Source: Parietichytrium sp. I65-24A
Taxonomy: Eukaryota > Sar > Bigyra > Thraustochytrida > Thraustochytriidae
Direction of reading: 5' to 3'
Assembly: GCA_012862575.1 (NCBI GenBank)
Contig: BLSF01000023.1
Coordinates: forward strand, 434,001-498,000
DNA: 64,000 bases
Shown here: piece after piece, positions 1-64,000 of the stretch
Position numbering within the stretch: the first letter of the stretch is position 1
Layout: every line of letters starts with the position of its first letter
The notes under the pieces: generated by a model
Told to the model about the DNA's origin: nothing
Seen by the model: the letters and a program-made list of their open reading frames with translations, nothing else
The model's database searches: none
Translations under genes and position numbers: made by a program

Positions 1-828
1 TGTGGCTGCAAACATTTTGCTCATCCTCTGATCACCGCTGGTATCAGCATTCCTAACAGTTCCTGTCGAGCCAGCGTTTTGGCCTCCATCCTTTTTAGAC
101 CAAAGGAGAATCCAACAGGAGCAAACCTCTCGAGCAAAAAGTAGCCAGCATGAAGGTACTTGGAATGTGAGCTCCTGTTTAGGCAACTAAAGGCAGACAC
201 AGTATGACGCCGACAGCTTGAAAGAGACTGTTCATTTGGGCGGCCGGCGAAAGCATTTGCATTCGTCGAACCTTGGACGTCAGCTCCACCAGCGTATACT
301 CGAGTACTCAGTATAAGTTTAGTGAATTGTGTAATAAATTAGCCCTAAAAGTTACTGTACTGCATGTGAGCAGTTGGTGGAGGATCCTTGTAGTCGAGCA
401 CTGCACATGCCAAATTATCTCTCAAATTCTGAACTGAATTTGCAAATATCTTTGATCAAAAACAAAAATGAAAGAATCGTGTTTCGAAGAGATGGAGGTT
501 TGTACCAAGTACCATAGACTATCCATTAATAATCCTTACTCTTTGAGTATTAGTTACTATTATGGGTATTGAGTGGCTGTGGAATGCGTGGTGATACTTC
601 GGCCATAGCATGGCCTAGGCTTCCAATCAATGGTGAGACGAATGCAACACACCTAGCTGATCCTAGCTGGTTCTGTACCAGGAAGTGTCTAGTAGCTAGT
701 ATCCATTGGTAATATCCAGTCGGAGGGATTTGGGAGAATTGGGAGGGCCACACTGCGCGCGACATACGGAGCAAAAGCGCACGCATAACGAGAACAAAAG
801 TACGCAGAGCACTTGCGGCAAGGAAAAG
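1..828. other. Intergenic region, left edge of window
   Basis: No coding sequence could be supported here. Short open frames on both strands lack conserved motifs, and those near 690-990 are shadows of the first exon of the aldolase gene that follows. A GTACTCAGTAT copy of the recurring intergenic palindrome lies at 304-314. The last part is expected to hold the 5' UTR and promoter of the downstream gene. No clear TATA box could be assigned. Confidence 0.5.
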
Positions 829-3243
829 ATGACAGGATGCGGATGCAGTGGGGTTGCGGCTCCTTGCAAGGACCCAATCCACATTACTCCGGTGGACTAT
901 CCCGCTTACAGCGAAGCAGATGCCCAAGCCTTCGTCGAAAAGTACAGCGACTCTCCTGCTGACCTGGCAATCCGCTGCTACACCTCGCAACTCATCGGTT
1001 AGTTATCTCACTTGGCGTTCAAGCTTTGTAGATCTATCTGTCGCTGTCCTTCTTCTAACTCTATAAGCCATCGTTCTGTGTGTATCTGATGGCATTTGTG
1101 ACGGATAGGCAAACAAGAGTCTCTCGTGCTCCATGGCGGCGGAAATACGAGCTGCAAGCTGACGGTTCAGAACAAAGTCGGTAAGTTTGGCCAAGTAGTA
1201 GGAGAGGCGTGCTGAAACTGGCGCGAGTCTTTCTAACTTGCTTCAAACACACTAATTGACGACCTTGCAGGGGACAGCGTCGATGTTCTTTGCGTCAAGG
1301 GTTCGGGCTACAATCTGGACTCCATCATTCCGAAAGGCTTTCCCCAGATTCAGCTCAGCCATTTGAAGAGGATGCTTGAGCTTGACTCCCTTAGTGACCC
1401 TGAGATGGTGAATGAGTTGCGCACGCACATGATGGACGCTTCGAGTCCAAATCCGTCTGTGGAGACACTTCTTCATGCGTTGATTCCAGCCAAGTTTGTC
1501 GACCACAGTCATGCAGACGCTATTGTGGCTATGGCAGATCACAACCTGGAGGCTGCGAAGCAGATTTTCGCAGAGGCCTTCGGCAATGAGCTCACCTTCG
1601 CCATTGTGCCTTACCACATGCCCGGATTCGAACTTGCTGGGGCTGCACGCGATGTATTCAACAACGCTGGCAATGTTGACTGCCTGATTTTGCTCAAGCA
1701 CGGACTGTTCACCTGGGGCCCGGATGCGAAAACCTCTTACGAGAATCATATCAAGGCTGTGACTCTCGCAGAGCGCTACATTCAATCCAAGAACGTTCCA
1801 GCTCTCACTCTCCGTGATTACGTTGCCCCATCACAGGTGTTTTTTGACCGCGTAGCAAACACCATCCGCGGAGTCATGCACTCCTTGTCGGGCGGCAAGC
1901 ACTGGGTTGTATCGTATGTGGACTCCCCAATTGCGTCAGCTTGGGCGCAGTCTGAAGAATGCGAGGCCCTCTTGGTTGGCCCGGTGACCCCAGACCATGT
2001 CATCCGAACCAAAGGGAAGCCTTGTCTCATTCGAGGTCTACAGGAAGCAGCCTTCTACTCTGGTGAAGAACAGCTGTCAGTCGAGATGGTCGCTGAGACT
2101 GCCAAGGGCGACCAGAGCTTGCGTGAGCACGTGCAAGGCAGCATCCAAAAGTACATCGACGAGTATCAAAAGTACTTTGAGGAGCACAACAGCCGTGTAG
2201 GCGGTATCAAGCAGGCTCTTGACCCTTTGCCTAGAGTTCTTCTGGTGGAGAATTTTGGGCTTTTCACCGTAGACAAAGACGCAAAGTCTTGCTCAATCTC
2301 GGCAGACATCTATCTCCACACGATTCCGACAATTTTGTCGTCTGTCGCAACCAGTCCCGAAAGTAAATACGAGCCAGTTTCCCAGGGCGAGGCATTTGAC
2401 TGTGAATATTGGGATTTGGAGCAGAACAAATTGAAGCTGGGTGGAAGCAAAGCGGGCCTTCTACAGGGTCGCACCGCGTTCTTGACCGGCGCCGGTTCTG
2501 GAATTGGTCTCGCCACTGCCTTGCACTTCGCGAAGGAAGGTGCGTGTGTCTACATTGCAGACATCGATGAGTCCCGCGTGAAAGAGAGCGTTAGCATGAT
2601 TGCTTCCAAGACGAAGAACAAGTTTGCGGTAGCTGGAGGCGTCGTGGATGTTACGAATCCGGCGAAAGTCGAAGCTGCTTTTCACGAAATGTGCGTGCGT
2701 TGGGGAGGTGTGGATCTGATTGTGAGCAATGCCGGAATCGTTGTTCAAGCTGCGCCAGGAATCGCGAGTGTCGAACCCGCTCAATTGGCTCTCTCGATGA
2801 ATGTCAACTTCCTCGGCCACCAGATCGTGTCGAGCGCAGCTGTTCGGCGTATGGTCGTTCAGCAGACCGGAGGATGCCTGCTCTACAACGTCAGCAAGGC
2901 CCCTCTCAATCCTGGCCCAAAGCTTGGCCCATACTGCATCGCCAAAGCTGCAGCCCTCGCACTCATGCGACAATACGCTGTTGAGTATGGTGATCGCAAG
3001 ATCAGGAGCAATGCTGTGAACGCGGACCGTGTGCGCACCAATTTGTTCGACATTGATCTCATTGCAAAGCGTGCTCAAGCACGTGGACTAACCGCTGACC
3101 AATACTTTCGCTCGAATCTTCTTTCCGAGGAAGTTTTGGCGGAGGATGTCGCACTAGCATTCTTCAACCTTGCCATTTCTGAGAAGACAACGGGCTGCAT
3201 CACCACTGTTGATGGCGGAAACATCGCTGCTGCGCCGCGTTAA
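829..3243 (+). CDS. Bifunctional class II aldolase / short-chain dehydrogenase (rhamnulose-1-phosphate aldolase/lactaldehyde dehydrogenase-like)
   Basis: Three exons, 829-997, 1109-1180 and 1271-3243, with GT-AG introns, join to a 737-aa protein. The exon junctions rebuild a typical class II aldolase start: LIG, then KQESLVLHGGGNTSCK, then VGDSVDVLCVKGSGYNL. Residues 1 to about 450 are the aldolase half, with the HGGGNTS loop and likely metal-site histidines in HSHADA. From about residue 478 there is a Rossmann-fold SDR domain with TGAGSGIG near 486, SNAGI, a serine in YNVSK and the catalytic Y-x-x-x-K as YCIAK near 635-639. This order matches bacterial RhaD/short-chain dehydrogenase fusions, which split a deoxyketose-1-phosphate and act on the lactaldehyde formed. 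The ATG at 829 is the first in frame after an untranslated leader. The substrate (rhamnulose-, fuculose- or another phosphate) cannot be fixed from sequence. Bacterial origin is plausible but untested. Confidence 0.88.
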
Positions 3244-3761
3244 GCACCACATTTCTCTTTTAGCGAAACGGTTCTTTTGTTCGTTTTAAAAATAAAAAAA
3301 ATAGAAAAGAAAAAACACACCATACTTGAGACTAATGATTCAGACCCAAAAACAGCTCAAGTGACCTCCTTTGCCTATAGCGCATGTGCCTGGTATCAGT
3401 GCATAGAGTATGTTCTGAACGTTTAACCAACTCGTCAATGCATAGCATTGAAAAAAGCAATAAAAACGACCAAACTGGGCACGAGGTGCGAAGTGGCGCT
3501 GTTTACAGCTGCTTACGGCAATTGACTAGCTCGCACATCGTCGGGTCCGGCTTTGGACAGTTGGCCAGTTCTTTTCTTTGCCTTTCAGTGACTAAGTTAG
3601 TTCTTAGTTCCCATTCACCATTCACCATTCACCATTCACCATTGTATTGCGTCAAGCTTCGGAGCGCTGTCTTTGAGAAAACTATGGTGAGGTTATGTTT
3701 GCAGCGCATACAACAGGCAGCACCGCACCGGCGTTTTCAATAGCCTGCACATGCGCGTATT
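3244..3761. other. Convergent intergenic gap with an A-rich 3' region and a heptamer repeat
   Basis: This gap lies between two convergent genes. An A-rich stretch at about 3286-3316 follows the aldolase stop and probably belongs to its 3' end. A 7-bp tandem repeat CATTCAC (4.5 copies) sits at 3612-3643. The open frame at 3384-3743 has no recognisable motif and low-complexity composition, so it is not called as a gene. Confidence 0.5.
3612..3643. repeat. CATTCAC tandem repeat, 4.5 copies
   Basis: Perfect head-to-tail 7-bp unit seen directly in the sequence, in the gap between convergent genes. No function can be assigned. Confidence 0.9.
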
Positions 3762-6530
3762 TTAAGTGTCCATATAATTTGTCACAAGGAGCCTAGCGAT
3801 GCGAGATCGCTTGGACTGCGAGAAGCCTGTTTCCCTTGACTCGGCGCACTCCTCTAGCAGGGAGTTAATTGCCGAAAGATTTCCGCTTACTGGCTTTCGA
3901 TCCTCAATTTCAACCATCAGCCACGCCAATAAAATTTTGCCGATAGTTGCTTCTGGAATCAATGCAATGAGGCAGAGTAAATATCTTGCAGACTCCGGCG
4001 GAAGAACGTTTAAAAAGCATGTTCGCAACGTGAGAACTACGATCGCCTCTATGGGAAAGCCCGAAGTCGATAGGAGCCCTCGCAAGATCGCACACGATGG
4101 CTTTGCACCCTCACTTGCACATTGCCGCATGATTCCTTCGAGACTCACGTCATCATGCGATCTGCTACTAACCAACCTACTCAGCATCTCATGCCTCTCA
4201 ATCGCTTCCAAGCCTGGTAATAACGTAGCGGCGCTGTCGACTAACCAGTGCGGCCCATGGTTGGCTGGGCTATGCGGTCCATGATTGGCTGTGCTATTCA
4301 GCCGACAGCAACCCAAGAGAACGCAAGGAGGCGCTCCGTGTTTTACGACGCCACTCAGCGTGTAATCCATGGCCTCTAGCACAGTGTCGAGCTCCTGTAT
4401 GCCTGCGTAACCAACATTGGATCTCAGCTGAAACGCTTTTTTCATTCGATTCACGAGCCCAAGCTGCTCTGCGCCTTCGGCGCTAAGGTTCTCGAGAACA
4501 TCTTTGAACTTCGACTCTTCGACTCTTGTGCAGCTACACAGTGAGAGAATATAATGATCAAGATGCTCGAATCGGTCGCGATGAGATGAAGGGGCGGTGA
4601 GTTTGGCGATGGCTGCGCCACAAAGCAGTTGGAGAAGCTCATGCAACGACGGAGGGTCAAGTACCTCAGTGCAATACAAAATGTACCTGAATGCATACAA
4701 CGATGTGGGCACATCCTCGTATGTCCATGGCAAGAGACAATTTACTGGCAGTGGTTCGCCCCCAAGAATGTCAAGGGCAATTTCAGCAGAATCTGGAAAG
4801 CAGAGAATGTCGGGAATGAGATAGTTGACAAGCTTGCGGCGCTGAAACCCTTCATGCTGCGCCAAATTCGCTCGAAGACGCTGATTGAAGATGGGTCGCA
4901 AGATTGCGTTTCCTAACGCTGATTTAATAAACCGTAAACAAAACGAAAGCACCGGTAGCTCATTGTAGTGTGCGGCTCGGCGAAGACACTCATCGATTAC
5001 AACCCCCACCGAATTACTCTGAATCGCAAGGTGCCCGGCGCAGTGAGAATTCTCGGCAAGCGACGTAATTAAGCGCAGCGCAAAGCTAAAATCGCTCCAA
5101 TCGGATAGAGTTCGAGGTGTCACGATTCTTTCTATATGAGCGACTGGATGGCTGTGAGTGAGAGCACCTTCTCCACATATCGAAGAAGAACAAAGTTGTT
5201 CGAGACAATTCAACAGTCTTAATCGTGAATGGCCGATTTCAACGACGGAAAGGCGACTTAGCACCACATCTATCAAAAAACAAGTGATCGTTCCGTCCAC
5301 CCAGCTGGTCACCCAAGAATCTTCGGCGACAGGCAAAGGCGACCCCTTCTCGTGACATAATTCGACGAATTTGCCATTGGTTCCGTGAACGTCGATGAAC
5401 TGGTCTTCCGAATCAATGGATTGGGTGAGTTCGCTTTGCACGATGCAGCTTGTCCCTTGAAGCAGAAGACTCGGTGTCAAACCATCAAAATCTTCCAAGA
5501 AGTCAAGACAGACAGTTCGGCCGAAAGAGGACGCAGCAAGCTCTGCTACCACGTGTACCGTAAAGTGAAGAAGACCAAAATATATTGGAAGAGGGCGCCC
5601 TTGCCTCGGTGTATCCAAAACATCAGCGTGAAATCCCCTGAGCTTCACCAAGATTCTGACTGCAAAAGCTGCAAAACCGGAGGAGCGTACAAGGAAGCAA
5701 AATTGTTTTGAGCTATGAAAGCTGTGCCACCAAGCTTTGAACCATTCTCCTGAAAATCGGTCAGATGTAATAAATCGCTGCAAATTGGACGGACGAGATA
5801 GATGCGGCTGTTGCTCATCTTCCCCTCGCTCCGAAACACGAGTCGACCCAGCTCTCATCAGAAACTGGAAGAAGGCAACCACGATCTTGTTTTGCAGGGT
5901 GACGGACTGCCCCTGAAATAACTTCTCTTTCATTCGAACGAGCTGCCAGAGTATATCAAAAGGAACGTCTGGACTCGAGACTTGAGCCTTGTCAGACGAG
6001 TCCAGCATTCGCAGAAACAACTCGGCAAATTTTTCAGGTTGGCTCTGCCGCGCCAAGTCAATGATTTTCTCCCCAACTTGGCACACCAGAGCCTCGTCTT
6101 GACAGCTCAATAGCAAGAGCGTTAATCCATCTACAAACGTTGAAAATACTTGCGGGGATTGCATATCCACCGGAGCAAGAGTAGCCAAACCACGTTTCCA
6201 GGCTTCCAAAAACTGGCCCTGCTTGATCAACAAGGCCAAATCTTGCAAAAGTGCCCTGCTCGGAATCGAGCCAGAAAGACACTCCTCCATAAACTTCTGC
6301 GAGATGTCCTGCTCGCGCCGACGCTTTTCAGAGTCGGCCTTTAAGCTTTTGTGAAGTCTTGCCGCAGGGATTGCAACAAGCGCTCGCAGTTTGTGATTTG
6401 ACAAAAAACTATCCCTAGGAGCTCGAAGGTGTTCAATCTGAACAATCGTGGGACTCAAAACTCCCGAGATCACGCTCAACGTTTGACCATCCTGTTCATC
6501 ATTCTCTACACTGCGCACAGGCGTGTTCAT
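3762..6530 (-). CDS. Hypothetical protein, 922 aa, helix-rich
   Basis: One uninterrupted frame of 922 codons opens with ATG at 6530 and ends with TAA at 3762-3764. I do not recognise the family. The protein is rich in Leu, Ser, Glu and Ala and reads like a long alpha-helical, possibly HEAT/ARM-like scaffold. No signal peptide, membrane segment or catalytic motif is visible. The N-terminal 100 residues contain a charged helix with KADSEKRRREQD. Near residue 750 a short in-frame duplication gives ANHGPHSPANHGPH, suggesting recent slippage. The gene is convergent with the aldolase gene and divergent from the dioxygenase gene. Length, absence of stops and plausible codon use make it a real gene. 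The function is unknown. Confidence 0.75.
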   Translation of the reverse strand: MNTPVRSVENDEQDGQTLSVISGVLSPTIVQIEHLRAPRDSFLSNHKLRALVAIPAARLHKSLKADSEKRRREQDISQKFMEECLSGSIPSRALLQDLALLIKQGQFLEAWKRGLATLAPVDMQSPQVFSTFVDGLTLLLLSCQDEALVCQVGEKIIDLARQSQPEKFAELFLRMLDSSDKAQVSSPDVPFDILWQLVRMKEKLFQGQSVTLQNKIVVAFFQFLMRAGSTRVSERGEDEQQPHLSRPSNLQRFITSDRFSGEWFKAWWHSFHSSKQFCFLVRSSGFAAFAVRILVKLRGFHADVLDTPRQGRPLPIYFGLLHFTVHVVAELAASSFGRTVCLDFLEDFDGLTPSLLLQGTSCIVQSELTQSIDSEDQFIDVHGTNGKFVELCHEKGSPLPVAEDSWVTSWVDGTITCFLIDVVLSRLSVVEIGHSRLRLLNCLEQLCSSSICGEGALTHSHPVAHIERIVTPRTLSDWSDFSFALRLITSLAENSHCAGHLAIQSNSVGVVIDECLRRAAHYNELPVLSFCLRFIKSALGNAILRPIFNQRLRANLAQHEGFQRRKLVNYLIPDILCFPDSAEIALDILGGEPLPVNCLLPWTYEDVPTSLYAFRYILYCTEVLDPPSLHELLQLLCGAAIAKLTAPSSHRDRFEHLDHYILSLCSCTRVEESKFKDVLENLSAEGAEQLGLVNRMKKAFQLRSNVGYAGIQELDTVLEAMDYTLSGVVKHGAPPCVLLGCCRLNSTANHGPHSPANHGPHWLVDSAATLLPGLEAIERHEMLSRLVSSRSHDDVSLEGIMRQCASEGAKPSCAILRGLLSTSGFPIEAIVVLTLRTCFLNVLPPESARYLLCLIALIPEATIGKILLAWLMVEIEDRKPVSGNLSAINSLLEECAESRETGFSQSKRSRIARLLVTNYMDT

Positions 6531-7932
6531 GGCTCGCTTTGTTGTGACAACCAGACGACCAAAGAAATTGTTTCATATACTGCAAAGATCCCAGTCCCCC
6601 CGTCGCGCAGCAAGCATTTCAGCTTTGGAGGAGCATAAGCACTTTATTGACCTTGGAGCTTGTCAGGGCGAAGTAAGATCATTACAACCTCGCCTTTCCC
6701 TCCCTGAGGCACTTGATGCGTCGACAAGTATTTTTTCTCACGTGACCCTTTCTCTCTTTCGGCCCCTGAAGCCCAAGATGCGCGCAGCGCCTCACCCTCC
6801 CGTCCTCCAGAGCGCAGAACACCAACGCATAAAATAATGATGCCCAACGTTTTCCTTTCCAGAGAACTCCCGAAACTTCCGTAGACTCGCAGGTCGTGAC
6901 ACGTGTTGTATGTAGTCCTGTTCTCTTTTAGGAGTACCGCTCGCACCTCTGTGATCTCGCCCCAACCTGTCTGCGCTCGTGGTACTCGAGGACTGCTTTC
7001 CTCGTATTCCGGTATTGGTACCAACCTGTACTGTTAGAGAAAGAATCTGAGATGGCATAGCCCAAAATGGAAATGATTTACGTTAATTATTTTGATTTTT
7101 TGAACATAAATGAACATTGAACAAGAACACAACAATTATGTTTACGAGATCAAGGCCACATCTGTCGGATATGAAGATTGTGGTTCCGGTTGCTGCTACT
7201 GCTTCTTGACCATGGTTCTGACCGACGAACGAGACGGTGAAGTCTGAATTCTGAACTGCATTTCATTCAAAGATGGGAGGTAATTTTGAATTATTGGCGA
7301 TGGGACGGATCCAAAACTTTTCTTCAATTATTGGCTACCAAAAACTATGTCTTCAAGTTCGAGCCCATTCCGGCAGGATGGGTAGGGGTTACAGCTGCCA
7401 GTGCCGCGCTCCTGCTGTTTGCTTCCGCTGGATTCGCTTCCGCTGCGTTAGCTGCGTTCACTGGAATCTCTTCCGCTTGAATGGTGGCGCGCCTTAGGAG
7501 GCGAAATGGAGCTACACTAAGCCAAACTAAGCCAAACTATGATAAACATTTCCAAACACTATGACATGACAAGTTGTTCCGGGCACGTTCAGGGAGTTCC
7601 GTCACCATTCATTAGCGACACGGCTAGTGGGTATTGCGGGGGGGTCAGGTCAGAAAGTGGAGGCATGCGCAGGCGAATGACAGTGAGCAGCTGTAACCCC
7701 TGCCATAAGTTAGTGGGGGATGTTAGGCCAGCGCGGAAGAACACTGACAGAGCTTTCATAATTGCGGGTACTTGTTAGTAAAAATTATGCCACTTTACAG
7801 CACACAGAGGGAGCAAGTTCTCGTGCACACGAAACTCACAAAACACACGAAGAAGTTTGTGCAGTGAGAACTGAAGAAGTTTGTGCAGTGAGAACTGAAA
7901 CGAGGGCAACCAAGTTGGCGAGCGCGGAGAAG
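6531..7932. other. Divergent intergenic region
   Basis: About 1.4 kb lie between two divergent genes. Open frames here (for example 6644-7024 on the minus strand and 7273-7497 on the plus strand) show no conserved motif and several lack an ATG at their 5' end. A 24-bp unit is duplicated exactly at 7849-7872 and 7873-7896, just upstream of the dioxygenase start. The region should hold the two promoters. I see no RNA gene. Confidence 0.5.
7849..7896. repeat. Exact tandem duplication of a 24-bp unit
   Basis: Two perfect adjacent copies beginning GAAGAAGTTTGTGCAG lie 37 bp upstream of the dioxygenase ATG, probably in its 5' UTR. The duplication keeps an upstream frame open, but that frame has no ATG. 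No function is known. Confidence 0.9.
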
Positions 7933-8877
7933 ATGACTTACGACCTGAGTGAGGTGAAGAAGGCATTTGAGAGAGATGGGTGTGCGGTTGTGAAGGGGTT
8001 CACCGGTGCGTCAGAGACATCTAGTCTTCGGCAACGCATCTTCGATCTGGTACGCGAGTGGAAAGATGCACCCCCAAAGGAGGGCGGGACCTTTCGAACC
8101 GACGAAGGGCAAACTGGTGCTCAAGGGGCAGAAGACTATTTTATTTCGAGCGCTTGCAAGGTTCGCTTCTTCTGGGAGCCAGAGGCAGAAAAGGTTTACT
8201 ACCCTGACGACCCTGCGAAAACTCTGTTGCAGCTCAACAAGGTTGGTCACGGTCTTCATGAGTCAGACGAGGTTTTCAAAGCGTACAGCCAGTCCGAGAA
8301 AGTGAGGCAGCTCGTTCGTGCCCTCGGCTGGCGTGACCCTGTCCTTCCTCAGAGTATGTACATCGTCAAAAACCCGCACATCGGTGGCGAAGTTACTGCT
8401 CATCAAGATTCGACATTCTTGTTTACGGAGCCAAAACAGTCGTGCTTGGGGCTATGGCTCGCCCTCGACGAGTGCTCTCTGAATAACGGATGCCTCTGGT
8501 TTCGACCTGGCTCTCACAAGGAGCCGGTCCGGAGACATTTCCAGCGTGTCAAAAATGCGGACGGAAGCGCAAGAATGGAGTTCGAGCAGCTGGTCAATGA
8601 CAAGGACATGTCTCCGCTGGAGGGCAAATCCCTCGTTTTCTCGGACGAGAGCAGCTTTCAAATGCTAAGAGACGAAGGATTTGTTTCTGTGCCTTGCGAA
8701 CCTGGTGATTTGGTACTAATTCATGGGCAGGTAGAGCATCTCTCTCTTCCAAACAAGGGCGACAACCCACGCCACTCTTTTCAGCTGCATCTTGTTGAAG
8801 GCCCTGGAGAGGGGGTTAAGTGGAGCTCCAAAAATTGGCTGCAGTATCCTTCGGGTAAATTGTTCGCCAAGCTCTAG
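7933..8877 (+). CDS. Phytanoyl-CoA dioxygenase domain protein, PHYHD1-like
   Basis: A 314-aa single-exon protein of the Fe(II)/2-oxoglutarate dioxygenase superfamily. The metal site is readable as H157-x-D159 in TAHQDSTFLF, with a distal His, most likely H269 in HGQVEHLSLPN. R280 in NPRHSFQLH is placed to bind 2-oxoglutarate. The stretches CLGLWLALDECS, NGCLWFRPGSH and GDLVLIHG match the PHYHD1 branch closely, and length is normal for it (about 290-310 aa). The open frame extends upstream but without an ATG. The ATG at 7933 gives MTYDLSEVKKAFERDGC, the usual start of the family, so I chose it. No peroxisomal PTS1 is seen (the C-terminus is FAKL). The substrate is unknown. Confidence 0.9.
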   Translation: MTYDLSEVKKAFERDGCAVVKGFTGASETSSLRQRIFDLVREWKDAPPKEGGTFRTDEGQTGAQGAEDYFISSACKVRFFWEPEAEKVYYPDDPAKTLLQLNKVGHGLHESDEVFKAYSQSEKVRQLVRALGWRDPVLPQSMYIVKNPHIGGEVTAHQDSTFLFTEPKQSCLGLWLALDECSLNNGCLWFRPGSHKEPVRRHFQRVKNADGSARMEFEQLVNDKDMSPLEGKSLVFSDESSFQMLRDEGFVSVPCEPGDLVLIHGQVEHLSLPNKGDNPRHSFQLHLVEGPGEGVKWSSKNWLQYPSGKLFAKL

Positions 8878-9189
8878 CCCGATTCAGGTGATTTTTTGTG
8901 ACGGATCATGACTTTGGTTTTATGAACACACATCGTAATGATGCGAGCCATATCTGCGCTACACTCGAGCGGACAGTTGTTTGTGTGAAGTCTAGCTGCT
9001 TGAAGCTTGCACGAGAATTTTTAATATCCCCTGTTTGACGAAAACCTAGAAATTAGAGTTTGGAAAAAATGCTGTCGAAGTCAATCAAAAATTTATTACT
9101 GTTCTGATGATTTTTTTTTTAAAATAGGTCTTTAAAATAAAGAAAAAGAAAGAAGAGGACGTGGAGCTAGCCTAGAGCTGGCTATTATA
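8878..9189. other. Convergent 3' gap
   Basis: AT-rich sequence between two convergent stop codons, with T-runs and A-runs near 9090-9150 that probably hold both polyadenylation regions. No gene is visible. Confidence 0.5.
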
Positions 9190-10245
9190 TTAGCATGCAG
9201 ATTCCACAGAGCTCGTCGTTGACCATACGTAGCCACCGACAACGATAACATAGCATAGCTGTGCAACACACACCGATACGAATCCGTAAATATAAGCATG
9301 TTCGCGTTTGAGGGATTTGAGCTCCGAGACAAAGGTGCTAACGGTACTCAGTGCGCCACAATAACCGTCCGCAAAGCCATTTAAAACCTCGCATGCCACG
9401 GTCTCGGAGCTGACCGTGAGAGAAAGGGCAGTTGCCATTCCGATTAGCCCAGTTCCCAGAATATTTGCAAGGAATGTCCCGACCGGAAAATTTTGCGCCA
9501 AGGTGTTTAGTTTTCCGAGTCTCCACCGACACCAAGCTCCCAGAGGCCCAAAGCAGAGAGCAAGGAGAAGCTCGGAGGTTCTGAAGACAGCGAGCAATAC
9601 TATTGTACACGTTGTCAACACACCTACCAAAACTGCGAGGAGGTCAAATCCTTTACATGTACATCCCGCGTTCGCTGGTATAGAGCGAGAATGCTCAACC
9701 TTTTCTATTCGACAGCAAGTAATGGTGCTCAAATGTTTCCCAAAGTCCCATGCAACAAGGTTTAGGCATATTCCCATCACTTGAATTTGAAACCAGAGGT
9801 AGGCTTGCTCCCCTGGTGTTGTTCCGGAGGATGAAAAAAACTCTTCACCGGCGGCCTTTTGCCACGAGCTGAACGTAGTGAGCGACCCGCAAAACCCTGT
9901 TCCGATCCCAGTATACAGAGCCTTGTACTTGAAAACGCCTTGGAAGGAATGCACGTAGGCTAGCACGGCGGTGCCAACAAAGTTGGCAAGCATGAATGCA
10001 AACGCCGAACTAGTTGCTGGGTATTCAAGCCCCAATCGCGTCAACACGCCCAAGACTGCTCCGCAGCCAGTCAAAGCGAAGCTTGCGACGAAGTCTGCCT
10101 CGCCGCAACATTTCAGCGTAGCTAGCCAAGGATTCGTGCTCTTCGTTTCAGGTTGCTTTATCTCTTGCCGGTTGGCCTCTTCGTTACCCTGCGCACTTTC
10201 GACGTCTCTTTCGGCCCTGGCTCGCAATGTACTTTCATTTATCAT
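9190..10245 (-). CDS. FEX: Fluoride exporter, fused two-domain CrcB/FEX type
   Basis: A 351-aa single-exon membrane protein made of two CrcB-like halves. The first half (about residues 50-175) shows GAVLGVLTRLGLE, the pore Asn in LANFVGT and GFCGSLTTFSSW. The second (about 215-345) shows GPLGAWCRWRLG, LANILGT and GYCGALSTVSTF. These are the signature elements of Fluc channels: the Arg helix, the pore Asn and the T/S-T-F-S sodium/phenylalanine-box segment. Each half has about four hydrophobic helices with an extra linker helix between them, as in yeast FEX proteins, so the two halves can form one inverted-pair channel. The role is export of cytosolic F- at the plasma membrane. It is convergent with the dioxygenase gene. 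ATG at 10245 is the first in frame. The N-terminal 50 residues are hydrophilic. Confidence 0.9.
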   Translation of the reverse strand: MINESTLRARAERDVESAQGNEEANRQEIKQPETKSTNPWLATLKCCGEADFVASFALTGCGAVLGVLTRLGLEYPATSSAFAFMLANFVGTAVLAYVHSFQGVFKYKALYTGIGTGFCGSLTTFSSWQKAAGEEFFSSSGTTPGEQAYLWFQIQVMGICLNLVAWDFGKHLSTITCCRIEKVEHSRSIPANAGCTCKGFDLLAVLVGVLTTCTIVLLAVFRTSELLLALCFGPLGAWCRWRLGKLNTLAQNFPVGTFLANILGTGLIGMATALSLTVSSETVACEVLNGFADGYCGALSTVSTFVSELKSLKREHAYIYGFVSVCVAQLCYVIVVGGYVWSTTSSVESAC

Positions 10246-10479
10246 TATGGAAAACCTTGTTTATCCTTCCGCTGCAGAAGGTCAGACCGCTCCGCAGGTG
10301 AGAGGGTTCAGGGCTCTCCACCTTGGTGCTGTCACAACTCGGAAGGGGCTGTCCAGTTGACTAACATTTGCGGCAGCCAGCCAGCGCCCGCACGAGATTC
10401 GCCCTCAAGACTATCTGTCAAGGCCCACTGCTACCCGAAGGAACCGAGCGTCACGGAGCTCAAGTTCAAAGCTTTGAGT

Positions 10480-10530
10480 TGACCTGACCTGACCTGACCT
10501 GACCTGACCTGAACTGGACTGAACTGAACA
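10480..10530. repeat. GACCT pentamer tandem repeat
   Basis: Six perfect GACCT units at 10481-10510 are followed by decayed GAACT/GGACT units. It lies upstream of the tRNA gene. No function can be assigned. Confidence 0.85.
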
Positions 10531-10642
10531 GTGAGAAAGGGGAACACAAACAATAACACGCAGGCAACGGTTACTAACGTGGACCGCTCACACCCTAAAT
10601 CTCATCATCAACTGTTTCCATCTCCAGGCAACCAAGTGGCTT

Positions 10643-10715
10643 GCTTCGATAGCTCAGTTGGTAGAGCATCTGATTCGTAATCAGGAGGTCTCGGGTTCGA
10701 CTCCCGATCGGAGCT
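10643..10715 (+). tRNA. tRNA-Thr (anticodon CGT)
   Basis: The 73-nt sequence folds as a complete cloverleaf. The acceptor stem GCTTCGA pairs with TCGGAGC, the D arm is GCTC/GAGC with loop AGTTGGTA, the anticodon stem TCTGA pairs with TCAGG around loop TTCGTAA, and the T arm is TCGGG-TTCGACT-CCCGA. The anticodon CGT is at 10676-10678 and reads ACG (Thr). The discriminator base is T and CCA is not encoded, both fitting a eukaryotic nuclear tRNA-Thr. No intron is present. A box and B box are intact, and a T-run follows as the pol III terminator. Confidence 0.96.
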
Positions 10716-10718
10716 CTC

Positions 10719-10725
10719 TTTTTTT
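10719..10725 (+). terminator. Pol III oligo-T terminator of tRNA-Thr
   Basis: A run of seven T residues begins four bases after the tRNA 3' end, the usual RNA polymerase III stop. Confidence 0.8.
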
Positions 10726-10819
10726 GGCGCCTGTGGCGGAAGGCTAAGGTTGTCCAGTAATATGCCTTATGGACGTACTCTTGTGTAGCGATGCAGTACC
10801 ACTTTGACCTGGGCTACTG

Positions 10820-10880
10820 CTGAGCTACTGAGCTAATTGAGCTAACATGAGCTAACTGAGCTGAGCTGAGCTGAGCTGTG
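10820..10880. repeat. GAGCT-type simple repeat tract
   Basis: Imperfect GAGCTA units grade into perfect GAGCT units, between the tRNA and the ARM/EF-hand gene. A second small tract of GAATTCA units follows at about 10919-10940. No function is known. Confidence 0.75.
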
Positions 10881-11124
10881 AAAACGAAACGGACAAGAGA
10901 CGAAAAGACCAAATAGCAGAATTCAGAATTCAGAATTCAGGTAATTCGGGTACTGACTGCGAGTACAGTGCGCGCTTGCCTTTTGCCGGCCGAGTGCGGA
11001 GGGATCGTTTGAGTTTGTGCGCTTGACTGCGCCTCGGCGTGCGGACGCGCGCGTATTCAAAAAGACCAGTCGCAACTCGCTAGCCTCTTGCGGGTCGCCA
11101 CGCCTGCACCACCGTTCCGGAAGC

Positions 11125-13869
11125 ATGGATAAAATACTCGAGCTGCTGAGCGACGAAGACACGGCGGATTTGTACGAGCGCCAAGCAGAGCACATCCACG
11201 CCTTCGTCAAGGAGCGCAAAAGCCGAGGGCAAGGAATATACCTTTCCGAGTTTGCAGCTCTCGAAAAGATCATCGTATTATGCGCGGAGCGAGTTGAGGA
11301 AGAAGGTGACTTCGAGGAGCCCCTCGTGCGTTTGCTCATACTATGCCAACTACCATTTCAGCAGAACGGAACGAACGAAAAATTTCGCCAAGCAGATGAG
11401 ATCTGCTCAATGCTTTTGACGCTGAGTTCTTTGCTGCTCAGCAGCAGCACCGCTGTAAAAATCAGCGCCGCGAATGCCTTGTACGAGTTTGTCAAGAACA
11501 GGAAGCTGATAGCCGAGGAGGAAGAAGGCAAAGTGAGCGCTTCAGAGACCAAGGACGACAATGCATTATTAGACCAGAGGCCAGACGAATGGACGTATCA
11601 CCAGTATCTCTTTGAGAAAAGTCGCTCGATGCGACTTGTTGCGGAGGCCGTGCGGAAAGAAGTGGATCACTTGTTCGGTAACGATGTGGACGGGGACGGG
11701 AGAATCAGTGCTGCCGAATATGATCGTGCGTATGGCATTCTGCCTGGTGAAGATGATACCAGACCACAGGTATGTACGGTCAGCCTCATGAAGCTGGTAT
11801 GCGAACTCGCTGCGTACCGAGACAATGCTCTCAGCCTTAACCGAGACGGAGTTCCAGCTTTGCTTGTCAAAGTGGTCTCTCAGCTCATGGACTTTAGAAA
11901 AGAAGAGATAAAGCTCATGATGCAAATTCTTTGGAGTGTACTCGAACACTCGTACGAGAGGATTAGATGCTCACAGGTGTGCTCCAACCGAATGCAGCTT
12001 TTAGACAAATATCGGAACGCAAATGCCTTGTGCTTGCTTGGCAACACGGAGACGATTGGGATGCTTCGCTCGCTGCTTGAGAGAATGCTGGTGGAAGGAT
12101 TTAAGCACTCTGATAAAGAACTGAGGAACGAGGTCCTCATCATAGCAAACCTTTTGGCAAAGAGGGACGGGAACTTGGGTTACTTTGATGAAACGGGATT
12201 TCTATCACTAATCCTTCTATACTCAACTGCAAGTGAGTGCGAACTTCCAACGGGCTGTGAAGAGCAACACTTTGCAACAAACGAGCCAGAAGACCTGGAG
12301 ATGAAAGTATTGATGTGGTACCTCATTGATGAACTTGCTCACAATGCTGGAAATCTTGGCATCATCTCGGAGTCACTGCTCCTCGAGAGCATGTTATTTT
12401 TTCTTGATCCAGAAAAGGAGTCCCATCCATCAAGGCAGAAATGGTCCCCTCAACAACTTCGAGCTCTGAGATTCCACTCCTTGGCTGTGCTTAGCTCTTT
12501 AAGTCCGAAGCTTGCCCCGCGATTCGCAGAAGCCGGTGGTGTTGACATCGTCGTTGAGTTTTTGGCGACCGAGTTTGACGGCCAGAGCGAAGAATTACCT
12601 GATTTGGAGCTATTGGGCAAATCCTTGTCTTTGTTGGTTCAAACGAGTCATCCAAACACGAAGCTTGTCCCCCAGAAAGGTGGAGAGCGGATTGTCAAGC
12701 TGCTGTTGAGCTTTCTGAACCAAAGAAATTCTGGGATTAGATCTTCGGCAATTCTGGTTCTTTCGTTCCTATGCAATGCAGAGCATCCAGAGCTGCTCAA
12801 AGTATTTCGGCGGTCCAAAGGGGTTCAATTATTATGCGACAATTTTTTGGAGCTGAACCGGTCAGATTTTAACTTTTCAGACTCTGTCCTCGTTGCCACA
12901 CTAGCGTGTTTGCACCAGGCCATCACGGCGTGTGAGAAGTCGCTCATGAAGTTCCTCATGAGCGACGGAGTGAAGCGGTTATTGGATTTGGTGGAAGACT
13001 ATGACTCCGCAATGTCGATACAGACTTGTGCGGTCGCAATGCTGGCTGACATTATGTCTGTCGACACGGAGAACACAGTTGAATTCACCTTGCAGTGGTG
13101 CTCGGATCGAACGGGCAGAAATGCTGTGCAGCTGTTGCTTGATCTCTGGATCTCTGATTCCCTGGAGAACCTCGGTCGCCCATCAGGAAATCAACAGTCT
13201 CTTGTGATTGAGAACCCGCAACTGCCTCTCCAACGTGTGGTCCCTGCGCAAGAACCAGCTCAAGGTGAGCGCGACGAGGTAGACTTGCCCCAATCAGCGT
13301 CATCGAAGGTGACAAAACTGTATGAAGCATTGCGAGCGGCCAAGTCCGTCATGCTCCCTGCAGATGAGCAATCTGTGGTGGAAGGTGTTAAACCCCTCGA
13401 TGCAAGAGATAGATTGTACAGTCTGCTTGCCTATCTGGTCGCACCTGTCGAGAGTAGTGCTCAGCTATGGGACTCCCTTTCGCGCGACCACCGAACAATA
13501 TGGCACTTGGTCAAAGAGTACCCTTCTCTCGTACATGGGGAAAAGTGGGCTGCTTTGGAGGCGGATTTAAGCGATAATTGCCTGCGCCCAATATTCTATG
13601 ACCAAGCTTTTATCAGGGCGGAAAGAGCCGCCGCTCAAGATGTTGCTCTTCAGGTGCAAATGTTGCAGCTTCAAGAGCAAGAGCTCAAGCATAGAGACGA
13701 AGATCAGGTAGAAGCTGCGTTCTACGATAGTATTCTAGAGAAGAAGAGGGACCAAGAAGAGGCAAGGAAGGTCAAAACGCAGGTGTCCGTGATGAAACGA
13801 CGGCTGGAACAAAAAGAGAAGCAGAAAGAGATGATTAAAAAGCACTCCATGATACAACAGCACAGTTAA
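11125..13869 (+). CDS. Armadillo-type repeat protein with one EF-hand and a C-terminal coiled coil
   Basis: A 914-aa single-exon protein. The frame extends further upstream, but the only upstream starts are non-ATG codons. The ATG at 11125 gives MDKILELLSDEDTADLYERQ. Most of the chain is alternating amphipathic helices with ARM/HEAT character, such as GIRSSAILVLSFLCNAEHP near 575 and IQTCAVAMLADIM near 635. A canonical EF-hand loop DVDGDGRISAAE lies near residue 190, with Asp at positions 1, 3 and 5 and Glu at position 12, so Ca2+ binding is likely. The last 100 residues are a highly charged coiled coil rich in Gln, Glu and Lys. This order suggests a Ca2+-responsive scaffold. No specific orthologue is recognised, and a vesicle-tether or ciliary role is only a guess. 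Confidence 0.82.
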   Translation: MDKILELLSDEDTADLYERQAEHIHAFVKERKSRGQGIYLSEFAALEKIIVLCAERVEEEGDFEEPLVRLLILCQLPFQQNGTNEKFRQADEICSMLLTLSSLLLSSSTAVKISAANALYEFVKNRKLIAEEEEGKVSASETKDDNALLDQRPDEWTYHQYLFEKSRSMRLVAEAVRKEVDHLFGNDVDGDGRISAAEYDRAYGILPGEDDTRPQVCTVSLMKLVCELAAYRDNALSLNRDGVPALLVKVVSQLMDFRKEEIKLMMQILWSVLEHSYERIRCSQVCSNRMQLLDKYRNANALCLLGNTETIGMLRSLLERMLVEGFKHSDKELRNEVLIIANLLAKRDGNLGYFDETGFLSLILLYSTASECELPTGCEEQHFATNEPEDLEMKVLMWYLIDELAHNAGNLGIISESLLLESMLFFLDPEKESHPSRQKWSPQQLRALRFHSLAVLSSLSPKLAPRFAEAGGVDIVVEFLATEFDGQSEELPDLELLGKSLSLLVQTSHPNTKLVPQKGGERIVKLLLSFLNQRNSGIRSSAILVLSFLCNAEHPELLKVFRRSKGVQLLCDNFLELNRSDFNFSDSVLVATLACLHQAITACEKSLMKFLMSDGVKRLLDLVEDYDSAMSIQTCAVAMLADIMSVDTENTVEFTLQWCSDRTGRNAVQLLLDLWISDSLENLGRPSGNQQSLVIENPQLPLQRVVPAQEPAQGERDEVDLPQSASSKVTKLYEALRAAKSVMLPADEQSVVEGVKPLDARDRLYSLLAYLVAPVESSAQLWDSLSRDHRTIWHLVKEYPSLVHGEKWAALEADLSDNCLRPIFYDQAFIRAERAAAQDVALQVQMLQLQEQELKHRDEDQVEAAFYDSILEKKRDQEEARKVKTQVSVMKRRLEQKEKQKEMIKKHSMIQQHS

Positions 13870-14106
13870 GCTTAGTGACCGAGAGAATGTTCTATAACCC
13901 AATTTGCGTGTAAAAAACTAATTCGTTACTTGATCAAGATTCATGACGCCATTTACGCATTTTTCGGTCTGATGTTGCAGGCACAAAATTATAGTTTTAA
14001 ATATTTGCTGGCCCAACTGGGCAAATGCTGGAAACATTTGTGATTTCAAGTGACTCATGTTTCGGCGCATCTTTATCCACTCTCTAAACGCTTTTACACC
14101 ACAGAT

Positions 14107-15810
14107 TTATTCAGAGAAGAGCCCTTGCGTTGGTTCAAAAAGCAGAAACTTTTCAACGGGAATACCAGCTTCGCTGAGCACACGTCGTGACGGAGGAACA
14201 TCGAAACTTGACGAGATCGACAAGAGCAGCCGAAGCAAATAACAATACGTATCTTCCGCGCGAAGCCTCGTGCGAAACATATCAGCTGCATTTTGTGCTG
14301 TCCGTTTCGCCAACAAATTGATTTCTTTGTCTTCTACCAGACAGGCACGCTGCCGATCCAAGTCTTGAAGGTCAAGTGAGACCGGCAAGTAGTGAACCCA
14401 TGGCTGAAGCAAGGAGTAGTAAAACTCGCGATAGGAAAAAGCCGACTCCACCCAAAGGAGTAGCGAGGCTGATGTGAGCTGCAGAGCCAGGCCCCAGCTC
14501 GCTGTGTTGCCGTCGCAATGCAATAAATACTTGAAGCTGCAGAACCATCTCGGACTAATCTTTTCTGCCCGGTGTTGTGTCAGCAACTCGTGAAATTCAG
14601 CACCAGAGTTTCGGGAGAGCCTTCCGTCCAAAAATGACACGTTATAACCGGGGTGATTTGCGAATTTTGCGATGATGTTGAATCTTGGCAAGAACCTGAG
14701 AGAGTTTCGATTATTCGGTATGCCGGTAGGGCTACCTCGCCAGAAAACGATATCTTTTCTTGCATTCCACGGAGTTGCTACAGCAGCGCGCGCTTTCGGA
14801 CTGTCCATATCTTTCCCTACCCGTGAGAAATCTGCAGGGTTGTCCGAGCGCTGAATCAACGGATGTGCGGTTGCTTCAACAAAAGGACCAGTCGGAAACA
14901 AAAGTGTTGGCTGCCCTTGGGTACCAACATAACGTACAATTCCGGGCAGAGGCTCAAAGTACTCACTTTTGCTCGCGGGCACAGCAAAATCGCTATTCGA
15001 AAATGCATACAAAACGGGCGGCAGTCGAACCATACAAGCCAAATTAGCGAGCAATTTCATTTTAGCGCCCCATAGCCGTGATCCAGATATCTTGGCTTTA
15101 CATGGCAGAAAACGCGGGTTCGCATCCTCATCCACCCATATCAAAGCATCTACCAGCTCACGCTTGCAGTAGTCCCAGAGTTGCGACGCCTCAAGTTTGG
15201 AAAGATGAAGTAAGCGCATGGACTCTGACAGCTCTGGTTCCCTCGCTGCACACTTTGCTTTGCAGACAAATGTGCTCGGATCAATTCTTTGCTTGCAAGC
15301 TTTCGGGCCGGTCACTGCAGCCTTGAGCATCTTCGCAAGCGGTGCCGGCTCGACCTTTTGCGCTTCGCAGGCTTGAAGCCATCTTCCAATATCAAAGTCT
15401 CTTGGCTTCATTTCTATTCCTTGGCGCGAGTCGCGATCGTTTGTTTGCATGTCGTGCGCCGCTAAGGCGGCTTCCCACGCCTCTTTCATCTCCTTGCAAA
15501 ACCGAGAATCGAAGGTGGCTTGGTCTCCTAAAATTTCCCGCTCGTACCTCAACTCAGTTCCTGCTTTTGTTCTTTGCAGAGAACCCTCCGCTCTCTCTTG
15601 GCCCAGGGTTCCCGCCTTTGTATTTGGCGCTGCCTCTGACCTAGCTTGCTCGAATCCATGGTGCGCTTTGATGCTGTGCTGTCTGGAGGTGCTGACCGAG
15701 TTGGACAACCCGAGCCCGAGTCGGTACGTTTGCCAAACAGAAATGACCAAAAGCGAGATGCCAACCCAACGCCACTGCTTGAGCAGCCTCCTGAACCACG
15801 CTTTTGGCAT
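14107..15810 (-). CDS. Glycosyltransferase family 90 (CAP10/POGLUT-like), type II membrane protein
   Basis: A 567-aa single-exon protein. Residues about 13-33 form a single N-terminal hydrophobic anchor after a basic tip (RRLLKQWRW), giving a type II Golgi/ER topology. The luminal C-terminal half has the CAP10/GT90 signature: FWRGSPTG at 357-364 followed by NRNSLRFLPRF, then KYLLHCDGNTASWGLALQL, then a hydrophobic strand, and finally PWVHYLPVSLDLQDL. Known members transfer xylose or glucose to proteins or glycans. The donor and acceptor here are unknown, but xylosylation of secreted polysaccharide or glycoprotein is reasonable. The stem region, about 35-130, is Ser/Glu-rich and low in conservation signals. 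It is convergent with the ARM/EF-hand gene with a 237-bp gap. Confidence 0.85.
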   Translation of the reverse strand: MPKAWFRRLLKQWRWVGISLLVISVWQTYRLGLGLSNSVSTSRQHSIKAHHGFEQARSEAAPNTKAGTLGQERAEGSLQRTKAGTELRYEREILGDQATFDSRFCKEMKEAWEAALAAHDMQTNDRDSRQGIEMKPRDFDIGRWLQACEAQKVEPAPLAKMLKAAVTGPKACKQRIDPSTFVCKAKCAAREPELSESMRLLHLSKLEASQLWDYCKRELVDALIWVDEDANPRFLPCKAKISGSRLWGAKMKLLANLACMVRLPPVLYAFSNSDFAVPASKSEYFEPLPGIVRYVGTQGQPTLLFPTGPFVEATAHPLIQRSDNPADFSRVGKDMDSPKARAAVATPWNARKDIVFWRGSPTGIPNNRNSLRFLPRFNIIAKFANHPGYNVSFLDGRLSRNSGAEFHELLTQHRAEKISPRWFCSFKYLLHCDGNTASWGLALQLTSASLLLWVESAFSYREFYYSLLQPWVHYLPVSLDLQDLDRQRACLVEDKEINLLAKRTAQNAADMFRTRLRAEDTYCYLLRLLLSISSSFDVPPSRRVLSEAGIPVEKFLLFEPTQGLFSE

Positions 15811-16143
15811 CCTAAAGAGTCTCGTGATATTGTCGACTGAGGTGTTTGCAATCGCACTCCGCTCGCGAAGGTTGCAGTGTTTCGAATGCTATCGAAAAGC
15901 CTTATGAGGGGCCTAACGGCAGTGTTCCGGGACAATGCCCTTGTCGGTGTTTGATGTTCTGTGGCACTTGCCGAGATCGCAAAAGTCGCTGAAGAGTATA
16001 GAAAGCACGACTGTCGTCGTCGCAAGAGCCGGAGAGCGCGCCAAGAGAAGTTCCACTCGCAAGTACGGGTGTGGATCTCGTTGACAAAGAAAAGAGGGAA
16101 GGATCAGGGTGAAATAAATCATGTTATTGGAAAAGAGAGAAAG
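15811..16143. other. Intergenic gap between two minus-strand genes
   Basis: This should contain the 5' region of the GT90 gene and the 3' end of the cystathionine beta-synthase gene. Overlapping open frames are shadows of GT90 coding sequence. Nothing else is seen. Confidence 0.45.
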
Positions 16144-17673
16144 TTACTCGCTCTTGTCAGTGATGTAACGGAGCAAGTCCACGCGGGAGACAATTCCAGT
16201 GATCATGTACTTGGACTGTTCAGAGCCGTCCGCTCCGTAGCAAGACTGCATCTGGGTCACCAAGGCGAAGTGATCATTATCGAAGATCTGGGCAAGCTGC
16301 CAAAGCGGAGTGCTCATAGTCACCTGCTTGAACTGTTTGTACAAAGCCTTCCTCACGCTATCATCAGGGCTGATCGACTTGCGCAATAGCAAGCTGTTCA
16401 TGTTACCAGACGTGACGACGCCATCGATTCCACCATCCTCTGCGATGACTGGGAGCTGATCAAAGTTCTTGTTCTCCAAGATCTGCACAGCCTGGCGCAC
16501 AGTGACATCAGCTGTGATGGTGCACGGGGTAGATGGATGCAAATCTGCAACGGTCTTCTTGGACCACCACTCGCTCATATCCACAGAGTCCAAAGGAGGC
16601 ATGTACCCGTTATCGATCATCCACTTGTCGTTGAGAAATTTGCTCATGTAGTTACGCACGCTGTCAGGAAGCACAACCACGCAACGTTGGCCCTCCTTCA
16701 GGTCCTTGGCAGCCTGAAGAGCACCGTACAAAGCGGACCCGCTGGAGCCTCCGCACAAGAGTCCCTCTTCGCGGATTAGGCGGCGAGCCAGCAAAAAGCT
16801 ATCCTTGTCGTTGGACTTGACCCATTTGTCGACGAGATCGCGCTTGAGAACCTCGGGAATGAAGTCGTAGCCGATGCCCTCCACCTTGTATGGCTTGAGG
16901 CGGTCTTCGTCGTTCAAGTTCTCGGGCACACTGAAACGAAATACCTGTTAGACCACCCATGATTGTCTGCGACTTGTTCGCTCGCAACGTGGAGCTGTTG
17001 ATGAAACTTACGCTAGAATAGAACCAACCGGATCGACACCAACAACGACAATCCCTGGGATCTTTTCCTTGAGCTTCTTGGCAATACCACTGATGGTGCC
17101 TCCGGTCCCTGCGCCCATGACAACCATGTCGATCTTGCCTCCAGTCTGGCGAATAATTTCTTCTGCGGTTCCGTCGTAATGAGCGAGCGGATTGGAGGTG
17201 TTGGCGTACTGATCCAAAATGTGAGAGTTTGGAATTTCGCTGTTGAGCCGTTTCGCGACTCCAATATGGGACTCGGGCGAGTCAAATGCTGCTTCCGTTG
17301 GGGTACGAATAATTTCAGCTCCAAGAGCCTTCAAGACATCAACTTTTTCTTGACTCATCTTCTCCGGCAGGGTGATAATCATTCTGTAGCCTTTGATAGC
17401 TGCGGCGAGAGCAAGCCCGATCCCGGTGTTACCTGAAGTTGGCTCGATAAGAGTATCGCCTGGCTTGATGCGTCCAGACTTTTCGGCGTCTTCGATCATA
17501 CGAAGTCCAATGCGGTCTTTCACAGAGCCACCGCTATTGAAGAACTCGCACTTTGCAAGGATATCACACTTGATGCCCTCCTCTTTGCCGATTCGGTTAA
17601 GCCGAACCAAAGGCGTGCGACCAATGTTCTCCAAAATGGTGTCCATGACACACTCATCAACTGGTGGCGGCAT
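16144..17673 (-). CDS. CBS: Cystathionine beta-synthase
   Basis: Two exons, 17673-17012 and 16930-16144, with an 81-bp intron (GTAAGT to TTTCAG), give 482 aa. The splice joins VGSILA to VPENLN in frame. The catalytic domain has the PLP lysine K52 in NSGGSVKDR, the TSGNTG loop at 79-84, the glycine-rich phosphate loop [10 protein letters not shown] at 188-196 and GGSSGSAL. The C-terminal third carries two CBS (Bateman) motifs separated by [11 protein letters not shown], the regulatory module that distinguishes CBS from plain cysteine synthase. There is no N-terminal heme-binding Cys-Pro-His extension, so it resembles the yeast or protist enzyme. It condenses serine and homocysteine to cystathionine in transsulfuration. 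Confidence 0.93.
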
Positions 17674-18822
17674 TGCTTTTCTGCATTCGTCAAATTCATA
17701 TGCGCGTTAGTTTTCCTTCCACAAAACCTCGCGAACTAAAGTCCTCGCCCACAACCCCTCAGCCTACCGCCTACCGCCCCACGCGCTTCCGCGGTGGCCT
17801 TCATGCCCACTTACTCGCTCATCTTTCCAAGTTCGCTCAAATCTCCGAAGATCCTCTCTGACGTTCGCTGTCTGCCCGCGCTCTATCAATCGCCCAACGT
17901 TTGTGAGCGTTTGCAAAGTGGTTGGCTCTCTCTCGTGCGCTTCTCTCAGGCTCTCACTGACTCCACTTGATTCATCCGCTACGTGCGCTGCTAATTGTAA
18001 AGCATAGGAGCACCTTGCTGTGAATACTGTGAATAGTATTCTTCGCGCAATCCTATGCTTGACTCATGTAATCGTACGTCCCACTACCAGAATCCCTGGC
18101 CGCACTAGCCCGCGATCCTTTTAGAGTTTGCAGCATTTGCGACGTAAGAGCACGAGTTCGGCTAGCATTATTCCTGAGCTGGTACCTAGTAGCACGGGTT
18201 CATTCTCGGAAAGTTTATGCTCGTGCTAGTAGGTGTTAGTGCTCAGTAGTGTACGCATACAGCCAGGGGTGTCAGTGAGGGCTAGTACTCAGTACCGGTT
18301 ATACCTTCCAAAGACTCTCCAGAAGTTGAGATAATTTTGTGCCTATGGAGTAGGTGCCATAGGTGCCTCGGTAAACGCCTCCTTCCACCGCACATCACCC
18401 CACATCACTTCTCGAGCTACGAGAATCGCAATCGATGATCATCAATCATCAATCATCAATCAATGATCTTGATCTTGATATATCTTGATGATCTTGATAT
18501 TGATCGGTGGACCAGCTTGACCAGCCTACCGAGAAGCTCTTGGCGCGATTTGGCGCGCGGTGGCACTCTGGCAAGTTCATGCAAGCTCACAAAGTTCACT
18601 CTCAGATTTGCAAAGTTACTTACTGTTAGTGATTTTAGCATATCATACTGACTGTGGGAAGATTCCATTTGTGAGTACTGGCTGTGAGTACACCCGAGGA
18701 TAGGAGGTGAGGATAGGTGAGGATGGTGAGGAGGTCAAGGAAAAGACAGCAAGTGAGCTTATCAAGGAAGCGCAAAGGCGAAAGACTTTAGATACTCTGA
18801 GCCGAATGACCCTGTTGAACGC
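17674..18822. other. Divergent intergenic region
   Basis: About 1.15 kb between divergent genes. A full copy of the recurring palindrome GTACTCAGTACCGG is at 18285-18298. An ATCA/TTGATC simple-repeat tract lies at 18437-18505. No open frame with a recognisable domain and no RNA gene is seen. Confidence 0.5.
18437..18505. repeat. ATCA / TTGATC simple-repeat tract
   Basis: Repeated ATCA units run into alternating GATCTTGAT and TTGATAT units, with local inverted-repeat potential. It lies in the divergent promoter region upstream of the OTU gene. Confidence 0.8.
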
Positions 18823-19725
18823 ATGGGCAAAGGTAAAAAGAAGCATGGCAAAGCGAACAACAAGCATGAGGTCGGGGACCACGAGCGCGTAGAGGAAGCA
18901 AGGGCTCGGAGGGGGAAAGCAAAGTCCAAGGCCCCGAGAGCAAAGAAAAGTGCGAAAGGACTCACAGACGACGATGGCCTTTTCCAGGAAAAGCTCGGAG
19001 CGCTCGGGCTGCAGTTCTTGCCGATGGCGAATGACGGGAACTGCTTGTTCAGATCTGTGAGCTACCAGCTGTCAGGCTCACAAGACGACCACACAAATCT
19101 TCGTCTTGCAGCTGTCAAAGTCTTGGAGGACAACGAAGACTACTTCAAGCCCTTCGTTGAAGATGACGAATCTTTTGAGGAATACTGCGAGAAGATGAAG
19201 AATGATGCGGAGTGGGGCGGCGAGATGGAGCTTGTTGCCTTGTCCCGCTTCACGAGGTCGGCATTTATAATTCATAGCTTGCTTGGCTCAGCCTACAGCG
19301 TGGACGACATTCAAAATTCTGACGCAACGCGCGAAAGAGACATCCACATCTCCTACCACGACGAATCGCACTACAATGCCGTGCGTAGTCTTGACGACGA
19401 CCTGCTTGGCCCGAGTTTGGCAATTAAGCTCAATCCAGACATTCAGAAATACGAGCCATACGAGCATGTCCCCAAAGCAGTCGAGGAAAAACGCAGCCGA
19501 TCTGCTCGAAAACTCAAGAAACAGTCCAAGAAAGGAACGTCAAAGAAACGCGATCAAACATCGGCACCATCAGAGTGCCGCCCTGCGCTCGAATCTCAAG
19601 CTGTTGATCGCATTTCCGCTGACACCAGCTATGCAAATAAAGAACACATCGCGAGGATTTTAAAAGATATGGAGGACGACGAGGAATCCACGATTGACTT
19701 CATCAAGGAACTCAATATTTCTTGA
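18823..19725 (+). CDS. OTU-domain deubiquitinase (OTUD3-like)
   Basis: A 300-aa single-exon cysteine protease. The catalytic triad is visible: D71 and C74 in ANDGNCLFRSVSYQL, and H183 in HDESHYNAV. Between them lie RLAAVKVLEDNEDYF, WGGEMELVALSR and typical OTU core strands. The N-terminal 50 residues are Lys/Arg-rich (KGKKKHGK, RGKAKSKAPRAKK), probably nuclear or RNA-associated and disordered. The C-terminal tail has a Lys/Ser-rich stretch and an acidic helix with EDDEESTIDFIKEL. Domain order and length fit OTUD3/OTU2-like enzymes, which cleave polyubiquitin chains. It is convergent with the beta-propeller gene. Confidence 0.88.
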   Translation: MGKGKKKHGKANNKHEVGDHERVEEARARRGKAKSKAPRAKKSAKGLTDDDGLFQEKLGALGLQFLPMANDGNCLFRSVSYQLSGSQDDHTNLRLAAVKVLEDNEDYFKPFVEDDESFEEYCEKMKNDAEWGGEMELVALSRFTRSAFIIHSLLGSAYSVDDIQNSDATRERDIHISYHDESHYNAVRSLDDDLLGPSLAIKLNPDIQKYEPYEHVPKAVEEKRSRSARKLKKQSKKGTSKKRDQTSAPSECRPALESQAVDRISADTSYANKEHIARILKDMEDDEESTIDFIKELNIS

Positions 19726-19940
19726 GCCGCGCGCTTCTAGCTGCCAGTAGAGGGCTACTATCTAGGTGGTGGCGGTCTTTCTGTTGGCCACTGCGCGGCG
19801 TGGCGCCCTGAGAAAGGAAAGAAGATTTTTCACGAAGTTAGATCCAGGGCTGTTTTAACCAGTAAATTACAAACTTAAAATACTGACAGCAAGTTGTGAT
19901 TGTGTGCTAGGTCCCCGAATCAGTCCACTTGTAGCGGCTC

Positions 19941-21239
19941 TCACTCATCGTCCTCAAAGTCTTGCGGGCAGCAGGCCACAAAGTTGGGGGAAGGCACCGG
20001 GTAAGCCCCTCCAGGCACAAGTTTTCCACTCGCTGTGTTGAACGAAAATACGACCAGAGAATCCGAGTCTTGATTGGCAACAATTAGCCACTGGCCAGAT
20101 TTGTCAAACTGGAAATGACGCGGCGTGGAGCCCTTAGTATGGGTCCAACCAACCAGAGACAACCGGCCAGCATTTTTCTCCTTGATCCTGAAAACAGTCA
20201 TGCTGTTGTGTCCTCGGTTGGACACTATGACATAGCGCCCACTGGGATGGCATGTAATTCTTCCACAAGTGTTGTTTCCCGGATCAAATGCATCTGGAAT
20301 GGTGGAGATGCACTGAAGTGGGGTCAAAGTATGCCCTTTAAGAGTGTCGAGCTCTACTTTGCCGCCAGCTGCGGCAATAGATTCGATGGTAGGTCTGCAG
20401 ACAGCAAAGACCGCCACTCGTGAAGAAATCTCGTTGATAACGTAGCACACAGGTAGAGTTTGGTGGAACTCGAGGTACCTCGGACCGTGTACCTTCCCAG
20501 GGATTCCAACAGGGATATCGCCAATCTTATGAAGCTTCCCGCTCTCTCTGTCAAAGTAGAGCTCGTGAATCACGTCCATTCCAAGGTCTGGAACATATGC
20601 GATGCATCCAAGATACGGGTCCAGGACAATGGCATGTGTGTGTGGATCAATCTGGCGCTCGCGCTGTGTAGAAGGGTCATTCTTAGAGTGCGCGCCCTTC
20701 TTTTTCGGGGCTGCCATGGCCATTTGAGGTGCGTCCAGGCCTTTCGGGTGATACAGAGCACAAATTGGCTGCAAAACGCCGCTTTCACTCTCTATCGGCA
20801 GGGTAGCGACGGAACTCGACCAGTAATTCACCAGGAGCATATACTTTGCCGCCTTGTCAATAGTCAAGTAACAGGTTGAGGTGCCCCCCGCGTCAACGTG
20901 TCCCAAATCGGAGAGTTGTCCAGTCGCCCGATCAAACGAGAAGGAGTACACTTTACCATTCTCCATCAAGCTCTCTGTGCAAGAATAGAGCACATTAGTG
21001 TCCCTGTGAAAACGCGTAAAAGCAAGGTTCTTTGGGCCTTGCGTCATGCTCAAAAGAGTCATGGACCCATCTTCCACATCGAGCCGAAACGTGTAAAACG
21101 AATACACACTCTCCTGGCCCCTGGGGTCGTGCGCCAGCTCTGAGTGGCATGTGTAGCACGACACCACCACAAGTGGCCCTGACTTGGGGTCGGCCACGCA
21201 CTTTGTCACCGCGATCTTGTCCCACGACGACTTGTCCAT
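19941..21239 (-). CDS. Lactonase-family beta-propeller (6-phosphogluconolactonase-type)
   Basis: A 432-aa single-exon protein from ATG 21239. An upstream in-frame extension has no ATG. It is a seven-bladed beta-propeller of the YbhE/Pgl and CMLE family, shown by recurring blade motifs such as HPSGRYVIVSNRGHNSM, TPRHFQFDKSGQWLIVAN and DPYLGCIAYVPDLGMDVI. Bacterial relatives hydrolyse 6-phosphogluconolactone in the oxidative pentose phosphate pathway, while fungal ones cyclise muconate. The exact substrate cannot be read from sequence. A Lys-rich loop (APKKKGAHSKND) interrupts a blade near residue 195. No targeting peptide is apparent. The GTACTCAGTACC palindrome core at 21343-21353 lies about 110 bp upstream of the start. 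Confidence 0.82.
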   Translation of the reverse strand: MDKSSWDKIAVTKCVADPKSGPLVVVSCYTCHSELAHDPRGQESVYSFYTFRLDVEDGSMTLLSMTQGPKNLAFTRFHRDTNVLYSCTESLMENGKVYSFSFDRATGQLSDLGHVDAGGTSTCYLTIDKAAKYMLLVNYWSSSVATLPIESESGVLQPICALYHPKGLDAPQMAMAAPKKKGAHSKNDPSTQRERQIDPHTHAIVLDPYLGCIAYVPDLGMDVIHELYFDRESGKLHKIGDIPVGIPGKVHGPRYLEFHQTLPVCYVINEISSRVAVFAVCRPTIESIAAAGGKVELDTLKGHTLTPLQCISTIPDAFDPGNNTCGRITCHPSGRYVIVSNRGHNSMTVFRIKEKNAGRLSLVGWTHTKGSTPRHFQFDKSGQWLIVANQDSDSLVVFSFNTASGKLVPGGAYPVPSPNFVACCPQDFEDDE

Positions 21240-22163
21240 CCTGCCTCTCGCTGCGCCTTGCCTCGTCTCACGTACACAGAAGAGAGGCTTCAACTCTCCA
21301 CCAGCACTTCCAAACGGCTTGGTGTTACGAGCGACTTTAAAATACTCAGTACCACGGTACCCTATCTAAGGACCCAATCCCACTGCCGCATTTTTCTTTC
21401 CATAAAAATTTTTTAGAACTGCAATGTTCTGAAATAACAGTAAGTGCGAAACACAATTTACTCTAGCTCTCTAGAGCTAGAATAGCAAGAATGTGGATGA
21501 GTCAAGAGAAGGATGTTACAGATGTTACCTGGGTTCAGTCTCCATCCCAAAATACAGGTACTCAGTACCGGTTCTTTCGGTGCATGTAAAGTAGACCCAC
21601 TGTAATTTCTTGAGGGTCGTCGATTTGGGTGCCATTCGGGCTATAATTTCCTGCTTTCAATCCTCTCGCTTTCTACTGTGTGACCTGCCATACCACTCAC
21701 CCTCACTTGTTTGCTCACACCTGGATACTCGACTGTGACTGTGAACACCTCTTGTCCTCTTGTATTCTTTTTTGCCGCCTCACGTGCGGCGGTGCATCTG
21801 CACTAAGCGCAAAGGCTGATTGCCAATAGCATCGGGATCCACACAATACACTCCCATAGTATCCCATAGTTCCCAGAGATTACGAGCTTTACGAGCCCAC
21901 TGTGAGTTGAGGGGTCTCCATGGTTCTCTCAGACTCAGTATCTCTCAGTACCCGTAGGCTCAGGAACAGGGCACACCGTCAGTGCCTCGACGCACTCGCA
22001 CATCTGCAACTCTCTGCACATCCCTGCGCGCTTTGCCGCGAGTGCAAGTGCAAGTGCAAGCGCAAGTGCAAGTGAGCCGCTCGCCTGAGTTTCACGGTCC
22101 AGTGAGGGTGCGTCAGTCGTCGGTCGTCAGTTGTCGGGGTGTGGGAAGGCGTGCTTTGGCAGA
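21240..22163. other. Divergent intergenic region
   Basis: The region carries two copies of the recurring palindrome (21343-21353 and GTACTCAGTACCGG at 21558-21571) and a GTGCAA hexamer tract at 22041-22074 just upstream of the DUF2252 start. No gene is supported. Confidence 0.5.
22041..22074. repeat. GTGCAA hexamer repeat
   Basis: About five AGTGCA units with one substitution lie in the presumed 5' UTR of the DUF2252 gene. Confidence 0.85.
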
Positions 22164-24047
22164 ATGGTAGAGTCAAGATACGTCCCTGTCGGGAGCAGGC
22201 CAGGGGGCCATGCGCCGCGCCGGCCGCTGTTTGCGTTGGTGTTTGGGATCTGCATCATAGCTGGAGTGCTCTACATCACTAGGTTAGACTCGGGCTCAGT
22301 GGTGAATTCAAGCGAGAGCGTTCCCCCAGAATCGCAGAATGCCTGGCGCAAGTGGCAGTCTTCCGCGTTGGATCCTTGGCCAGAGCCTGACGAGAGCGAT
22401 GCGTACGAGGAAGGCTTTGACAGCACCGATCATGAGACGGGTCAAGCTAATGAGACCAGGCTCTGCAACAGCTGGTGCCCGGGCGAGTACTTGGATCTAG
22501 TCGACTGCGAGCGAAAAGGCTTGGATCGCCTGAAAACTGCCTTTCAAATCGAAAATTGCGAAGCGGCCCTCGTAAAGGATCAGCAGGAGGCAGTTTCCCA
22601 GAAAATCAAAAAAGTTGCGGACAGCACGGTCTTTACATTCTTTCGCGGCGCAGCCTCGTTCTTTGACTATAACATGATGTGCGAAGACAAGAATTTCACC
22701 CACAAAAAGCTCAATATGCCAAGAGTATATTCGAACGGAGACTGCCATCCAGGTAAGATATCATTTTCTTGATCAATTGATCGACCACTTTTCGGGGACT
22801 GAGATTTTCGAAAGTAACTAATCTATTCCTCACTTGCAACTCGTGTAGAAAACTTTGGCGTCATGGTGCAATCGAGCAACAACGTCGAGAAGCGAGCCTC
22901 GACGGGCGACCTTGTTTGGGGAGTCAACGACTTTGATCAGTCTTTCTTGACACCATTCAGTTGGGACCTTAAGAGAGGCGCGACTGGATTTGCTCTTGGA
23001 GTGCGCGATCGGGGATGGTCTATCCATGATATCGCGAATGTCTCGTTGGCATTCATTCAATCGTACATCGACACCGTACTGGAGCGCCCAAACTGCGAAT
23101 TCCTGGATACTGAGCGCTTCTTGGAGGGCAGCGAGTACGTTACGGAAAACGCAACATTGATTAACAAATTATTTCGCAAAGCCAGGAAGATGGACGATCC
23201 GGACGAGACAAAAGACTGGCTCGAGAGGAAAATGGCTGTTGATTTGGAAAAAAATGTTTTTGTGCTGAACAAGAAACGAGGTATCTTTCCCCTGCCGGAT
23301 GAAGCGCTTCCGGAGTTCCAAGCCTCCATCGATGCATGGCTGTATCACGGTGTCGCAGCTCTAGCAAAATACGGCAATCAGAACAACTTTTACAAGGTGC
23401 TATCGGTCGCCAAGAAGGAAGGCAGTGGGACCGGGTCTATCGGCCTGCAAAGATACTACGTATTGATTGAAGGCCGATATTCTGAGAAATTTGGGAATAT
23501 CATCCTTGAGATGAAGCAAGAAGTCAACTCGGTGCTAGAAGTTTTTTTCCGGTACGCGTATACCAAATCACAGGAAGGAAAGCGCGCTGTTGACGCAGAG
23601 CGTAGTGCGTGGCCATACGCGAACCTGTTTTATGGCTGGACAACCTACCGAACGGACGCTTTCATCGTCAGAGAAAAGAGCAAGCATCAGGTCTCGGCTG
23701 ATATTGGAGACCTCAACAAGGAGGAGTATTACTTGTACGCCAAATACTCCGGTCGCGCACTGGCGTTCTACCACATCCGAGCGCGCTGTCCAAACTATCA
23801 GTGCAAACTAGAGGCTGTTAGCGCAGTTGACACGGAAATTTGCCATAATATCCAGAGGTATTTGCACGGATACGGACCACAGTCGTTCGTCAAGATGGTC
23901 TACAACTTTGCTCAAAAGGAGTACGCTCGGCAGGTCAATGCTTTCGAGTTGCTGGATCGCTTTGTTCGCCACCGTGTGAATCATGGAAGCTCACCACTCG
24001 ATCTTCTGCGTGGACAGAATCGCCCGACTCATTGCCAAGACTTTTGA
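22164..24047 (+). CDS. DUF2252-family protein with an N-terminal membrane anchor
   Basis: Two exons, 22164-22752 and 22849-24047, with a 96-bp intron give 595 aa. Residues 21-39 form one hydrophobic helix after a basic N-terminus, so a type II membrane protein is likely. The junction restores D193-C-H-P-E-N-F-G200, and N223-D-F-D-Q-S228 follows, then FSWDLKRGATGFA. These are the hallmark motifs of DUF2252, a family with a kinase/aminoglycoside-phosphotransferase-like appearance. The DFD and H-x-x-N elements probably form the nucleotide and metal site. Later motifs include YYLYAKYSGRALAFYHIRA and GYGPQSFVKMVYNFA. Most known members are bacterial and uncharacterised, and the anchor is unusual. 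An upstream in-frame extension lacks an ATG. The function is not known. Confidence 0.85.
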
Positions 24048-24250
24048 TCGCGCGCTTGCGCAAAAAGCAGAGGTCTCCGTTCGAGTAATGTGGGAAAGAA
24101 ATGTAGCACGTCACGGCTTCAAAGTAAACTTTTTCTAATTTTTCTACTATGTAAAAGAGAATGATGTGGTACAGCCTGGCTAAACAACTCTCCGGGATTT
24201 TTTTTTTACCTCTTTTGACATGATAAACCCTGAATAGCTCGGCTTGGTGC

Positions 24251-27200
24251 TCAAGCCCGCTTCTCGCTAAGTTGCTGGCGATACTTGAGATATTCTCTCA
24301 TGCCTCTGTACACAACTCCGCGATGTTTTGCATCAGATATTATTCCGCCAAGTGTTCCCGACCTGCTCTTGCCCAGAGTTGTCGCGCAGCCAACCATAAA
24401 CAGATTTACCTTTGCTCTTGTGATGGCGACGTTGAGCCGCCTAGCGTGACTCAAAAAGCCTACACGGCCATCTCTATTGCATCGCACAAATGATAAAATC
24501 ACGATGTCAGATTCTGAGCCTTGAAAACTATCAACTGTTGCGACAGGGACGTCGTCAAATCCGTCTCGACCGAGGCAAGATTTGATTCGTGTCACCTGCG
24601 CATTGTAGAATGTGATGACGATCACGCGTTTAGACACATCTATGCCTTGCTCTGATATGAGTGCAACCAGATCCGCAACAAACCTCGCCTCTTCCGCGTT
24701 CTCATAGCTTGAGGAAGACTGTTTCCGCTCGGAGCCGTTAGATATGTCAAAGAATAGATATGGATCAAACCCGACCAATTGGCCACGTTGCTGGTAAACA
24801 TTTTCCCCGTTTTTCAGCAAACCGCTGTAAAACTCTGCGCTCGGAAACCTGGCTATGGCGGGGTCCATGCGGTACTGAGTATCGAGCATGTGATGCGGAT
24901 ACTTCAAATCGATCATGAGGCGCTCCATGAGAGGACGCTGGAAGCCGTTTCTCGTCGCCCGCTGAGAAAGCACCGTCGCACTCAACTGCTGGGGATCGCC
25001 GACAAGGACTAGGCAGCGGGGATAGCTTTGCAGGGCAATCCAGGTTTCGGCTTCCACTGACTGGCACGCTTCGTCCACAATCAAGTACTCAAGCCCGCCA
25101 TAGCTCATGGCGGCACGCTTCACGGAGCTCCTTCCAGACACGGCCAAGGTGCAAAAGATGATATCTGCACTCTCCATGAACTCTTGCTCCACAGTACGTG
25201 TGAGAGAGTCGTCGTCTATTATCTTCTTCAGATCATTCACCCAGCTGGTTAATTTAGACAAGCAAACCTTCAGGAAAGACTCCATTGCCGGATTCTTCTT
25301 GCTCTGCCTCTCCTTTGCAGCTTGTTCGCTTGTGCGACCCCCGTTGTCAGTCGCGGAACCAGAACTGGAGTCGGAACTCGAGCTGGAACTTGAGCTGGAA
25401 CTGGAGTCAGAACTCGAGCTACTGCTGCTACTGCTATCACTAGATGAATCTGAGTCTGAGTCATCCGATTCGCTCTCCCTTTCCTCTCGAAAGGCTCCTC
25501 CGGAATTTAAAGAAGAGGTCGACCCGCCATTCTCCCTAGAGCCAGGTTTGTTGCTGAGTCGCGAACTTCCGGCTGCCATGTTGGCCCTTTGTGCACCTTG
25601 ATGGTTTTTTACAAACTGATAAAGCGTCGTCAGCTCCCCAATCCCTTTTTCTAGATGAAGGCTTTTCCATGCTGTGGGCATGCGAGCCTTGAGGCTGGAG
25701 ATTAGCTTCAGAGTCCCGTTGATGAGCTCTAGACGAGCTCTTTCTAGCATCCGTAAAGTGTGTTCGATAGCGCCGACCAAATGGTGCAGATATTTGTGCA
25801 CGAAATGCTCGTCAAGCTGCTCTGGCATGGCCTCTACGACCCCGGCCAGCGCAAGCTTTGGTAATGGCAGCTTGTTCCGGGTACACACTTCGATCACCTT
25901 CTCGATCAAAACCAAGACAGACTGATTTGACGGCCCGCAGAGGAGAATTTTGGTGCGCTTTGTAGGAGGAATACTAAATTCCTGTTTCTGCCTCTTTATC
26001 ACCAATGCTTCCATTAAAGCAGCGATTGTGCGGGTTTTCCCGCTCCCCGGGGGGCCTTGCCATAAATGTATGGCAGGGAAGGTCGCTTCCATAACGCTTG
26101 CAACTGCTCTGAGTTGCGAAGGATTTAATGTCACTCGAGAGGTAACCAGGCCGGGCGGCTGCTGGGAACCGATCTGATGAGACGATACTTTGGTATCTCT
26201 CCTCACTCTCTGATTTTGCTGCAAGAAACCCGATGGAAAGGGGCTCTGGCCAGACAATAACGCATTTTCCAATAAAAGTCGGTCGCGCTCGAAGGTGATG
26301 GAATACATACGCTCCATTGTGACCAAGCACGGCCCCACCTGACTGTAGAACTTGGCGCCTCTTCGGAAGGACATCTCTGTTGACCTCGACGGTAATATGT
26401 CGAGCACAATCTCAGCCGTACGGAAAGCTCGAGAAGTTGACGACACCAAGGCCATAATGCGAGTCCTTCGATCACCCGCAGGAGAGAGCCAGTGTACCGA
26501 CGACGTACTCAGACTACGCGGCGGGCAGCTTGAGAGTGGGGAAATTATTTTGAACGTGAAGCGGCGCTTTGACTTGTGCTCCTTAAGAAGCTCAAAAACC
26601 AGATGCCTCCCTGTGCTTTCCTCGCTTTCGAGACTTGCGAATGCTTCTTCAATTATCAGGGGCTTGAAGACATTAAGGCCGCTTCGCAACGTTGCAAATT
26701 TGATCGGAACGCTCCGCAGGTCTGATGAAGACGGCCCTTTCCCGTCCCTTCCCAGTCGTAGCATGACTTCGTTAAATTCTCCTTTATAGTCGCTCCCAAC
26801 CTCCACCTCAGCGATGCTCGCTTTCTTTTCACTCTTGTCCACTGCGACGTTGGCTATGTGCGAGGAGGAGAAGTCTAAATCCAAATCTGAGTCGGATTCC
26901 GATCTCGACTTTCGTCTCGAGTTTTGTTCGCGTGGCCCAATTGCGGATTTAACTGCCCTCTTCTGGGGCATCTGTGCACTGTTTACATTAGATCTCTTGC
27001 TCGCTTGCGGCGCCGAGCTAGTAGAGAGAGACGGTTTCTGGATCTTTTTGAGGAGACCGGCTGGCTTGGCATTGATCTCACTTTTCTTTGTGGAAGAGGC
27101 AGAGGTTCTCGGCTGGTGGTTTGTCGAGCTAGATGTTGATGTCGATGCTGATGCAGCCTTGGCCTTGCTTTTACTCTTAATAGGCTCATCCTCCTCTGGC

Positions 27201-27493
27201 TCTGAATCGGAGTTTTCAATTTCAGAATCCATGTCATCATGCGAATCCGATGAATCGTCAAGAACTCGCTGTCGCTTCAAGCTGCGCTGCCGCCATTGCT
27301 GCTGATCACGCCCTAGCTTCGGAAAATACGCGCCATCGTCCTCCTCCGGGCTGTCTCCGTACCCGCTCTCTTTCCGCGATGAGCTGCTTCCCTGCGCGTG
27401 TCCCAGGTACTCTACGTCAGAGTCGCTGTTTTCAAGGTACACGTGGCCAGGGACTGGTTCGGCCTCCGACTTGCCTCTGTTCAAGCGCCACAT
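24251..27493 (-). CDS. Superfamily 1 RNA/DNA helicase, Sen1/UPF1/IGHMBP2-like
   Basis: A 1080-aa single-exon protein. Residues 1 to about 230 are disordered, acidic and Ser/Lys-rich. The helicase core has LNPSQLRAV (Q motif), Walker A GPPGSGKT, motif II IVDEACQS, motif III LVGDPQQLSA, motif IV region LDTQYRMDP, motif V VDSFQGSESDIVILS and motif VI RRLNVAITRAK. This set is typical of the UPF1-like SF1B group that unwinds RNA:DNA hybrids or mRNPs 5' to 3'. Between motifs Ia and II there is a long insertion with a Ser/Asp tract near residue 700. UPF1's Cys/His-rich zinc domain is absent, so Sen1/senataxin- or IGHMBP2-like roles fit better. The nuclear location is inferred. It is convergent with the DUF2252 gene (203 bp). 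Confidence 0.9.
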   Translation of the reverse strand: MWRLNRGKSEAEPVPGHVYLENSDSDVEYLGHAQGSSSSRKESGYGDSPEEDDGAYFPKLGRDQQQWRQRSLKRQRVLDDSSDSHDDMDSEIENSDSEPEEDEPIKSKSKAKAASASTSTSSSTNHQPRTSASSTKKSEINAKPAGLLKKIQKPSLSTSSAPQASKRSNVNSAQMPQKRAVKSAIGPREQNSRRKSRSESDSDLDLDFSSSHIANVAVDKSEKKASIAEVEVGSDYKGEFNEVMLRLGRDGKGPSSSDLRSVPIKFATLRSGLNVFKPLIIEEAFASLESEESTGRHLVFELLKEHKSKRRFTFKIISPLSSCPPRSLSTSSVHWLSPAGDRRTRIMALVSSTSRAFRTAEIVLDILPSRSTEMSFRRGAKFYSQVGPCLVTMERMYSITFERDRLLLENALLSGQSPFPSGFLQQNQRVRRDTKVSSHQIGSQQPPGLVTSRVTLNPSQLRAVASVMEATFPAIHLWQGPPGSGKTRTIAALMEALVIKRQKQEFSIPPTKRTKILLCGPSNQSVLVLIEKVIEVCTRNKLPLPKLALAGVVEAMPEQLDEHFVHKYLHHLVGAIEHTLRMLERARLELINGTLKLISSLKARMPTAWKSLHLEKGIGELTTLYQFVKNHQGAQRANMAAGSSRLSNKPGSRENGGSTSSLNSGGAFREERESESDDSDSDSSSDSSSSSSSSSDSSSSSSSSSSSDSSSGSATDNGGRTSEQAAKERQSKKNPAMESFLKVCLSKLTSWVNDLKKIIDDDSLTRTVEQEFMESADIIFCTLAVSGRSSVKRAAMSYGGLEYLIVDEACQSVEAETWIALQSYPRCLVLVGDPQQLSATVLSQRATRNGFQRPLMERLMIDLKYPHHMLDTQYRMDPAIARFPSAEFYSGLLKNGENVYQQRGQLVGFDPYLFFDISNGSERKQSSSSYENAEEARFVADLVALISEQGIDVSKRVIVITFYNAQVTRIKSCLGRDGFDDVPVATVDSFQGSESDIVILSFVRCNRDGRVGFLSHARRLNVAITRAKVNLFMVGCATTLGKSRSGTLGGIISDAKHRGVVYRGMREYLKYRQQLSEKRA

Positions 27494-27554
27494 CCGGTTC
27501 GCCTCCCCAATCCAGCACCACCGCCTCTGCGTACCTGCTCTCGTTCCTGAGGCC

Positions 27555-27625
27555 CGTGCCGTGTACCGTGTGTGGTGTGCCGTGTACCGTGTACCGTGTG
27601 CCGTGTGCCAAGTGCCGTGTGCCCT
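27555..27625. repeat. CCGTGTAC/CCGTGTGC minisatellite-like tract
   Basis: Degenerate 7-8-bp units alternate CCGTGTA and CCGTGTG. The tract lies 60-130 bp upstream of the helicase ATG, probably in its promoter or 5' UTR. Confidence 0.85.
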
Positions 27626-27800
27626 GCTTCGTCCCGCCGCTTTGTGACTCCGTCGCCGCGGTTTTGCCGCTCTCGCTGCGACCCACGGTCACACGCGCTT
27701 CTCTCCTCACTACCTCACTACCTCACTACAGCCCACCAAGCCCACCAAGCCCACCCACCTTGGCGTTCTCCGGTTCTCGGGATACTCGAGCTATTCAGTA

Positions 27801-27907
27801 GTCGGCCGGTACCGGTACTCAGTACCAGTGCCAGTGCTATTTATTCAGGGTAAGTGATGACGGTGAGTACAAGTACCGGTACTAGTACCGGTGCTGGTAC
27901 TAGTACC
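27801..27907. repeat. Clustered GTACC/GGTAC palindromes
   Basis: GGTACCGGTACTCAGTACC is followed by several CAAGTACCGG, ACTAGTACC and CTGGTAC variants, so the strand can form many short hairpins. This is the densest occurrence of the window-wide GTACTCAGTACC motif. Confidence 0.85.
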
Positions 27908-28400
27908 ATCCACACATTCTGGCGTAGTGTGCGTGCGAGTGGCCGTGCGCCAGCTACCCTCGTATTGTGAGGAAGAAAAAGTGAACATGTAAAATGAGAC
28001 TGAGGTTTGTGTACCAACAGCGCAGGAGAACCGACCCGCAAGTCTTCGGAGCGCGAAAGAAAAGGATTCGCCGACGTGCGCATATTCCTGCTTTCGTGCA
28101 AGTCTTTAAAGCGCTTAAAAGATATGCCGATGTGCGCACATACCTGCTGTCTTTCGCGCTACGTTAGTTTGTGTCTGAATTCAGCTTGAGACACTGAAGA
28201 CATGCTCTGGATAAACTGTCGACTCCCTGTGGAGGTTCGGTGCCACGGTCAAGTAGAGACTGGAAAAGGAGGACCAGAGAAAATCAAATCACGCATACAA
28301 GATTCCTAAGCTTAATTGAGCTCGGTTAGAATTTAATTTGAGGCGAAACGATGCATGGCAGAGGCTTCCAAGATCTTTGCTCGTGTGAGTATAGTTCAGT

Positions 28401-30704
28401 TTAAGCACACATTTCGTCGTTTGAAGAGGTCTGGGAAGCAACATTGGAAGTACAGCTGCACTCGTCCATATACAACGAACCTTCAGAAGATGTTGACTTG
28501 CTAGGACAGGACTTGCAGCGTCTTGATCGGTGATCTGCACAACAGATCACTGCAGCGGTTCCTGTGTCAGTCGCGCAAGCATCGGTAGTACTATCGCCAT
28601 ATGAGGTCCAGTGCTTTCCAGAGGCACATTGCTTGGCGGTCCATGCCTTTGTCAACGAGTACTTTCGAAGACATACATCATTGGCGTGTAGCAACCCTCG
28701 CTTCAGTTCTTGAGCGCTCTCGCACAAACGCATCCCCGCAGACTCGCAAATTGACTTGGCCTGTGCAAACGTTTTTCCAGTATATCCGGTGCACTCCAAA
28801 GACCCGGGCTTGGAGCTTGCTGCTACTTTGGGGCCGGACTTGTTGCGAGACCGCTTCAATCCCAGACCCCGGATAGACAGTCTGCTTCCTAGGTACTGGT
28901 TTGCTGGGCAAACGACGTCCGACCATGCTTTACACCCATCGTTGTACGTGTAAGTGGGACTCGTGCATGCGCAATCATCGATAGTGTTTTGCCCTGCGGC
29001 AACTGCGGCGGATGTGGGGCATGACGTACACTCTTCGGCAACCGTTCTATCAGCGCAGCAAGCGAATTTCATGGACTCGGCAGCAGAGTCTTCAACACAT
29101 TGAATGGTTTCCTTCTTGCCCAGGGTCGACAAAACAATATGACCTGCAGTAGCAGCGCAGGAAGTTGCGCCCTGAAACCCTTCACAGCATTTTGAAGAGG
29201 TCCAAATGTGAGGATTTCCGCACTGCTTGCCCGATCTTTTCATGAACCCGGACCGCACCTCACCCTTAGAACATAGCCTGGCGCCCTGCGACTGGCAAGT
29301 CTGCTCTGCGACAGCATACGTGCTCGCCTCGAAGCACTGACCCGTGAGAGATTTTGTTGCCGCGCAGCGAGATCCTTTGTATGAGCTACTCCAAACATCG
29401 GGGTAATACCGGGACAAAGTCGAGCAGCTTCTTGTACTCGTCGCCATGTACTTGTTCGATGAGCACGAAAGAATATCTGGAGCAGGTGTAGAGCACTCCC
29501 CAGTACTCAAGAGCTGATTAGTTGGGCAAGAGCATGAGCTGAATGATGTTGAGCCTGACGAACTGGACGAGCCACCTGGACAAGCGGTACATTTGGCCGC
29601 GGTGATGGTGTCATCGGCACAACAGCGAATGCCCATATACTTTCCGTTCGACATCGCGTACGCTGATTCAGCCATACAAGTTCTTTCGCGTGAGTTTGTG
29701 GCAAAATCAACCGCCCAGTATTTGACTGACCCATCGGAAGTAAAGCATCTGTCCTTGGACCAAACGTAGCGATTCTCCACGCTGCATTGCTGCTGATCTA
29801 TCGCTTTCTTGCTTTGAGCGTCGAGTTCCTCTAGGCTGCACAAGCGTGCGCCTTTCTTTTCGCAAAAGCTAGTCGCGTAATCCCAGTCAATATACTTTTC
29901 GCGAAGCTCGGCAGGGCAGTCATAGTATGACGACTCCACATGAACTGCGCAACTAGATGTGTCTTCCAAAGGAGTTGTGAGAAGACCAAAGGAGGAGCAA
30001 CTGGCGTAGCTCGGGAATTCCCCAAAGTAGTTTGCCGCACAAGAAGATTTGGTGAATGAGCGGCTCTCCGTGCAAATCATTTTGCCATCCGAGCCAAAGC
30101 TCGAAGTGAACCCATCGTTGCAAACGCAAAAGGTGTACCCATACAAAGTTTTCTCTTTGGCGTGAGCAGGGCATTGTTCGCACACGTCCCCGTCGTAGTC
30201 GTCTGCGCAGCAGAGGGCATAGTGGTTTACATCAAGGTTCTGATCGCAAAGGATGGTGTACGTCTTCGTCGAAGTGCGAGCAAGCCTGTAGAACGTCAAG
30301 CTGCCATCTGACAATACGCAAGGCGTCGAAGTCCAGAGCTGTGCATTGCTCTGGAGAGTCTTTGAGCCGCACCCTTTCAGCGAGGATGTCTCTAAAAGTG
30401 AGTCTCCCACAATATCACGGACGCTACACAATCGCATTCCGGCCGCTAAACATTGATCCATTTGCTGCAAGACTGTTGTAGATGGAAGACAGTCACTTCC
30501 TACGCGAAGGTCGGCGGCGCATACTCCCGATCCGGTTGGCTGGTTAAATCCCGAGTACCCTTCGCCTTGGACGTCATCGCAGTTGGAATCCGTGTCGTAA
30601 TATTGAATTACATTCCCGTCGAGGCACCTCGCCGAACCTTGTGCAATCAGAGTAGCCAGGAAGGCAGCTTGCGCCCACTGCGCTCTCCTGCGCGATGTAG
30701 TCAT
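28401..30704 (-). CDS. Secreted Cys-rich protein with four related modules
   Basis: A 767-aa single-exon protein starting at ATG 30704, which gives a clean signal peptide (MTTSRRRAQWAQAAFLATLI, cleavage after GSA). The frame continues to an ATG at 30851, but that start would bury the signal. The mature chain has four modules at about residues 45-180, 250-365, 455-560 and 640-740. Each contains a C-x-x-x-G-(M/A)-R-L-C core, a central tryptophan motif (WTS or WSK), and ends in CCAD or CCEG-CCAD. Cys/Gly/Ser-rich linkers such as CTACPGG and CTSCPTS connect them. Disulfide-bonded extracellular or cell-surface function is inferred. I do not recognise a named family. No membrane anchor is visible at the C-terminus. 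Confidence 0.82.
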   Translation of the reverse strand: MTTSRRRAQWAQAAFLATLIAQGSARCLDGNVIQYYDTDSNCDDVQGEGYSGFNQPTGSGVCAADLRVGSDCLPSTTVLQQMDQCLAAGMRLCSVRDIVGDSLLETSSLKGCGSKTLQSNAQLWTSTPCVLSDGSLTFYRLARTSTKTYTILCDQNLDVNHYALCCADDYDGDVCEQCPAHAKEKTLYGYTFCVCNDGFTSSFGSDGKMICTESRSFTKSSCAANYFGEFPSYASCSSFGLLTTPLEDTSSCAVHVESSYYDCPAELREKYIDWDYATSFCEKKGARLCSLEELDAQSKKAIDQQQCSVENRYVWSKDRCFTSDGSVKYWAVDFATNSRERTCMAESAYAMSNGKYMGIRCCADDTITAAKCTACPGGSSSSSGSTSFSSCSCPTNQLLSTGECSTPAPDILSCSSNKYMATSTRSCSTLSRYYPDVWSSSYKGSRCAATKSLTGQCFEASTYAVAEQTCQSQGARLCSKGEVRSGFMKRSGKQCGNPHIWTSSKCCEGFQGATSCAATAGHIVLSTLGKKETIQCVEDSAAESMKFACCADRTVAEECTSCPTSAAVAAGQNTIDDCACTSPTYTYNDGCKAWSDVVCPANQYLGSRLSIRGLGLKRSRNKSGPKVAASSKPGSLECTGYTGKTFAQAKSICESAGMRLCESAQELKRGLLHANDVCLRKYSLTKAWTAKQCASGKHWTSYGDSTTDACATDTGTAAVICCADHRSRRCKSCPSKSTSSEGSLYMDECSCTSNVASQTSSNDEMCA

Positions 30705-32737
30705 CGTGCCTTTCACCATCAACCTCGTGCGCACAGTGCTCCCGTGATCCTTTGCAAACGCTGGCCCGACTATGCTCCCGACGACCCTTTGGTTGGCGAA
30801 TTGGTGCCTTCCAATGGTGATGTACTTGTACAAGTTCTTCAACAAAGTCATACATACACCTTTGTAGCCTGCACGGTTTCTCGAAGAGCTACAGTGTGAT
30901 TATCTAATCACACTCTTCCCTGCCACTGCCGACACCGAATTATTATTGGAGCGGTGGGCCGATTCGCCCCTCTTGTTCTGCATGTGATACAAATGCTAAA
31001 CTTTACAAGTCGAGAGTCGGTGTTGTTGATTGGAGTTATCTCCTTAGAGTTGCAACGATCTCGTCAAACCGTGTCTCCGAGATCTCACAGTCAGTTTGGT
31101 GCTCTCTCCTACAACGAAAAAGGGCAGGACAATAGATCCTAACTTTTTGGGAGGGAGGAAGAAGACGGTCACTAACATTGAATTCAGCTGTGTGACGGAG
31201 CTGTAATCGGCGGGCTCCACAGACGTGAACTGAGTGGTCTTTTGTATTGATGTGAATGAGCAAATTCGTCAATTAGAGATCACACATTTTTAACAGGAAT
31301 GAATAGTCGCAGGGATTATGTGGGTGATGAAAGCTTGCTTGACGGATGAATCAACTCGGATTTCATTTACTCGAAAAATGCAGATGGTGATTGACAGTTG
31401 TGTTTGGTAAAAATAGGTGCACAATGACAAGAAAGATTGGGAAGGTGTCTAACATACATCCAGAATTGACCCACTTCACAACCCTCGAAACGCGATGTAC
31501 AGGTACCATTAACATTACTAATGACTCCTTTGGACCACTGCACCAACGCCGAAATGATTAGAACTATGTTAGAAGAGACCCCTCCGACTTTCCCAGTCCC
31601 AAAGTCGTAACGTCCAAGGTGTGTAAAGAATTCAGCGAACTCGAGTGCTAGGCTAGTACGAGAACACCAACTTGAACACTAAGGGCACAACTGACAGCCA
31701 TCGGAAGCATGCAATAAGTAATCCAAAAACACTCTTTCGACTTTTCTTCATTCAGAACTCACAGTCAGAACATTTGAACAATGCAGTCAGTTTGCGAGTA
31801 GCGAGAAAGTCTTGGGAATTGACACCCCACAGCATTCTGTATTTCTGAATCCTGATGTTGTGTAGAGACAGTCTCGTAGAACGCACACTCGTCATCCACA
31901 CGGGTGGTACAGTTCAGGGATGTTGCAGTGGCGGCCAGCAAAACCCCATTTCGACTCATTAGAAAAAAACTCTAAAAGCTCAAGACCCAATCACATGGTA
32001 CGTTGCTCCAGTAGCGGTACTGTTTGAAAGTGAACCATGAAATGAGATGCGGAGCAGCTTTGCGATTCTGGGCCTCGCTTGTCTCTCTTGACTCCATGCA
32101 TCACCATCTGTTGACCACTCGTACCTTGAGCGCCAGTTTCACGGTGGTTAGCTGCTTCCAAAAGTCACGAGGTCGAAAACTCTTCTCCTGTTCCCTGTAA
32201 TCCCTGTGAAACAACTTCCAAGGACCATTTTTTCCCTTTGAGTATAAAATGGGGGGAAAGGATGTCCTCGAGTTCTACTTCACCTTCGTGGACCAACTTT
32301 GCAGGTTCGCCCACGTAGCTTTAGTGACCCCACTGCGCGCTGTACATAAGGAGATGGAAACAGTCTGCTGTTTGGACCTTCCTGACGGAAAATGTGGATG
32401 TGGTTTGCATTGGACGCTAAAAGCTTGCTGATAGAGCTCAAGATGATTACGAGGGCAGAGATTGACCTTGCGGTGGTGTACTCAGTACTAGTACCGAAGC
32501 AGATTGCCCATGGCAAACACAGAGACATTTCAAGCAATTCTTTTGGATGTAGAAATATATACTAAGTCGACACAGCGCCTGAAGTCGCGGTCTGTGTAAC
32601 TCGTCTCGTGACGGAAGGATTCGACATGAAGCTAAACAAATTCGTTTCAGGGGCCCTCTATCCCACATGTTCAGATTTCTCAAAAAGGTAGGGATGATCA
32701 GCAATGATGCCTTTCGTTCCGCTCGCCAGCATCGTCC

Positions 32738-32762
32738 AAGGGGTCCCACCCAGGGACCCCTT
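32738..32762. repeat. Perfect inverted repeat with 10-bp arms and 5-nt loop
   Basis: AAGGGGTCCC is followed by ACCCA and then GGGACCCCTT. The arms are fully complementary and GC-rich, so a stable hairpin can form in DNA or RNA. It has no adjacent T-run and lies in the gene-poor region. Role unknown. Confidence 0.85.
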
Positions 32763-33828
32763 CAAGTGAAGCCACGAAGTGAGAGCGTAAACAAACCCTA
32801 TCGGAAGGTGGGGTGAAGGGGTCCAAGGCGTTGCAAGACTTCACGCATGATTCCATAGGATCGCATAGACGTACGGTGTCTCCAAGCGCGGACGGCTGGT
32901 TTCCGAAATCTCAACCAATTTGCACAGCTCCTTTTATTTAAATGCGTGCTCGAAATACGAGAGGGAGCAATTCGAGATTGGTGCGCCGCTCTGTCAAGCC
33001 TCATTCGCCAAACTCTTCGTCTGTATATCCGGCACCTCCAGATTATGAATCTCCTTCGAAACCTCGTGAAAGCCATTTGGATCTGCCAACTTGGTATAGC
33101 GAGCCTATAATCCCTTGGTTCGCGTGGCAATGTCAAAGACTTGGGAAGGTATTTTTATTTAAAAAAAGAGAGATCAAGGGAAGTGAAAAGGAGGATAGCG
33201 CAGTTCACATTCCAGTGAAGAATGTATAAGATGCTTGACAATCTTGACAAGTGCTACAAGGAGGTCGTGAATGAATGGGTTCCGACCTCATGTCGAACGC
33301 CTGCCACTCGAGTACCCTCTTCAAGTGCTCTTACAGCTCTCACAGTGACTTCTACTGAACCCTGTAGCCCCGCCTGTCCTGCTGCGGGAAGATCGTATCA
33401 ATGAACATTCATTCATTCCCCGCTCTGAGGACATAGATTGATGTGGTGTCACACATTGTCACACAGTGCCAGAGAGGTAAAATAAAAAAAAGAATAAAAA
33501 AATGTTGAACTGCAAGCGGGAATATGGCAAAATGAATTTATTTTTTCAAACAGCAGGTAAGAGCAGGAAGAGGAAGGGGAAAAAGGAACGAGAAGCATTT
33601 TAAGAAAGCGCAGATTCTCGAGGAAAACGAGGCAGGTGAAGGAGAAAAATTCGATACTCAGTGCCACCCACGTCCGTGCCATGCGCGGTGTGCAGTAAGA
33701 AGAACGCGCAAGAAGAGGTCCGGCGGGAANATGTCAGAGTGTCATTCACAAGTGGGTGTCAAGGGTTACACGTTGCGGGACTCGTCGTAGGTCACCAAGA
33801 AGGGAAGCACAGAGGGCTCAAAGGACCC

Positions 33829-33930
33829 GGACACTCGGACACTCGGACACTCGGACACTCGGACACTCGGACACTCGGACACTCGGACACTCGGACACTC
33901 GGACACTCGGACACTCGGACACTCGGACAC
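33829..33930. repeat. GGACACTC octamer array, 12.75 copies
   Basis: Twelve perfect copies and a partial copy run head to tail with no interruption, ending about 170 bp upstream of the golgin ATG. Because the unit is 8 bp, every frame reads the same cyclic peptide (GHSDTRTL), which explains spurious open frames here. Perfect identity suggests an actively slipping array. Confidence 0.97.
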
Positions 33931-34102
33931 CTGGACTCTGCGAAGGCCAGCTCAACTCCGTTTGTCTTGGGACTCCCGAGTGGCTCTTTAAAAACTCTCA
34001 AGCGGTACCTCTCGGAGTCTCCGTGTGCCCAGGGACAGCAGCGGCACTGAGTCTTGCATTCCAGCAGTGTATCTGAATTCTGCAAAAGTGGGGCGGCAGG
34101 GT

Positions 34103-35752
34103 ATGGATCCCCAGGGAGCCTTACCTGCAGTGGGCACAGAGGGGGGCGCAAGTGAAGTTGTGCCGCTGAGCGAAAATGCGAACGGGCTGGAAGAGGCAGC
34201 GGAAGAGGCGGGCGATAGGTCTGGCAGCGACGAGAAAGACAGCAACGATAGTGATCACGACAATGAAATCGACAATGGGAATGGGAACTTGCTCCCTGAG
34301 GAGCTTCAGGCGCAACCGGAGGTCTTCGGCAACACAGATGAAAGCGGGGTGGAAGGCGACAAGGCCTTGGGCACGGCGGTGGAGCATGAGGTGGCTAGCG
34401 AGTTGGCCAAAGAATCTCAGAGGACAAAGGAAGACGAGGTCGCACATCTGAAGAGGCTTTTAACTGTTGCGAAGAGATCAATTGGGGAACTAAAGAAGCG
34501 GGTTGTGGAGCGCAATAGCGTCGTCACGAAGCAGGAGCAGGTCATGCGGGATATGAAGGAAAAGCAAGAAAAGGTGGTCGGATTAGCCAAGCGCGCGCAA
34601 AAGCGCATCGAAGATTTAGAGTCGAGGCTCAAACAAGCAGAAGTCTACGCGGAAGAGGAAGCTCCGGAGGCCACCGAGTTGAGAGGCGTAGCTCTGCGCA
34701 TTCAGGATGGCAATGGGCGGGTATGGTGCCTGTGCGAGGAGATTGTGGAAGATGAGGTCACGCTCAGGTGGATGGATGAGGATGAGATGTATTGCAAAGT
34801 TGGGGATCACGACTTGCCCTTTGAGCTCCCTGCGATGTGTATCTCGGCTGAGCAGTCAGCGATACTCGTTGAAAGCGAAGGGAAGATGCGGAGCGAGCTC
34901 GCCGACATCCAAGACAGGCTAAACAAATACAGAGTGCGAAGTGAAATCATGCGCAAGCAGAAGGATTCCGAGATCGAGCGACTCTCCGATCAGTTATCCC
35001 GTACAAAGCAGAACACAGTGCTCAGCGAAGACTACCACGCGCAGCTAGCTGCTGCTCGTGCGGAAGTCGATCGTCTTAGCGAAATTGAAATGGAGAGAAT
35101 GAAAGAGATGCAGACCCTCAAGTCACAGAACCAGCAACTCTCGCACCAAGTGCACCAGTTGCGTACCAGGATCGATGGGTTGAAGAAGGCCGCAGAGAGC
35201 GGCACTGCGAAAGCTAGTGACGGCTCTGACAACGCGCTCGGTGCGGCCAAGAATTCTTCGCTGCATTTCACCCCTCAACAAGAAGAGAGGTCTGCGAATG
35301 TAGAACTTATTGAGCAATATACGAAGCTAGAGAGGGAGTACGAAAACTACCGCTTACATACACATAATCTTTTTGCCGAGAAGGAAAAGCGAACGAAAGA
35401 GCTAGAGGCGGCCTTAGAGAATGGTGTTCCAGGACGCGATGCAGACGTTTCCTCCGTGCCAAGCGAGAGTCAGGAAAACTCAAGAGCCACAGCTAAATTT
35501 TCGCGGGCCGCGATCCAGCAGCTTGAGCGCCAGCTTGCAGAACAAAACCAAGCTGCAAGTGTTGAGCGAGCATACATAAAGAATATATTGGTCAAATACC
35601 TCTGCTCTGGGGAAACTGAAAGAGGTCCAATTGAAGCTGCTCTTGCAACAGCTCTACAATTTACACCAGAGGAGGTGGAGCAGATTCAGAATCAAAAGTC
35701 GTCAAGCTTCTCTGCCAAGTCATCGTCGGCGTCGTCATGGTTCAAGTTTTGA
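34103..35752 (+). CDS. GRIP-domain golgin
   Basis: A 549-aa single-exon protein. The frame runs further upstream without an ATG, and the ATG at 34103 gives MDPQGALPAVG. Residues 110-205 and 265-480 are long heptad-rich coiled coils (for example IGELKKRVVERNSVV). A compact segment at about 205-265 (GRVWCLCEEIVEDEVTLRWM) interrupts them. The C-terminus is a GRIP domain: AYIKNILVKYL around 500, then ALQFTPEEVEQI, with the conserved aromatic residue that contacts Arl1. A Ser-rich tail ends in SWFKF. GRIP golgins tether vesicles at the trans-Golgi by binding Arl1-GTP. It is convergent with the PhoD-like gene, with only 114 bp between stops. Confidence 0.85.
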   Translation: MDPQGALPAVGTEGGASEVVPLSENANGLEEAAEEAGDRSGSDEKDSNDSDHDNEIDNGNGNLLPEELQAQPEVFGNTDESGVEGDKALGTAVEHEVASELAKESQRTKEDEVAHLKRLLTVAKRSIGELKKRVVERNSVVTKQEQVMRDMKEKQEKVVGLAKRAQKRIEDLESRLKQAEVYAEEEAPEATELRGVALRIQDGNGRVWCLCEEIVEDEVTLRWMDEDEMYCKVGDHDLPFELPAMCISAEQSAILVESEGKMRSELADIQDRLNKYRVRSEIMRKQKDSEIERLSDQLSRTKQNTVLSEDYHAQLAAARAEVDRLSEIEMERMKEMQTLKSQNQQLSHQVHQLRTRIDGLKKAAESGTAKASDGSDNALGAAKNSSLHFTPQQEERSANVELIEQYTKLEREYENYRLHTHNLFAEKEKRTKELEAALENGVPGRDADVSSVPSESQENSRATAKFSRAAIQQLERQLAEQNQAASVERAYIKNILVKYLCSGETERGPIEAALATALQFTPEEVEQIQNQKSSSFSAKSSSASSWFKF

Positions 35753-35866
35753 TCAACCCAGAATTACACTTTAAAACTGTCGCAGCAGCCCCAAATTGCG
35801 CGAGACAGACTCGGAATGGCGCATGCGAGTGTGAAGTGACTGTGAGATCTGAGGGGTCAAGAGCAT

Positions 35867-38800
35867 TCACTTTTTTTCGTTCAGTGCGACCCCAGCAACC
35901 ACGAGTATCGCCCCAACACTGCCACAAAGTGGCCAGAACTCCGCAAATGTTATAGGCTGAAACACTCGGGCCTTATCTTCCGCATGATGCCAGCGAAGCC
36001 TCTGAACCTCGCCGACTACCTGTTGAATCAACGCAAGTCTAGCATTTTCCGAGAGCGCCGAATCGATTCCGTCCCTCTCAGGTGACGCAAGTGCCTGAAA
36101 ACAAAGTTCATTGACTTGACTGGTTGCCCTGTCGCCGAAAACACGTCCGATGGCGACCTCCGCCTTGTCGTACGCCATACCGACCCCTTCTGCAGCTTCT
36201 GACAAGTAGCTCTCCTCGGCAAGGACAAACAGTTCTGAACGGTCTTGATTGGAAGCCAACATGTGCCATTTTTCGAGTCTCTTGCGCACAGCTGCATCCA
36301 GCCTTTCCCAGCAAATGTCCAGCCAGAGAAATTCACGCTTGACCTGAAATTTGTTTTCTGTACTTTCTCCAGACTCTGTTGCCTCTTCGTCAAGCCCAGG
36401 TACCCTCTCGCTCGGAGCCGAGGGAGGAGCAGCGCTTTCGTTCTCAACTAAGCTTAAATAATCATCTTCGGGGAAAGCCATGCCCTGGTATTCGGCTCGT
36501 ATTTCGGCGTCGGCTTGCATTAAAGCCGCGCGTTCTATGAACGCAGGATCCTCTTTCGGAGACTTGACGATGAAATTTCGACACCTTGACAAGGCTTCGT
36601 CGAGCCAGAAGCAGGGTTGATTTGCAAAGTAAGTTCCTGCAGGACTGGAGTCTAAAGACCCTGCAAGTCTAAACTCGAAATGAAAATCCGACGGCTTCTC
36701 GCGCATGGGTCCAAATTGAACCAAGCCATACATGTTCTGGCAAGTGAGCATAGACTTGTGAGAGAACCGAAGTCGTGGCGATTCCACATCACCCTGGTCT
36801 GCCACTGGGAGGTCTAGAAACCCCTCCTTTGGAAATGGGGTTTCTAGCAGTAGTTCGTTTGCTCTCATGGCCAAGGAACCGACCGAAAGTTGCTGAATGA
36901 CAAGACTTGAGTCATCGCAAGAAATTGTACTGGAGCGAAACCCAGCGTTGTCAGAGCGGCAGAGAACAATGACTTGCCGGTCACGCTGTTCGCGCTCCCA
37001 AGCCAGGAGCAGTCGGGACAACCTCATGGACTGCTCGCCTAGAGAGTCGCCGTGTGAAGTCACCGCACCAGCAATCGCTGGGATATCTGAAAGCACAATC
37101 AGCTTACGAACTTGATCTGAGCGGAGCTTTAAAGCCGTTTCTAGCTCGCCCCAGTCAGCCGGAGCGACCATTTCCGAGTGCTTCAGGAGTGATCTCTTGT
37201 AGCAAGGGAAAGAGACCACTGCGACTTCGTTCCCAAGCGTGATCGGCTGCGAGGAGATATTCGGCCCCATCAAAGCAAGCTGATAGTCCCTCGCCACGGA
37301 CAGAGCAGCCTCCCTGACTACCTTGCGCCAGGCTACCAAATCAGGCTCATAGTCAAAGCATTTAGGTGCCGCAATGTCCTCTTCTCTAACAACAAAAAGG
37401 TGTGACCCAGTCCGTAAAGCCGACTGGACGTCAGCAAAAGACCATGCTCGCCGATATAAATTGCGTATCACGCCAATAATAGAAGCCAAAACCAAGTCTT
37501 GATCCTCTGGACTTAATTTTGATGGATGCTTTCCATTGCTATGCAGCCTAACCGTTGCTGCGATTGCGTGTGCATCGTCTTCTAAAGCCACCTGGCCACC
37601 GAGATGTGCAGTAACTATTGGAGACAGGCATATTTTTTCCCTCAGCTGGTGTTGAGCAATAGCGCCCCACAAACTTGCGCGAGCCGGGTCAGGAAGCTCC
37701 CGCGTAGAGTCACCGTGCACCACGAAGAGATTCACAAGGAATTCTGGCGCCGGTATCTTGTTACCGGCTTCGAAAGGGGCTGGCATTGTGCGAAAGACCG
37801 CCGCTCCAGCCGTTTTGCTTGTGGAGAGCTCGAAACTTATGCCAGGAAATCTGACCTCATACAAAGTGTCCCCTCGAAGGCACTCTGACAACGAGAACAG
37901 AAGAGGTTTGTCAACCAGAGAGGCTTGCTGCATAGTGAGTACGACAGTGTCGCGAAGCACGTCTCTCACCACGCACTCTACGATGGTCGCCTGATTGACT
38001 TCGATTAATATGTTTGCACTGTCGTTGGTAACGAGACCCACAACTGGACCAAGCAGAGCTTTGGGAACCTCGCCCTCGCCTGGCAGAGTTTGTGCTGCTC
38101 CAGCAAGCCGAAGCCGTGTTTGCATGTGGCCAGTGCATGGCACATGCACTTGCGCGTAGAACTTGCACGAAGCCGTCTGAATCGGAACACTATGCGTAAA
38201 GCTCATTAATGTGCCTTCTTCCCCCGGAAGCTGGAGCGTTCCGTCGCGCACCTCCCCCGTTGCGTCTTTCAAGTTCTTCAAAGGATGATAGCAGTCACTA
38301 AGAGGGGGAACGACGACCTGCACGACCTGCCCAGGTGCATTGGTTTCGAGGCCCTTCAAGGGAAACTCAAGCTTGGTATGACAAGGAAAGGCGAACGGGC
38401 CACTTCCGCAAATGATGGTGATTTGCGCCGTGGAGCTGGCGCGGTGAATTATGGAGAGCAGCTTTTCGCACATCTGAGCATTTTCGGGCCACTCATTGTG
38501 AGCTAGGTCAAGCGAGGGAGTGTAGCGCCGGAAAGGGAGCAGCGGGCGGTCGAGAACCAATAAGTATCGACCCTCTTTCTGTGAGAGCGTTGACTCGATG
38601 AATTCGAGTTGACGATGGGAGATGATTGGAGACTGTGGCCAGGGTAAGGACGCGCCGCGGTCGTTGAATTGTGAAGAGATAGTGTCAACGGTGAGAATGC
38701 CGAAAGTGGGAGTGTACTGAACGAAAGCACAGTCCGAGTCGCTGTCCTCGACGGGTTCCGCAAGCGACAGCGCGAGCTGGTACTCGCGATGAATCTTGCG

Positions 38801-39898
38801 AACGAGGCGAACGAGAGGTGCCGGGTACGGGCTGTCTCCTCCAGCGTTTGTTTCGCACGACAGCGTGTTCCTCCGTGGTAGCGTGGGCAGGTCGAGGTCC
38901 GAGAGTACCATTAGGTTGGCGCACGTGGACAGCACATCCGCTACCGGCGGCAGGTTCCAAGCCGCCCTGTACGCGCTGCGAATTTCCTCCTCAAACACCT
39001 TCTGCAGCGCCGTTGTGTCCGCATCGCTACCAGCACGCTTAAGCAGCACTGCGCACCTGTCCATGGCGCGTCGCAAGTCCACCTGGCCGCCCGCGTGCAC
39101 CACCAGGTCTACTTCCCCTCTTTGCGCCATGCTTTGTATGTCTCGCCACACCGCGCCCGCAGGCGCCCCAGGCTGCGCATCTCGAATGAACAGCGGCGAG
39201 TGGCCACACACGCACACTGCGCGCACCGCACTGTCGTGCTTGAGCGTTGTGAACTCTGCTGTGCGCGATGTGATCTCCACCACTGCCTCCCTCTTGGCCT
39301 CAGCCTCAGCGCGTGCTGGTTCCTTTTCCGTTTCTTCACCTCTGTCCGCAGCACTTGCTGCCGTTTCTTCTGCTGTTTCCTTTTCCGTTTCTCCTCTGTC
39401 CGCAGTACTTGCTGCCGTTTCTTCTGCCGTTCCCTCCTCCGTGCCCGCAGTATCTGCAGTTATTTTCTCAGTGTCTGCAATGTCTGCAATGTCTGCAATG
39501 TCTGCTGTTTCGTTGCTGTCTGCGTCCCGTACCAACACAACGGTGTAGCGTACGCCAGGGTCCAGCCCGCGCACGCGGAACGTTCTCAGCACGGTGTCTG
39601 GCGAGGCCCACTCCCTCGCCACTTCTCTGCCGTCCACGCGCACGCTCGCGGCCACGCGCACCGCCACGCGCACCTCCGCGCACAGCACGGCGAAGTCCTG
39701 TCCCACGCGTCCCACCCAGGGGCCCACGCCCACCGCACCTAGCGCGCACCCCCGCGCCTCGGGACGCATGGGACGAGTGGGACGCGTGGGACGCGTGGGA
39801 CGCGGGGCCGGCGGCACCGCAGGGTTGGTGACGGAGAGGGACTCGGCGCGCCGCTGCAGGGCGCGCAGGTCGTCCAGCGCGGACGCGGCGTTGCCCAT
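35867..39898 (-). CDS. Tandem PhoD-like metallophosphatase-related protein with degenerate metal sites
   Basis: A 1343-aa single-exon protein. I start at ATG 39898 because it gives MGNAAS, a strong N-myristoylation signal. The frame runs 60 codons further to an ATG at 40078, but that part is a low-complexity THT/TTH run. The chain holds two copies of the same unit: an Ig-like N domain (copy 2: GPVVGLVTNDSANILIEV), then a PhoD-like domain. Paired motifs are VVHAGGQVDL / TAHLGGQVAL, IRSAYRAAWNLP / IRNLYRRAWSFA, LMVLSDLD / LFVVREED and REYQLAL / RDYQLAL. PhoD enzymes need GDQ and DDHE/D ligands, which are lost here, so both copies look like pseudoenzymes. The tail (GSVGAILVVAGVALNEKK) is a likely membrane segment. 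A TADIADIAD and EETAAS repeat sits in the first N domain. Confidence 0.72.
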   Translation of the reverse strand: MGNAASALDDLRALQRRAESLSVTNPAVPPAPRPTRPTRPTRPMRPEARGCALGAVGVGPWVGRVGQDFAVLCAEVRVAVRVAASVRVDGREVAREWASPDTVLRTFRVRGLDPGVRYTVVLVRDADSNETADIADIADIADTEKITADTAGTEEGTAEETAASTADRGETEKETAEETAASAADRGEETEKEPARAEAEAKREAVVEITSRTAEFTTLKHDSAVRAVCVCGHSPLFIRDAQPGAPAGAVWRDIQSMAQRGEVDLVVHAGGQVDLRRAMDRCAVLLKRAGSDADTTALQKVFEEEIRSAYRAAWNLPPVADVLSTCANLMVLSDLDLPTLPRRNTLSCETNAGGDSPYPAPLVRLVRKIHREYQLALSLAEPVEDSDSDCAFVQYTPTFGILTVDTISSQFNDRGASLPWPQSPIISHRQLEFIESTLSQKEGRYLLVLDRPLLPFRRYTPSLDLAHNEWPENAQMCEKLLSIIHRASSTAQITIICGSGPFAFPCHTKLEFPLKGLETNAPGQVVQVVVPPLSDCYHPLKNLKDATGEVRDGTLQLPGEEGTLMSFTHSVPIQTASCKFYAQVHVPCTGHMQTRLRLAGAAQTLPGEGEVPKALLGPVVGLVTNDSANILIEVNQATIVECVVRDVLRDTVVLTMQQASLVDKPLLFSLSECLRGDTLYEVRFPGISFELSTSKTAGAAVFRTMPAPFEAGNKIPAPEFLVNLFVVHGDSTRELPDPARASLWGAIAQHQLREKICLSPIVTAHLGGQVALEDDAHAIAATVRLHSNGKHPSKLSPEDQDLVLASIIGVIRNLYRRAWSFADVQSALRTGSHLFVVREEDIAAPKCFDYEPDLVAWRKVVREAALSVARDYQLALMGPNISSQPITLGNEVAVVSFPCYKRSLLKHSEMVAPADWGELETALKLRSDQVRKLIVLSDIPAIAGAVTSHGDSLGEQSMRLSRLLLAWEREQRDRQVIVLCRSDNAGFRSSTISCDDSSLVIQQLSVGSLAMRANELLLETPFPKEGFLDLPVADQGDVESPRLRFSHKSMLTCQNMYGLVQFGPMREKPSDFHFEFRLAGSLDSSPAGTYFANQPCFWLDEALSRCRNFIVKSPKEDPAFIERAALMQADAEIRAEYQGMAFPEDDYLSLVENESAAPPSAPSERVPGLDEEATESGESTENKFQVKREFLWLDICWERLDAAVRKRLEKWHMLASNQDRSELFVLAEESYLSEAAEGVGMAYDKAEVAIGRVFGDRATSQVNELCFQALASPERDGIDSALSENARLALIQQVVGEVQRLRWHHAEDKARVFQPITFAEFWPLCGSVGAILVVAGVALNEKK

Positions 39899-40515
39899 CC
39901 CCGCACCTGGCCTAGCTAACTGTGGGGATCCTGCGGGGACTGCCTGCTGTGAGTTGTATGTTGTGTGTCGTGTGTTGTGTGTTGTGAGCTGTGTGTGTGT
40001 TGTGTGTGTATGTTGCGAGAAAAACTTGCCAAAGCGACCAAAGATGACCAAAGATGACCAAAGAGACCAAAGCGCCACTGACTTTCGGGGCTAGCTACCT
40101 AGCAATGGTCAGCGATAGTGGCTAGCGTTCCCAACAGTTGGCACTTCGCTGCTTGGCACTTGGCACTCCACTTGGCACTGCAAACGGTGGGTGAAACGGA
40201 TAGCTAGGAGTGGACTTTAGCTACTAGTAGCCAGAGTCGAGAGACCAGGTATAGGAATGGCCAGGTGTCCCAGACACCCCACACATCCCCACACTGTGGA
40301 ACAGTACTCGAGTACCTTGCGCAACTAACTGCCTTGTCCTCGGTCCTCGGTCCTCGGTTTCCTTGGTGCTCGGTCCTGTCTTTGCTAGTGGAGCAGCATT
40401 CGTGAACGGCAGGCTCTCGCTCTCGTTCCAGTTGGCGGCGGGGGTGTCTCCGTTGTCCTGGCCGACTGCCGACCTAACTTTGGACGCCGCCAAAGTGTCC
40501 CGCAAAAGAGCAGCG
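39899..40515. other. Divergent intergenic region with simple repeats
   Basis: This gap separates the PhoD-like and kinase starts. It contains TGTGTTG-type repeats (39955-40012), a GACCAAAGAT tract (40028-40070), a GTACTCGAGTACC palindrome at 40304-40316 and a CCTCGGT tract (40335-40377). It probably holds both promoters. No gene is seen. Confidence 0.55.
40028..40070. repeat. GACCAAAGAT tandem repeat
   Basis: Three to four GACCAAAGAT units, the last ones shortened to GACCAAAG. It lies upstream of the PhoD-like start, next to a TGTGTTG tract. Confidence 0.8.
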
Positions 40516-41733
40516 ATGGCGCAGCTGCTGCCGCGGGTGGAGGTGCTTGGGCCTCTGGCTACGGGCGCCACTAGCGAGTGAGTTGGCTAGTCTCTTTCTT
40601 TTCACATTGTTTGGTTCGTTTGCCGGTCTGCTTGCTTCTTCGTTGCTGCATTCGGTTCGCTTATGTGTGGGTGTTTCGACGTGGCGTTGAGGCATGTGGC
40701 TGACATCTGTGTTCTTTGCAACGATTTGTGCAGGGTCAAGCTCGGCAGATTGAGGGATACAGGCGAGCGACTGGGTGAGTGAGCGCAGGGGATGTTTGGG
40801 CGAGTCGAAGCCTTGTAGCTGACGGGTCGGCAGTTGCTTTTGTCTCGGGGTGGCGATTGCTTTTTGTTTCAATTGGGCGCAGCTATCAAAGTCATCGACA
40901 TCTCCAAGGCAGCGAAAGATGCAGACATGATCCAGCAAGTGCATCGCGAAAAAGCTGCTCTGGAGGCGCTTGGCACGGCAGGGCAGAGCCAGGTTATTGT
41001 CAAGTTTCACGGGGCCTGTAAAGATGCTAGCTCTCTCTATTTCGTGTTAGACCTCGTCCCAGGCGGCGAACTTCACAAGCATATCAGACTCGCTCCAAAT
41101 CGAAGGCTACCGGAGCCGTATGCGCGAACCTATGCGCGCCAACTCGCTGGGGCACTAGACTACATGCATGCCAAGGGTTGGGTGTACAGGGATCTGAAGG
41201 CAAATAACGTCGTTCTCTCCGGGGAAGGGAAATGCATTCTTGTGGACTTTGGCCGAGCCAAGCATATCGGAGACGGGCCCGATGCCCGGACGCTTACGGC
41301 GTTTGGCCTGGGCCACCACATGGCGCCGGAGCTCGCGCAACAGCTGCAGCATGGCTATCCGGTAGACTGGTGGGCTTTGGGGGTTTTGCTGTTTGAAATG
41401 CTTGAGGGCACCCCGCCATTCCCATACGTTTTCCAGAACAACTTGGGTGATCAAAGCAAGCAAGAATACTTGGAAAACCTTTTAAGTGGAATCGATGACA
41501 CCAAGTGGAAAGGGTGCCACGCAATCAGCGACGGCGCCAAGTCAGTTTTGAGCGGGCTCGTAGATCCCGACGAATCAACAAGATGGAATGGCCAGCAATT
41601 TGTCGAGAACGACTGGACGAAGCAAGTTGATCCAACAGCAGAAATTGAAAGCCACCCCTATTACCGCACAGAAGAGGTGCGCACTGTTCGAAAGGCAGCT
41701 GCTCCTGCGGATGACCCTTTTAAAGATTGGTGA
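40516..41733 (+). CDS. Serine/threonine protein kinase, AGC (PKA-like) type
   Basis: Three exons, 40516-40577, 40734-40774 and 40883-41733, give 317 aa. The tiny first exons supply the glycine-rich loop: exon 1 ends in ATGATS, exon 2 reads VKLGRLRDTGERL, and exon 3 starts AIKVIDI with the ATP-binding lysine K37. Further motifs are YRDLKANN (catalytic D138; Tyr replaces His as in many AGC kinases), DFGRAK (D156), HHMAPEL and PVDWWALGVLLFEML. The C-terminal extension ends PADDPFKDW, which resembles the PKA-type FxxF/W tail. No regulatory domain is attached. The activation segment (DGPDARTLTAFGLGHHMAPE) is short and has a single Thr pair candidate. cAMP-dependent kinase catalytic subunit-like is the best description. 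Targets are unknown. Confidence 0.88.
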
Positions 41734-41889
41734 GCATGCATGCACTATTGATTTTGCAGAACAGATATTTTTTCTCTTTCGATTGATTGTTAACATGGAT
41801 ATCACTTTTTCTCATCCATCCTATTTGTCGCAGTAGTTGTGCACCATGTATTTATTTTGAAGCATAGCCAGAGGCGGAAATGTAGGCGG

Positions 41890-42969
41890 TTAGGCACCGA
41901 TGGAAGCAAGCGCAAGCATCATGGCTGTCATGAGGTGTAAGAACGCCACAATACCAAGCACAAACGAAATCTCGAGGGCCCAAGAACCGCCAAGAATTTT
42001 TCTAAGAAACGGATATGGGTAGTGCCCACTGACCCTGTGATTGACGTGAGTGCTGATAATAAAAAAGAGCCCAAACCCGCTTATGATGACCGAAAAGATC
42101 CAAAAATCGGGCATTCGTGCACTCAAAAGGGACTTATTCTTCAGCGCGACGAGGTCCAAAATAGAGAGCGGCGTTTGGTTCAGCTAGCATGCCAAGAAAA
42201 TGCATTTAGAAATACGTTGGAAAGTAAAGCCAAAGCAGAAATGCGGGAGCACACGCGAACTTACATGTGTGAACAGCACGTTGCGGCCAAAGTGGATATG
42301 GCCACGAGAGTGGTAGAGCTCCAAAACCTCCTTCCTCCACAGCGGATCGTACCAATTGAACTTCATGAAAAGCACTGCAAGGGTCACGCCCAGGCCGCCG
42401 ACGATTGGAGAGGCGGCATACGTAAATTGCAAGAGCTTGGTAGCCCATGAAACATTCTCGTGGTGCGTCACCCCCCAATACCAAGCTAACTCTGCAACAA
42501 AGCATGCGTTCCAATACGCAAAGAACACGAAGATAATGTAGAACGTAAGATAGGAAAAGTGCCCGTTGAAATTTTTCTCCAGCAAATGCTTCTTTGGATC
42601 CTCGAGCTCTGGAGGGGTTGCGTGGTACAAGTCCATATACATCGTGCTCCAAGACAAGATCGCCCCGAAGGAGGTCAGAGCCAGACGCCAAACCTCGTCT
42701 TGATCGAAGGTATCCAGGTGCTGGTACTCCTCCCCCAGCCAGACGAGCACCGCAAAGATCGCTAGAAAGATTGTGCCCCAAGCAATAGTCTTCCGCAGTA
42801 CCCCGCGATACCACTTGAGCTGCCACTCGCTAAATTGCGCGAAACCATCCTTGACGGCCTCGGCACCGAGAGCGATCGCCTCCCTCAAGGCCTCGTCTTC
42901 AACGTCGTTTCTATCCACCGCTTTGCTCGGCGCGGCGGTTTGCCGCCTGCGCGCCTGTGTCTCGGCCAT
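41890..42969 (-). CDS. Multi-pass membrane protein, AIG1/FAR-17a-like
   Basis: Two exons, 42969-42265 and 42183-41890, with an 81-bp intron (GTAAGT to GCTAG) give 332 aa. The splice joins NVLFTH to LNQTPLSILD in phase 0. The start at 42969 is the first ATG; the upstream extension has none. After a basic N-terminus (ETQARRRQ) there are about six to seven hydrophobic segments. Features recalling the AIG1/FAR-17a/ADTRP hydrolases are the conserved Asn/His stretch HSRGHIHFGRNVLFTHLNQTP and the motif HVNHRVSGHYPYPFL, similar to the G-x-(W)-P-Y-P-F loop of that family. A longer N-terminus and low overall similarity keep this tentative. If correct, it would be a threonine hydrolase of lipids in the ER or plasma membrane. 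Confidence 0.6.
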
Positions 42970-43599
42970 GCTTGCCCTGGAAACAGTCGGAATAAGTCCT
43001 TCCTGCAAGTGCTTTGCGGCTCTGCAGTACTCGAGTACTGACTGAGGCTTCCGATTCTTCCGATTCTTCCGATAGCGGGTCGAGACCTTTCACGTAGATA
43101 GCGTTGGCTGACTGTGCGTGATGCACTTGATTCACTTGATGCACCGAGAGAGAAGCGAAAGAGCGAGACTTCTCTTCACTGAGTCACTAGTACTCAGTAC
43201 CAGGTACCGGTAGAGTCATTCATTCTTCATGGCCGTGATTAAAAGGAGAATAGGACTGGTGCATGAGCCATACGCGGTGTGTGAAATGTCTGGCTTTGAG
43301 TCATCCAGAACAGAAATTCGAGCGGCCAGGCCAGCTCTTCGCTTCCGTGCTTCAGAGTATTTGGAATATTTGGAAGCAACGGTCGTATTCGCGATAGAGC
43401 GTCTTATTTCTTATTTCTCACTTTACATTACTCATCGCCAGCGGCTTGTGGAGTTGAAGAGCATTTCTTTTTAACTCTTCCAACTTCTCAGATTGACGGA
43501 AATCGATGGTATGGACAGAGAGAAGAACATGGCAATAGAATGATAATGGACATTTTTTTTTACACTGGAGCTTTCTCTTTTTCGGGAGTATATTGCTGC
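42970..43599. other. Intergenic gap with palindromic motif copies
   Basis: It lies upstream of the AIG1-like gene and downstream of the DH-PH gene. It has GTACTCGAGTAC at 43027-43038, less than 60 bp from the AIG1-like ATG, and TACTCAGTACCAGGTACCGG at 43191-43210. A short open frame at 43229-43474 has no recognisable feature. Confidence 0.5.
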
Positions 43600-46500
43600 T
43601 CATTGACCGTTCCCGAGGATCGCGATCTCGTCCTCGGCTGTGGGGTTTGCAACCGCTTCACTATCAGCGGGTTCCGGCGTGGTGAAGCTGGCCATTATTG
43701 TGCAGCAATGAGTGCATACCAAGCCCCTCTCGGATCCCACCACGGTTTGCTTTGAGCTGCAGTCCGCGCAAGTCAGTCTGCCGCAAACGGTGCAATGTAC
43801 GTAATTTCGCAAAACCCGCTTTCGCAAAGGCTTCGAGCAGAGCATGCAAACTGACTTCACGCGCGGCGGCGATAGGATCGGGCGATAAAATTTGCTTGGT
43901 CGAGGAACTGGCTCTCCAAGCGAAGCAGCGGCAGCCGCGTTGATGGACTCGATCCACTGGTCCCTCAGTTTAACTGACGGGGCGATTACCGTGAAGGACC
44001 GAGTCGTTGTGCGAATATTGAAAGAGGCATCGTTAAACTCAATAAACGGATTGGAAAGTGTGTTTCCCTGTTTTGAAAGGAGCGCAGGCAGAAGTGATTC
44101 ATCACTCAACTTTGCAGACTCTTGGGGGCTTGGCCGCTCTGCAAAGCATTCGATGATCGGATAGGCTCTGCGAAACCTGGCCTTTGGTATCTTTGACCTA
44201 AAATTGTAGGCCTTGGAAGAGTACAGGAGCAGGTCATTCATCAGAACAAAATGACATTTGGATGGCCTCGAGTGAGTGCAGATTTTTACCAGATCCCCCT
44301 GGAGAAGTACTTTTCTCGAGCCAGAGACTAGCTCTGGAGGTCGTCGGCCTTTTATTTTCCCGAGTAACGCAAATCGGCTCGACTGCAGCGATGTTTCGAT
44401 ACGGATTAACTCATCAGAGTTTACCTTGTTATTGATATCAAGCTGAACGGCGGCGAAGTATTCCTCAAACTTGGAAGCCTGTGATCGTAGTCCTTGCAAC
44501 GCTGCATTTTCGCCGTCCATCCCCGATACATCTCTCAAGATGGCTTCGTATTGCCCGAGCCTCACCACTGGCAATTCAAAAAAGTAGTCAAGCGGTCGGC
44601 CATTAGAAAGTGAATTTCGCTCGCAGCTTCTTCTCAAGGCGTTAAAGTCCTCGCTTTGAAGCAACTCCATCACCAATGGCTTGCGAGGAATATACGCAGC
44701 ATACAATTTGAGGAATGGTAGCAAACTTTGGCACAAAAGTACGAGTGATTCTACGCTTGACTGTGTGCTGGTGGACTGCACTCTCTCAGTGACACCCTGG
44801 TGCAAAATCTCGAGTTGCAGGAGAGCATGGAGAGCTAGAATGCAACTTGCTGAGCCCAATTGTTTGCGAAGCCGCTCATTGTGCTTGTGAGTCGACCTCG
44901 ACTGCTCTTCAGATTTGCCAGTCGAGATGAATCCGCCTGCGATAAAATCCTGGATTGGACGAACAAAAGCTTCCACGAGCACTTCGAGATCGGCCGTAAA
45001 TAACTTTTCTTGCTCCCAGAATTCTCGCGCAAGATTCTCGATAGTCGAGCCACTATTTTTCGCGTCCATTTTGCTTTCCGGTGGCGTGCTGGGAGGTTGT
45101 AACGTCAGTATGTCTGGCAAATCTCTCTCGAGGTACGAAACGAACTCGTCCGAATCCATCTTTGGATTCGGGTCCGAGGCCAGGTTGGTTTCATCATTTT
45201 GCTGTTCCTGAGACGAACTTGAGCTTGTTGCTGAAGGCGGTTCTGTGCCATTCTCGCGACCCGATTGCACAACTGCTGATTCGCTCTCGTTTCGCGGAAC
45301 AGGTGTCGACAACTTCGGCGTGGCTGGCGACGGTGGGGCGGAATTCACTTGGGAAATGCAAGCAACCCAGGAATCCCTCTCCTGTGCGCTTCTTGCGTAC
45401 AGCTCAAGTACTTTGAAGGGAGTCTTCACGAAAAAGCGAATTTCCTTGGGCTCGACAAAATCTGAAGAATGAGCAAGCCACTGCTTGGTTTCCGCGTCTG
45501 CAGGTTCTGCTTCACGAAAATTTACGTAGACGGTTTGCTCATTCTCTCCGAGAATGGAAAAGTCCCCCGGGTATAAAATACGCCGCAATCTGACCGCCTT
45601 CTCGTCAGTTCCATGCGCAGAAATGTTGCTATCAACTGGCTTACTCGACAACTCCGAGTAGATTAAAAGATCGCTGAATAGAAAAAACTCGAGGAGCTCG
45701 ACCCTCGAGCCCCCTTTGCTAGCTTTTGCGAGTGTGTCATGTTTGACGAGCTCTCGGCCAAAACGCTGGCCGGAAATTAAATCGATTCTGCGATTCCTTC
45801 GAACTGCTCTAATTCGCCGCTGAACATTGGCCAGCTGAACACGTTGCTCCACACCATGCACTACGTCCTCGAGGTACTTGCCAGTTGTAGACATTCGAGC
45901 GACCGCCTCGATGAGGACTTCCTTGGAGGCAGATCTCTCATCGCCCTCATCGAGTATCTGCGTCAAAAATAATTCGTACCTCGAAATACGCTGAATGGGC
46001 ATGACCATCATAGCGTCAAGCGTTATACCCTGCGTTCGAGTGAGTCGAGACACAACAAAGTCAGCGAATTCAAAGTACTGCTCTTTCAGTCGAGCAATAG
46101 CCCTTTCTGCCTGTCGATAGCCGGCAGCATACTGCGCATAGAGTCTGAAGATCGTGGAGAATGCCCCAACCAGTCGGCAGACCGACTCGACGCGCTCAGA
46201 CCGACCCTGCTCACTCTCATTGACTAGCTGATGCAACTGTTCGCAGAACTCCAAGTTGAGCGCCCTTATCTGCTCGATATACATGAAGGCGGCAGCGACG
46301 TCCGGGTCGCTCGCGATGGCGCGTTTCCATCGAGAGTCCTGAACCGCCAATTGGTCTATATACTCGCGGACCAGCAGGCGAAGGTATTCGAGGTAATTCT
46401 CTTCAGAGTGTGCCAGCTCATGGATGAGCATGGTCTGCTTATCCAGAGCGGAAATATCCGCTGAGAGGCGTTTCAGCGTCGGCGAAGCATCATTCTCAGC

Positions 46501-46881
46501 CTGTTCAATTCCTCCTTCCTGGGCGATCTTGCCCAATCTAGCAGGCTCGTCCTGAGCCTGTTCGCTCCACCAGGCCTGCTCGTCCATCATCTGCTTCCCA
46601 TCCGAATGCGACGACGCCCCTCTATGCAAAAGACCTTTCGTCGCCAAGTCATCATCAACATCAACATCAACATCATCATCATCATCATCATCATCGCCTT
46701 GCACGCCTTTGGCCGCGTCCGGCCCGTGACCAGCTGCTTCCTCCGCGGCAGCTTGAGGGCTGCGCGGCGTCAGGCTCTTGGGCTTTGGCGGTATCGGCGG
46801 CAGCTCGCCGGCGGAAGAGTAGTGCCCGTCTACGTCTCCCCAAAGGCGCTCAGCCACCAGGTCGTCGTCGTCGCTGTCCAT
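43600..46881 (-). CDS. Rho guanine nucleotide exchange factor with DH-PH-DH-PH-FYVE-like zinc finger
   Basis: A 1093-aa single-exon protein. The acidic N-terminus has PPIPPKPKS and an Asp-rich run (DDDDDDDD) near residue 62. DH domain 1 spans about 135-345, with IHELAHSEENYLEYL (CR1), and MMVMPIQRISRYELFLTQIL (the hallmark CR3). PH domain 1 spans about 365-510. A second DH-like domain (about 600-810) starts NLAREFWEQEKLFTADL but its CR3 is degenerate (ELPVVRLGQYEAIL). PH domain 2 (about 830-985) includes CHFVLMNDLLLYS and LRDQWIESI. Residues 1011-1063 hold eight cysteines in four C-x2-C pairs with HCTVCGRLTCADCS, a FYVE-like finger that lacks the R(R/K)HHCR basic patch. It should activate a Rho/Rac GTPase at membranes. 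Confidence 0.85.
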   Translation of the reverse strand: MDSDDDDLVAERLWGDVDGHYSSAGELPPIPPKPKSLTPRSPQAAAEEAAGHGPDAAKGVQGDDDDDDDDVDVDVDDDLATKGLLHRGASSHSDGKQMMDEQAWWSEQAQDEPARLGKIAQEGGIEQAENDASPTLKRLSADISALDKQTMLIHELAHSEENYLEYLRLLVREYIDQLAVQDSRWKRAIASDPDVAAAFMYIEQIRALNLEFCEQLHQLVNESEQGRSERVESVCRLVGAFSTIFRLYAQYAAGYRQAERAIARLKEQYFEFADFVVSRLTRTQGITLDAMMVMPIQRISRYELFLTQILDEGDERSASKEVLIEAVARMSTTGKYLEDVVHGVEQRVQLANVQRRIRAVRRNRRIDLISGQRFGRELVKHDTLAKASKGGSRVELLEFFLFSDLLIYSELSSKPVDSNISAHGTDEKAVRLRRILYPGDFSILGENEQTVYVNFREAEPADAETKQWLAHSSDFVEPKEIRFFVKTPFKVLELYARSAQERDSWVACISQVNSAPPSPATPKLSTPVPRNESESAVVQSGRENGTEPPSATSSSSSQEQQNDETNLASDPNPKMDSDEFVSYLERDLPDILTLQPPSTPPESKMDAKNSGSTIENLAREFWEQEKLFTADLEVLVEAFVRPIQDFIAGGFISTGKSEEQSRSTHKHNERLRKQLGSASCILALHALLQLEILHQGVTERVQSTSTQSSVESLVLLCQSLLPFLKLYAAYIPRKPLVMELLQSEDFNALRRSCERNSLSNGRPLDYFFELPVVRLGQYEAILRDVSGMDGENAALQGLRSQASKFEEYFAAVQLDINNKVNSDELIRIETSLQSSRFALLGKIKGRRPPELVSGSRKVLLQGDLVKICTHSRPSKCHFVLMNDLLLYSSKAYNFRSKIPKARFRRAYPIIECFAERPSPQESAKLSDESLLPALLSKQGNTLSNPFIEFNDASFNIRTTTRSFTVIAPSVKLRDQWIESINAAAAASLGEPVPRPSKFYRPILSPPRVKSVCMLCSKPLRKRVLRNYVHCTVCGRLTCADCSSKQTVVGSERGLVCTHCCTIMASFTTPEPADSEAVANPTAEDEIAILGNGQ
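46655..46697. repeat. CAT microsatellite inside the GEF coding sequence
   Basis: CATCAA units pass into eight CAT units. Read on the minus strand they encode the VDVDVDDD and poly-Asp run of the GEF, so length variation stays in frame. Confidence 0.9.
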
Positions 46882-47612
46882 CCCTTCGGTTCCAGACCGC
46901 AGCTAGAACCGTCTACTCGCTACACCCGGCTCGGGCCGGGTCCCCGGTTCCTGGTTCCTGGTTCCTGGTCCCTCTTCCGCGTGCTCTTCGTACTCTTTGT
47001 ACTCTTCGGGGACTGACTATGGCTCCTGTCCTCCACGCATACCATAATAATACGCCATAGCCGTCGTGCAATGTGCTCTCTCTCTCTCTGCGAGTAGCAC
47101 TGCTACCTTTGCGCTCTATCTAGATCATGCTAATACTACTCGTCTCTTAATTGCTGCTAAGGTCAGACACGAGCTCTGCTGACACCTATGTGATGATTAA
47201 CGACTGGAGTAGCACAGCCGAGCTACCGGGTACTAATAACCCCGTTACAGCTCCTTCTTTCTATCATAGCTAGTAGCCGGTGACTAATGGGTAATGCACA
47301 TAGGCTTGTGTGGTAATGGCCACACATTTGCCACAGTGACAGTGCCACAGCCTGAGTGTAATGTATACAACGGATCGAAGTTTTCGTATTTGCAACGTTG
47401 GATTGGAGAGTGCGCGGGGATGAGAGACAGCCGACCTTGAACGCGAAAGGAAGAAACAAGAAAGAAGAAGAAACAAGAAAGAAGAAGAAGAAGAAGAAGA
47501 AGAAGAGAGAGAGAGAGAGAGAGGAAAAAAAAGGGAAAGAAAAAATAAATAGAAAAAAGGGAAGCAAGGGGAGAGGAAGAAGGAGAGAGACAAAGGGCAG
47601 TCGTAAGGCACG
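46882..47612. other. Divergent intergenic region with purine-rich tract
   Basis: The region between the GEF and TPR gene starts holds a CCTGGTT tract near 46945 and a nearly pure purine stretch at 47455-47600. Opposing long open frames at 47223-48080 on the minus strand are the polypyrimidine shadow of this tract and of the TPR gene. No gene is called. Confidence 0.55.
47455..47600. repeat. Polypurine (GAA/GA) tract
   Basis: About 145 nt almost entirely of A and G on the plus strand, with GAAGAA and GAGA sub-runs, directly upstream of the TPR-gene ATG. It can form triplex DNA in principle. It probably is part of the 5' UTR or promoter. Confidence 0.9.
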
Positions 47613-48713
47613 ATGGAAGCCGCCCGGCCAAAGTACTCGTGGCAAAAGTCCTCGCTTGTGATGGAAGAACCAGCGCCGGGATGCCAGAATGCGATGACTT
47701 GGGCGACTTTCGGGCAGTTTCTGTGGGACACTGGGGAAGGGCTTCGCGCGGAAGCGGCTTTCAAGAAAGCGCTGGAATGTACTGACGGAAATGCCTGGTC
47801 GAAGGCCCTTTGTGCCACCTTTATCAGCGAAAGACATCTGACGAAGCGAGGGACTAGCAGGGACGAGCGCACTTTGCAGTTTCAAAGAATCGAACAGCTG
47901 TTCCAGGAGGCGCTTAAGCTCGACAGCGAAAACCCACTGGCGCTCGGAAATCATGCCATGTTCTTGCACCGATCTGGCGGCGAGCGTTTGGTCAAGGCGG
48001 AGAAGGAGTACGAGAACTACTCCACATTGTACCCGGACCACTGCGTTGTTCAAGCAAAGAGGGGGAGCTTGTTGAATCACCGACTACGCAAGTTTGACCA
48101 AGCGAAGGCCTGCTATGAGCAAGTCCTTCAACATGATCCTGAAAATGTCGAATGTCTTTCAAGTTATGCTGTGCTCGAGCACGGAACCAACTCGAATTTT
48201 GATCTTGCAAGAGAGCTCTACACCCGAGCTCTCAACGCAGATCCGTACCACGTGAATTCTTTGAGCAACTACGGGCTCTTCCTCTCTGAGGTCGATCAAA
48301 ACTCCTCGCAAGCCGAACAACTCTACAAACGCGCTCTACAACTGAACCCTGAACATGCCAACACGCTTTACAACTACGCCGTCCTCCTGGATGCTCAAAA
48401 GAACAAAGTTAAAGCCGAGGAGCTCTATCGAAAAGCAGTTGAAATTGATTCGCAGCATGCATATGCTTGGTACAACTTGGCGATTCTTCTGGACGACAAG
48501 GATGACCTCAGGGGTGCTGAGCTAGCATTTCTAAACTCGTTGAAGAGCGACCCCGAAGATCCAGTGACCTTGACTGATTTCGGGACCTTTCTGCACCGCC
48601 GAAAGCACGATGAAGAGGCGGCAAAGAAATACATCCAGAAAGCTCTTCATTTGACGAATTTTCAGTACGCCCCTGCCTTGACTCAGCATTCCATTCTCTC
48701 TCAGACGAAATGA
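47613..48713 (+). CDS. Tetratricopeptide-repeat protein
   Basis: A 366-aa single-exon protein from ATG 47613. From about residue 95 the chain is a series of seven or more TPR units with the usual small and aromatic positions, for example AKACYEQVLQHDPENVECLSSY, AEQLYKRALQLNPEHANTLYNY and AEELYRKAVEIDSQHAYAWYN. The N-terminal 90 residues contain one more degenerate unit (GLRAEAAFKKALECTDGNAW) and a charged linker. There is no catalytic domain or signal peptide, so this is a protein-interaction scaffold. The partner and process are unknown. It resembles the TPR proteins common in algae and bacteria with LDP-x-(N/H) turns. Confidence 0.85.
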   Translation: MEAARPKYSWQKSSLVMEEPAPGCQNAMTWATFGQFLWDTGEGLRAEAAFKKALECTDGNAWSKALCATFISERHLTKRGTSRDERTLQFQRIEQLFQEALKLDSENPLALGNHAMFLHRSGGERLVKAEKEYENYSTLYPDHCVVQAKRGSLLNHRLRKFDQAKACYEQVLQHDPENVECLSSYAVLEHGTNSNFDLARELYTRALNADPYHVNSLSNYGLFLSEVDQNSSQAEQLYKRALQLNPEHANTLYNYAVLLDAQKNKVKAEELYRKAVEIDSQHAYAWYNLAILLDDKDDLRGAELAFLNSLKSDPEDPVTLTDFGTFLHRRKHDEEAAKKYIQKALHLTNFQYAPALTQHSILSQTK

Positions 48714-49750
48714 GTTCGAGACGCAAATGACTTTCCTGCCGAGAAATCTCACCCTGAAATCCGTTGCGGCGGTACAGTAGTAATAGTATTGACTCATGTC
48801 GCGGCCTCTTCAAACTCGCCCTCGCAGAAACTGACACCATGACACCGCCATGACTGATCACACATGATCACACCCAACTAGCACCACATGTATTCCTTCC
48901 CTCATGATGCCTCGGTTTTTTTCTTCTTGTAAAATAATAACAAAGTAGAGAAAAGACTGAAAAGACTGTGAGTTCAGTGCACTGTACTGCCATGCGAGTC
49001 CTGCGTACCAGCAGTGATTCACAAGTGGACTCACGAGTCTCTACACAAAAGCGCCGCACGCCAAATTTCGGCGCGTCCCATGACTTAGTAGCCCTCCGTG
49101 CAAACGTGCACCGAGTAGTATTATCGAGTGCTACCGTCACTGGTGAGCGAACTCAAGGTGGTCGCCCACTCCCACGGCGAGCTACGGCCGGCTAGTCCTT
49201 CCGGGTAACTAGCCTTACACGACCTCATAGAGCGATTTCTGGGCCGCCTACGCGCTCGCTACGCCGCTTCACTAAACTCGTTCATGCCTACCATGTGCGC
49301 TAGCCGCCGCTAAAACTCAAAGAGAATAGACTTACCACATAGGACCTTGACATTATTCTTAATGTGCGCCTAATCAATGCCTAGTGAAGGCCACTCCTAT
49401 CCGAACCGCTATCTCAGGGAGAGGGGGATCACGAGCGCGTAGTCGCTTCTATCCCGTCGCCTAGCACTCTCGCGTCAGCCAAGGTGTGTGTCCCTCCTCC
49501 TCATTGAGCCATTGGTATGGTTTCCAGTAACGACCCTACTGCACCCCGCACGGCCCGGTCCAGAGCAGCGCACAATCCCAGCGGCCAGGTGTCCTCGCGC
49601 ACTCCCGGGTGTCCCCGGGATATCTTCGTTCCGAGCGCGGTCTGCAGTTGTCCCGAGCGAAGAGGAAGCGGTTCTTTCGTTCTTTCGTTCTTCGTCCGGT
49701 GGAGCGAGTAGAGAGTGGGAGAGAGTAGAGAGTAAGAGAGTACGGGGGTG
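48714..49750. other. Intergenic region between two plus-strand genes
   Basis: About 1 kb. The first part is the 3' end of the TPR gene, and the last part the 5' leader of the F-box/SPRY gene. The open frame at 49488-49751 has no recognisable motif and overlaps a larger minus-strand frame that is equally featureless. No RNA gene was found. Confidence 0.5.
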
Positions 49751-52700
49751 ATGCGGCTGAGGGATGCACTGCCGAACAGACGGAGAGCAGCTGGTTCGTC
49801 GTCTTCGTCGGCGAGTTCCCGCGGAACAGCGAGGCCGTTCCTGGAAGCGGTAGTGGTTTCTACGATGCGCGATAGGAGGAGGGCCAGCCGCAGGAGCAGC
49901 AGCGCCGCCGGGGAGAGCAAAGGTGAGTGCAGCAGAACTGAACTGTGAACTGTGAACATTGAACAGTTGGAGAATTTGTTTTGTAGCTTGCGGGCGAAAG
50001 AGAGGCTGGGTGATCTGACGGCTTTGTGTTGAAACGATGCAAATGCGGTGTTGTTACGGTTGCGTAATTTGATAACGGCTTGCAGGAAAGGAGTTGCTTT
50101 CAACGCTGGTGGAACCGGAGTTTAGGGACTTGCTGTTGGCGGTGTTGGCATTCCTGCCAGTGCGACAGGTGGTGGAGTTAACTTTCGTGTCTCGATCGGT
50201 ACAGGAGGCGTTGCGCGACACGCCATTGCGGCTGGAGTACCTCAAGCGGGTGTTTGAGTTCAATGTGTTGGAAAGCACGTTCAATGACTACTATAGAGCG
50301 AATCGGATGACGCCTTGGAAGGTTGGCGGATTGTACACAGGTATGAACGACTTGACGACCTTGTTCCAGGCCATCGATCCGGCAGATTTGGAGTTCCTTG
50401 GTGTGGTGAACCCTAACATTTCTACTATCAGACAAGTAACTGCGTGCACCTCTCTCCGGCGATTCGAGCTTCACGGCTGCGAGAAAAACGTCAGCTTGGA
50501 GCCCCTCGTCCAGCTTAAAGACTCGCTACGGGCCGTCTCCCTGCTGGCTTGCAAGGAGATGCGGGACATCACGTTGCTGGAGAGACTGCCCAACTTAAAA
50601 ATTCTGAGCACCTTCAAGTCAAACAATGTGCAAGCTCTCCCGGACTTGAGCTGGTGTCCGGACCTGGAGCTGCTTAGCATTGGGGAATGCGGGAACATAA
50701 GGGACATCCGCTCTATAACATACCTTTCCAATTTGCGGGTCCTGGACCTTTCCTTCGTTCGCTGCGTCACGTCACTCTCTTTTCTTCGAAATGCAAAGAT
50801 GCTCCGAGCTCTGATCCTGGACAGCTGTAAGAACTTGGAGGACATTAGTGCTCTGTCTGTGTTCGGCTCCAACATCCAAGTTTTGCGTTTGAACGGCATC
50901 ATGAACCTGAGCGATATATCTGGAATTCAGCACTGCCCCAAGTTGGTTGCTCTGGATATCGCGGACCTCATTCACGTGAGGGATCTTTCACCTTTGGAAA
51001 ATTGCCCATTGCTGCAAGATCTGCATCTCACAAATTGTGTCAGTATTCATTCTCTGCAACCTCTACGCGCCTGCGCTGACAAGCTTAGGCGGCTGGTCAT
51101 CTCTGGCTGCCGGAATATCTCCTCACCCGAAGATGCTCTCCTGGTGGAATCTTTCTCAAAATTGGCTGCGTTCGACTGCGATAGATGTCACCCAAGCTTC
51201 TTGGTGCACTTGATGCTCAGCTGGAGAACTGCTCTGATCTCATTCACAGAACCCAAACTCACCCTCGTCTCGAAAAAGGATTTCGTGGAGAAGGCATTTC
51301 CCACGATCATGGAAGTTTTCGCCGATGCTGGCCAAGACGAGGCGAAGCTTTGTTCGGTGTTGCGCATGATTCAGAGTTTTAACGCCAATCTCGACGCACC
51401 TCTGTACATGGTGGAGCAGGGCCTTATTGGGGAGGTGCTGCTGATCGCGTTCGGCGACCCATCCGATCTGGTCAAAGTGGAGGTCCTTCGACTGCTCGGC
51501 AAATTCTCTGAGCATCCCCAATCTGGCAAAAGTATTCTTGGGGAAGAAGGCTCGATAGAGTACCTCGCGTCTTGCATTACTAGCGTTGCGCTCTGCGACT
51601 GCTGTGACGCGTTGTGGAATCATCGCTACTCTGGATTCATGGAAGAACAGATTGTAAGTGCCGCAGGCATGGTATTAGGCAACCTCATTGAACATGCCTC
51701 GCTTTCCATTCGCAAGTCTTTAGTGGCTCGCATTGACCGTGAGAAAACAATTCGCTGCTGCTCCATGGTGATCGGCTCTCAAAACGCACTTGATCAGACC
51801 AAGCAGTCGTTGCTCAACCTGGTGAAGGAGATAGCCGAGATTGAGCCGTCTCTCGCCTCGGATGCGATCGATGCCGACGCTGTTCAAGGAACTGTAAAAG
51901 CCATGCTCAGTGGCTCTGTCGAGACCCGTGTCGTGGGATGCGCTCTTCTGGCTATGCTTACTGAGTTTACCTCACCCAGTACTGTCGGCCAGATTTTCCA
52001 GGTTCGCGGTGCCTTGGAACTCTTCGTCTCATTTGTACAGTCTTCGAGCAAAGAGCTAGCTAAACATGCTTTGTCAATCTTGCAGCGTGCGCCTTCGACA
52101 TTGCATTTGGCACTGGTTCAGACTCCAGGACTAGTTGCGAATATCATTGATCTGCTGTCTCAAGAGTTGCTTTTTGGACCAAGTATTTTGACGCCGCTTT
52201 CGTCACGTGACCCCAAGCTTGTTCTCGGATGCGTGAAAGTACTGGAAGTCCTTTCTTCCCGTCCTGAGTGCGTGGCAGAGATGGTCCTGGAGGATGCGCA
52301 ATATGTTGTCGTGCCATCTTTCGCCGCTGAAGAAGCGAAGCTTAAAAGAGCGCAGTCTAGGCGACGCAATCCGTTTCTTTCAATCGGCGGCGTGTACGGG
52401 TCAAGCGCGTTCGATTCGAACGACGATGATTCAAGCGAGGATTCTGATTTGTTGAGGGATCGAAGGTTCACGGTCACGGACGACGAAAACGAGACTCAAT
52501 ATTTTGATCTCGCCTCGCAGCTTGAGAGCAGACGAGGGTCGCGAGTCACGGACAGAACTGTGAGCGTTGTAGATAACGAGTTTGCTCGCGTGGATCGATT
52601 GCATCGGATAAGTTGTGACAAGTTTGCGGAGGTGTTCGTTTCCACCCTTTCCAACGCATCTTTTCTTCCTGCCAAGTCTTCGATTGCACAGACTATGATA

Positions 52701-55595
52701 AATTTCGTGGAAGCTTCCGAGAGCGTGCGGGGAGTTTTATTTCAAATTTTCACGGACACAGATCGACTCACACTGGTTCTGAATCTCATCGTTCGCCAGA
52801 AGGAAGCCATGGACAATATCAACGTCGGTCTGGAGTTACTCTATCTGCTCATCACTGACAAGAAGCGATTAGACTTATTTGCACGAATTAAGGGGAAAAG
52901 TATGCACGAGCTCTGCAAGGCACTCGTGCTATACATTCAAAACCCTCGAGCTGACGCGTTTTGGTCTAGTAAGATTGTCGCAGTCCTGCTCGAGTCCACC
53001 CCTTCAAAACGAGTGGTTCTCGACGCAGTCATTGCGCCGGTCTTGTCTGCCATTGACAAGAGGCGTTCGCAGCTGCAGCTGTACATGTCTCGATTGTTCG
53101 ACCGAGACTCGTTGCAGATGCGTGGCGAGAAGGAACAGCTCTTTGAAGAGGCACAGGAGCGTAAATGTGCTGCCTTACGGTTTCTTGCGGTGTTGCTCGT
53201 GGATCGCCAAGCGGTTGTTGCCGGGGAAGCTTTGCTTGTGCAAAGTCGCCCAGAAGCCATTTTCGTTTCCATGAACGATCCAGATAAGGAGATTCGCGAA
53301 CTTTCAGTGCTCTTGCTGAACTTTATCCTCAACTTTTCTGGTGCTGATCGGAGAAAGGAGAGTAGCACTGTGTACGATCGTCTCGGGATCACATTGCGGA
53401 ATCTATTCGAAAAGAAGTCGGACTTTGCCATTGTCTGCCTGAGTGACGCCCTTGCTTTTGGGTCTCGCCAAGCGAAAAAAGATGCAGTGCAGATACTTTC
53501 ACTTTTAGCCGTGGACCCCGTTTTCGCTACTTTGATTCTCAAACTGCCGCCCGCGGCGTCCACCCAAAGCAACGAAGATACCGAGGACAGTTCAACCGAT
53601 TTTGAGATAGACGAAAGCGATGCCGAGACCATCGTGCCGCTGAGCTCTCCGCCGGGAAGTCGCGGGAGCGTAGGTCGGCTACGTCGATCTTTAACTGCGG
53701 CAGTCTCGCGAAGGATCTCGCGATTGAGCGCCTTGTCTTCTCGAAGTATCTCATCGCTCAGATCAGACCAGCCAACTCCGCCTCAAATCCTGGAGTCGCT
53801 TATTGGGTTCATCACGGACTGTCCCGAGGGAAGCAAGTTTGACAAGAACCGCTTCGCTACGGAGCGGGTGGCTTCGGACGAGATCGAGTTTATTGGTGAT
53901 CTTGCTTCAACAATTGCAACGTATGACCTCGAAAAAGTTTTGGAGATGATTGTTGTCCCGCTGGTCGAGCAGCTTGGCGCCGCATCTTCCACAAGGCGGG
54001 ATCAGCGTGCTCAGGAGCGCGCAGCGGCGTTTTTTGATGTACTCTCTGCAAAGAGGAATGACACCGCTGCTGAAGCTCTATTGGTCGGTGGCAATGTTTT
54101 TGAGGCTCTCGCGCGGTACTTTTGCAGCCCTTTCGCAACCAGTCGCGGGAAATATCGTGCCGTGGCAGCAATTGCAAATCACGTTGATGGAGACGCAGAG
54201 CGCATTCTCTCGCTTGACAAGCTTGTCTTGACTCAAAACGAAAAGAGCACGAGCTTTCTGAGAGAACTGGTCGTGGAGATGCATACTTGTAACGCTTTCA
54301 TGCGCAGTGCCATCCTCAAGCTTTTGCAACCAGTCTTTCGCTCCAAATGGTCATGGGGAACCAGCGACGCACTGATGTTTCACACTCCTTACGACCGAAC
54401 GAAACCCGTGATTTCGCCGCCAGGAGGCACTTATGACAGCCCTGATGGCAAGAAAGGCCGGCGCAGCAGGCGATTCACGTCTCGGAATAACAAAATTGGC
54501 ACCCGTTTGAGCTCTGCTGCGAGTGCAATGAGTTTTGGGCCAGCTATAATTCAGCAGAGTTGCACAGTGTCGCAAGTGGAGATCGACATCAGTAGTGAAG
54601 CAACCGTAAGTGCTTCGCCGTCTCCAGCAAACAGCCCGAGACAATCAACGGACCGTTTGCGCAAGCTATCAACGAGTTTGGTTGGGTACGGCTTGATGGA
54701 GATTCTTGCTGAGTGGAAGCACACCATCGTGGACGAAGGTGGGGCGGTGAAGGACATGTCTGACATTGAATTCGCTGGCGTCTTATTGAAGCCAGCTCTC
54801 AACGCATCTGCGGGAGACGCTCTTGTTGCAGGAAAGCTGGAAGAGTTCAACTTTATAGATTTGTTCGTGCACCTCTTGTTAAACGACGACCGTGCCGAAA
54901 TGAGGGAAACGTATGCACGTATCCTCATCGATCTGGATGAAAGCTTCCTCTACGACGACTCTCTTGTTTTCAAGTCAACCCTCGGCGTGGAGCCCACCTT
55001 TATGGAGATGATCGAAAAGGAGGACTTATTCGCTGAGCAGCAACTCGACTTTTACCCTGCAGCGTTCCAGCGCATCCGTGGGTACCCCGGAGCGTTTCAG
55101 TACGAAGACGTCAACTTTATCACAACCAGCGACTGGGCAGCGTTCTCTTTCCGGCAACAACAGGTACACGGAGAACTGCTTATCGATTTTCAAAAGGTGT
55201 ATTACGAAGTAGAGCTACTCGACTGCACCCCGGACGTCGTGCTTGGTTGGATCGGGGCAGCATTTCAGCCTGGTGTCTTGCGCGGCTTGTCAAGGTGTGG
55301 AGTGGGAAGCGAGACTTCAAGTTGGGGGCTTCGCGCGAACTTTCTTCACAAGTGGGAGAGGCACGATATCCTCGGCTTCGCTCTCGACCTCGTGGAGTCG
55401 CGGATGACGTATACCTTGAACGGTAAGATACTGTTCATGCAAGGCGTGGACAAAGCTTCCCACAAGTTTATGGTCCCAGCGATCTCGGGTTCGAGCTTTA
55501 GCTGCATCTTCAACTTTGGGTCTCAGCCGTTCAGATTTCAGCCCCCAACCAGAGCGTTCAAGTCCTTTTATCAAAGTGTGTCTGTCTCAGAGTGA
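49751..55595 (+). CDS. F-box-like / LRR / ARM-like / SPRY giant protein
   Basis: Two exons, 49751-49922 and 50086-55595, with a 163-bp intron (GTGAGT to TTGCAG) give 1893 aa. Exon 1 (MRLRDALPNRRRAAG) is Ser/Arg-rich. An F-box-like helix set follows at about 65-105 (LLLAVLAFLPVRQVVELTFVS). Leucine-rich repeats of about 22-24 aa fill about 130-405, for example LEDISALSVFGSNIQVLRLNG. A long helical ARM/HEAT-like region follows to about 1700, interrupted by Ser/Asp-rich loops near 780 and 1170. The C-terminal 140 residues form a SPRY domain: YYEVELLD, VLGWIGAAFQPG, SWGLRAN, GFALDLVESRMTYTLNGKI. An SCF-type ubiquitin ligase adaptor is a reasonable inference. The particular domain order is not one I recognise. 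Confidence 0.85.
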
Positions 55596-55697
55596 TGAAT
55601 GTTTGCGCGGGAAGCATTAAAATTAGGTCTGTTAATTTTATAATGTGTATACTTTAGTGTGACAATTAACACACTTGCTTTTTTCTCTGGTTCACAG

Positions 55698-55719
55698 TCA
55701 ATCAATCAATCAATCAATA
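55698..55719. repeat. AATC tetramer repeat
   Basis: Five TCAA/AATC units in the short gap between two convergent genes. Confidence 0.85.
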
Positions 55720-55825
55720 CGATTCAGTAAAAACAGGGCGCGCGGATTGTGCACAACGCAACCTAGCAGCTTGCAGGACAAATGCTTGTCCGAAGTTTTA
55801 CGTGCTTCAGCAGCACTACATCTCA

Positions 55826-57141
55826 CTAGCTGGAAACTTCCTTCTGCCGAAAGAGCCCAGTCACTGGATCCCTCTCGACACCATGGGCGACGTCGAAGAC
55901 ACGCCCGTTCATGGCTATAAATACACCTGGTTCCGTTGATGCCCAACCAGCACCCAATGCACACCCAATATTGACCGATGCGTCTGTGACCGCAAATTTG
56001 GCGGGCCGCATAGACCCGGTCTGTCGAAACAGTGGAGCATTGGACATTTTGTTAGGACTGTAAATGTAAATACACCACAAGCCAGTTTGCAAAAAAAAAA
56101 AAAACTTACAAGAACGATTCTCTTCTTCGCATGGCCTTGAACCGGCATGCTCTTGCTAATGTACTCAGCTGTGGTGATGATTGTGTCAGTTCCGTGCGTA
56201 ATGATCACCAGCTTGGACGCTGTGGAGACGCATTCTCTGAGTATGCTTTCGCGATCAGAATTGCTTATGTCTTGACTGTCCTTTCGTGCAACGCTGACGA
56301 TGTGATAGGAGAAACCCAGAGCGTGAAGCTGTCGAAGACCTTTCATGGTGTCCTTTACAGCAGGCTCGCCAATTTCGAATGCATACCCTCCGGCCAACTG
56401 GGGATAGTCTTTGTCGATTGTGCCGCCAGTGCAGACGAAGAGCACATCGGCGTCTCTTGCGGATGCTACAACAGAGGTGGCAGCCGAACTCGGTCGAAGA
56501 GCCGAGGCACTTTCCGATGACCGGGATGTGTCCCGGGCGCTGTAGTTTGCTAGTCGTGCTGACGGAGGCTGGACCGATGCGGCGCTTGGGCTCGAGTAAT
56601 CTTCGGACCTCGGGGTCGACATCATACGAGGGTCCTCGGCGAGGTCGGCAGCCCCGATCAAGCCGTATAATATCCTAACATCTGGGTTCCTGATGCACGG
56701 GCCCACCGCAGCGTCTTGAACCGCTTCGGTCACGCTTAGGAGAAAATTGTAATGCAGCCACATTGCCGCCACAGTCGCGGTCCGCACCTGCCCGCTGGGG
56801 CACGCAACGACCGCAACCTGGCTCGCTTTAAGCGCACTGAGTATCGTCACTCTCGCGTTCTTAGCCTTCAAATCCGGAACCGACACGACGCCATTCTTCA
56901 CTTCCAGGGCCTTGCTCAACTCCTCCACGATCCCCACGCTCCTGTTCAGTTCTCCCATGCTATACAACAGCACGATGGTGTCCACCTTGCCCGTGCGAGC
57001 CTCTACACGCGAGAGCCATTCGGCACACTCGCTGGCGGACGCGGGTCCGGCACAGCCAAAGACCTTACCACTCGAGAAGCCGCTGCCGCGGGGCGACTTG
57101 ACCTCCCCCAAGTTGAGTGCCTTCTCGGTGTACGAAAGCAT
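55826..57141 (-). CDS. Fusion of a C-x5-R phosphatase-like domain and a single-domain asparaginase-like protein
   Basis: Two exons, 57141-56110 and 56020-55826, with an 89-bp intron (GTAAGT, T-run, CGACAG) give 408 aa. The C-terminal part (about 230-408) matches short asparaginase/glutaminase N-domains: FVCTGGTIDKDYP (T238, T241), THGTDT at 315-320 and TGSMRPAKF at 345-353. The large C-terminal domain of classical asparaginases is absent. Residues about 50-165 contain VVACPSGQVRTATVAA, which fits the C-x2-G-x2-R-T loop of dual-specificity phosphatases (C114, R120), followed by RNPDVRILYG. A Ser-rich linker (170-228) joins the two. The open frame continues upstream into a minisatellite; I chose ATG 57141, after it. 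An upstream start adding a Ser/Leu repeat cannot be excluded. Activity of either domain is unproven. Confidence 0.78.
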
Positions 57142-57149
57142 CGCGGACT

Positions 57150-57592
57150 TGCCCAGAGACGAAGACAGAGATGAACACAAAGACGAACGCAAAGACGAAG
57201 ACAGAGATGAGCACAAAGACGAAGACAAAGACGAAGACAAAGACGGAGACAGAGATGAACACAAAGACGAACGCAAAGACGAAGACAGAGATGAGCACAA
57301 AGACGAAGACAAAGACGGAGACAGAGATGAACACAAAGACGAACGCAAAGACGAAGACAGAGATGAACACAAAGACGAAGACAAAGATGAAGACGAACAC
57401 AAAGACGAAGACAGAGATGAAGACAGAGACGAACGCAAAGACGAAGACAGAGATGAAGACAGAGAGACGAACACAAAGACGAAGACGAATACAAAGGCGA
57501 AGACAAAGATGAAGACGAAGACAGAGACGAGCACAAAGACGAAGACAAAGGCAGAGACGAAGACAAAGATGAAGACAAAGACAAAGACGCGC
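57150..57592. repeat. GACGAAGACAGAGATGA-type minisatellite
   Basis: About 440 bp of imperfect 6-bp-based units (GACGAA, GACAGA, GATGAG, CACAAA) organised in larger 48-60-bp blocks. It keeps long open frames on both strands (Lys/Asp/Glu/His-rich on plus, Ser/Leu-rich on minus). It lies directly upstream of the chosen start of the phosphatase/asparaginase-like gene. Confidence 0.92.
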
Positions 57593-58390
57593 GCTGCGCT
57601 GGCTTGTGGGCGGCGTCTGATCCTTCGCGGCGAACTTAGAACGGCAGATTAGCAAGCCACTGTCAAGGCACTGCGGATCCCCGCGCTCACGTACTCCCTG
57701 CCGCTACGTCTTAGACTAAGACACCACGGCACTGGCTGAAGGCGCTTACTAACAGCCAGCCAACCAGCCACTTTGAGTACTCAGCGAGGACACTTTCTCT
57801 CCAACAACGGTCAAGCTCCAGGCAGCACCAGCGAGTACTACGTCCAGCCAGTAGCAACTGGTAGCGACCTCATCGAAAATGATCCTCCTCGCGGAACGCA
57901 AGATTCCGTGCTTCAACTAACAACTACCGTATCATACTTACCCGCTTACGCTTCCGGAACGCATCCAGCAAGGGTGCAACAGCTAGTAGAATCCCGCTAC
58001 AGCACCTTAGGTGAATCCGGGTCTCCTAGAGTATCCAGTTAACTGCGCTGCTAGTCCCAAATTAATTCTTTGACTGTGAGGGCTGTGAGGGCTGTGAGGG
58101 CTGTGAGGGCTGTGAGGGTTGTGAGGGCGCGAGGACCCTGCGTCGAGTTGACGTAGCGTTCAATAGTCGGACCGACTAACCGACCGACGGACACGTGAGG
58201 GGAGAAGGGCTAGCCAGCACATAGTCACAAACAGTAACCAGCAGCCGGGCGGCGCAAGTTATGACCGGGCGCTGGGCTCTCTGTGTAGTGAGCAGTGAGC
58301 AGTGAGTAGGGCCTGACTGCGGGGACAGAGGAGGAGGAGAAGGAAAGAAGGAGGAAAGGAAGGAGGAAAGAAGGAGGAAAGCAGGAAAGT
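57593..58390. other. Divergent intergenic region with CTGTGAGGG repeat
   Basis: The gap between the fusion gene and the SPX gene holds a GAGTACTCAG partial palindrome near 57775, six CTGTGAGGG-type units at 58074-58127 and a GGA-rich tract near 58330-58385 just before the SPX-gene ATG. The open frame at 57773-58042 has no recognisable domain. Confidence 0.55.
58074..58127. repeat. CTGTGAGGG nonamer repeat, six copies
   Basis: Five perfect 9-bp copies and a sixth with one change (TTGTGAGGG), upstream of the SPX-MFS gene. Confidence 0.92.
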
Positions 58391-58554
58391 ATGAAGTTTG
58401 GGAGGTACTTGGCACGAGAATCGGTGAGTTGTGAGAGCGCTTTGAGGTGTGGGGCTTGTGGGGTTCAAACCTGTGGGGCGTGCTTTGTCGTCGTTTTGCG
58501 AGGGGGTTTGTTTAGTGGAGAAGAGCTCTATCTAACATTGACGTGTTTTGGTGC

Positions 58555-58603
<49 letters not shown>

Positions 58604-61020
58604 GCATAATGTGGTGGTGGGAGCAGGTGCCAACTTGGGAGAGGCAGTACATACAGTACAATGATTTGAAGAGAGAGATCAAGTCGCTGTCGTCGGAGCG
58701 GGATGTCGATCCGAATCGGTTTCATGCCAAAGTTGCCACGGAGGTGAGGAAAGCAATTAGGTTTTACGACTTGAAGAGGCAGGTCCTGGAGAAGGATATC
58801 AAAGACGCGTTGCGGCACAAACATCTGCTCGAGTCGAGCAGGGAAGAAAGGAGTGCCCCGCAATTTAAGCAGTCCGAGCGGGAAAAGTTGCTGTTAATAT
58901 TCCACAAGCATGGCGAGAGAATAACCGAGCTCTTCCTGTTTCTCAAGCTCAACTCCATGGCGCTGCGCAAGATATTAAAAAAATTTAATCGATGGGTGAG
59001 CACGGATGAGCCAAGTCTGATGGCCAAGATTAAGAGTAATCAGCTCTTGGAGCTTGCTGACGATCTGCGCGAGCTGAGGGATCCGTCCTTGCTCGAGCCG
59101 TGCATCATTTCCGTGGAGAAGGCTATCCGGGATCTACAGCAAAGCCTGCTTAATAACGCGGAGGGAAACCATGGCAGGAACTCACACTCGCAAGCTCGGA
59201 TATCAGTTGCCATCGAAGAGCTTTCGCCGGTTGCAATCGAGCGACTTGCTCAGCTTCATGAGCGTGGAGGATCAGTTCTCAACGACATGTACGCGATGCG
59301 AGAAGAGATGAGAGAATCAAATGAGTATCTATCCTTCCTCTCTTCCAGGTCGGTGATCCCTTTTAGGCCAGCACACGTCCGGGAGCAAAGCATGATCGCT
59401 GCGCGATCGGAGGAAGATGGGAAGCTCGGCTTCTCTTCCGGCTCGGGAGGCGGAGTACCCGGTGGGATGCACACTCCGGGGATCGTCGAGCATAAGCTTT
59501 CCCAATATCTCAATTTGGCGAGCACGTTCTTTTATCTCGCCAACTATAACATTTGCTTACCCACCGCCGGACGATACTCGGTAGCATTGGGTCTTCGGTC
59601 CTCCTCGGCGGGCATTATTGTTGCCATGACTCCTGTTGCAGCACTTTTGTCTGCTGTTGCATACAGCTACTGGACAAATTTTAGTTTCAAGAGCCCTCTG
59701 CTATGCAGCGCGGTTTTCCTGGTAGCAGGGAATATAATGTACGCTGCGGCATGGGACGCGCAGACTGCGTCGCTCCTACTCGCTGGAAGGTTTGTGAGCG
59801 GCCTTGGTGGTTGCCGGGCAGTGAACCGCAGGTACATTGCGGACACAATCAGTGTGCAGAATCGGACCAGGGCGTCTGCAGCATTTGTGGCCGCCGGGGC
59901 TCTTGGGATGGCTTCTGGTCCGCTCTTGGCATCGCTTTTTGCCGATTTTGAGATGGTCATCTTTGGACTCACTCTAAACGAGATGAATTCCCCAGCCTGG
60001 TTTATGTCAATTGTGTGGTTCCTTTTCGGTTTTATCGTTCTCTTCCACTTTGAAGAGCCGCAGCGCGCGGGGTACACTGTTCTGCCCTCGGGCGAAGGTG
60101 GGATCGGAACCAAGGTTGCAAGCGGCGACCGCCCCGGGGAAGAGGTTGACCACACGGAGGCTGTGAAGTGGGAATCAAGCGAGGACGGGGATAAAGATGG
60201 TGAGGACTATCACTTCGACTCTGACGAGCTGAGCAGTAATAATGACGGGGAAGAGACTCTGAACGACTCTATCGACATTGTGCTGGATGGGCACGGGAAC
60301 AATGGATACGGAACTATGCGGGCCGCGGGCGAATCCGAGTTTGAAGACCAAGAGAGGGCCAAGCGCCAGAAGCGACGTCAAGAGCTATCGCGCAGACGTT
60401 CGGTGCTGACCGTTTATTGTCTTGTAGCCATCTTTTGGGTCAAGCTTGTGCAAGAGGCTTTGCTGACCGAGATTCCAATCGTGTCAGTGGACTTGTACAA
60501 CTGGACGGTGCGCAAAATTGGGCTCTTCATGGTTGTGTTGGGTCTATTCGTTGTTCCGTGCAACTACGTCCTCGTTCTTCTCTCGCGGTCGTTCGCCCTT
60601 GGAGACAAGTACTGGATTCGCTTGCTGTTTCTGGCACTGTTTCTCCTATCAATTGCGCTTATTCCCTTCACGGCGAGTGGTATTCCCTGGCTCCAATTTG
60701 TTCTCGTCGATATCGGCGTGTTTGCGGCGGCACAAGTACTGGAGGGTGTGGTGATGTCTTTTTTCTCCAAAGTCATCAGCGCAAAGCTGGCGGCAGGCAC
60801 GTTCAACTCGGGCTTTTTAGCCACGGAAGCCGGGACGTTGGGAAGGGCTGTGGGGAACGCTCTTATTACAATGCTTGGAGCTGGAACAGAGCAGGAACTC
60901 ATGCTAAACCTGGGGATCTTTATCTTGGTGCTAAGCACCCTCGCAATGTTAAGCACATTTTGGCTGCTTCCGAGGAAGCAAGTGCCGTTCAGCATTCGAG
61001 CCCTGATAAAGTGGAAATAG
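58391..61020 (+). CDS. SPX-MFS vacuolar-type phosphate transporter (VPT/PHT5-like)
   Basis: Two exons, 58391-58423 and 58627-61020, give 808 aa. The 33-nt first exon encodes MKFGRYLARES and the splice continues VPTWERQYIQYNDLK, exactly the start of SPX domains. The SPX domain ends near residue 195, and includes the Lys-rich helix KILKKFNRWV that binds inositol pyrophosphates. About ten hydrophobic segments follow, beginning near residue 310 (YLNLASTFFYLANYNICLPT), with the MFS motif AGRFVSGLGGCRAVNRRYI. A large acidic loop (about 510-625) splits the transport domain. The order SPX then MFS is that of plant and algal vacuolar phosphate transporters, so phosphate storage sensed by inositol pyrophosphate is the likely role. 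The intron holds a GAT microsatellite, so an in-frame poly-Asp start at 58543 is not real. Confidence 0.92.
58555..58602. repeat. GAT microsatellite, 16 copies, inside the SPX-gene intron
   Basis: Sixteen perfect GAT units end 24 nt before the intron 3' splice site. The repeat is open in frame with exon 2 and creates a false poly-Asp N-terminus. Confidence 0.97.
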
Positions 61021-61390
61021 AACGTACATTTAATTATTTACTTTATAAAATCAGCAACCCATCAACTATCGAGTTCCCATTGTGCCAATCCAAAGTCGCC
61101 AAGTGATAGTCTCCACTGTCAATTAAAAAAAAATGAGGAATGAGTAGATAACCAAAAGGAGAGAGGGAGAGTTCACCGATATGTTTTTTGTGAGATGCAT
61201 ATTTCATTGATTTAGAGAGAACGAGAGTCAGTACGGCGTGTAAAAAAATTTGCGAGGGATTGAATACTAGTACATTGTTCTGTGCTTGGAACAGAGTGCG
61301 CGTTGAAAAAGTGGACTTTTCGATTCAGAATAAGGGGAAAATATGTATAGAGAAAAGCGGTCGAAACTCGAAACGCAACCAGCATCTTCT
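61021..61390. other. Convergent 3' gap
   Basis: AT-rich sequence between the SPX-MFS and CTP synthase stop codons, with A-runs (61121-61132) suited to 3'-end formation. No gene is seen. Confidence 0.5.
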
Positions 61391-63507
61391 CTAATCACTA
61401 ATGACACCAGGGCGCTTCATGGCGGCGACACCGGGTGCTCCCGAAGTGTCACGAAACTCGTGAGACTTGGTGGAAGCCCGCGACTCCGAGCCTTTGTACT
61501 CCTGTGGGCGGTCCAGAGGCGACGACTGGACTCCATAGTGCGAGGCAAATCGCCCGCACGCGGCAAGAATCAAAGCGTGGAAAGGCGGCGATGGGCGCTC
61601 TGGGCGGGATTTGAGTTCTGGGTGAAACTGTACGCCAAAGTAGAATGGATGGACCTTGCGTGGCAGCTCCACCATCTCCATACGCTCCTTGGTCTCGTCC
61701 TTGCCGGTGAACCGGATTCCAGCCTTCTCGAGTTCCGGGACTTTGGCAGGGTTAACCTCGTATCTGTGTCGGTGACGCTCGAGCACACTCTCTGCATCGT
61801 TGTAAACAGTCGCAGCAATACTCTTGTCTTGCTCGTCAGAGTCAGGCAGCGAATGAAGTATCGTACTTCTCGCACCGAGCCTCATGGTGCCTCCCATCAT
61901 TCCAGGGTGGTGTTCAAGCATCTTGATGACCACAGCGTTTTCGGTGTTCGAAACCATTTCCTCGCTGTGAGCGTCAGCCTGTCCAAGAACATTTCGAGAG
62001 TACTCTATGATCATGACCTGAAGTCCCAAACAGACGCCCAAGATTGGGACGACATTTTCTCTAGCATACTTTGCCGCGGCGATCTTGCCTTCGATTCCGC
62101 GGTCGCCGAATCCACCAGGAATCAAGATCGCGTCAGCTTCCTTCAAATCCTTCCATGCCTTTTCGTACTTTTCTGGGTCCATTGCCTTTACATCTTCCTC
62201 CAAATCGCTGGACTCGATCCAAGAAGTAATGAGGTTCTTGCGCTCCGCGATGGAGGAGTGCTTGAGTGCCTTGAGGACTGAGAGGTAGGCGTCGTGAAGT
62301 CCCGTGTACTTTCCGACAATAGCAATGACCACATCCTCGGTGCTCTCGTCCACCGTAGCTGCGAGCTCCCGCCACCCTTCAAGCTCGAGAGGCAGCTGCA
62401 TACTATCCAGGCCGAGGTGAGCCTTGATGACCTTGTGCAGTCCCTGCTCCTCAAGAATGAGGGGAACGTGGTAAATGTTGGACACATCGTGGACGCTGAT
62501 CACACAGCTTGGGGACACGTGGCAGAAAGCACTAATCTTCTTCCTCGTGCCCTCCTCCATGACATGGGAGGATCTGCATACGATAATATTTGGGCGGAGT
62601 CCGAGGCTCATGAGTTCCTTGACACCATGCTAATTGTTCGATGGAAAAGCAGACATAGATGTTAGACGGGAGAAAAACGAAAGCAAAAAATGCGGCAGCA
62701 ACCATGCATAAAACTTACCTGAGTGGGTTTTGTCTTTTGCTCTCCAACGGATCCCAGGACTGGGATAAGAGAGACGTGGACCAAGCAGCATCTGTCCAGA
62801 CCAACGCGAAACTGAAACTGGCGAATTGCTTCTAGAAACACCATGCTCTGTGACGATTTGGGAAAAAGGAAACCACACAAAATTCGTCAATGGACTGTTC
62901 GGAGTACCAAACCAAACCAAATTAAACCAAAAAGGGGGAGGAACCCAGCACACAAGACGCAGCAGTGACTTACCTCAATGTCTCCGACGGTTCCTCCAAC
63001 CTCTACCAAGCACACATCTGGCTGCTTGTTGGAGCCGTCCACCGGGATCTGCGCAACCCGCGCGATCCAATTCTGAATCTCGTCCGTAACGTGTGGAACA
63101 ACCTGAACAGTCTTGCCCAGGTAGTCTCCCTTGCGCTCTTTCTCAATCACGGACGAGTACACCTTCCCGGTGGTGATGTTGTGGTCCTTGGTGAGCTCAA
63201 TGTCCAAGAATCGTTCGTAGTTCCCGAGGTCCAAATCCGTCTCTCCACCGTCATTGAGCACGAAGGTCTCTCCATGTTCGAACGGGCTCATCGTCCCGGC
63301 GTCCGTGTTCAAGTACGGGTCGATCTTAATGCTGGTAACCCGGAGACCGCCGGCCTTCAGCAGTCTTCCGATGGACGAGATCGTGATCCCTTTCCCCAGC
63401 CCGCTCACCACTCCGCCGGTCACGAAGATGAACTTGACATCCTTGCCCATGTGGATCGGAGAGCTCACACGAAAGTGCTCCAGCTCCTGCGCAGACATTT
63501 CAGACAT
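61391..63507 (-). CDS. CTP synthase (glutamine-hydrolysing)
   Basis: Three exons, 63507-62974, 62847-62719 and 62629-61391, with introns of 126 and 89 bp, give 633 aa. The junctions [18 protein letters not shown] and KTKPTQ/HGVKEL restore an unbroken CTP synthase. The synthetase domain has [16 protein letters not shown] (P-loop-like), [15 protein letters not shown] and [12 protein letters not shown]. The glutaminase domain has PGGFGDRG, the nucleophile C421 in LGVCLGLQ, and H557/E559 in [10 protein letters not shown]. It makes CTP from UTP, ATP and glutamine, the last step of pyrimidine nucleotide synthesis, as a cytosolic tetramer or filament. About 25 residues precede the usual start; a second ATG at 63498 and a third at 63450 (MGKDVKFIF) are alternatives. 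A C-terminal Ser/Arg-rich tail extends past the family end. Confidence 0.95.
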
Positions 63508-64000
63508 TCTCTCTCCTCTCTCCTCTGTTCTCTCTCCTCTGTTCTCTATTCTCGATTCTCTCGCGAGCGCTCTGCTTTCACCGCTCTCTCCCTCCCTCTC
63601 ACTCTGTCTGCCTGTCTTTGTCTTGTCTTTGTCAATGTCTTTGTTTTGTCTTTGTCTCTCGTTCACTAACTCACTCACTCACTCTTATGTTGTTGTTTTT
63701 GTTGTTTTTATTGTTTTTGTGAGTGAGTTCTCGCGGTTCTTTGGAGTAGCAATGGAAATGGTTGGAAAGGGACGAGAGGGACGAGGGTTCACAGAGTTCA
63801 CAGTCAAGTTTTCTCTCTCTCTCTCTCTCTCTCTCTTTCCTTCATTCACTTGTTCTTGATCAATCTCAATGAAATCTGAAAACTCAATGAATTCTGAACT
63901 GATTTCATTGACTGATCTGATTTGATCCCGTCTCACAGTCACAGTAAGTTGTCTCACGGTCCACGTTCCTAATTTGGTAGAAGTGCGGTTAGGCCTTCGC
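63508..64000. other. Upstream region of CTP synthase, right edge of window
   Basis: It is dominated by polypyrimidine sequence: repeated TCTCTCCTCTGTTC near 63509-63545, CTTTGTC units near 63610-63660 and a long TC microsatellite at 63809-63835. The open frame running into CTP synthase from 63678 has no ATG. Nothing else is recognised. Confidence 0.55.
63809..63835. repeat. TC dinucleotide microsatellite
   Basis: About thirteen TC/CT units in a row, in the presumed promoter or 5' UTR side of the CTP synthase gene. Confidence 0.9.

Follow-up and report, generated by a model that had tools for sequence, protein, structure and literature searches.

A tandem DUF7800-PhoD-like protein of Parietichytrium sp. 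I65-24A with replaced metal ligands in both halves

Introduction

PhoD enzymes release phosphate from organic compounds, and form a family (PF09423) that we take to consist of cd07389-type metallophosphatases. The locus described here lies in a 64,000-nucleotide stretch of contig BLSF01000023.1 of the thraustochytrid Parietichytrium sp. I65-24A (the window), and encodes a protein with two PhoD-like halves in tandem, both with altered metal motifs, raising the question of whether it is an enzyme at all. Among the matches listed by searches of the open-licence literature, and judged by that listing, none concerned a PhoD pseudoenzyme or a tandem PhoD. The original prediction, made from the DNA letters alone, had taken the organism for an alga, a reading without support here: searches of the assembly matched neither the chlorophyll a/b-binding family nor phycobilisome proteins.

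Architecture of the gene and protein

The frame 39898..35867 (-) begins at the first in-frame ATG and runs for 1343 codons free of stops, with position-specific base composition in both halves (GC at codon positions 1/2/3 of 0.63/0.47/0.66 and 0.61/0.43/0.53, respectively). Its layout is as follows.

35867..39898 (-): single-exon gene for a tandem DUF7800-PhoD-like protein of 1343 aa; intact frame; a protein search of the genome matched nothing else
39881..39898 (-): MGNAAS start (residue 1), which by sequence we take to fit the N-myristoylation motif (Gly2, Ser6)
39524..39733 (-): half 1 N-terminal beta-sandwich (DUF7800-like), residues 56-125; DUF7800 match non-distinctive, placed by hhalign alignment
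39281..39523 (-): acidic Ala/Glu/Thr-rich insert by composition, residues 126-206, largely minisatellite DNA (tandem repeats inside 39314-39505)
38081..39235 (-): half 1 PhoD-like domain, residues 222-606; by hhalign up to the DDH region, and by model and Foldseek
37784..38080 (-): half 2 N-terminal beta-sandwich (DUF7800-like), residues 607-705; by DUF7800 match
36584..37741 (-): half 2 PhoD-like domain, residues 720-1105; by hhalign jointly with half 1 as far as the DDH region, and by model and Foldseek
35942..36583 (-): C-terminal region, residues 1106-1319, with no Pfam match
35882..35938 (-): hydrophobic segment FWPLCGSVGAILVVAGVAL at the C-terminus, with NEKK after it; resembles a tail anchor by hydropathy

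The intact frame and the short motifs named in the original prediction were all found where it had placed them (HAGGQ at residue 268 and HLGGQ at 765, YRAAW at 310 and YRRAW at 815, SDLD at 333 and REED at 838, YQLAL at 373 and 872). The internal duplication that it had proposed, here of a DUF7800 plus PhoD-like unit, is likewise borne out, the halves aligning above shuffles with the same motif order, which is kept although the two copies are strongly diverged. The PhoD-like parts give a half-versus-half Smith-Waterman score of 67, against 35.9 +/- 5.1 for shuffles (0/1000 reaching 67), and the core of the BLASTP alignment between the halves has 12/32 identical residues (E 0.002).

The predicted C-terminal hydrophobic segment is also present: no other 19-mer of the protein is as hydrophobic as residues 1321-1339 (mean 2.05). 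At the N-terminus, no window that begins within residues 1-59 has a mean hydropathy above 0.95. A putative C-terminal tail anchor, perhaps together with an N-terminal myristate, would make this a membrane protein of the cytosolic face.

The N-terminal part of each unit, originally described as Ig-like, is a beta-sandwich that most resembles Pfam DUF7800 (PF25077, curated cut-off 27 bits), but all of its DUF7800 matches lie below the cut-off. The whole protein matches DUF7800 in half 2 (residues 615-645, E 0.0033, 18 bits), and the excised N-terminal parts score 16.6 bits (half 2) and 14.0 bits (half 1). In half 1 two unrelated Pfam families come close to this score (13.8 and 13.1 bits), and half 1 scanned whole against Pfam gives no DUF7800 row, so that the domain is not identifiable there by Pfam alone; its identification comes from the hhalign profile alignment described below. 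A phmmer search of five sequences with the half 1 N-terminal domain gave one weak match (E 0.0074), to the corresponding domain of a protein of the same genome (L006).

Relationship to PhoD enzymes

The closest known architecture is that of the actinobacterial ‘alkaline phosphatase D family’ proteins (e.g. Rubrobacter indicoceani WP_119071096, L027), which have the same order of DUF7800 followed by PhoD, and in which the GP motif, the regions of GDQ, LYR..W..LLST and DDH, and the strand preceding GDVH follow one another as they do here. They differ in being single units with the metal motifs present and ~16-23% identity to the protein, and in the frames read no hydrophobic C-terminal tail was seen by eye. 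DUF7800 precedes PhoD in the four scanned proteins of this bacterial subfamily (110.9-126.2 bits), and scores 23.6 bits, below the cut-off, in L029 of another subfamily. Searches of the Parietichytrium genome, run without a positive control, found neither a DUF7800 match nor an intact relative of L027.

For comparison, genome loci were collected as the best 80 of at least 571 relatives using the patterns AMIFDDH and LGDQ[VI]YA, so that invariance at GDQ and DDH is partly a product of selection; the GSC, DDWN, DSR and GDVH motifs lie outside these patterns. Of 86 loci (L026-L111), 7 had no frame under the motif filter; six of these, read later, keep GDQ, DDH and GDVH, while the seventh (L031) is included in the motif count of 28 frames given below. 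Exclusion of L029 and L030, as members of the different subfamily, left 77 proteins for the bacterial profile, and a length filter 74. Viral PhoD loci were found with a pattern containing WDDH, and 11/13 were read (L010 and L018 being left out).

Direct searches gave little. At E up to 10, PF09423 (PhoD) gave no row, whether for the whole protein, its halves or their PhoD-like parts; NCBIfam returned 0 families for the protein, and PDB sequence searches with the protein or the two-half profile gave nothing meaningful. No relative of the protein was found by tblastn of plasmids, nor in three viral sequence scans with the protein or its halves. Compared pairwise with the genome's five other known PhoD proteins, the PhoD parts never rose above shuffles (10 comparisons, the best equalled by 21/200 shuffles). 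An HMM of the 77 bacterial members scored 4.4 bits for half 1 and 3.1 bits for half 2, each equalled by 1/1000 shuffles, and -1.9 and -4.0 bits for the reversed halves. A profile-profile comparison was needed; even three of the enzymes combined into a profile reach Bacillus subtilis PhoD (2YEQ) at no better than E 0.03.

Compared by hhalign with the 74 bacterial DUF7800+PhoD proteins, the two-half profile scored 52.0 (P 7e-6, probability 84%), against a mean of 17.4 and a maximum of 27.7 for 200 column shuffles and 17.8 for the reversed profile. The profile-profile match that the original prediction had proposed as a check is thus obtained with both halves jointly; alone, half 1 scores 38.7, and half 2 scores 26.8, inside the shuffle range. 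The significant match covers only the first ~206 columns, running in order from the GP motif of DUF7800 through GDQ to DDH, and it is over this N-terminal stretch that the relationship places the protein with PhoD. The C-terminal half rests on the half-to-half alignment and on models built from an alignment including the bacterial enzymes, and its support is partly circular because of that inclusion.

In structure models of the separate halves, both gave the metallophosphatase/PhoD fold matches that had been anticipated, but for half 2 2YEQ was not among the 50 PDB matches listed. Foldseek matched the half 1 model to purple acid phosphatases, with 2YEQ at rank 6 (E 3.1e-5, prob 1.00), and the half 2 model, likewise with prob 1.00, to the lupin purple acid phosphatase (E 3.5e-10) and to giant-virus PhoD-like proteins (E 2e-16). 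The viral proteins closest in fold to half 2, from Orpheovirus and Fadolivirus (TM 0.61 and 0.60), differ from the protein in having 444 and 434 residues, lengths that imply single units. Model confidence was moderate, with a mean pLDDT of 56.9 (half 1) and 63.6 (half 2), for models whose alignments held the bacterial enzymes (45/62 eligible ones left after a redundancy filter), and the PDB TM-scores by query length are ~0.3 for many matches of both halves. A relationship of both halves to the PhoD/metallophosphoesterase family is supported by profile and by model.

Metal ligands lost and kept

The motifs that bear on catalysis are listed below.

39083..39097 (-): HAGGQ (half 1), replacing the GDQ metal motif; motif search and alignments
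38891..38902 (-): SDLD (half 1), replacing DDHD/E; motif search and alignments
38768..38782 (-): YQLAL (half 1), taken by eye and by spacing after DDH as counterpart of YQHLG of the bacterial enzymes, with which it is not aligned in alignment A5
38396..38407 (-): GSGP (half 1), replacing GDVH; alignments
37592..37606 (-): HLGGQ (half 2), replacing GDQ; motif search and alignments
37376..37387 (-): REED (half 2), replacing DDHD/E; motif search and alignments
37271..37285 (-): YQLAL (half 2), where the bacterial enzymes have their YQHLG region; alignment
36950..36961 (-): CRSD (half 2), probable counterpart of SGDV(H) by alignment, others placing D1037 or a gap there

GDQxY has become GGQVD in half 1 and GGQVA in half 2, and DDH has become SDL and REE, respectively. 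Neither half keeps the D or Y of GDQxY or the D1 or H of DDH, whether in the joint alignment or in individual alignments made in three modes. The GDxH/GDVH catalytic motif, unnamed in the original prediction, reads GSGP in half 1 in all three placement modes. In half 2 its position depends on the alignment (S982, D1037 or a gap): among 15 trial alignments S982 falls on GDVH in 5 (range 605-1060), and longer ranges place D1037 there in 6 and a gap in 4. The model alignment of half 2 was cut to residues 605-1060, a choice that favours S982. The predicted loss of PhoD metal ligands holds in that GDQ and DDH are replaced in both halves, but half 1 keeps D334, one Asp of the DDH pair (D2), and D405. 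It perhaps also keeps the iron Cys (C229 or C231), C229 falling on the iron-Cys column once the acidic insert is removed.

The full Fe/Ca ligand set of PhoD (GDxxY, DDH with DD/NN, GDxH and Cys) is absent from the protein, and ligand loss in both halves is well supported by the sequence. Among other PhoD frames read, 27/28 match all three motif patterns, the L005 frame ending before GDxH. Those 28 include the five further PhoD genes that the genome was found to carry; these keep the motifs, one of them in a truncated frame. B. subtilis PhoD is by contrast a secreted Fe/Ca enzyme with the full ligand set, whose activity was abolished by each of the substitutions C180A, D265A, N271A, N272A and D436A, while D207A and D266A left it drastically reduced (PMC4223295). 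With homology and the loss of essential catalytic residues together, the protein appears to be a pseudoenzyme.

Alternative explanations

The halves might still be enzymes, or bind metal, through a rebuilt site whose ligands are now D334, D405 and a Cys (half 1) and D/E residues (half 2) instead of those that were lost. The residues kept in half 1 would suit such a site, as would D849 of half 2 on the DDWN column and D1037, which falls on GDVH when a longer stretch is placed. Against it, both halves lack the D of GDQ, the Tyr of GDQxY and the D1 of DDH, and single substitutions at D265 or D436 suffice to abolish B. subtilis PhoD activity, with D207A drastically reducing it (PMC4223295); a rebuilt site is unlikely. 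Alternatively, the gene could be a lineage-specific one in decay, its enzyme lost and its frame open by chance, with no present function. The lack of relatives in the viral and plasmid scans and the in-frame minisatellite-derived DNA of half 1 would agree with decay, but the 1343 stop-free codons, the codon-position-specific composition of both halves and the motif order retained in two strongly diverged copies make it improbable. That the halves belong to some other beta-sandwich/alpha-beta family and resemble PhoD by chance could be argued from the empty Pfam PhoD, NCBIfam and PDB sequence searches, but the hhalign score lies far beyond shuffles with the motifs in the right order, half 2 has a weak DUF7800 match where one would be expected (weaker and non-distinctive in half 1), and both half models have fold matches; we consider this the least probable reading.

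A further possibility concerns the order of events: the ligands may have been lost before the internal duplication, the old active-site cleft being refitted as a binding site kept by both copies, which would make the protein a membrane sensor with two sites for a ligand that is phosphorylated or a lipid. In both halves Gly replaces the GDQ Asp (G271/G768) and Asp replaces Ser in the T-S-P strand (D450/D938); the joint alignment adds Cys-x-Ser in both for the Ser-Gly-Asp of GDVH (C497..S499, C980..S982). In that alignment 14/47 changed, nearly invariant columns are common to both halves, with a binomial probability of 1.3e-6, 1.4e-4 or 0.002 if chance identity is taken as 6.6%, 10% or 13%, respectively. 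With the halves placed alone (mafft --add), 8/9 runs share 6/34, 6/37 or 7/42, which 167 to 254 of 10000 permutations reach, and the ninth shares 4/36, reached by 2206/10000. G271/G768 is shared in 9/9 of these runs, D450/D938 in 8/9 and S499/S982 in 0/9. The joint-alignment statistic was downgraded after this independent placement; the shared changes are no more than suggestive of loss before duplication, and the sensor scenario as a whole is unlikely.

Implications

The explanation we favour, with some confidence, is that of a double pseudo-phosphatase, tethered to a membrane and facing the cytosol, that serves as a scaffold in the manner of VPS29. VPS29 is a small single-domain subunit, and to our knowledge is not a PhoD and has neither a DUF7800 nor a membrane anchor. 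In retromer its metallophosphoesterase fold is used as a scaffold (PMC9636581). In the favoured explanation, the gene of an ancestral single-unit DUF7800+PhoD protein would have undergone an internal duplication. The metallophosphatase core seems to persist in both PhoD domains without several of the Asp/Tyr/Asn residues that hold Fe/Ca, and since these are lost in both, no hydrolysis of phosphoesters by the PhoD mechanism would be expected. A tail anchor, perhaps with a myristate, would hold the protein at the cytosolic face of a membrane, and the two units could form a protein-interaction or ligand-binding scaffold, like the VPS29 fold in retromer. Inactivity in vitro, membrane attachment, the topology, the sensor or scaffold role and myristoylation are what we infer for the protein. 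Because both copies have lost key residues for the catalytic metals, it is probably a binding platform and not an enzyme. If true, this would be a case of a PhoD enzyme fold turned into non-catalytic machinery, as with VPS29, and the protein would offer a test case for what the DUF7800 and PhoD unit does without catalysis.

Gene, genomic surroundings and lineage

The motifs cited in the original prediction of a tandem PhoD-like protein are all present at the positions where it had placed them, and the gene encoding this 1343-aa protein, which comprises two DUF7800-like plus PhoD-like units (half 1 and half 2), lies between a GRIP-domain gene and a protein kinase gene.

39898..35867, - strand: tandem PhoD-like gene, a single open frame of 1343 codons starting at the first in-frame ATG
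34127-35752, + strand: GRIP-domain gene (GRIP 41.2 bits), converging tail to tail on the PhoD-like gene
40516-41733, + strand: protein kinase gene, divergent from the PhoD-like gene (kinase domain 156 bits, on 40834-41730)

A protein search of the 42.5 Mb assembly yielded no second match besides the gene itself. Much of the acidic insert of half 1 (Ala/Glu/Thr-rich, residues 126-206) is encoded by minisatellite arrays (39314-39505) with units of 54, 12 and 9 bases, every one a multiple of three. The GRIP-domain neighbor encodes a coiled-coil, golgin-like protein with the domain at its C-terminus, and the kinase gene apparently has short introns near its start, as judged by eye. A second doubled-domain protein is encoded nearby (1093 aa, 43600-46881, - strand), with RhoGEF in two matched stretches, a PH match and a weak FYVE match. 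These GRIP-domain, protein kinase and RhoGEF/PH/FYVE neighbors mark the genome as eukaryotic. At 33828-33930, the 8-base unit CGGACACT is repeated perfectly, in 12.9 copies.

The reference to algae in the original prediction finds no support in the assembly, which contains no match to chlorophyll a/b-binding or phycobilisome proteins. Plastid genomes often encode phycobilisome subunits, so the latter absence says little; the missing chlorophyll a/b-binding match indicates that the organism may be non-photosynthetic. Contigs C66 and C7 of the same assembly have open frames 5583 and 4460 codons long, with several acyl-carrier domains set at intervals, which points to large modular polyketide synthases.

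Internal duplication and family assignment

The proposed internal duplication is borne out by alignment of residues 211-606 with 691-1100, which gives a Smith-Waterman score of 67, reached by none of 1000 shuffles (35.9 +/- 5.1); under six more scoring schemes, z ranged from 3.6 to 6.1 and at most 1 of 500 shuffles equaled the score. The PhoD-like copies are strongly diverged; their two-sequence alignment has 23% identity.

Pfam detects only DUF7800 in the whole protein, at the start of half 2 (18 bits, cut-off 27). The excised N-terminal parts score 14.0 bits (half 1, where two unrelated families score nearly as high) and 16.6 bits (half 2). DUF7800 also precedes the PhoD domain in an Azoarcus PhoD enzyme (34.5 bits) and in an actinobacterial/cyanobacterial PhoD subfamily (110.9-126.2 bits in all four members scanned); a fifth scanned protein, from another subfamily, scores 23.6 bits. 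This subfamily was found by a search with a 42-residue peptide, and the genomic relatives are the best 80 of at least 571 obtained with an alignment of three subfamily records.

A profile of both halves matches 74 bacterial DUF7800+PhoD proteins, a set whose selection relied in part on the GDQ and DDH patterns, with a score of 52.0 (P 7e-6, probability 84%), compared with a mean of 17.4 and maximum of 27.7 for 200 column shuffles and 17.8 for the reversed profile. The alignment runs in order through the DUF7800 GP motif, GDQ and DDH. The relationship to PhoD is thus supported for the joint halves, but half 2 alone scores 26.8 (half 1, 38.7), and the C-terminal half lies outside the significant match, a second match covering 47 columns (P 0.2). 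A plain HMM of the enzymes gives 4.4 bits for half 1 and 3.1 bits for half 2, each equaled by 1 of 1000 shuffles. Compared with the five other PhoD proteins of this genome (L002-L006), the PhoD parts show no resemblance above shuffles, and scans of viral sequences with the whole protein and its halves, able to detect close relatives only, found no relative.

The model of half 1 (residues 42-612, 47 sequences) has a mean pLDDT of 56.9 and pTM of 0.60, many of its core blocks reaching 74-88; for half 2 (residues 605-1060) the values are 63.6 and 0.71. In Foldseek searches of the PDB, half 1 ranks metallophosphatases at the top, namely a dimetal phosphatase, purple acid phosphatases, Rv0805 and PhoD (2YEQ, rank 6), with E 5e-7 to 3e-5, prob 1.00 and TM about 0.3 by query length. 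For half 2, the top matches are lupin purple acid phosphatase, at E 3.5e-10 and TM 0.53, together with acid sphingomyelinase-like proteins, and 2YEQ is absent among the 50 PDB matches listed; against viral models, giant-virus PhoD proteins rank first (E 2.4e-16, TM 0.61). Because the input alignments for both models included bacterial enzymes, these matches support the predicted metallophosphatase/PhoD-type fold of each half without being independent proof.

Active-site residues

A study of B. subtilis PhoD (PMC4223295) describes C180A, D265A, N271A, N272A and D436A as abolishing activity, and D207A and D266A as cutting it drastically. From motif spacing, we infer that D207 lies in GDxxY, D265/D266 in DDH and D436 in GDxH, and that N271/N272 correspond to the DD of DDWN.

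In alignments to the enzymes, the GDQxY aspartate is replaced by G271 in half 1 and G768 in half 2, and the tyrosine by D274 and A771; DDH becomes S333-D334-L335 and R838-E839-E840. Half 1 also has a gap at DDWN and S499 and P501 for the D and H of GDVH. The GDxH position of half 2 is S982 when half 2 is trimmed and placed in a joint alignment with half 1, but D1037 or a gap otherwise. The iron cysteine position is alignment-dependent in half 1 (T171 or D185 if the acidic insert is kept, C229 if it is removed) and in half 2 falls on S731 by alignment or D730 by eye. The claimed ligand loss thus holds for the GDQ aspartate and for the first D and the H of DDH in both halves, but half 1 retains D405 of the DSR motif and an aspartate within S333-D334-L335.

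Among 28 other PhoD frames (5 in this genome, 11 on viral contigs, 12 in plasmid records), 27 fit all three motif patterns. The five of this genome are ordinary PhoD genes that have GD..Y as well as D[DN]H[DE]; the exception, L005, stops short of GDxH, perhaps owing to an intron. For L030, one of the 28 and a PhoD protein of a subfamily other than the bacterial DUF7800+PhoD set, the regular expression caught a different GD-like string, the true motif SGDQIYAD being present in the frame.

Of the 47 nearly invariant columns altered in both halves, 14 show an identical new residue in the joint alignment, among them G271/G768 and S499/S982. When the halves are placed singly on the enzymes, eight of the nine runs have 34 to 42 such columns with 6 or 7 shared residues, a level that 167 to 254 of 10000 permutations attain, and the remaining run gives 4 of 36 (2206 of 10000); G271/G768 is common to all nine runs and S499/S982 to none. 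The permutation counts and the constancy of G271/G768 make it plausible, though not proven, that at least the GDQ aspartate was lost before duplication.

Predicted mode of action

No PhoD pseudoenzyme or tandem PhoD appeared among the matches listed in the literature searched. The most hydrophobic 19-mer of the protein is C-terminal (residues 1321-1339, followed by NEKK), hydropathy showing no comparable segment at the N-terminus, and the MGNAAS start is a candidate myristoylation motif. These features predict a cytosolic, membrane-held protein, unlike B. subtilis PhoD, which is secreted. The C-terminal segment, perhaps with an N-terminal myristate, would tether it to the membrane. The metallophosphoesterase fold of VPS29 provides a precedent for a scaffold role (PMC9636581). 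Because key metal ligands are gone, the two halves would likely serve as a putative scaffold or ligand-binding platform.
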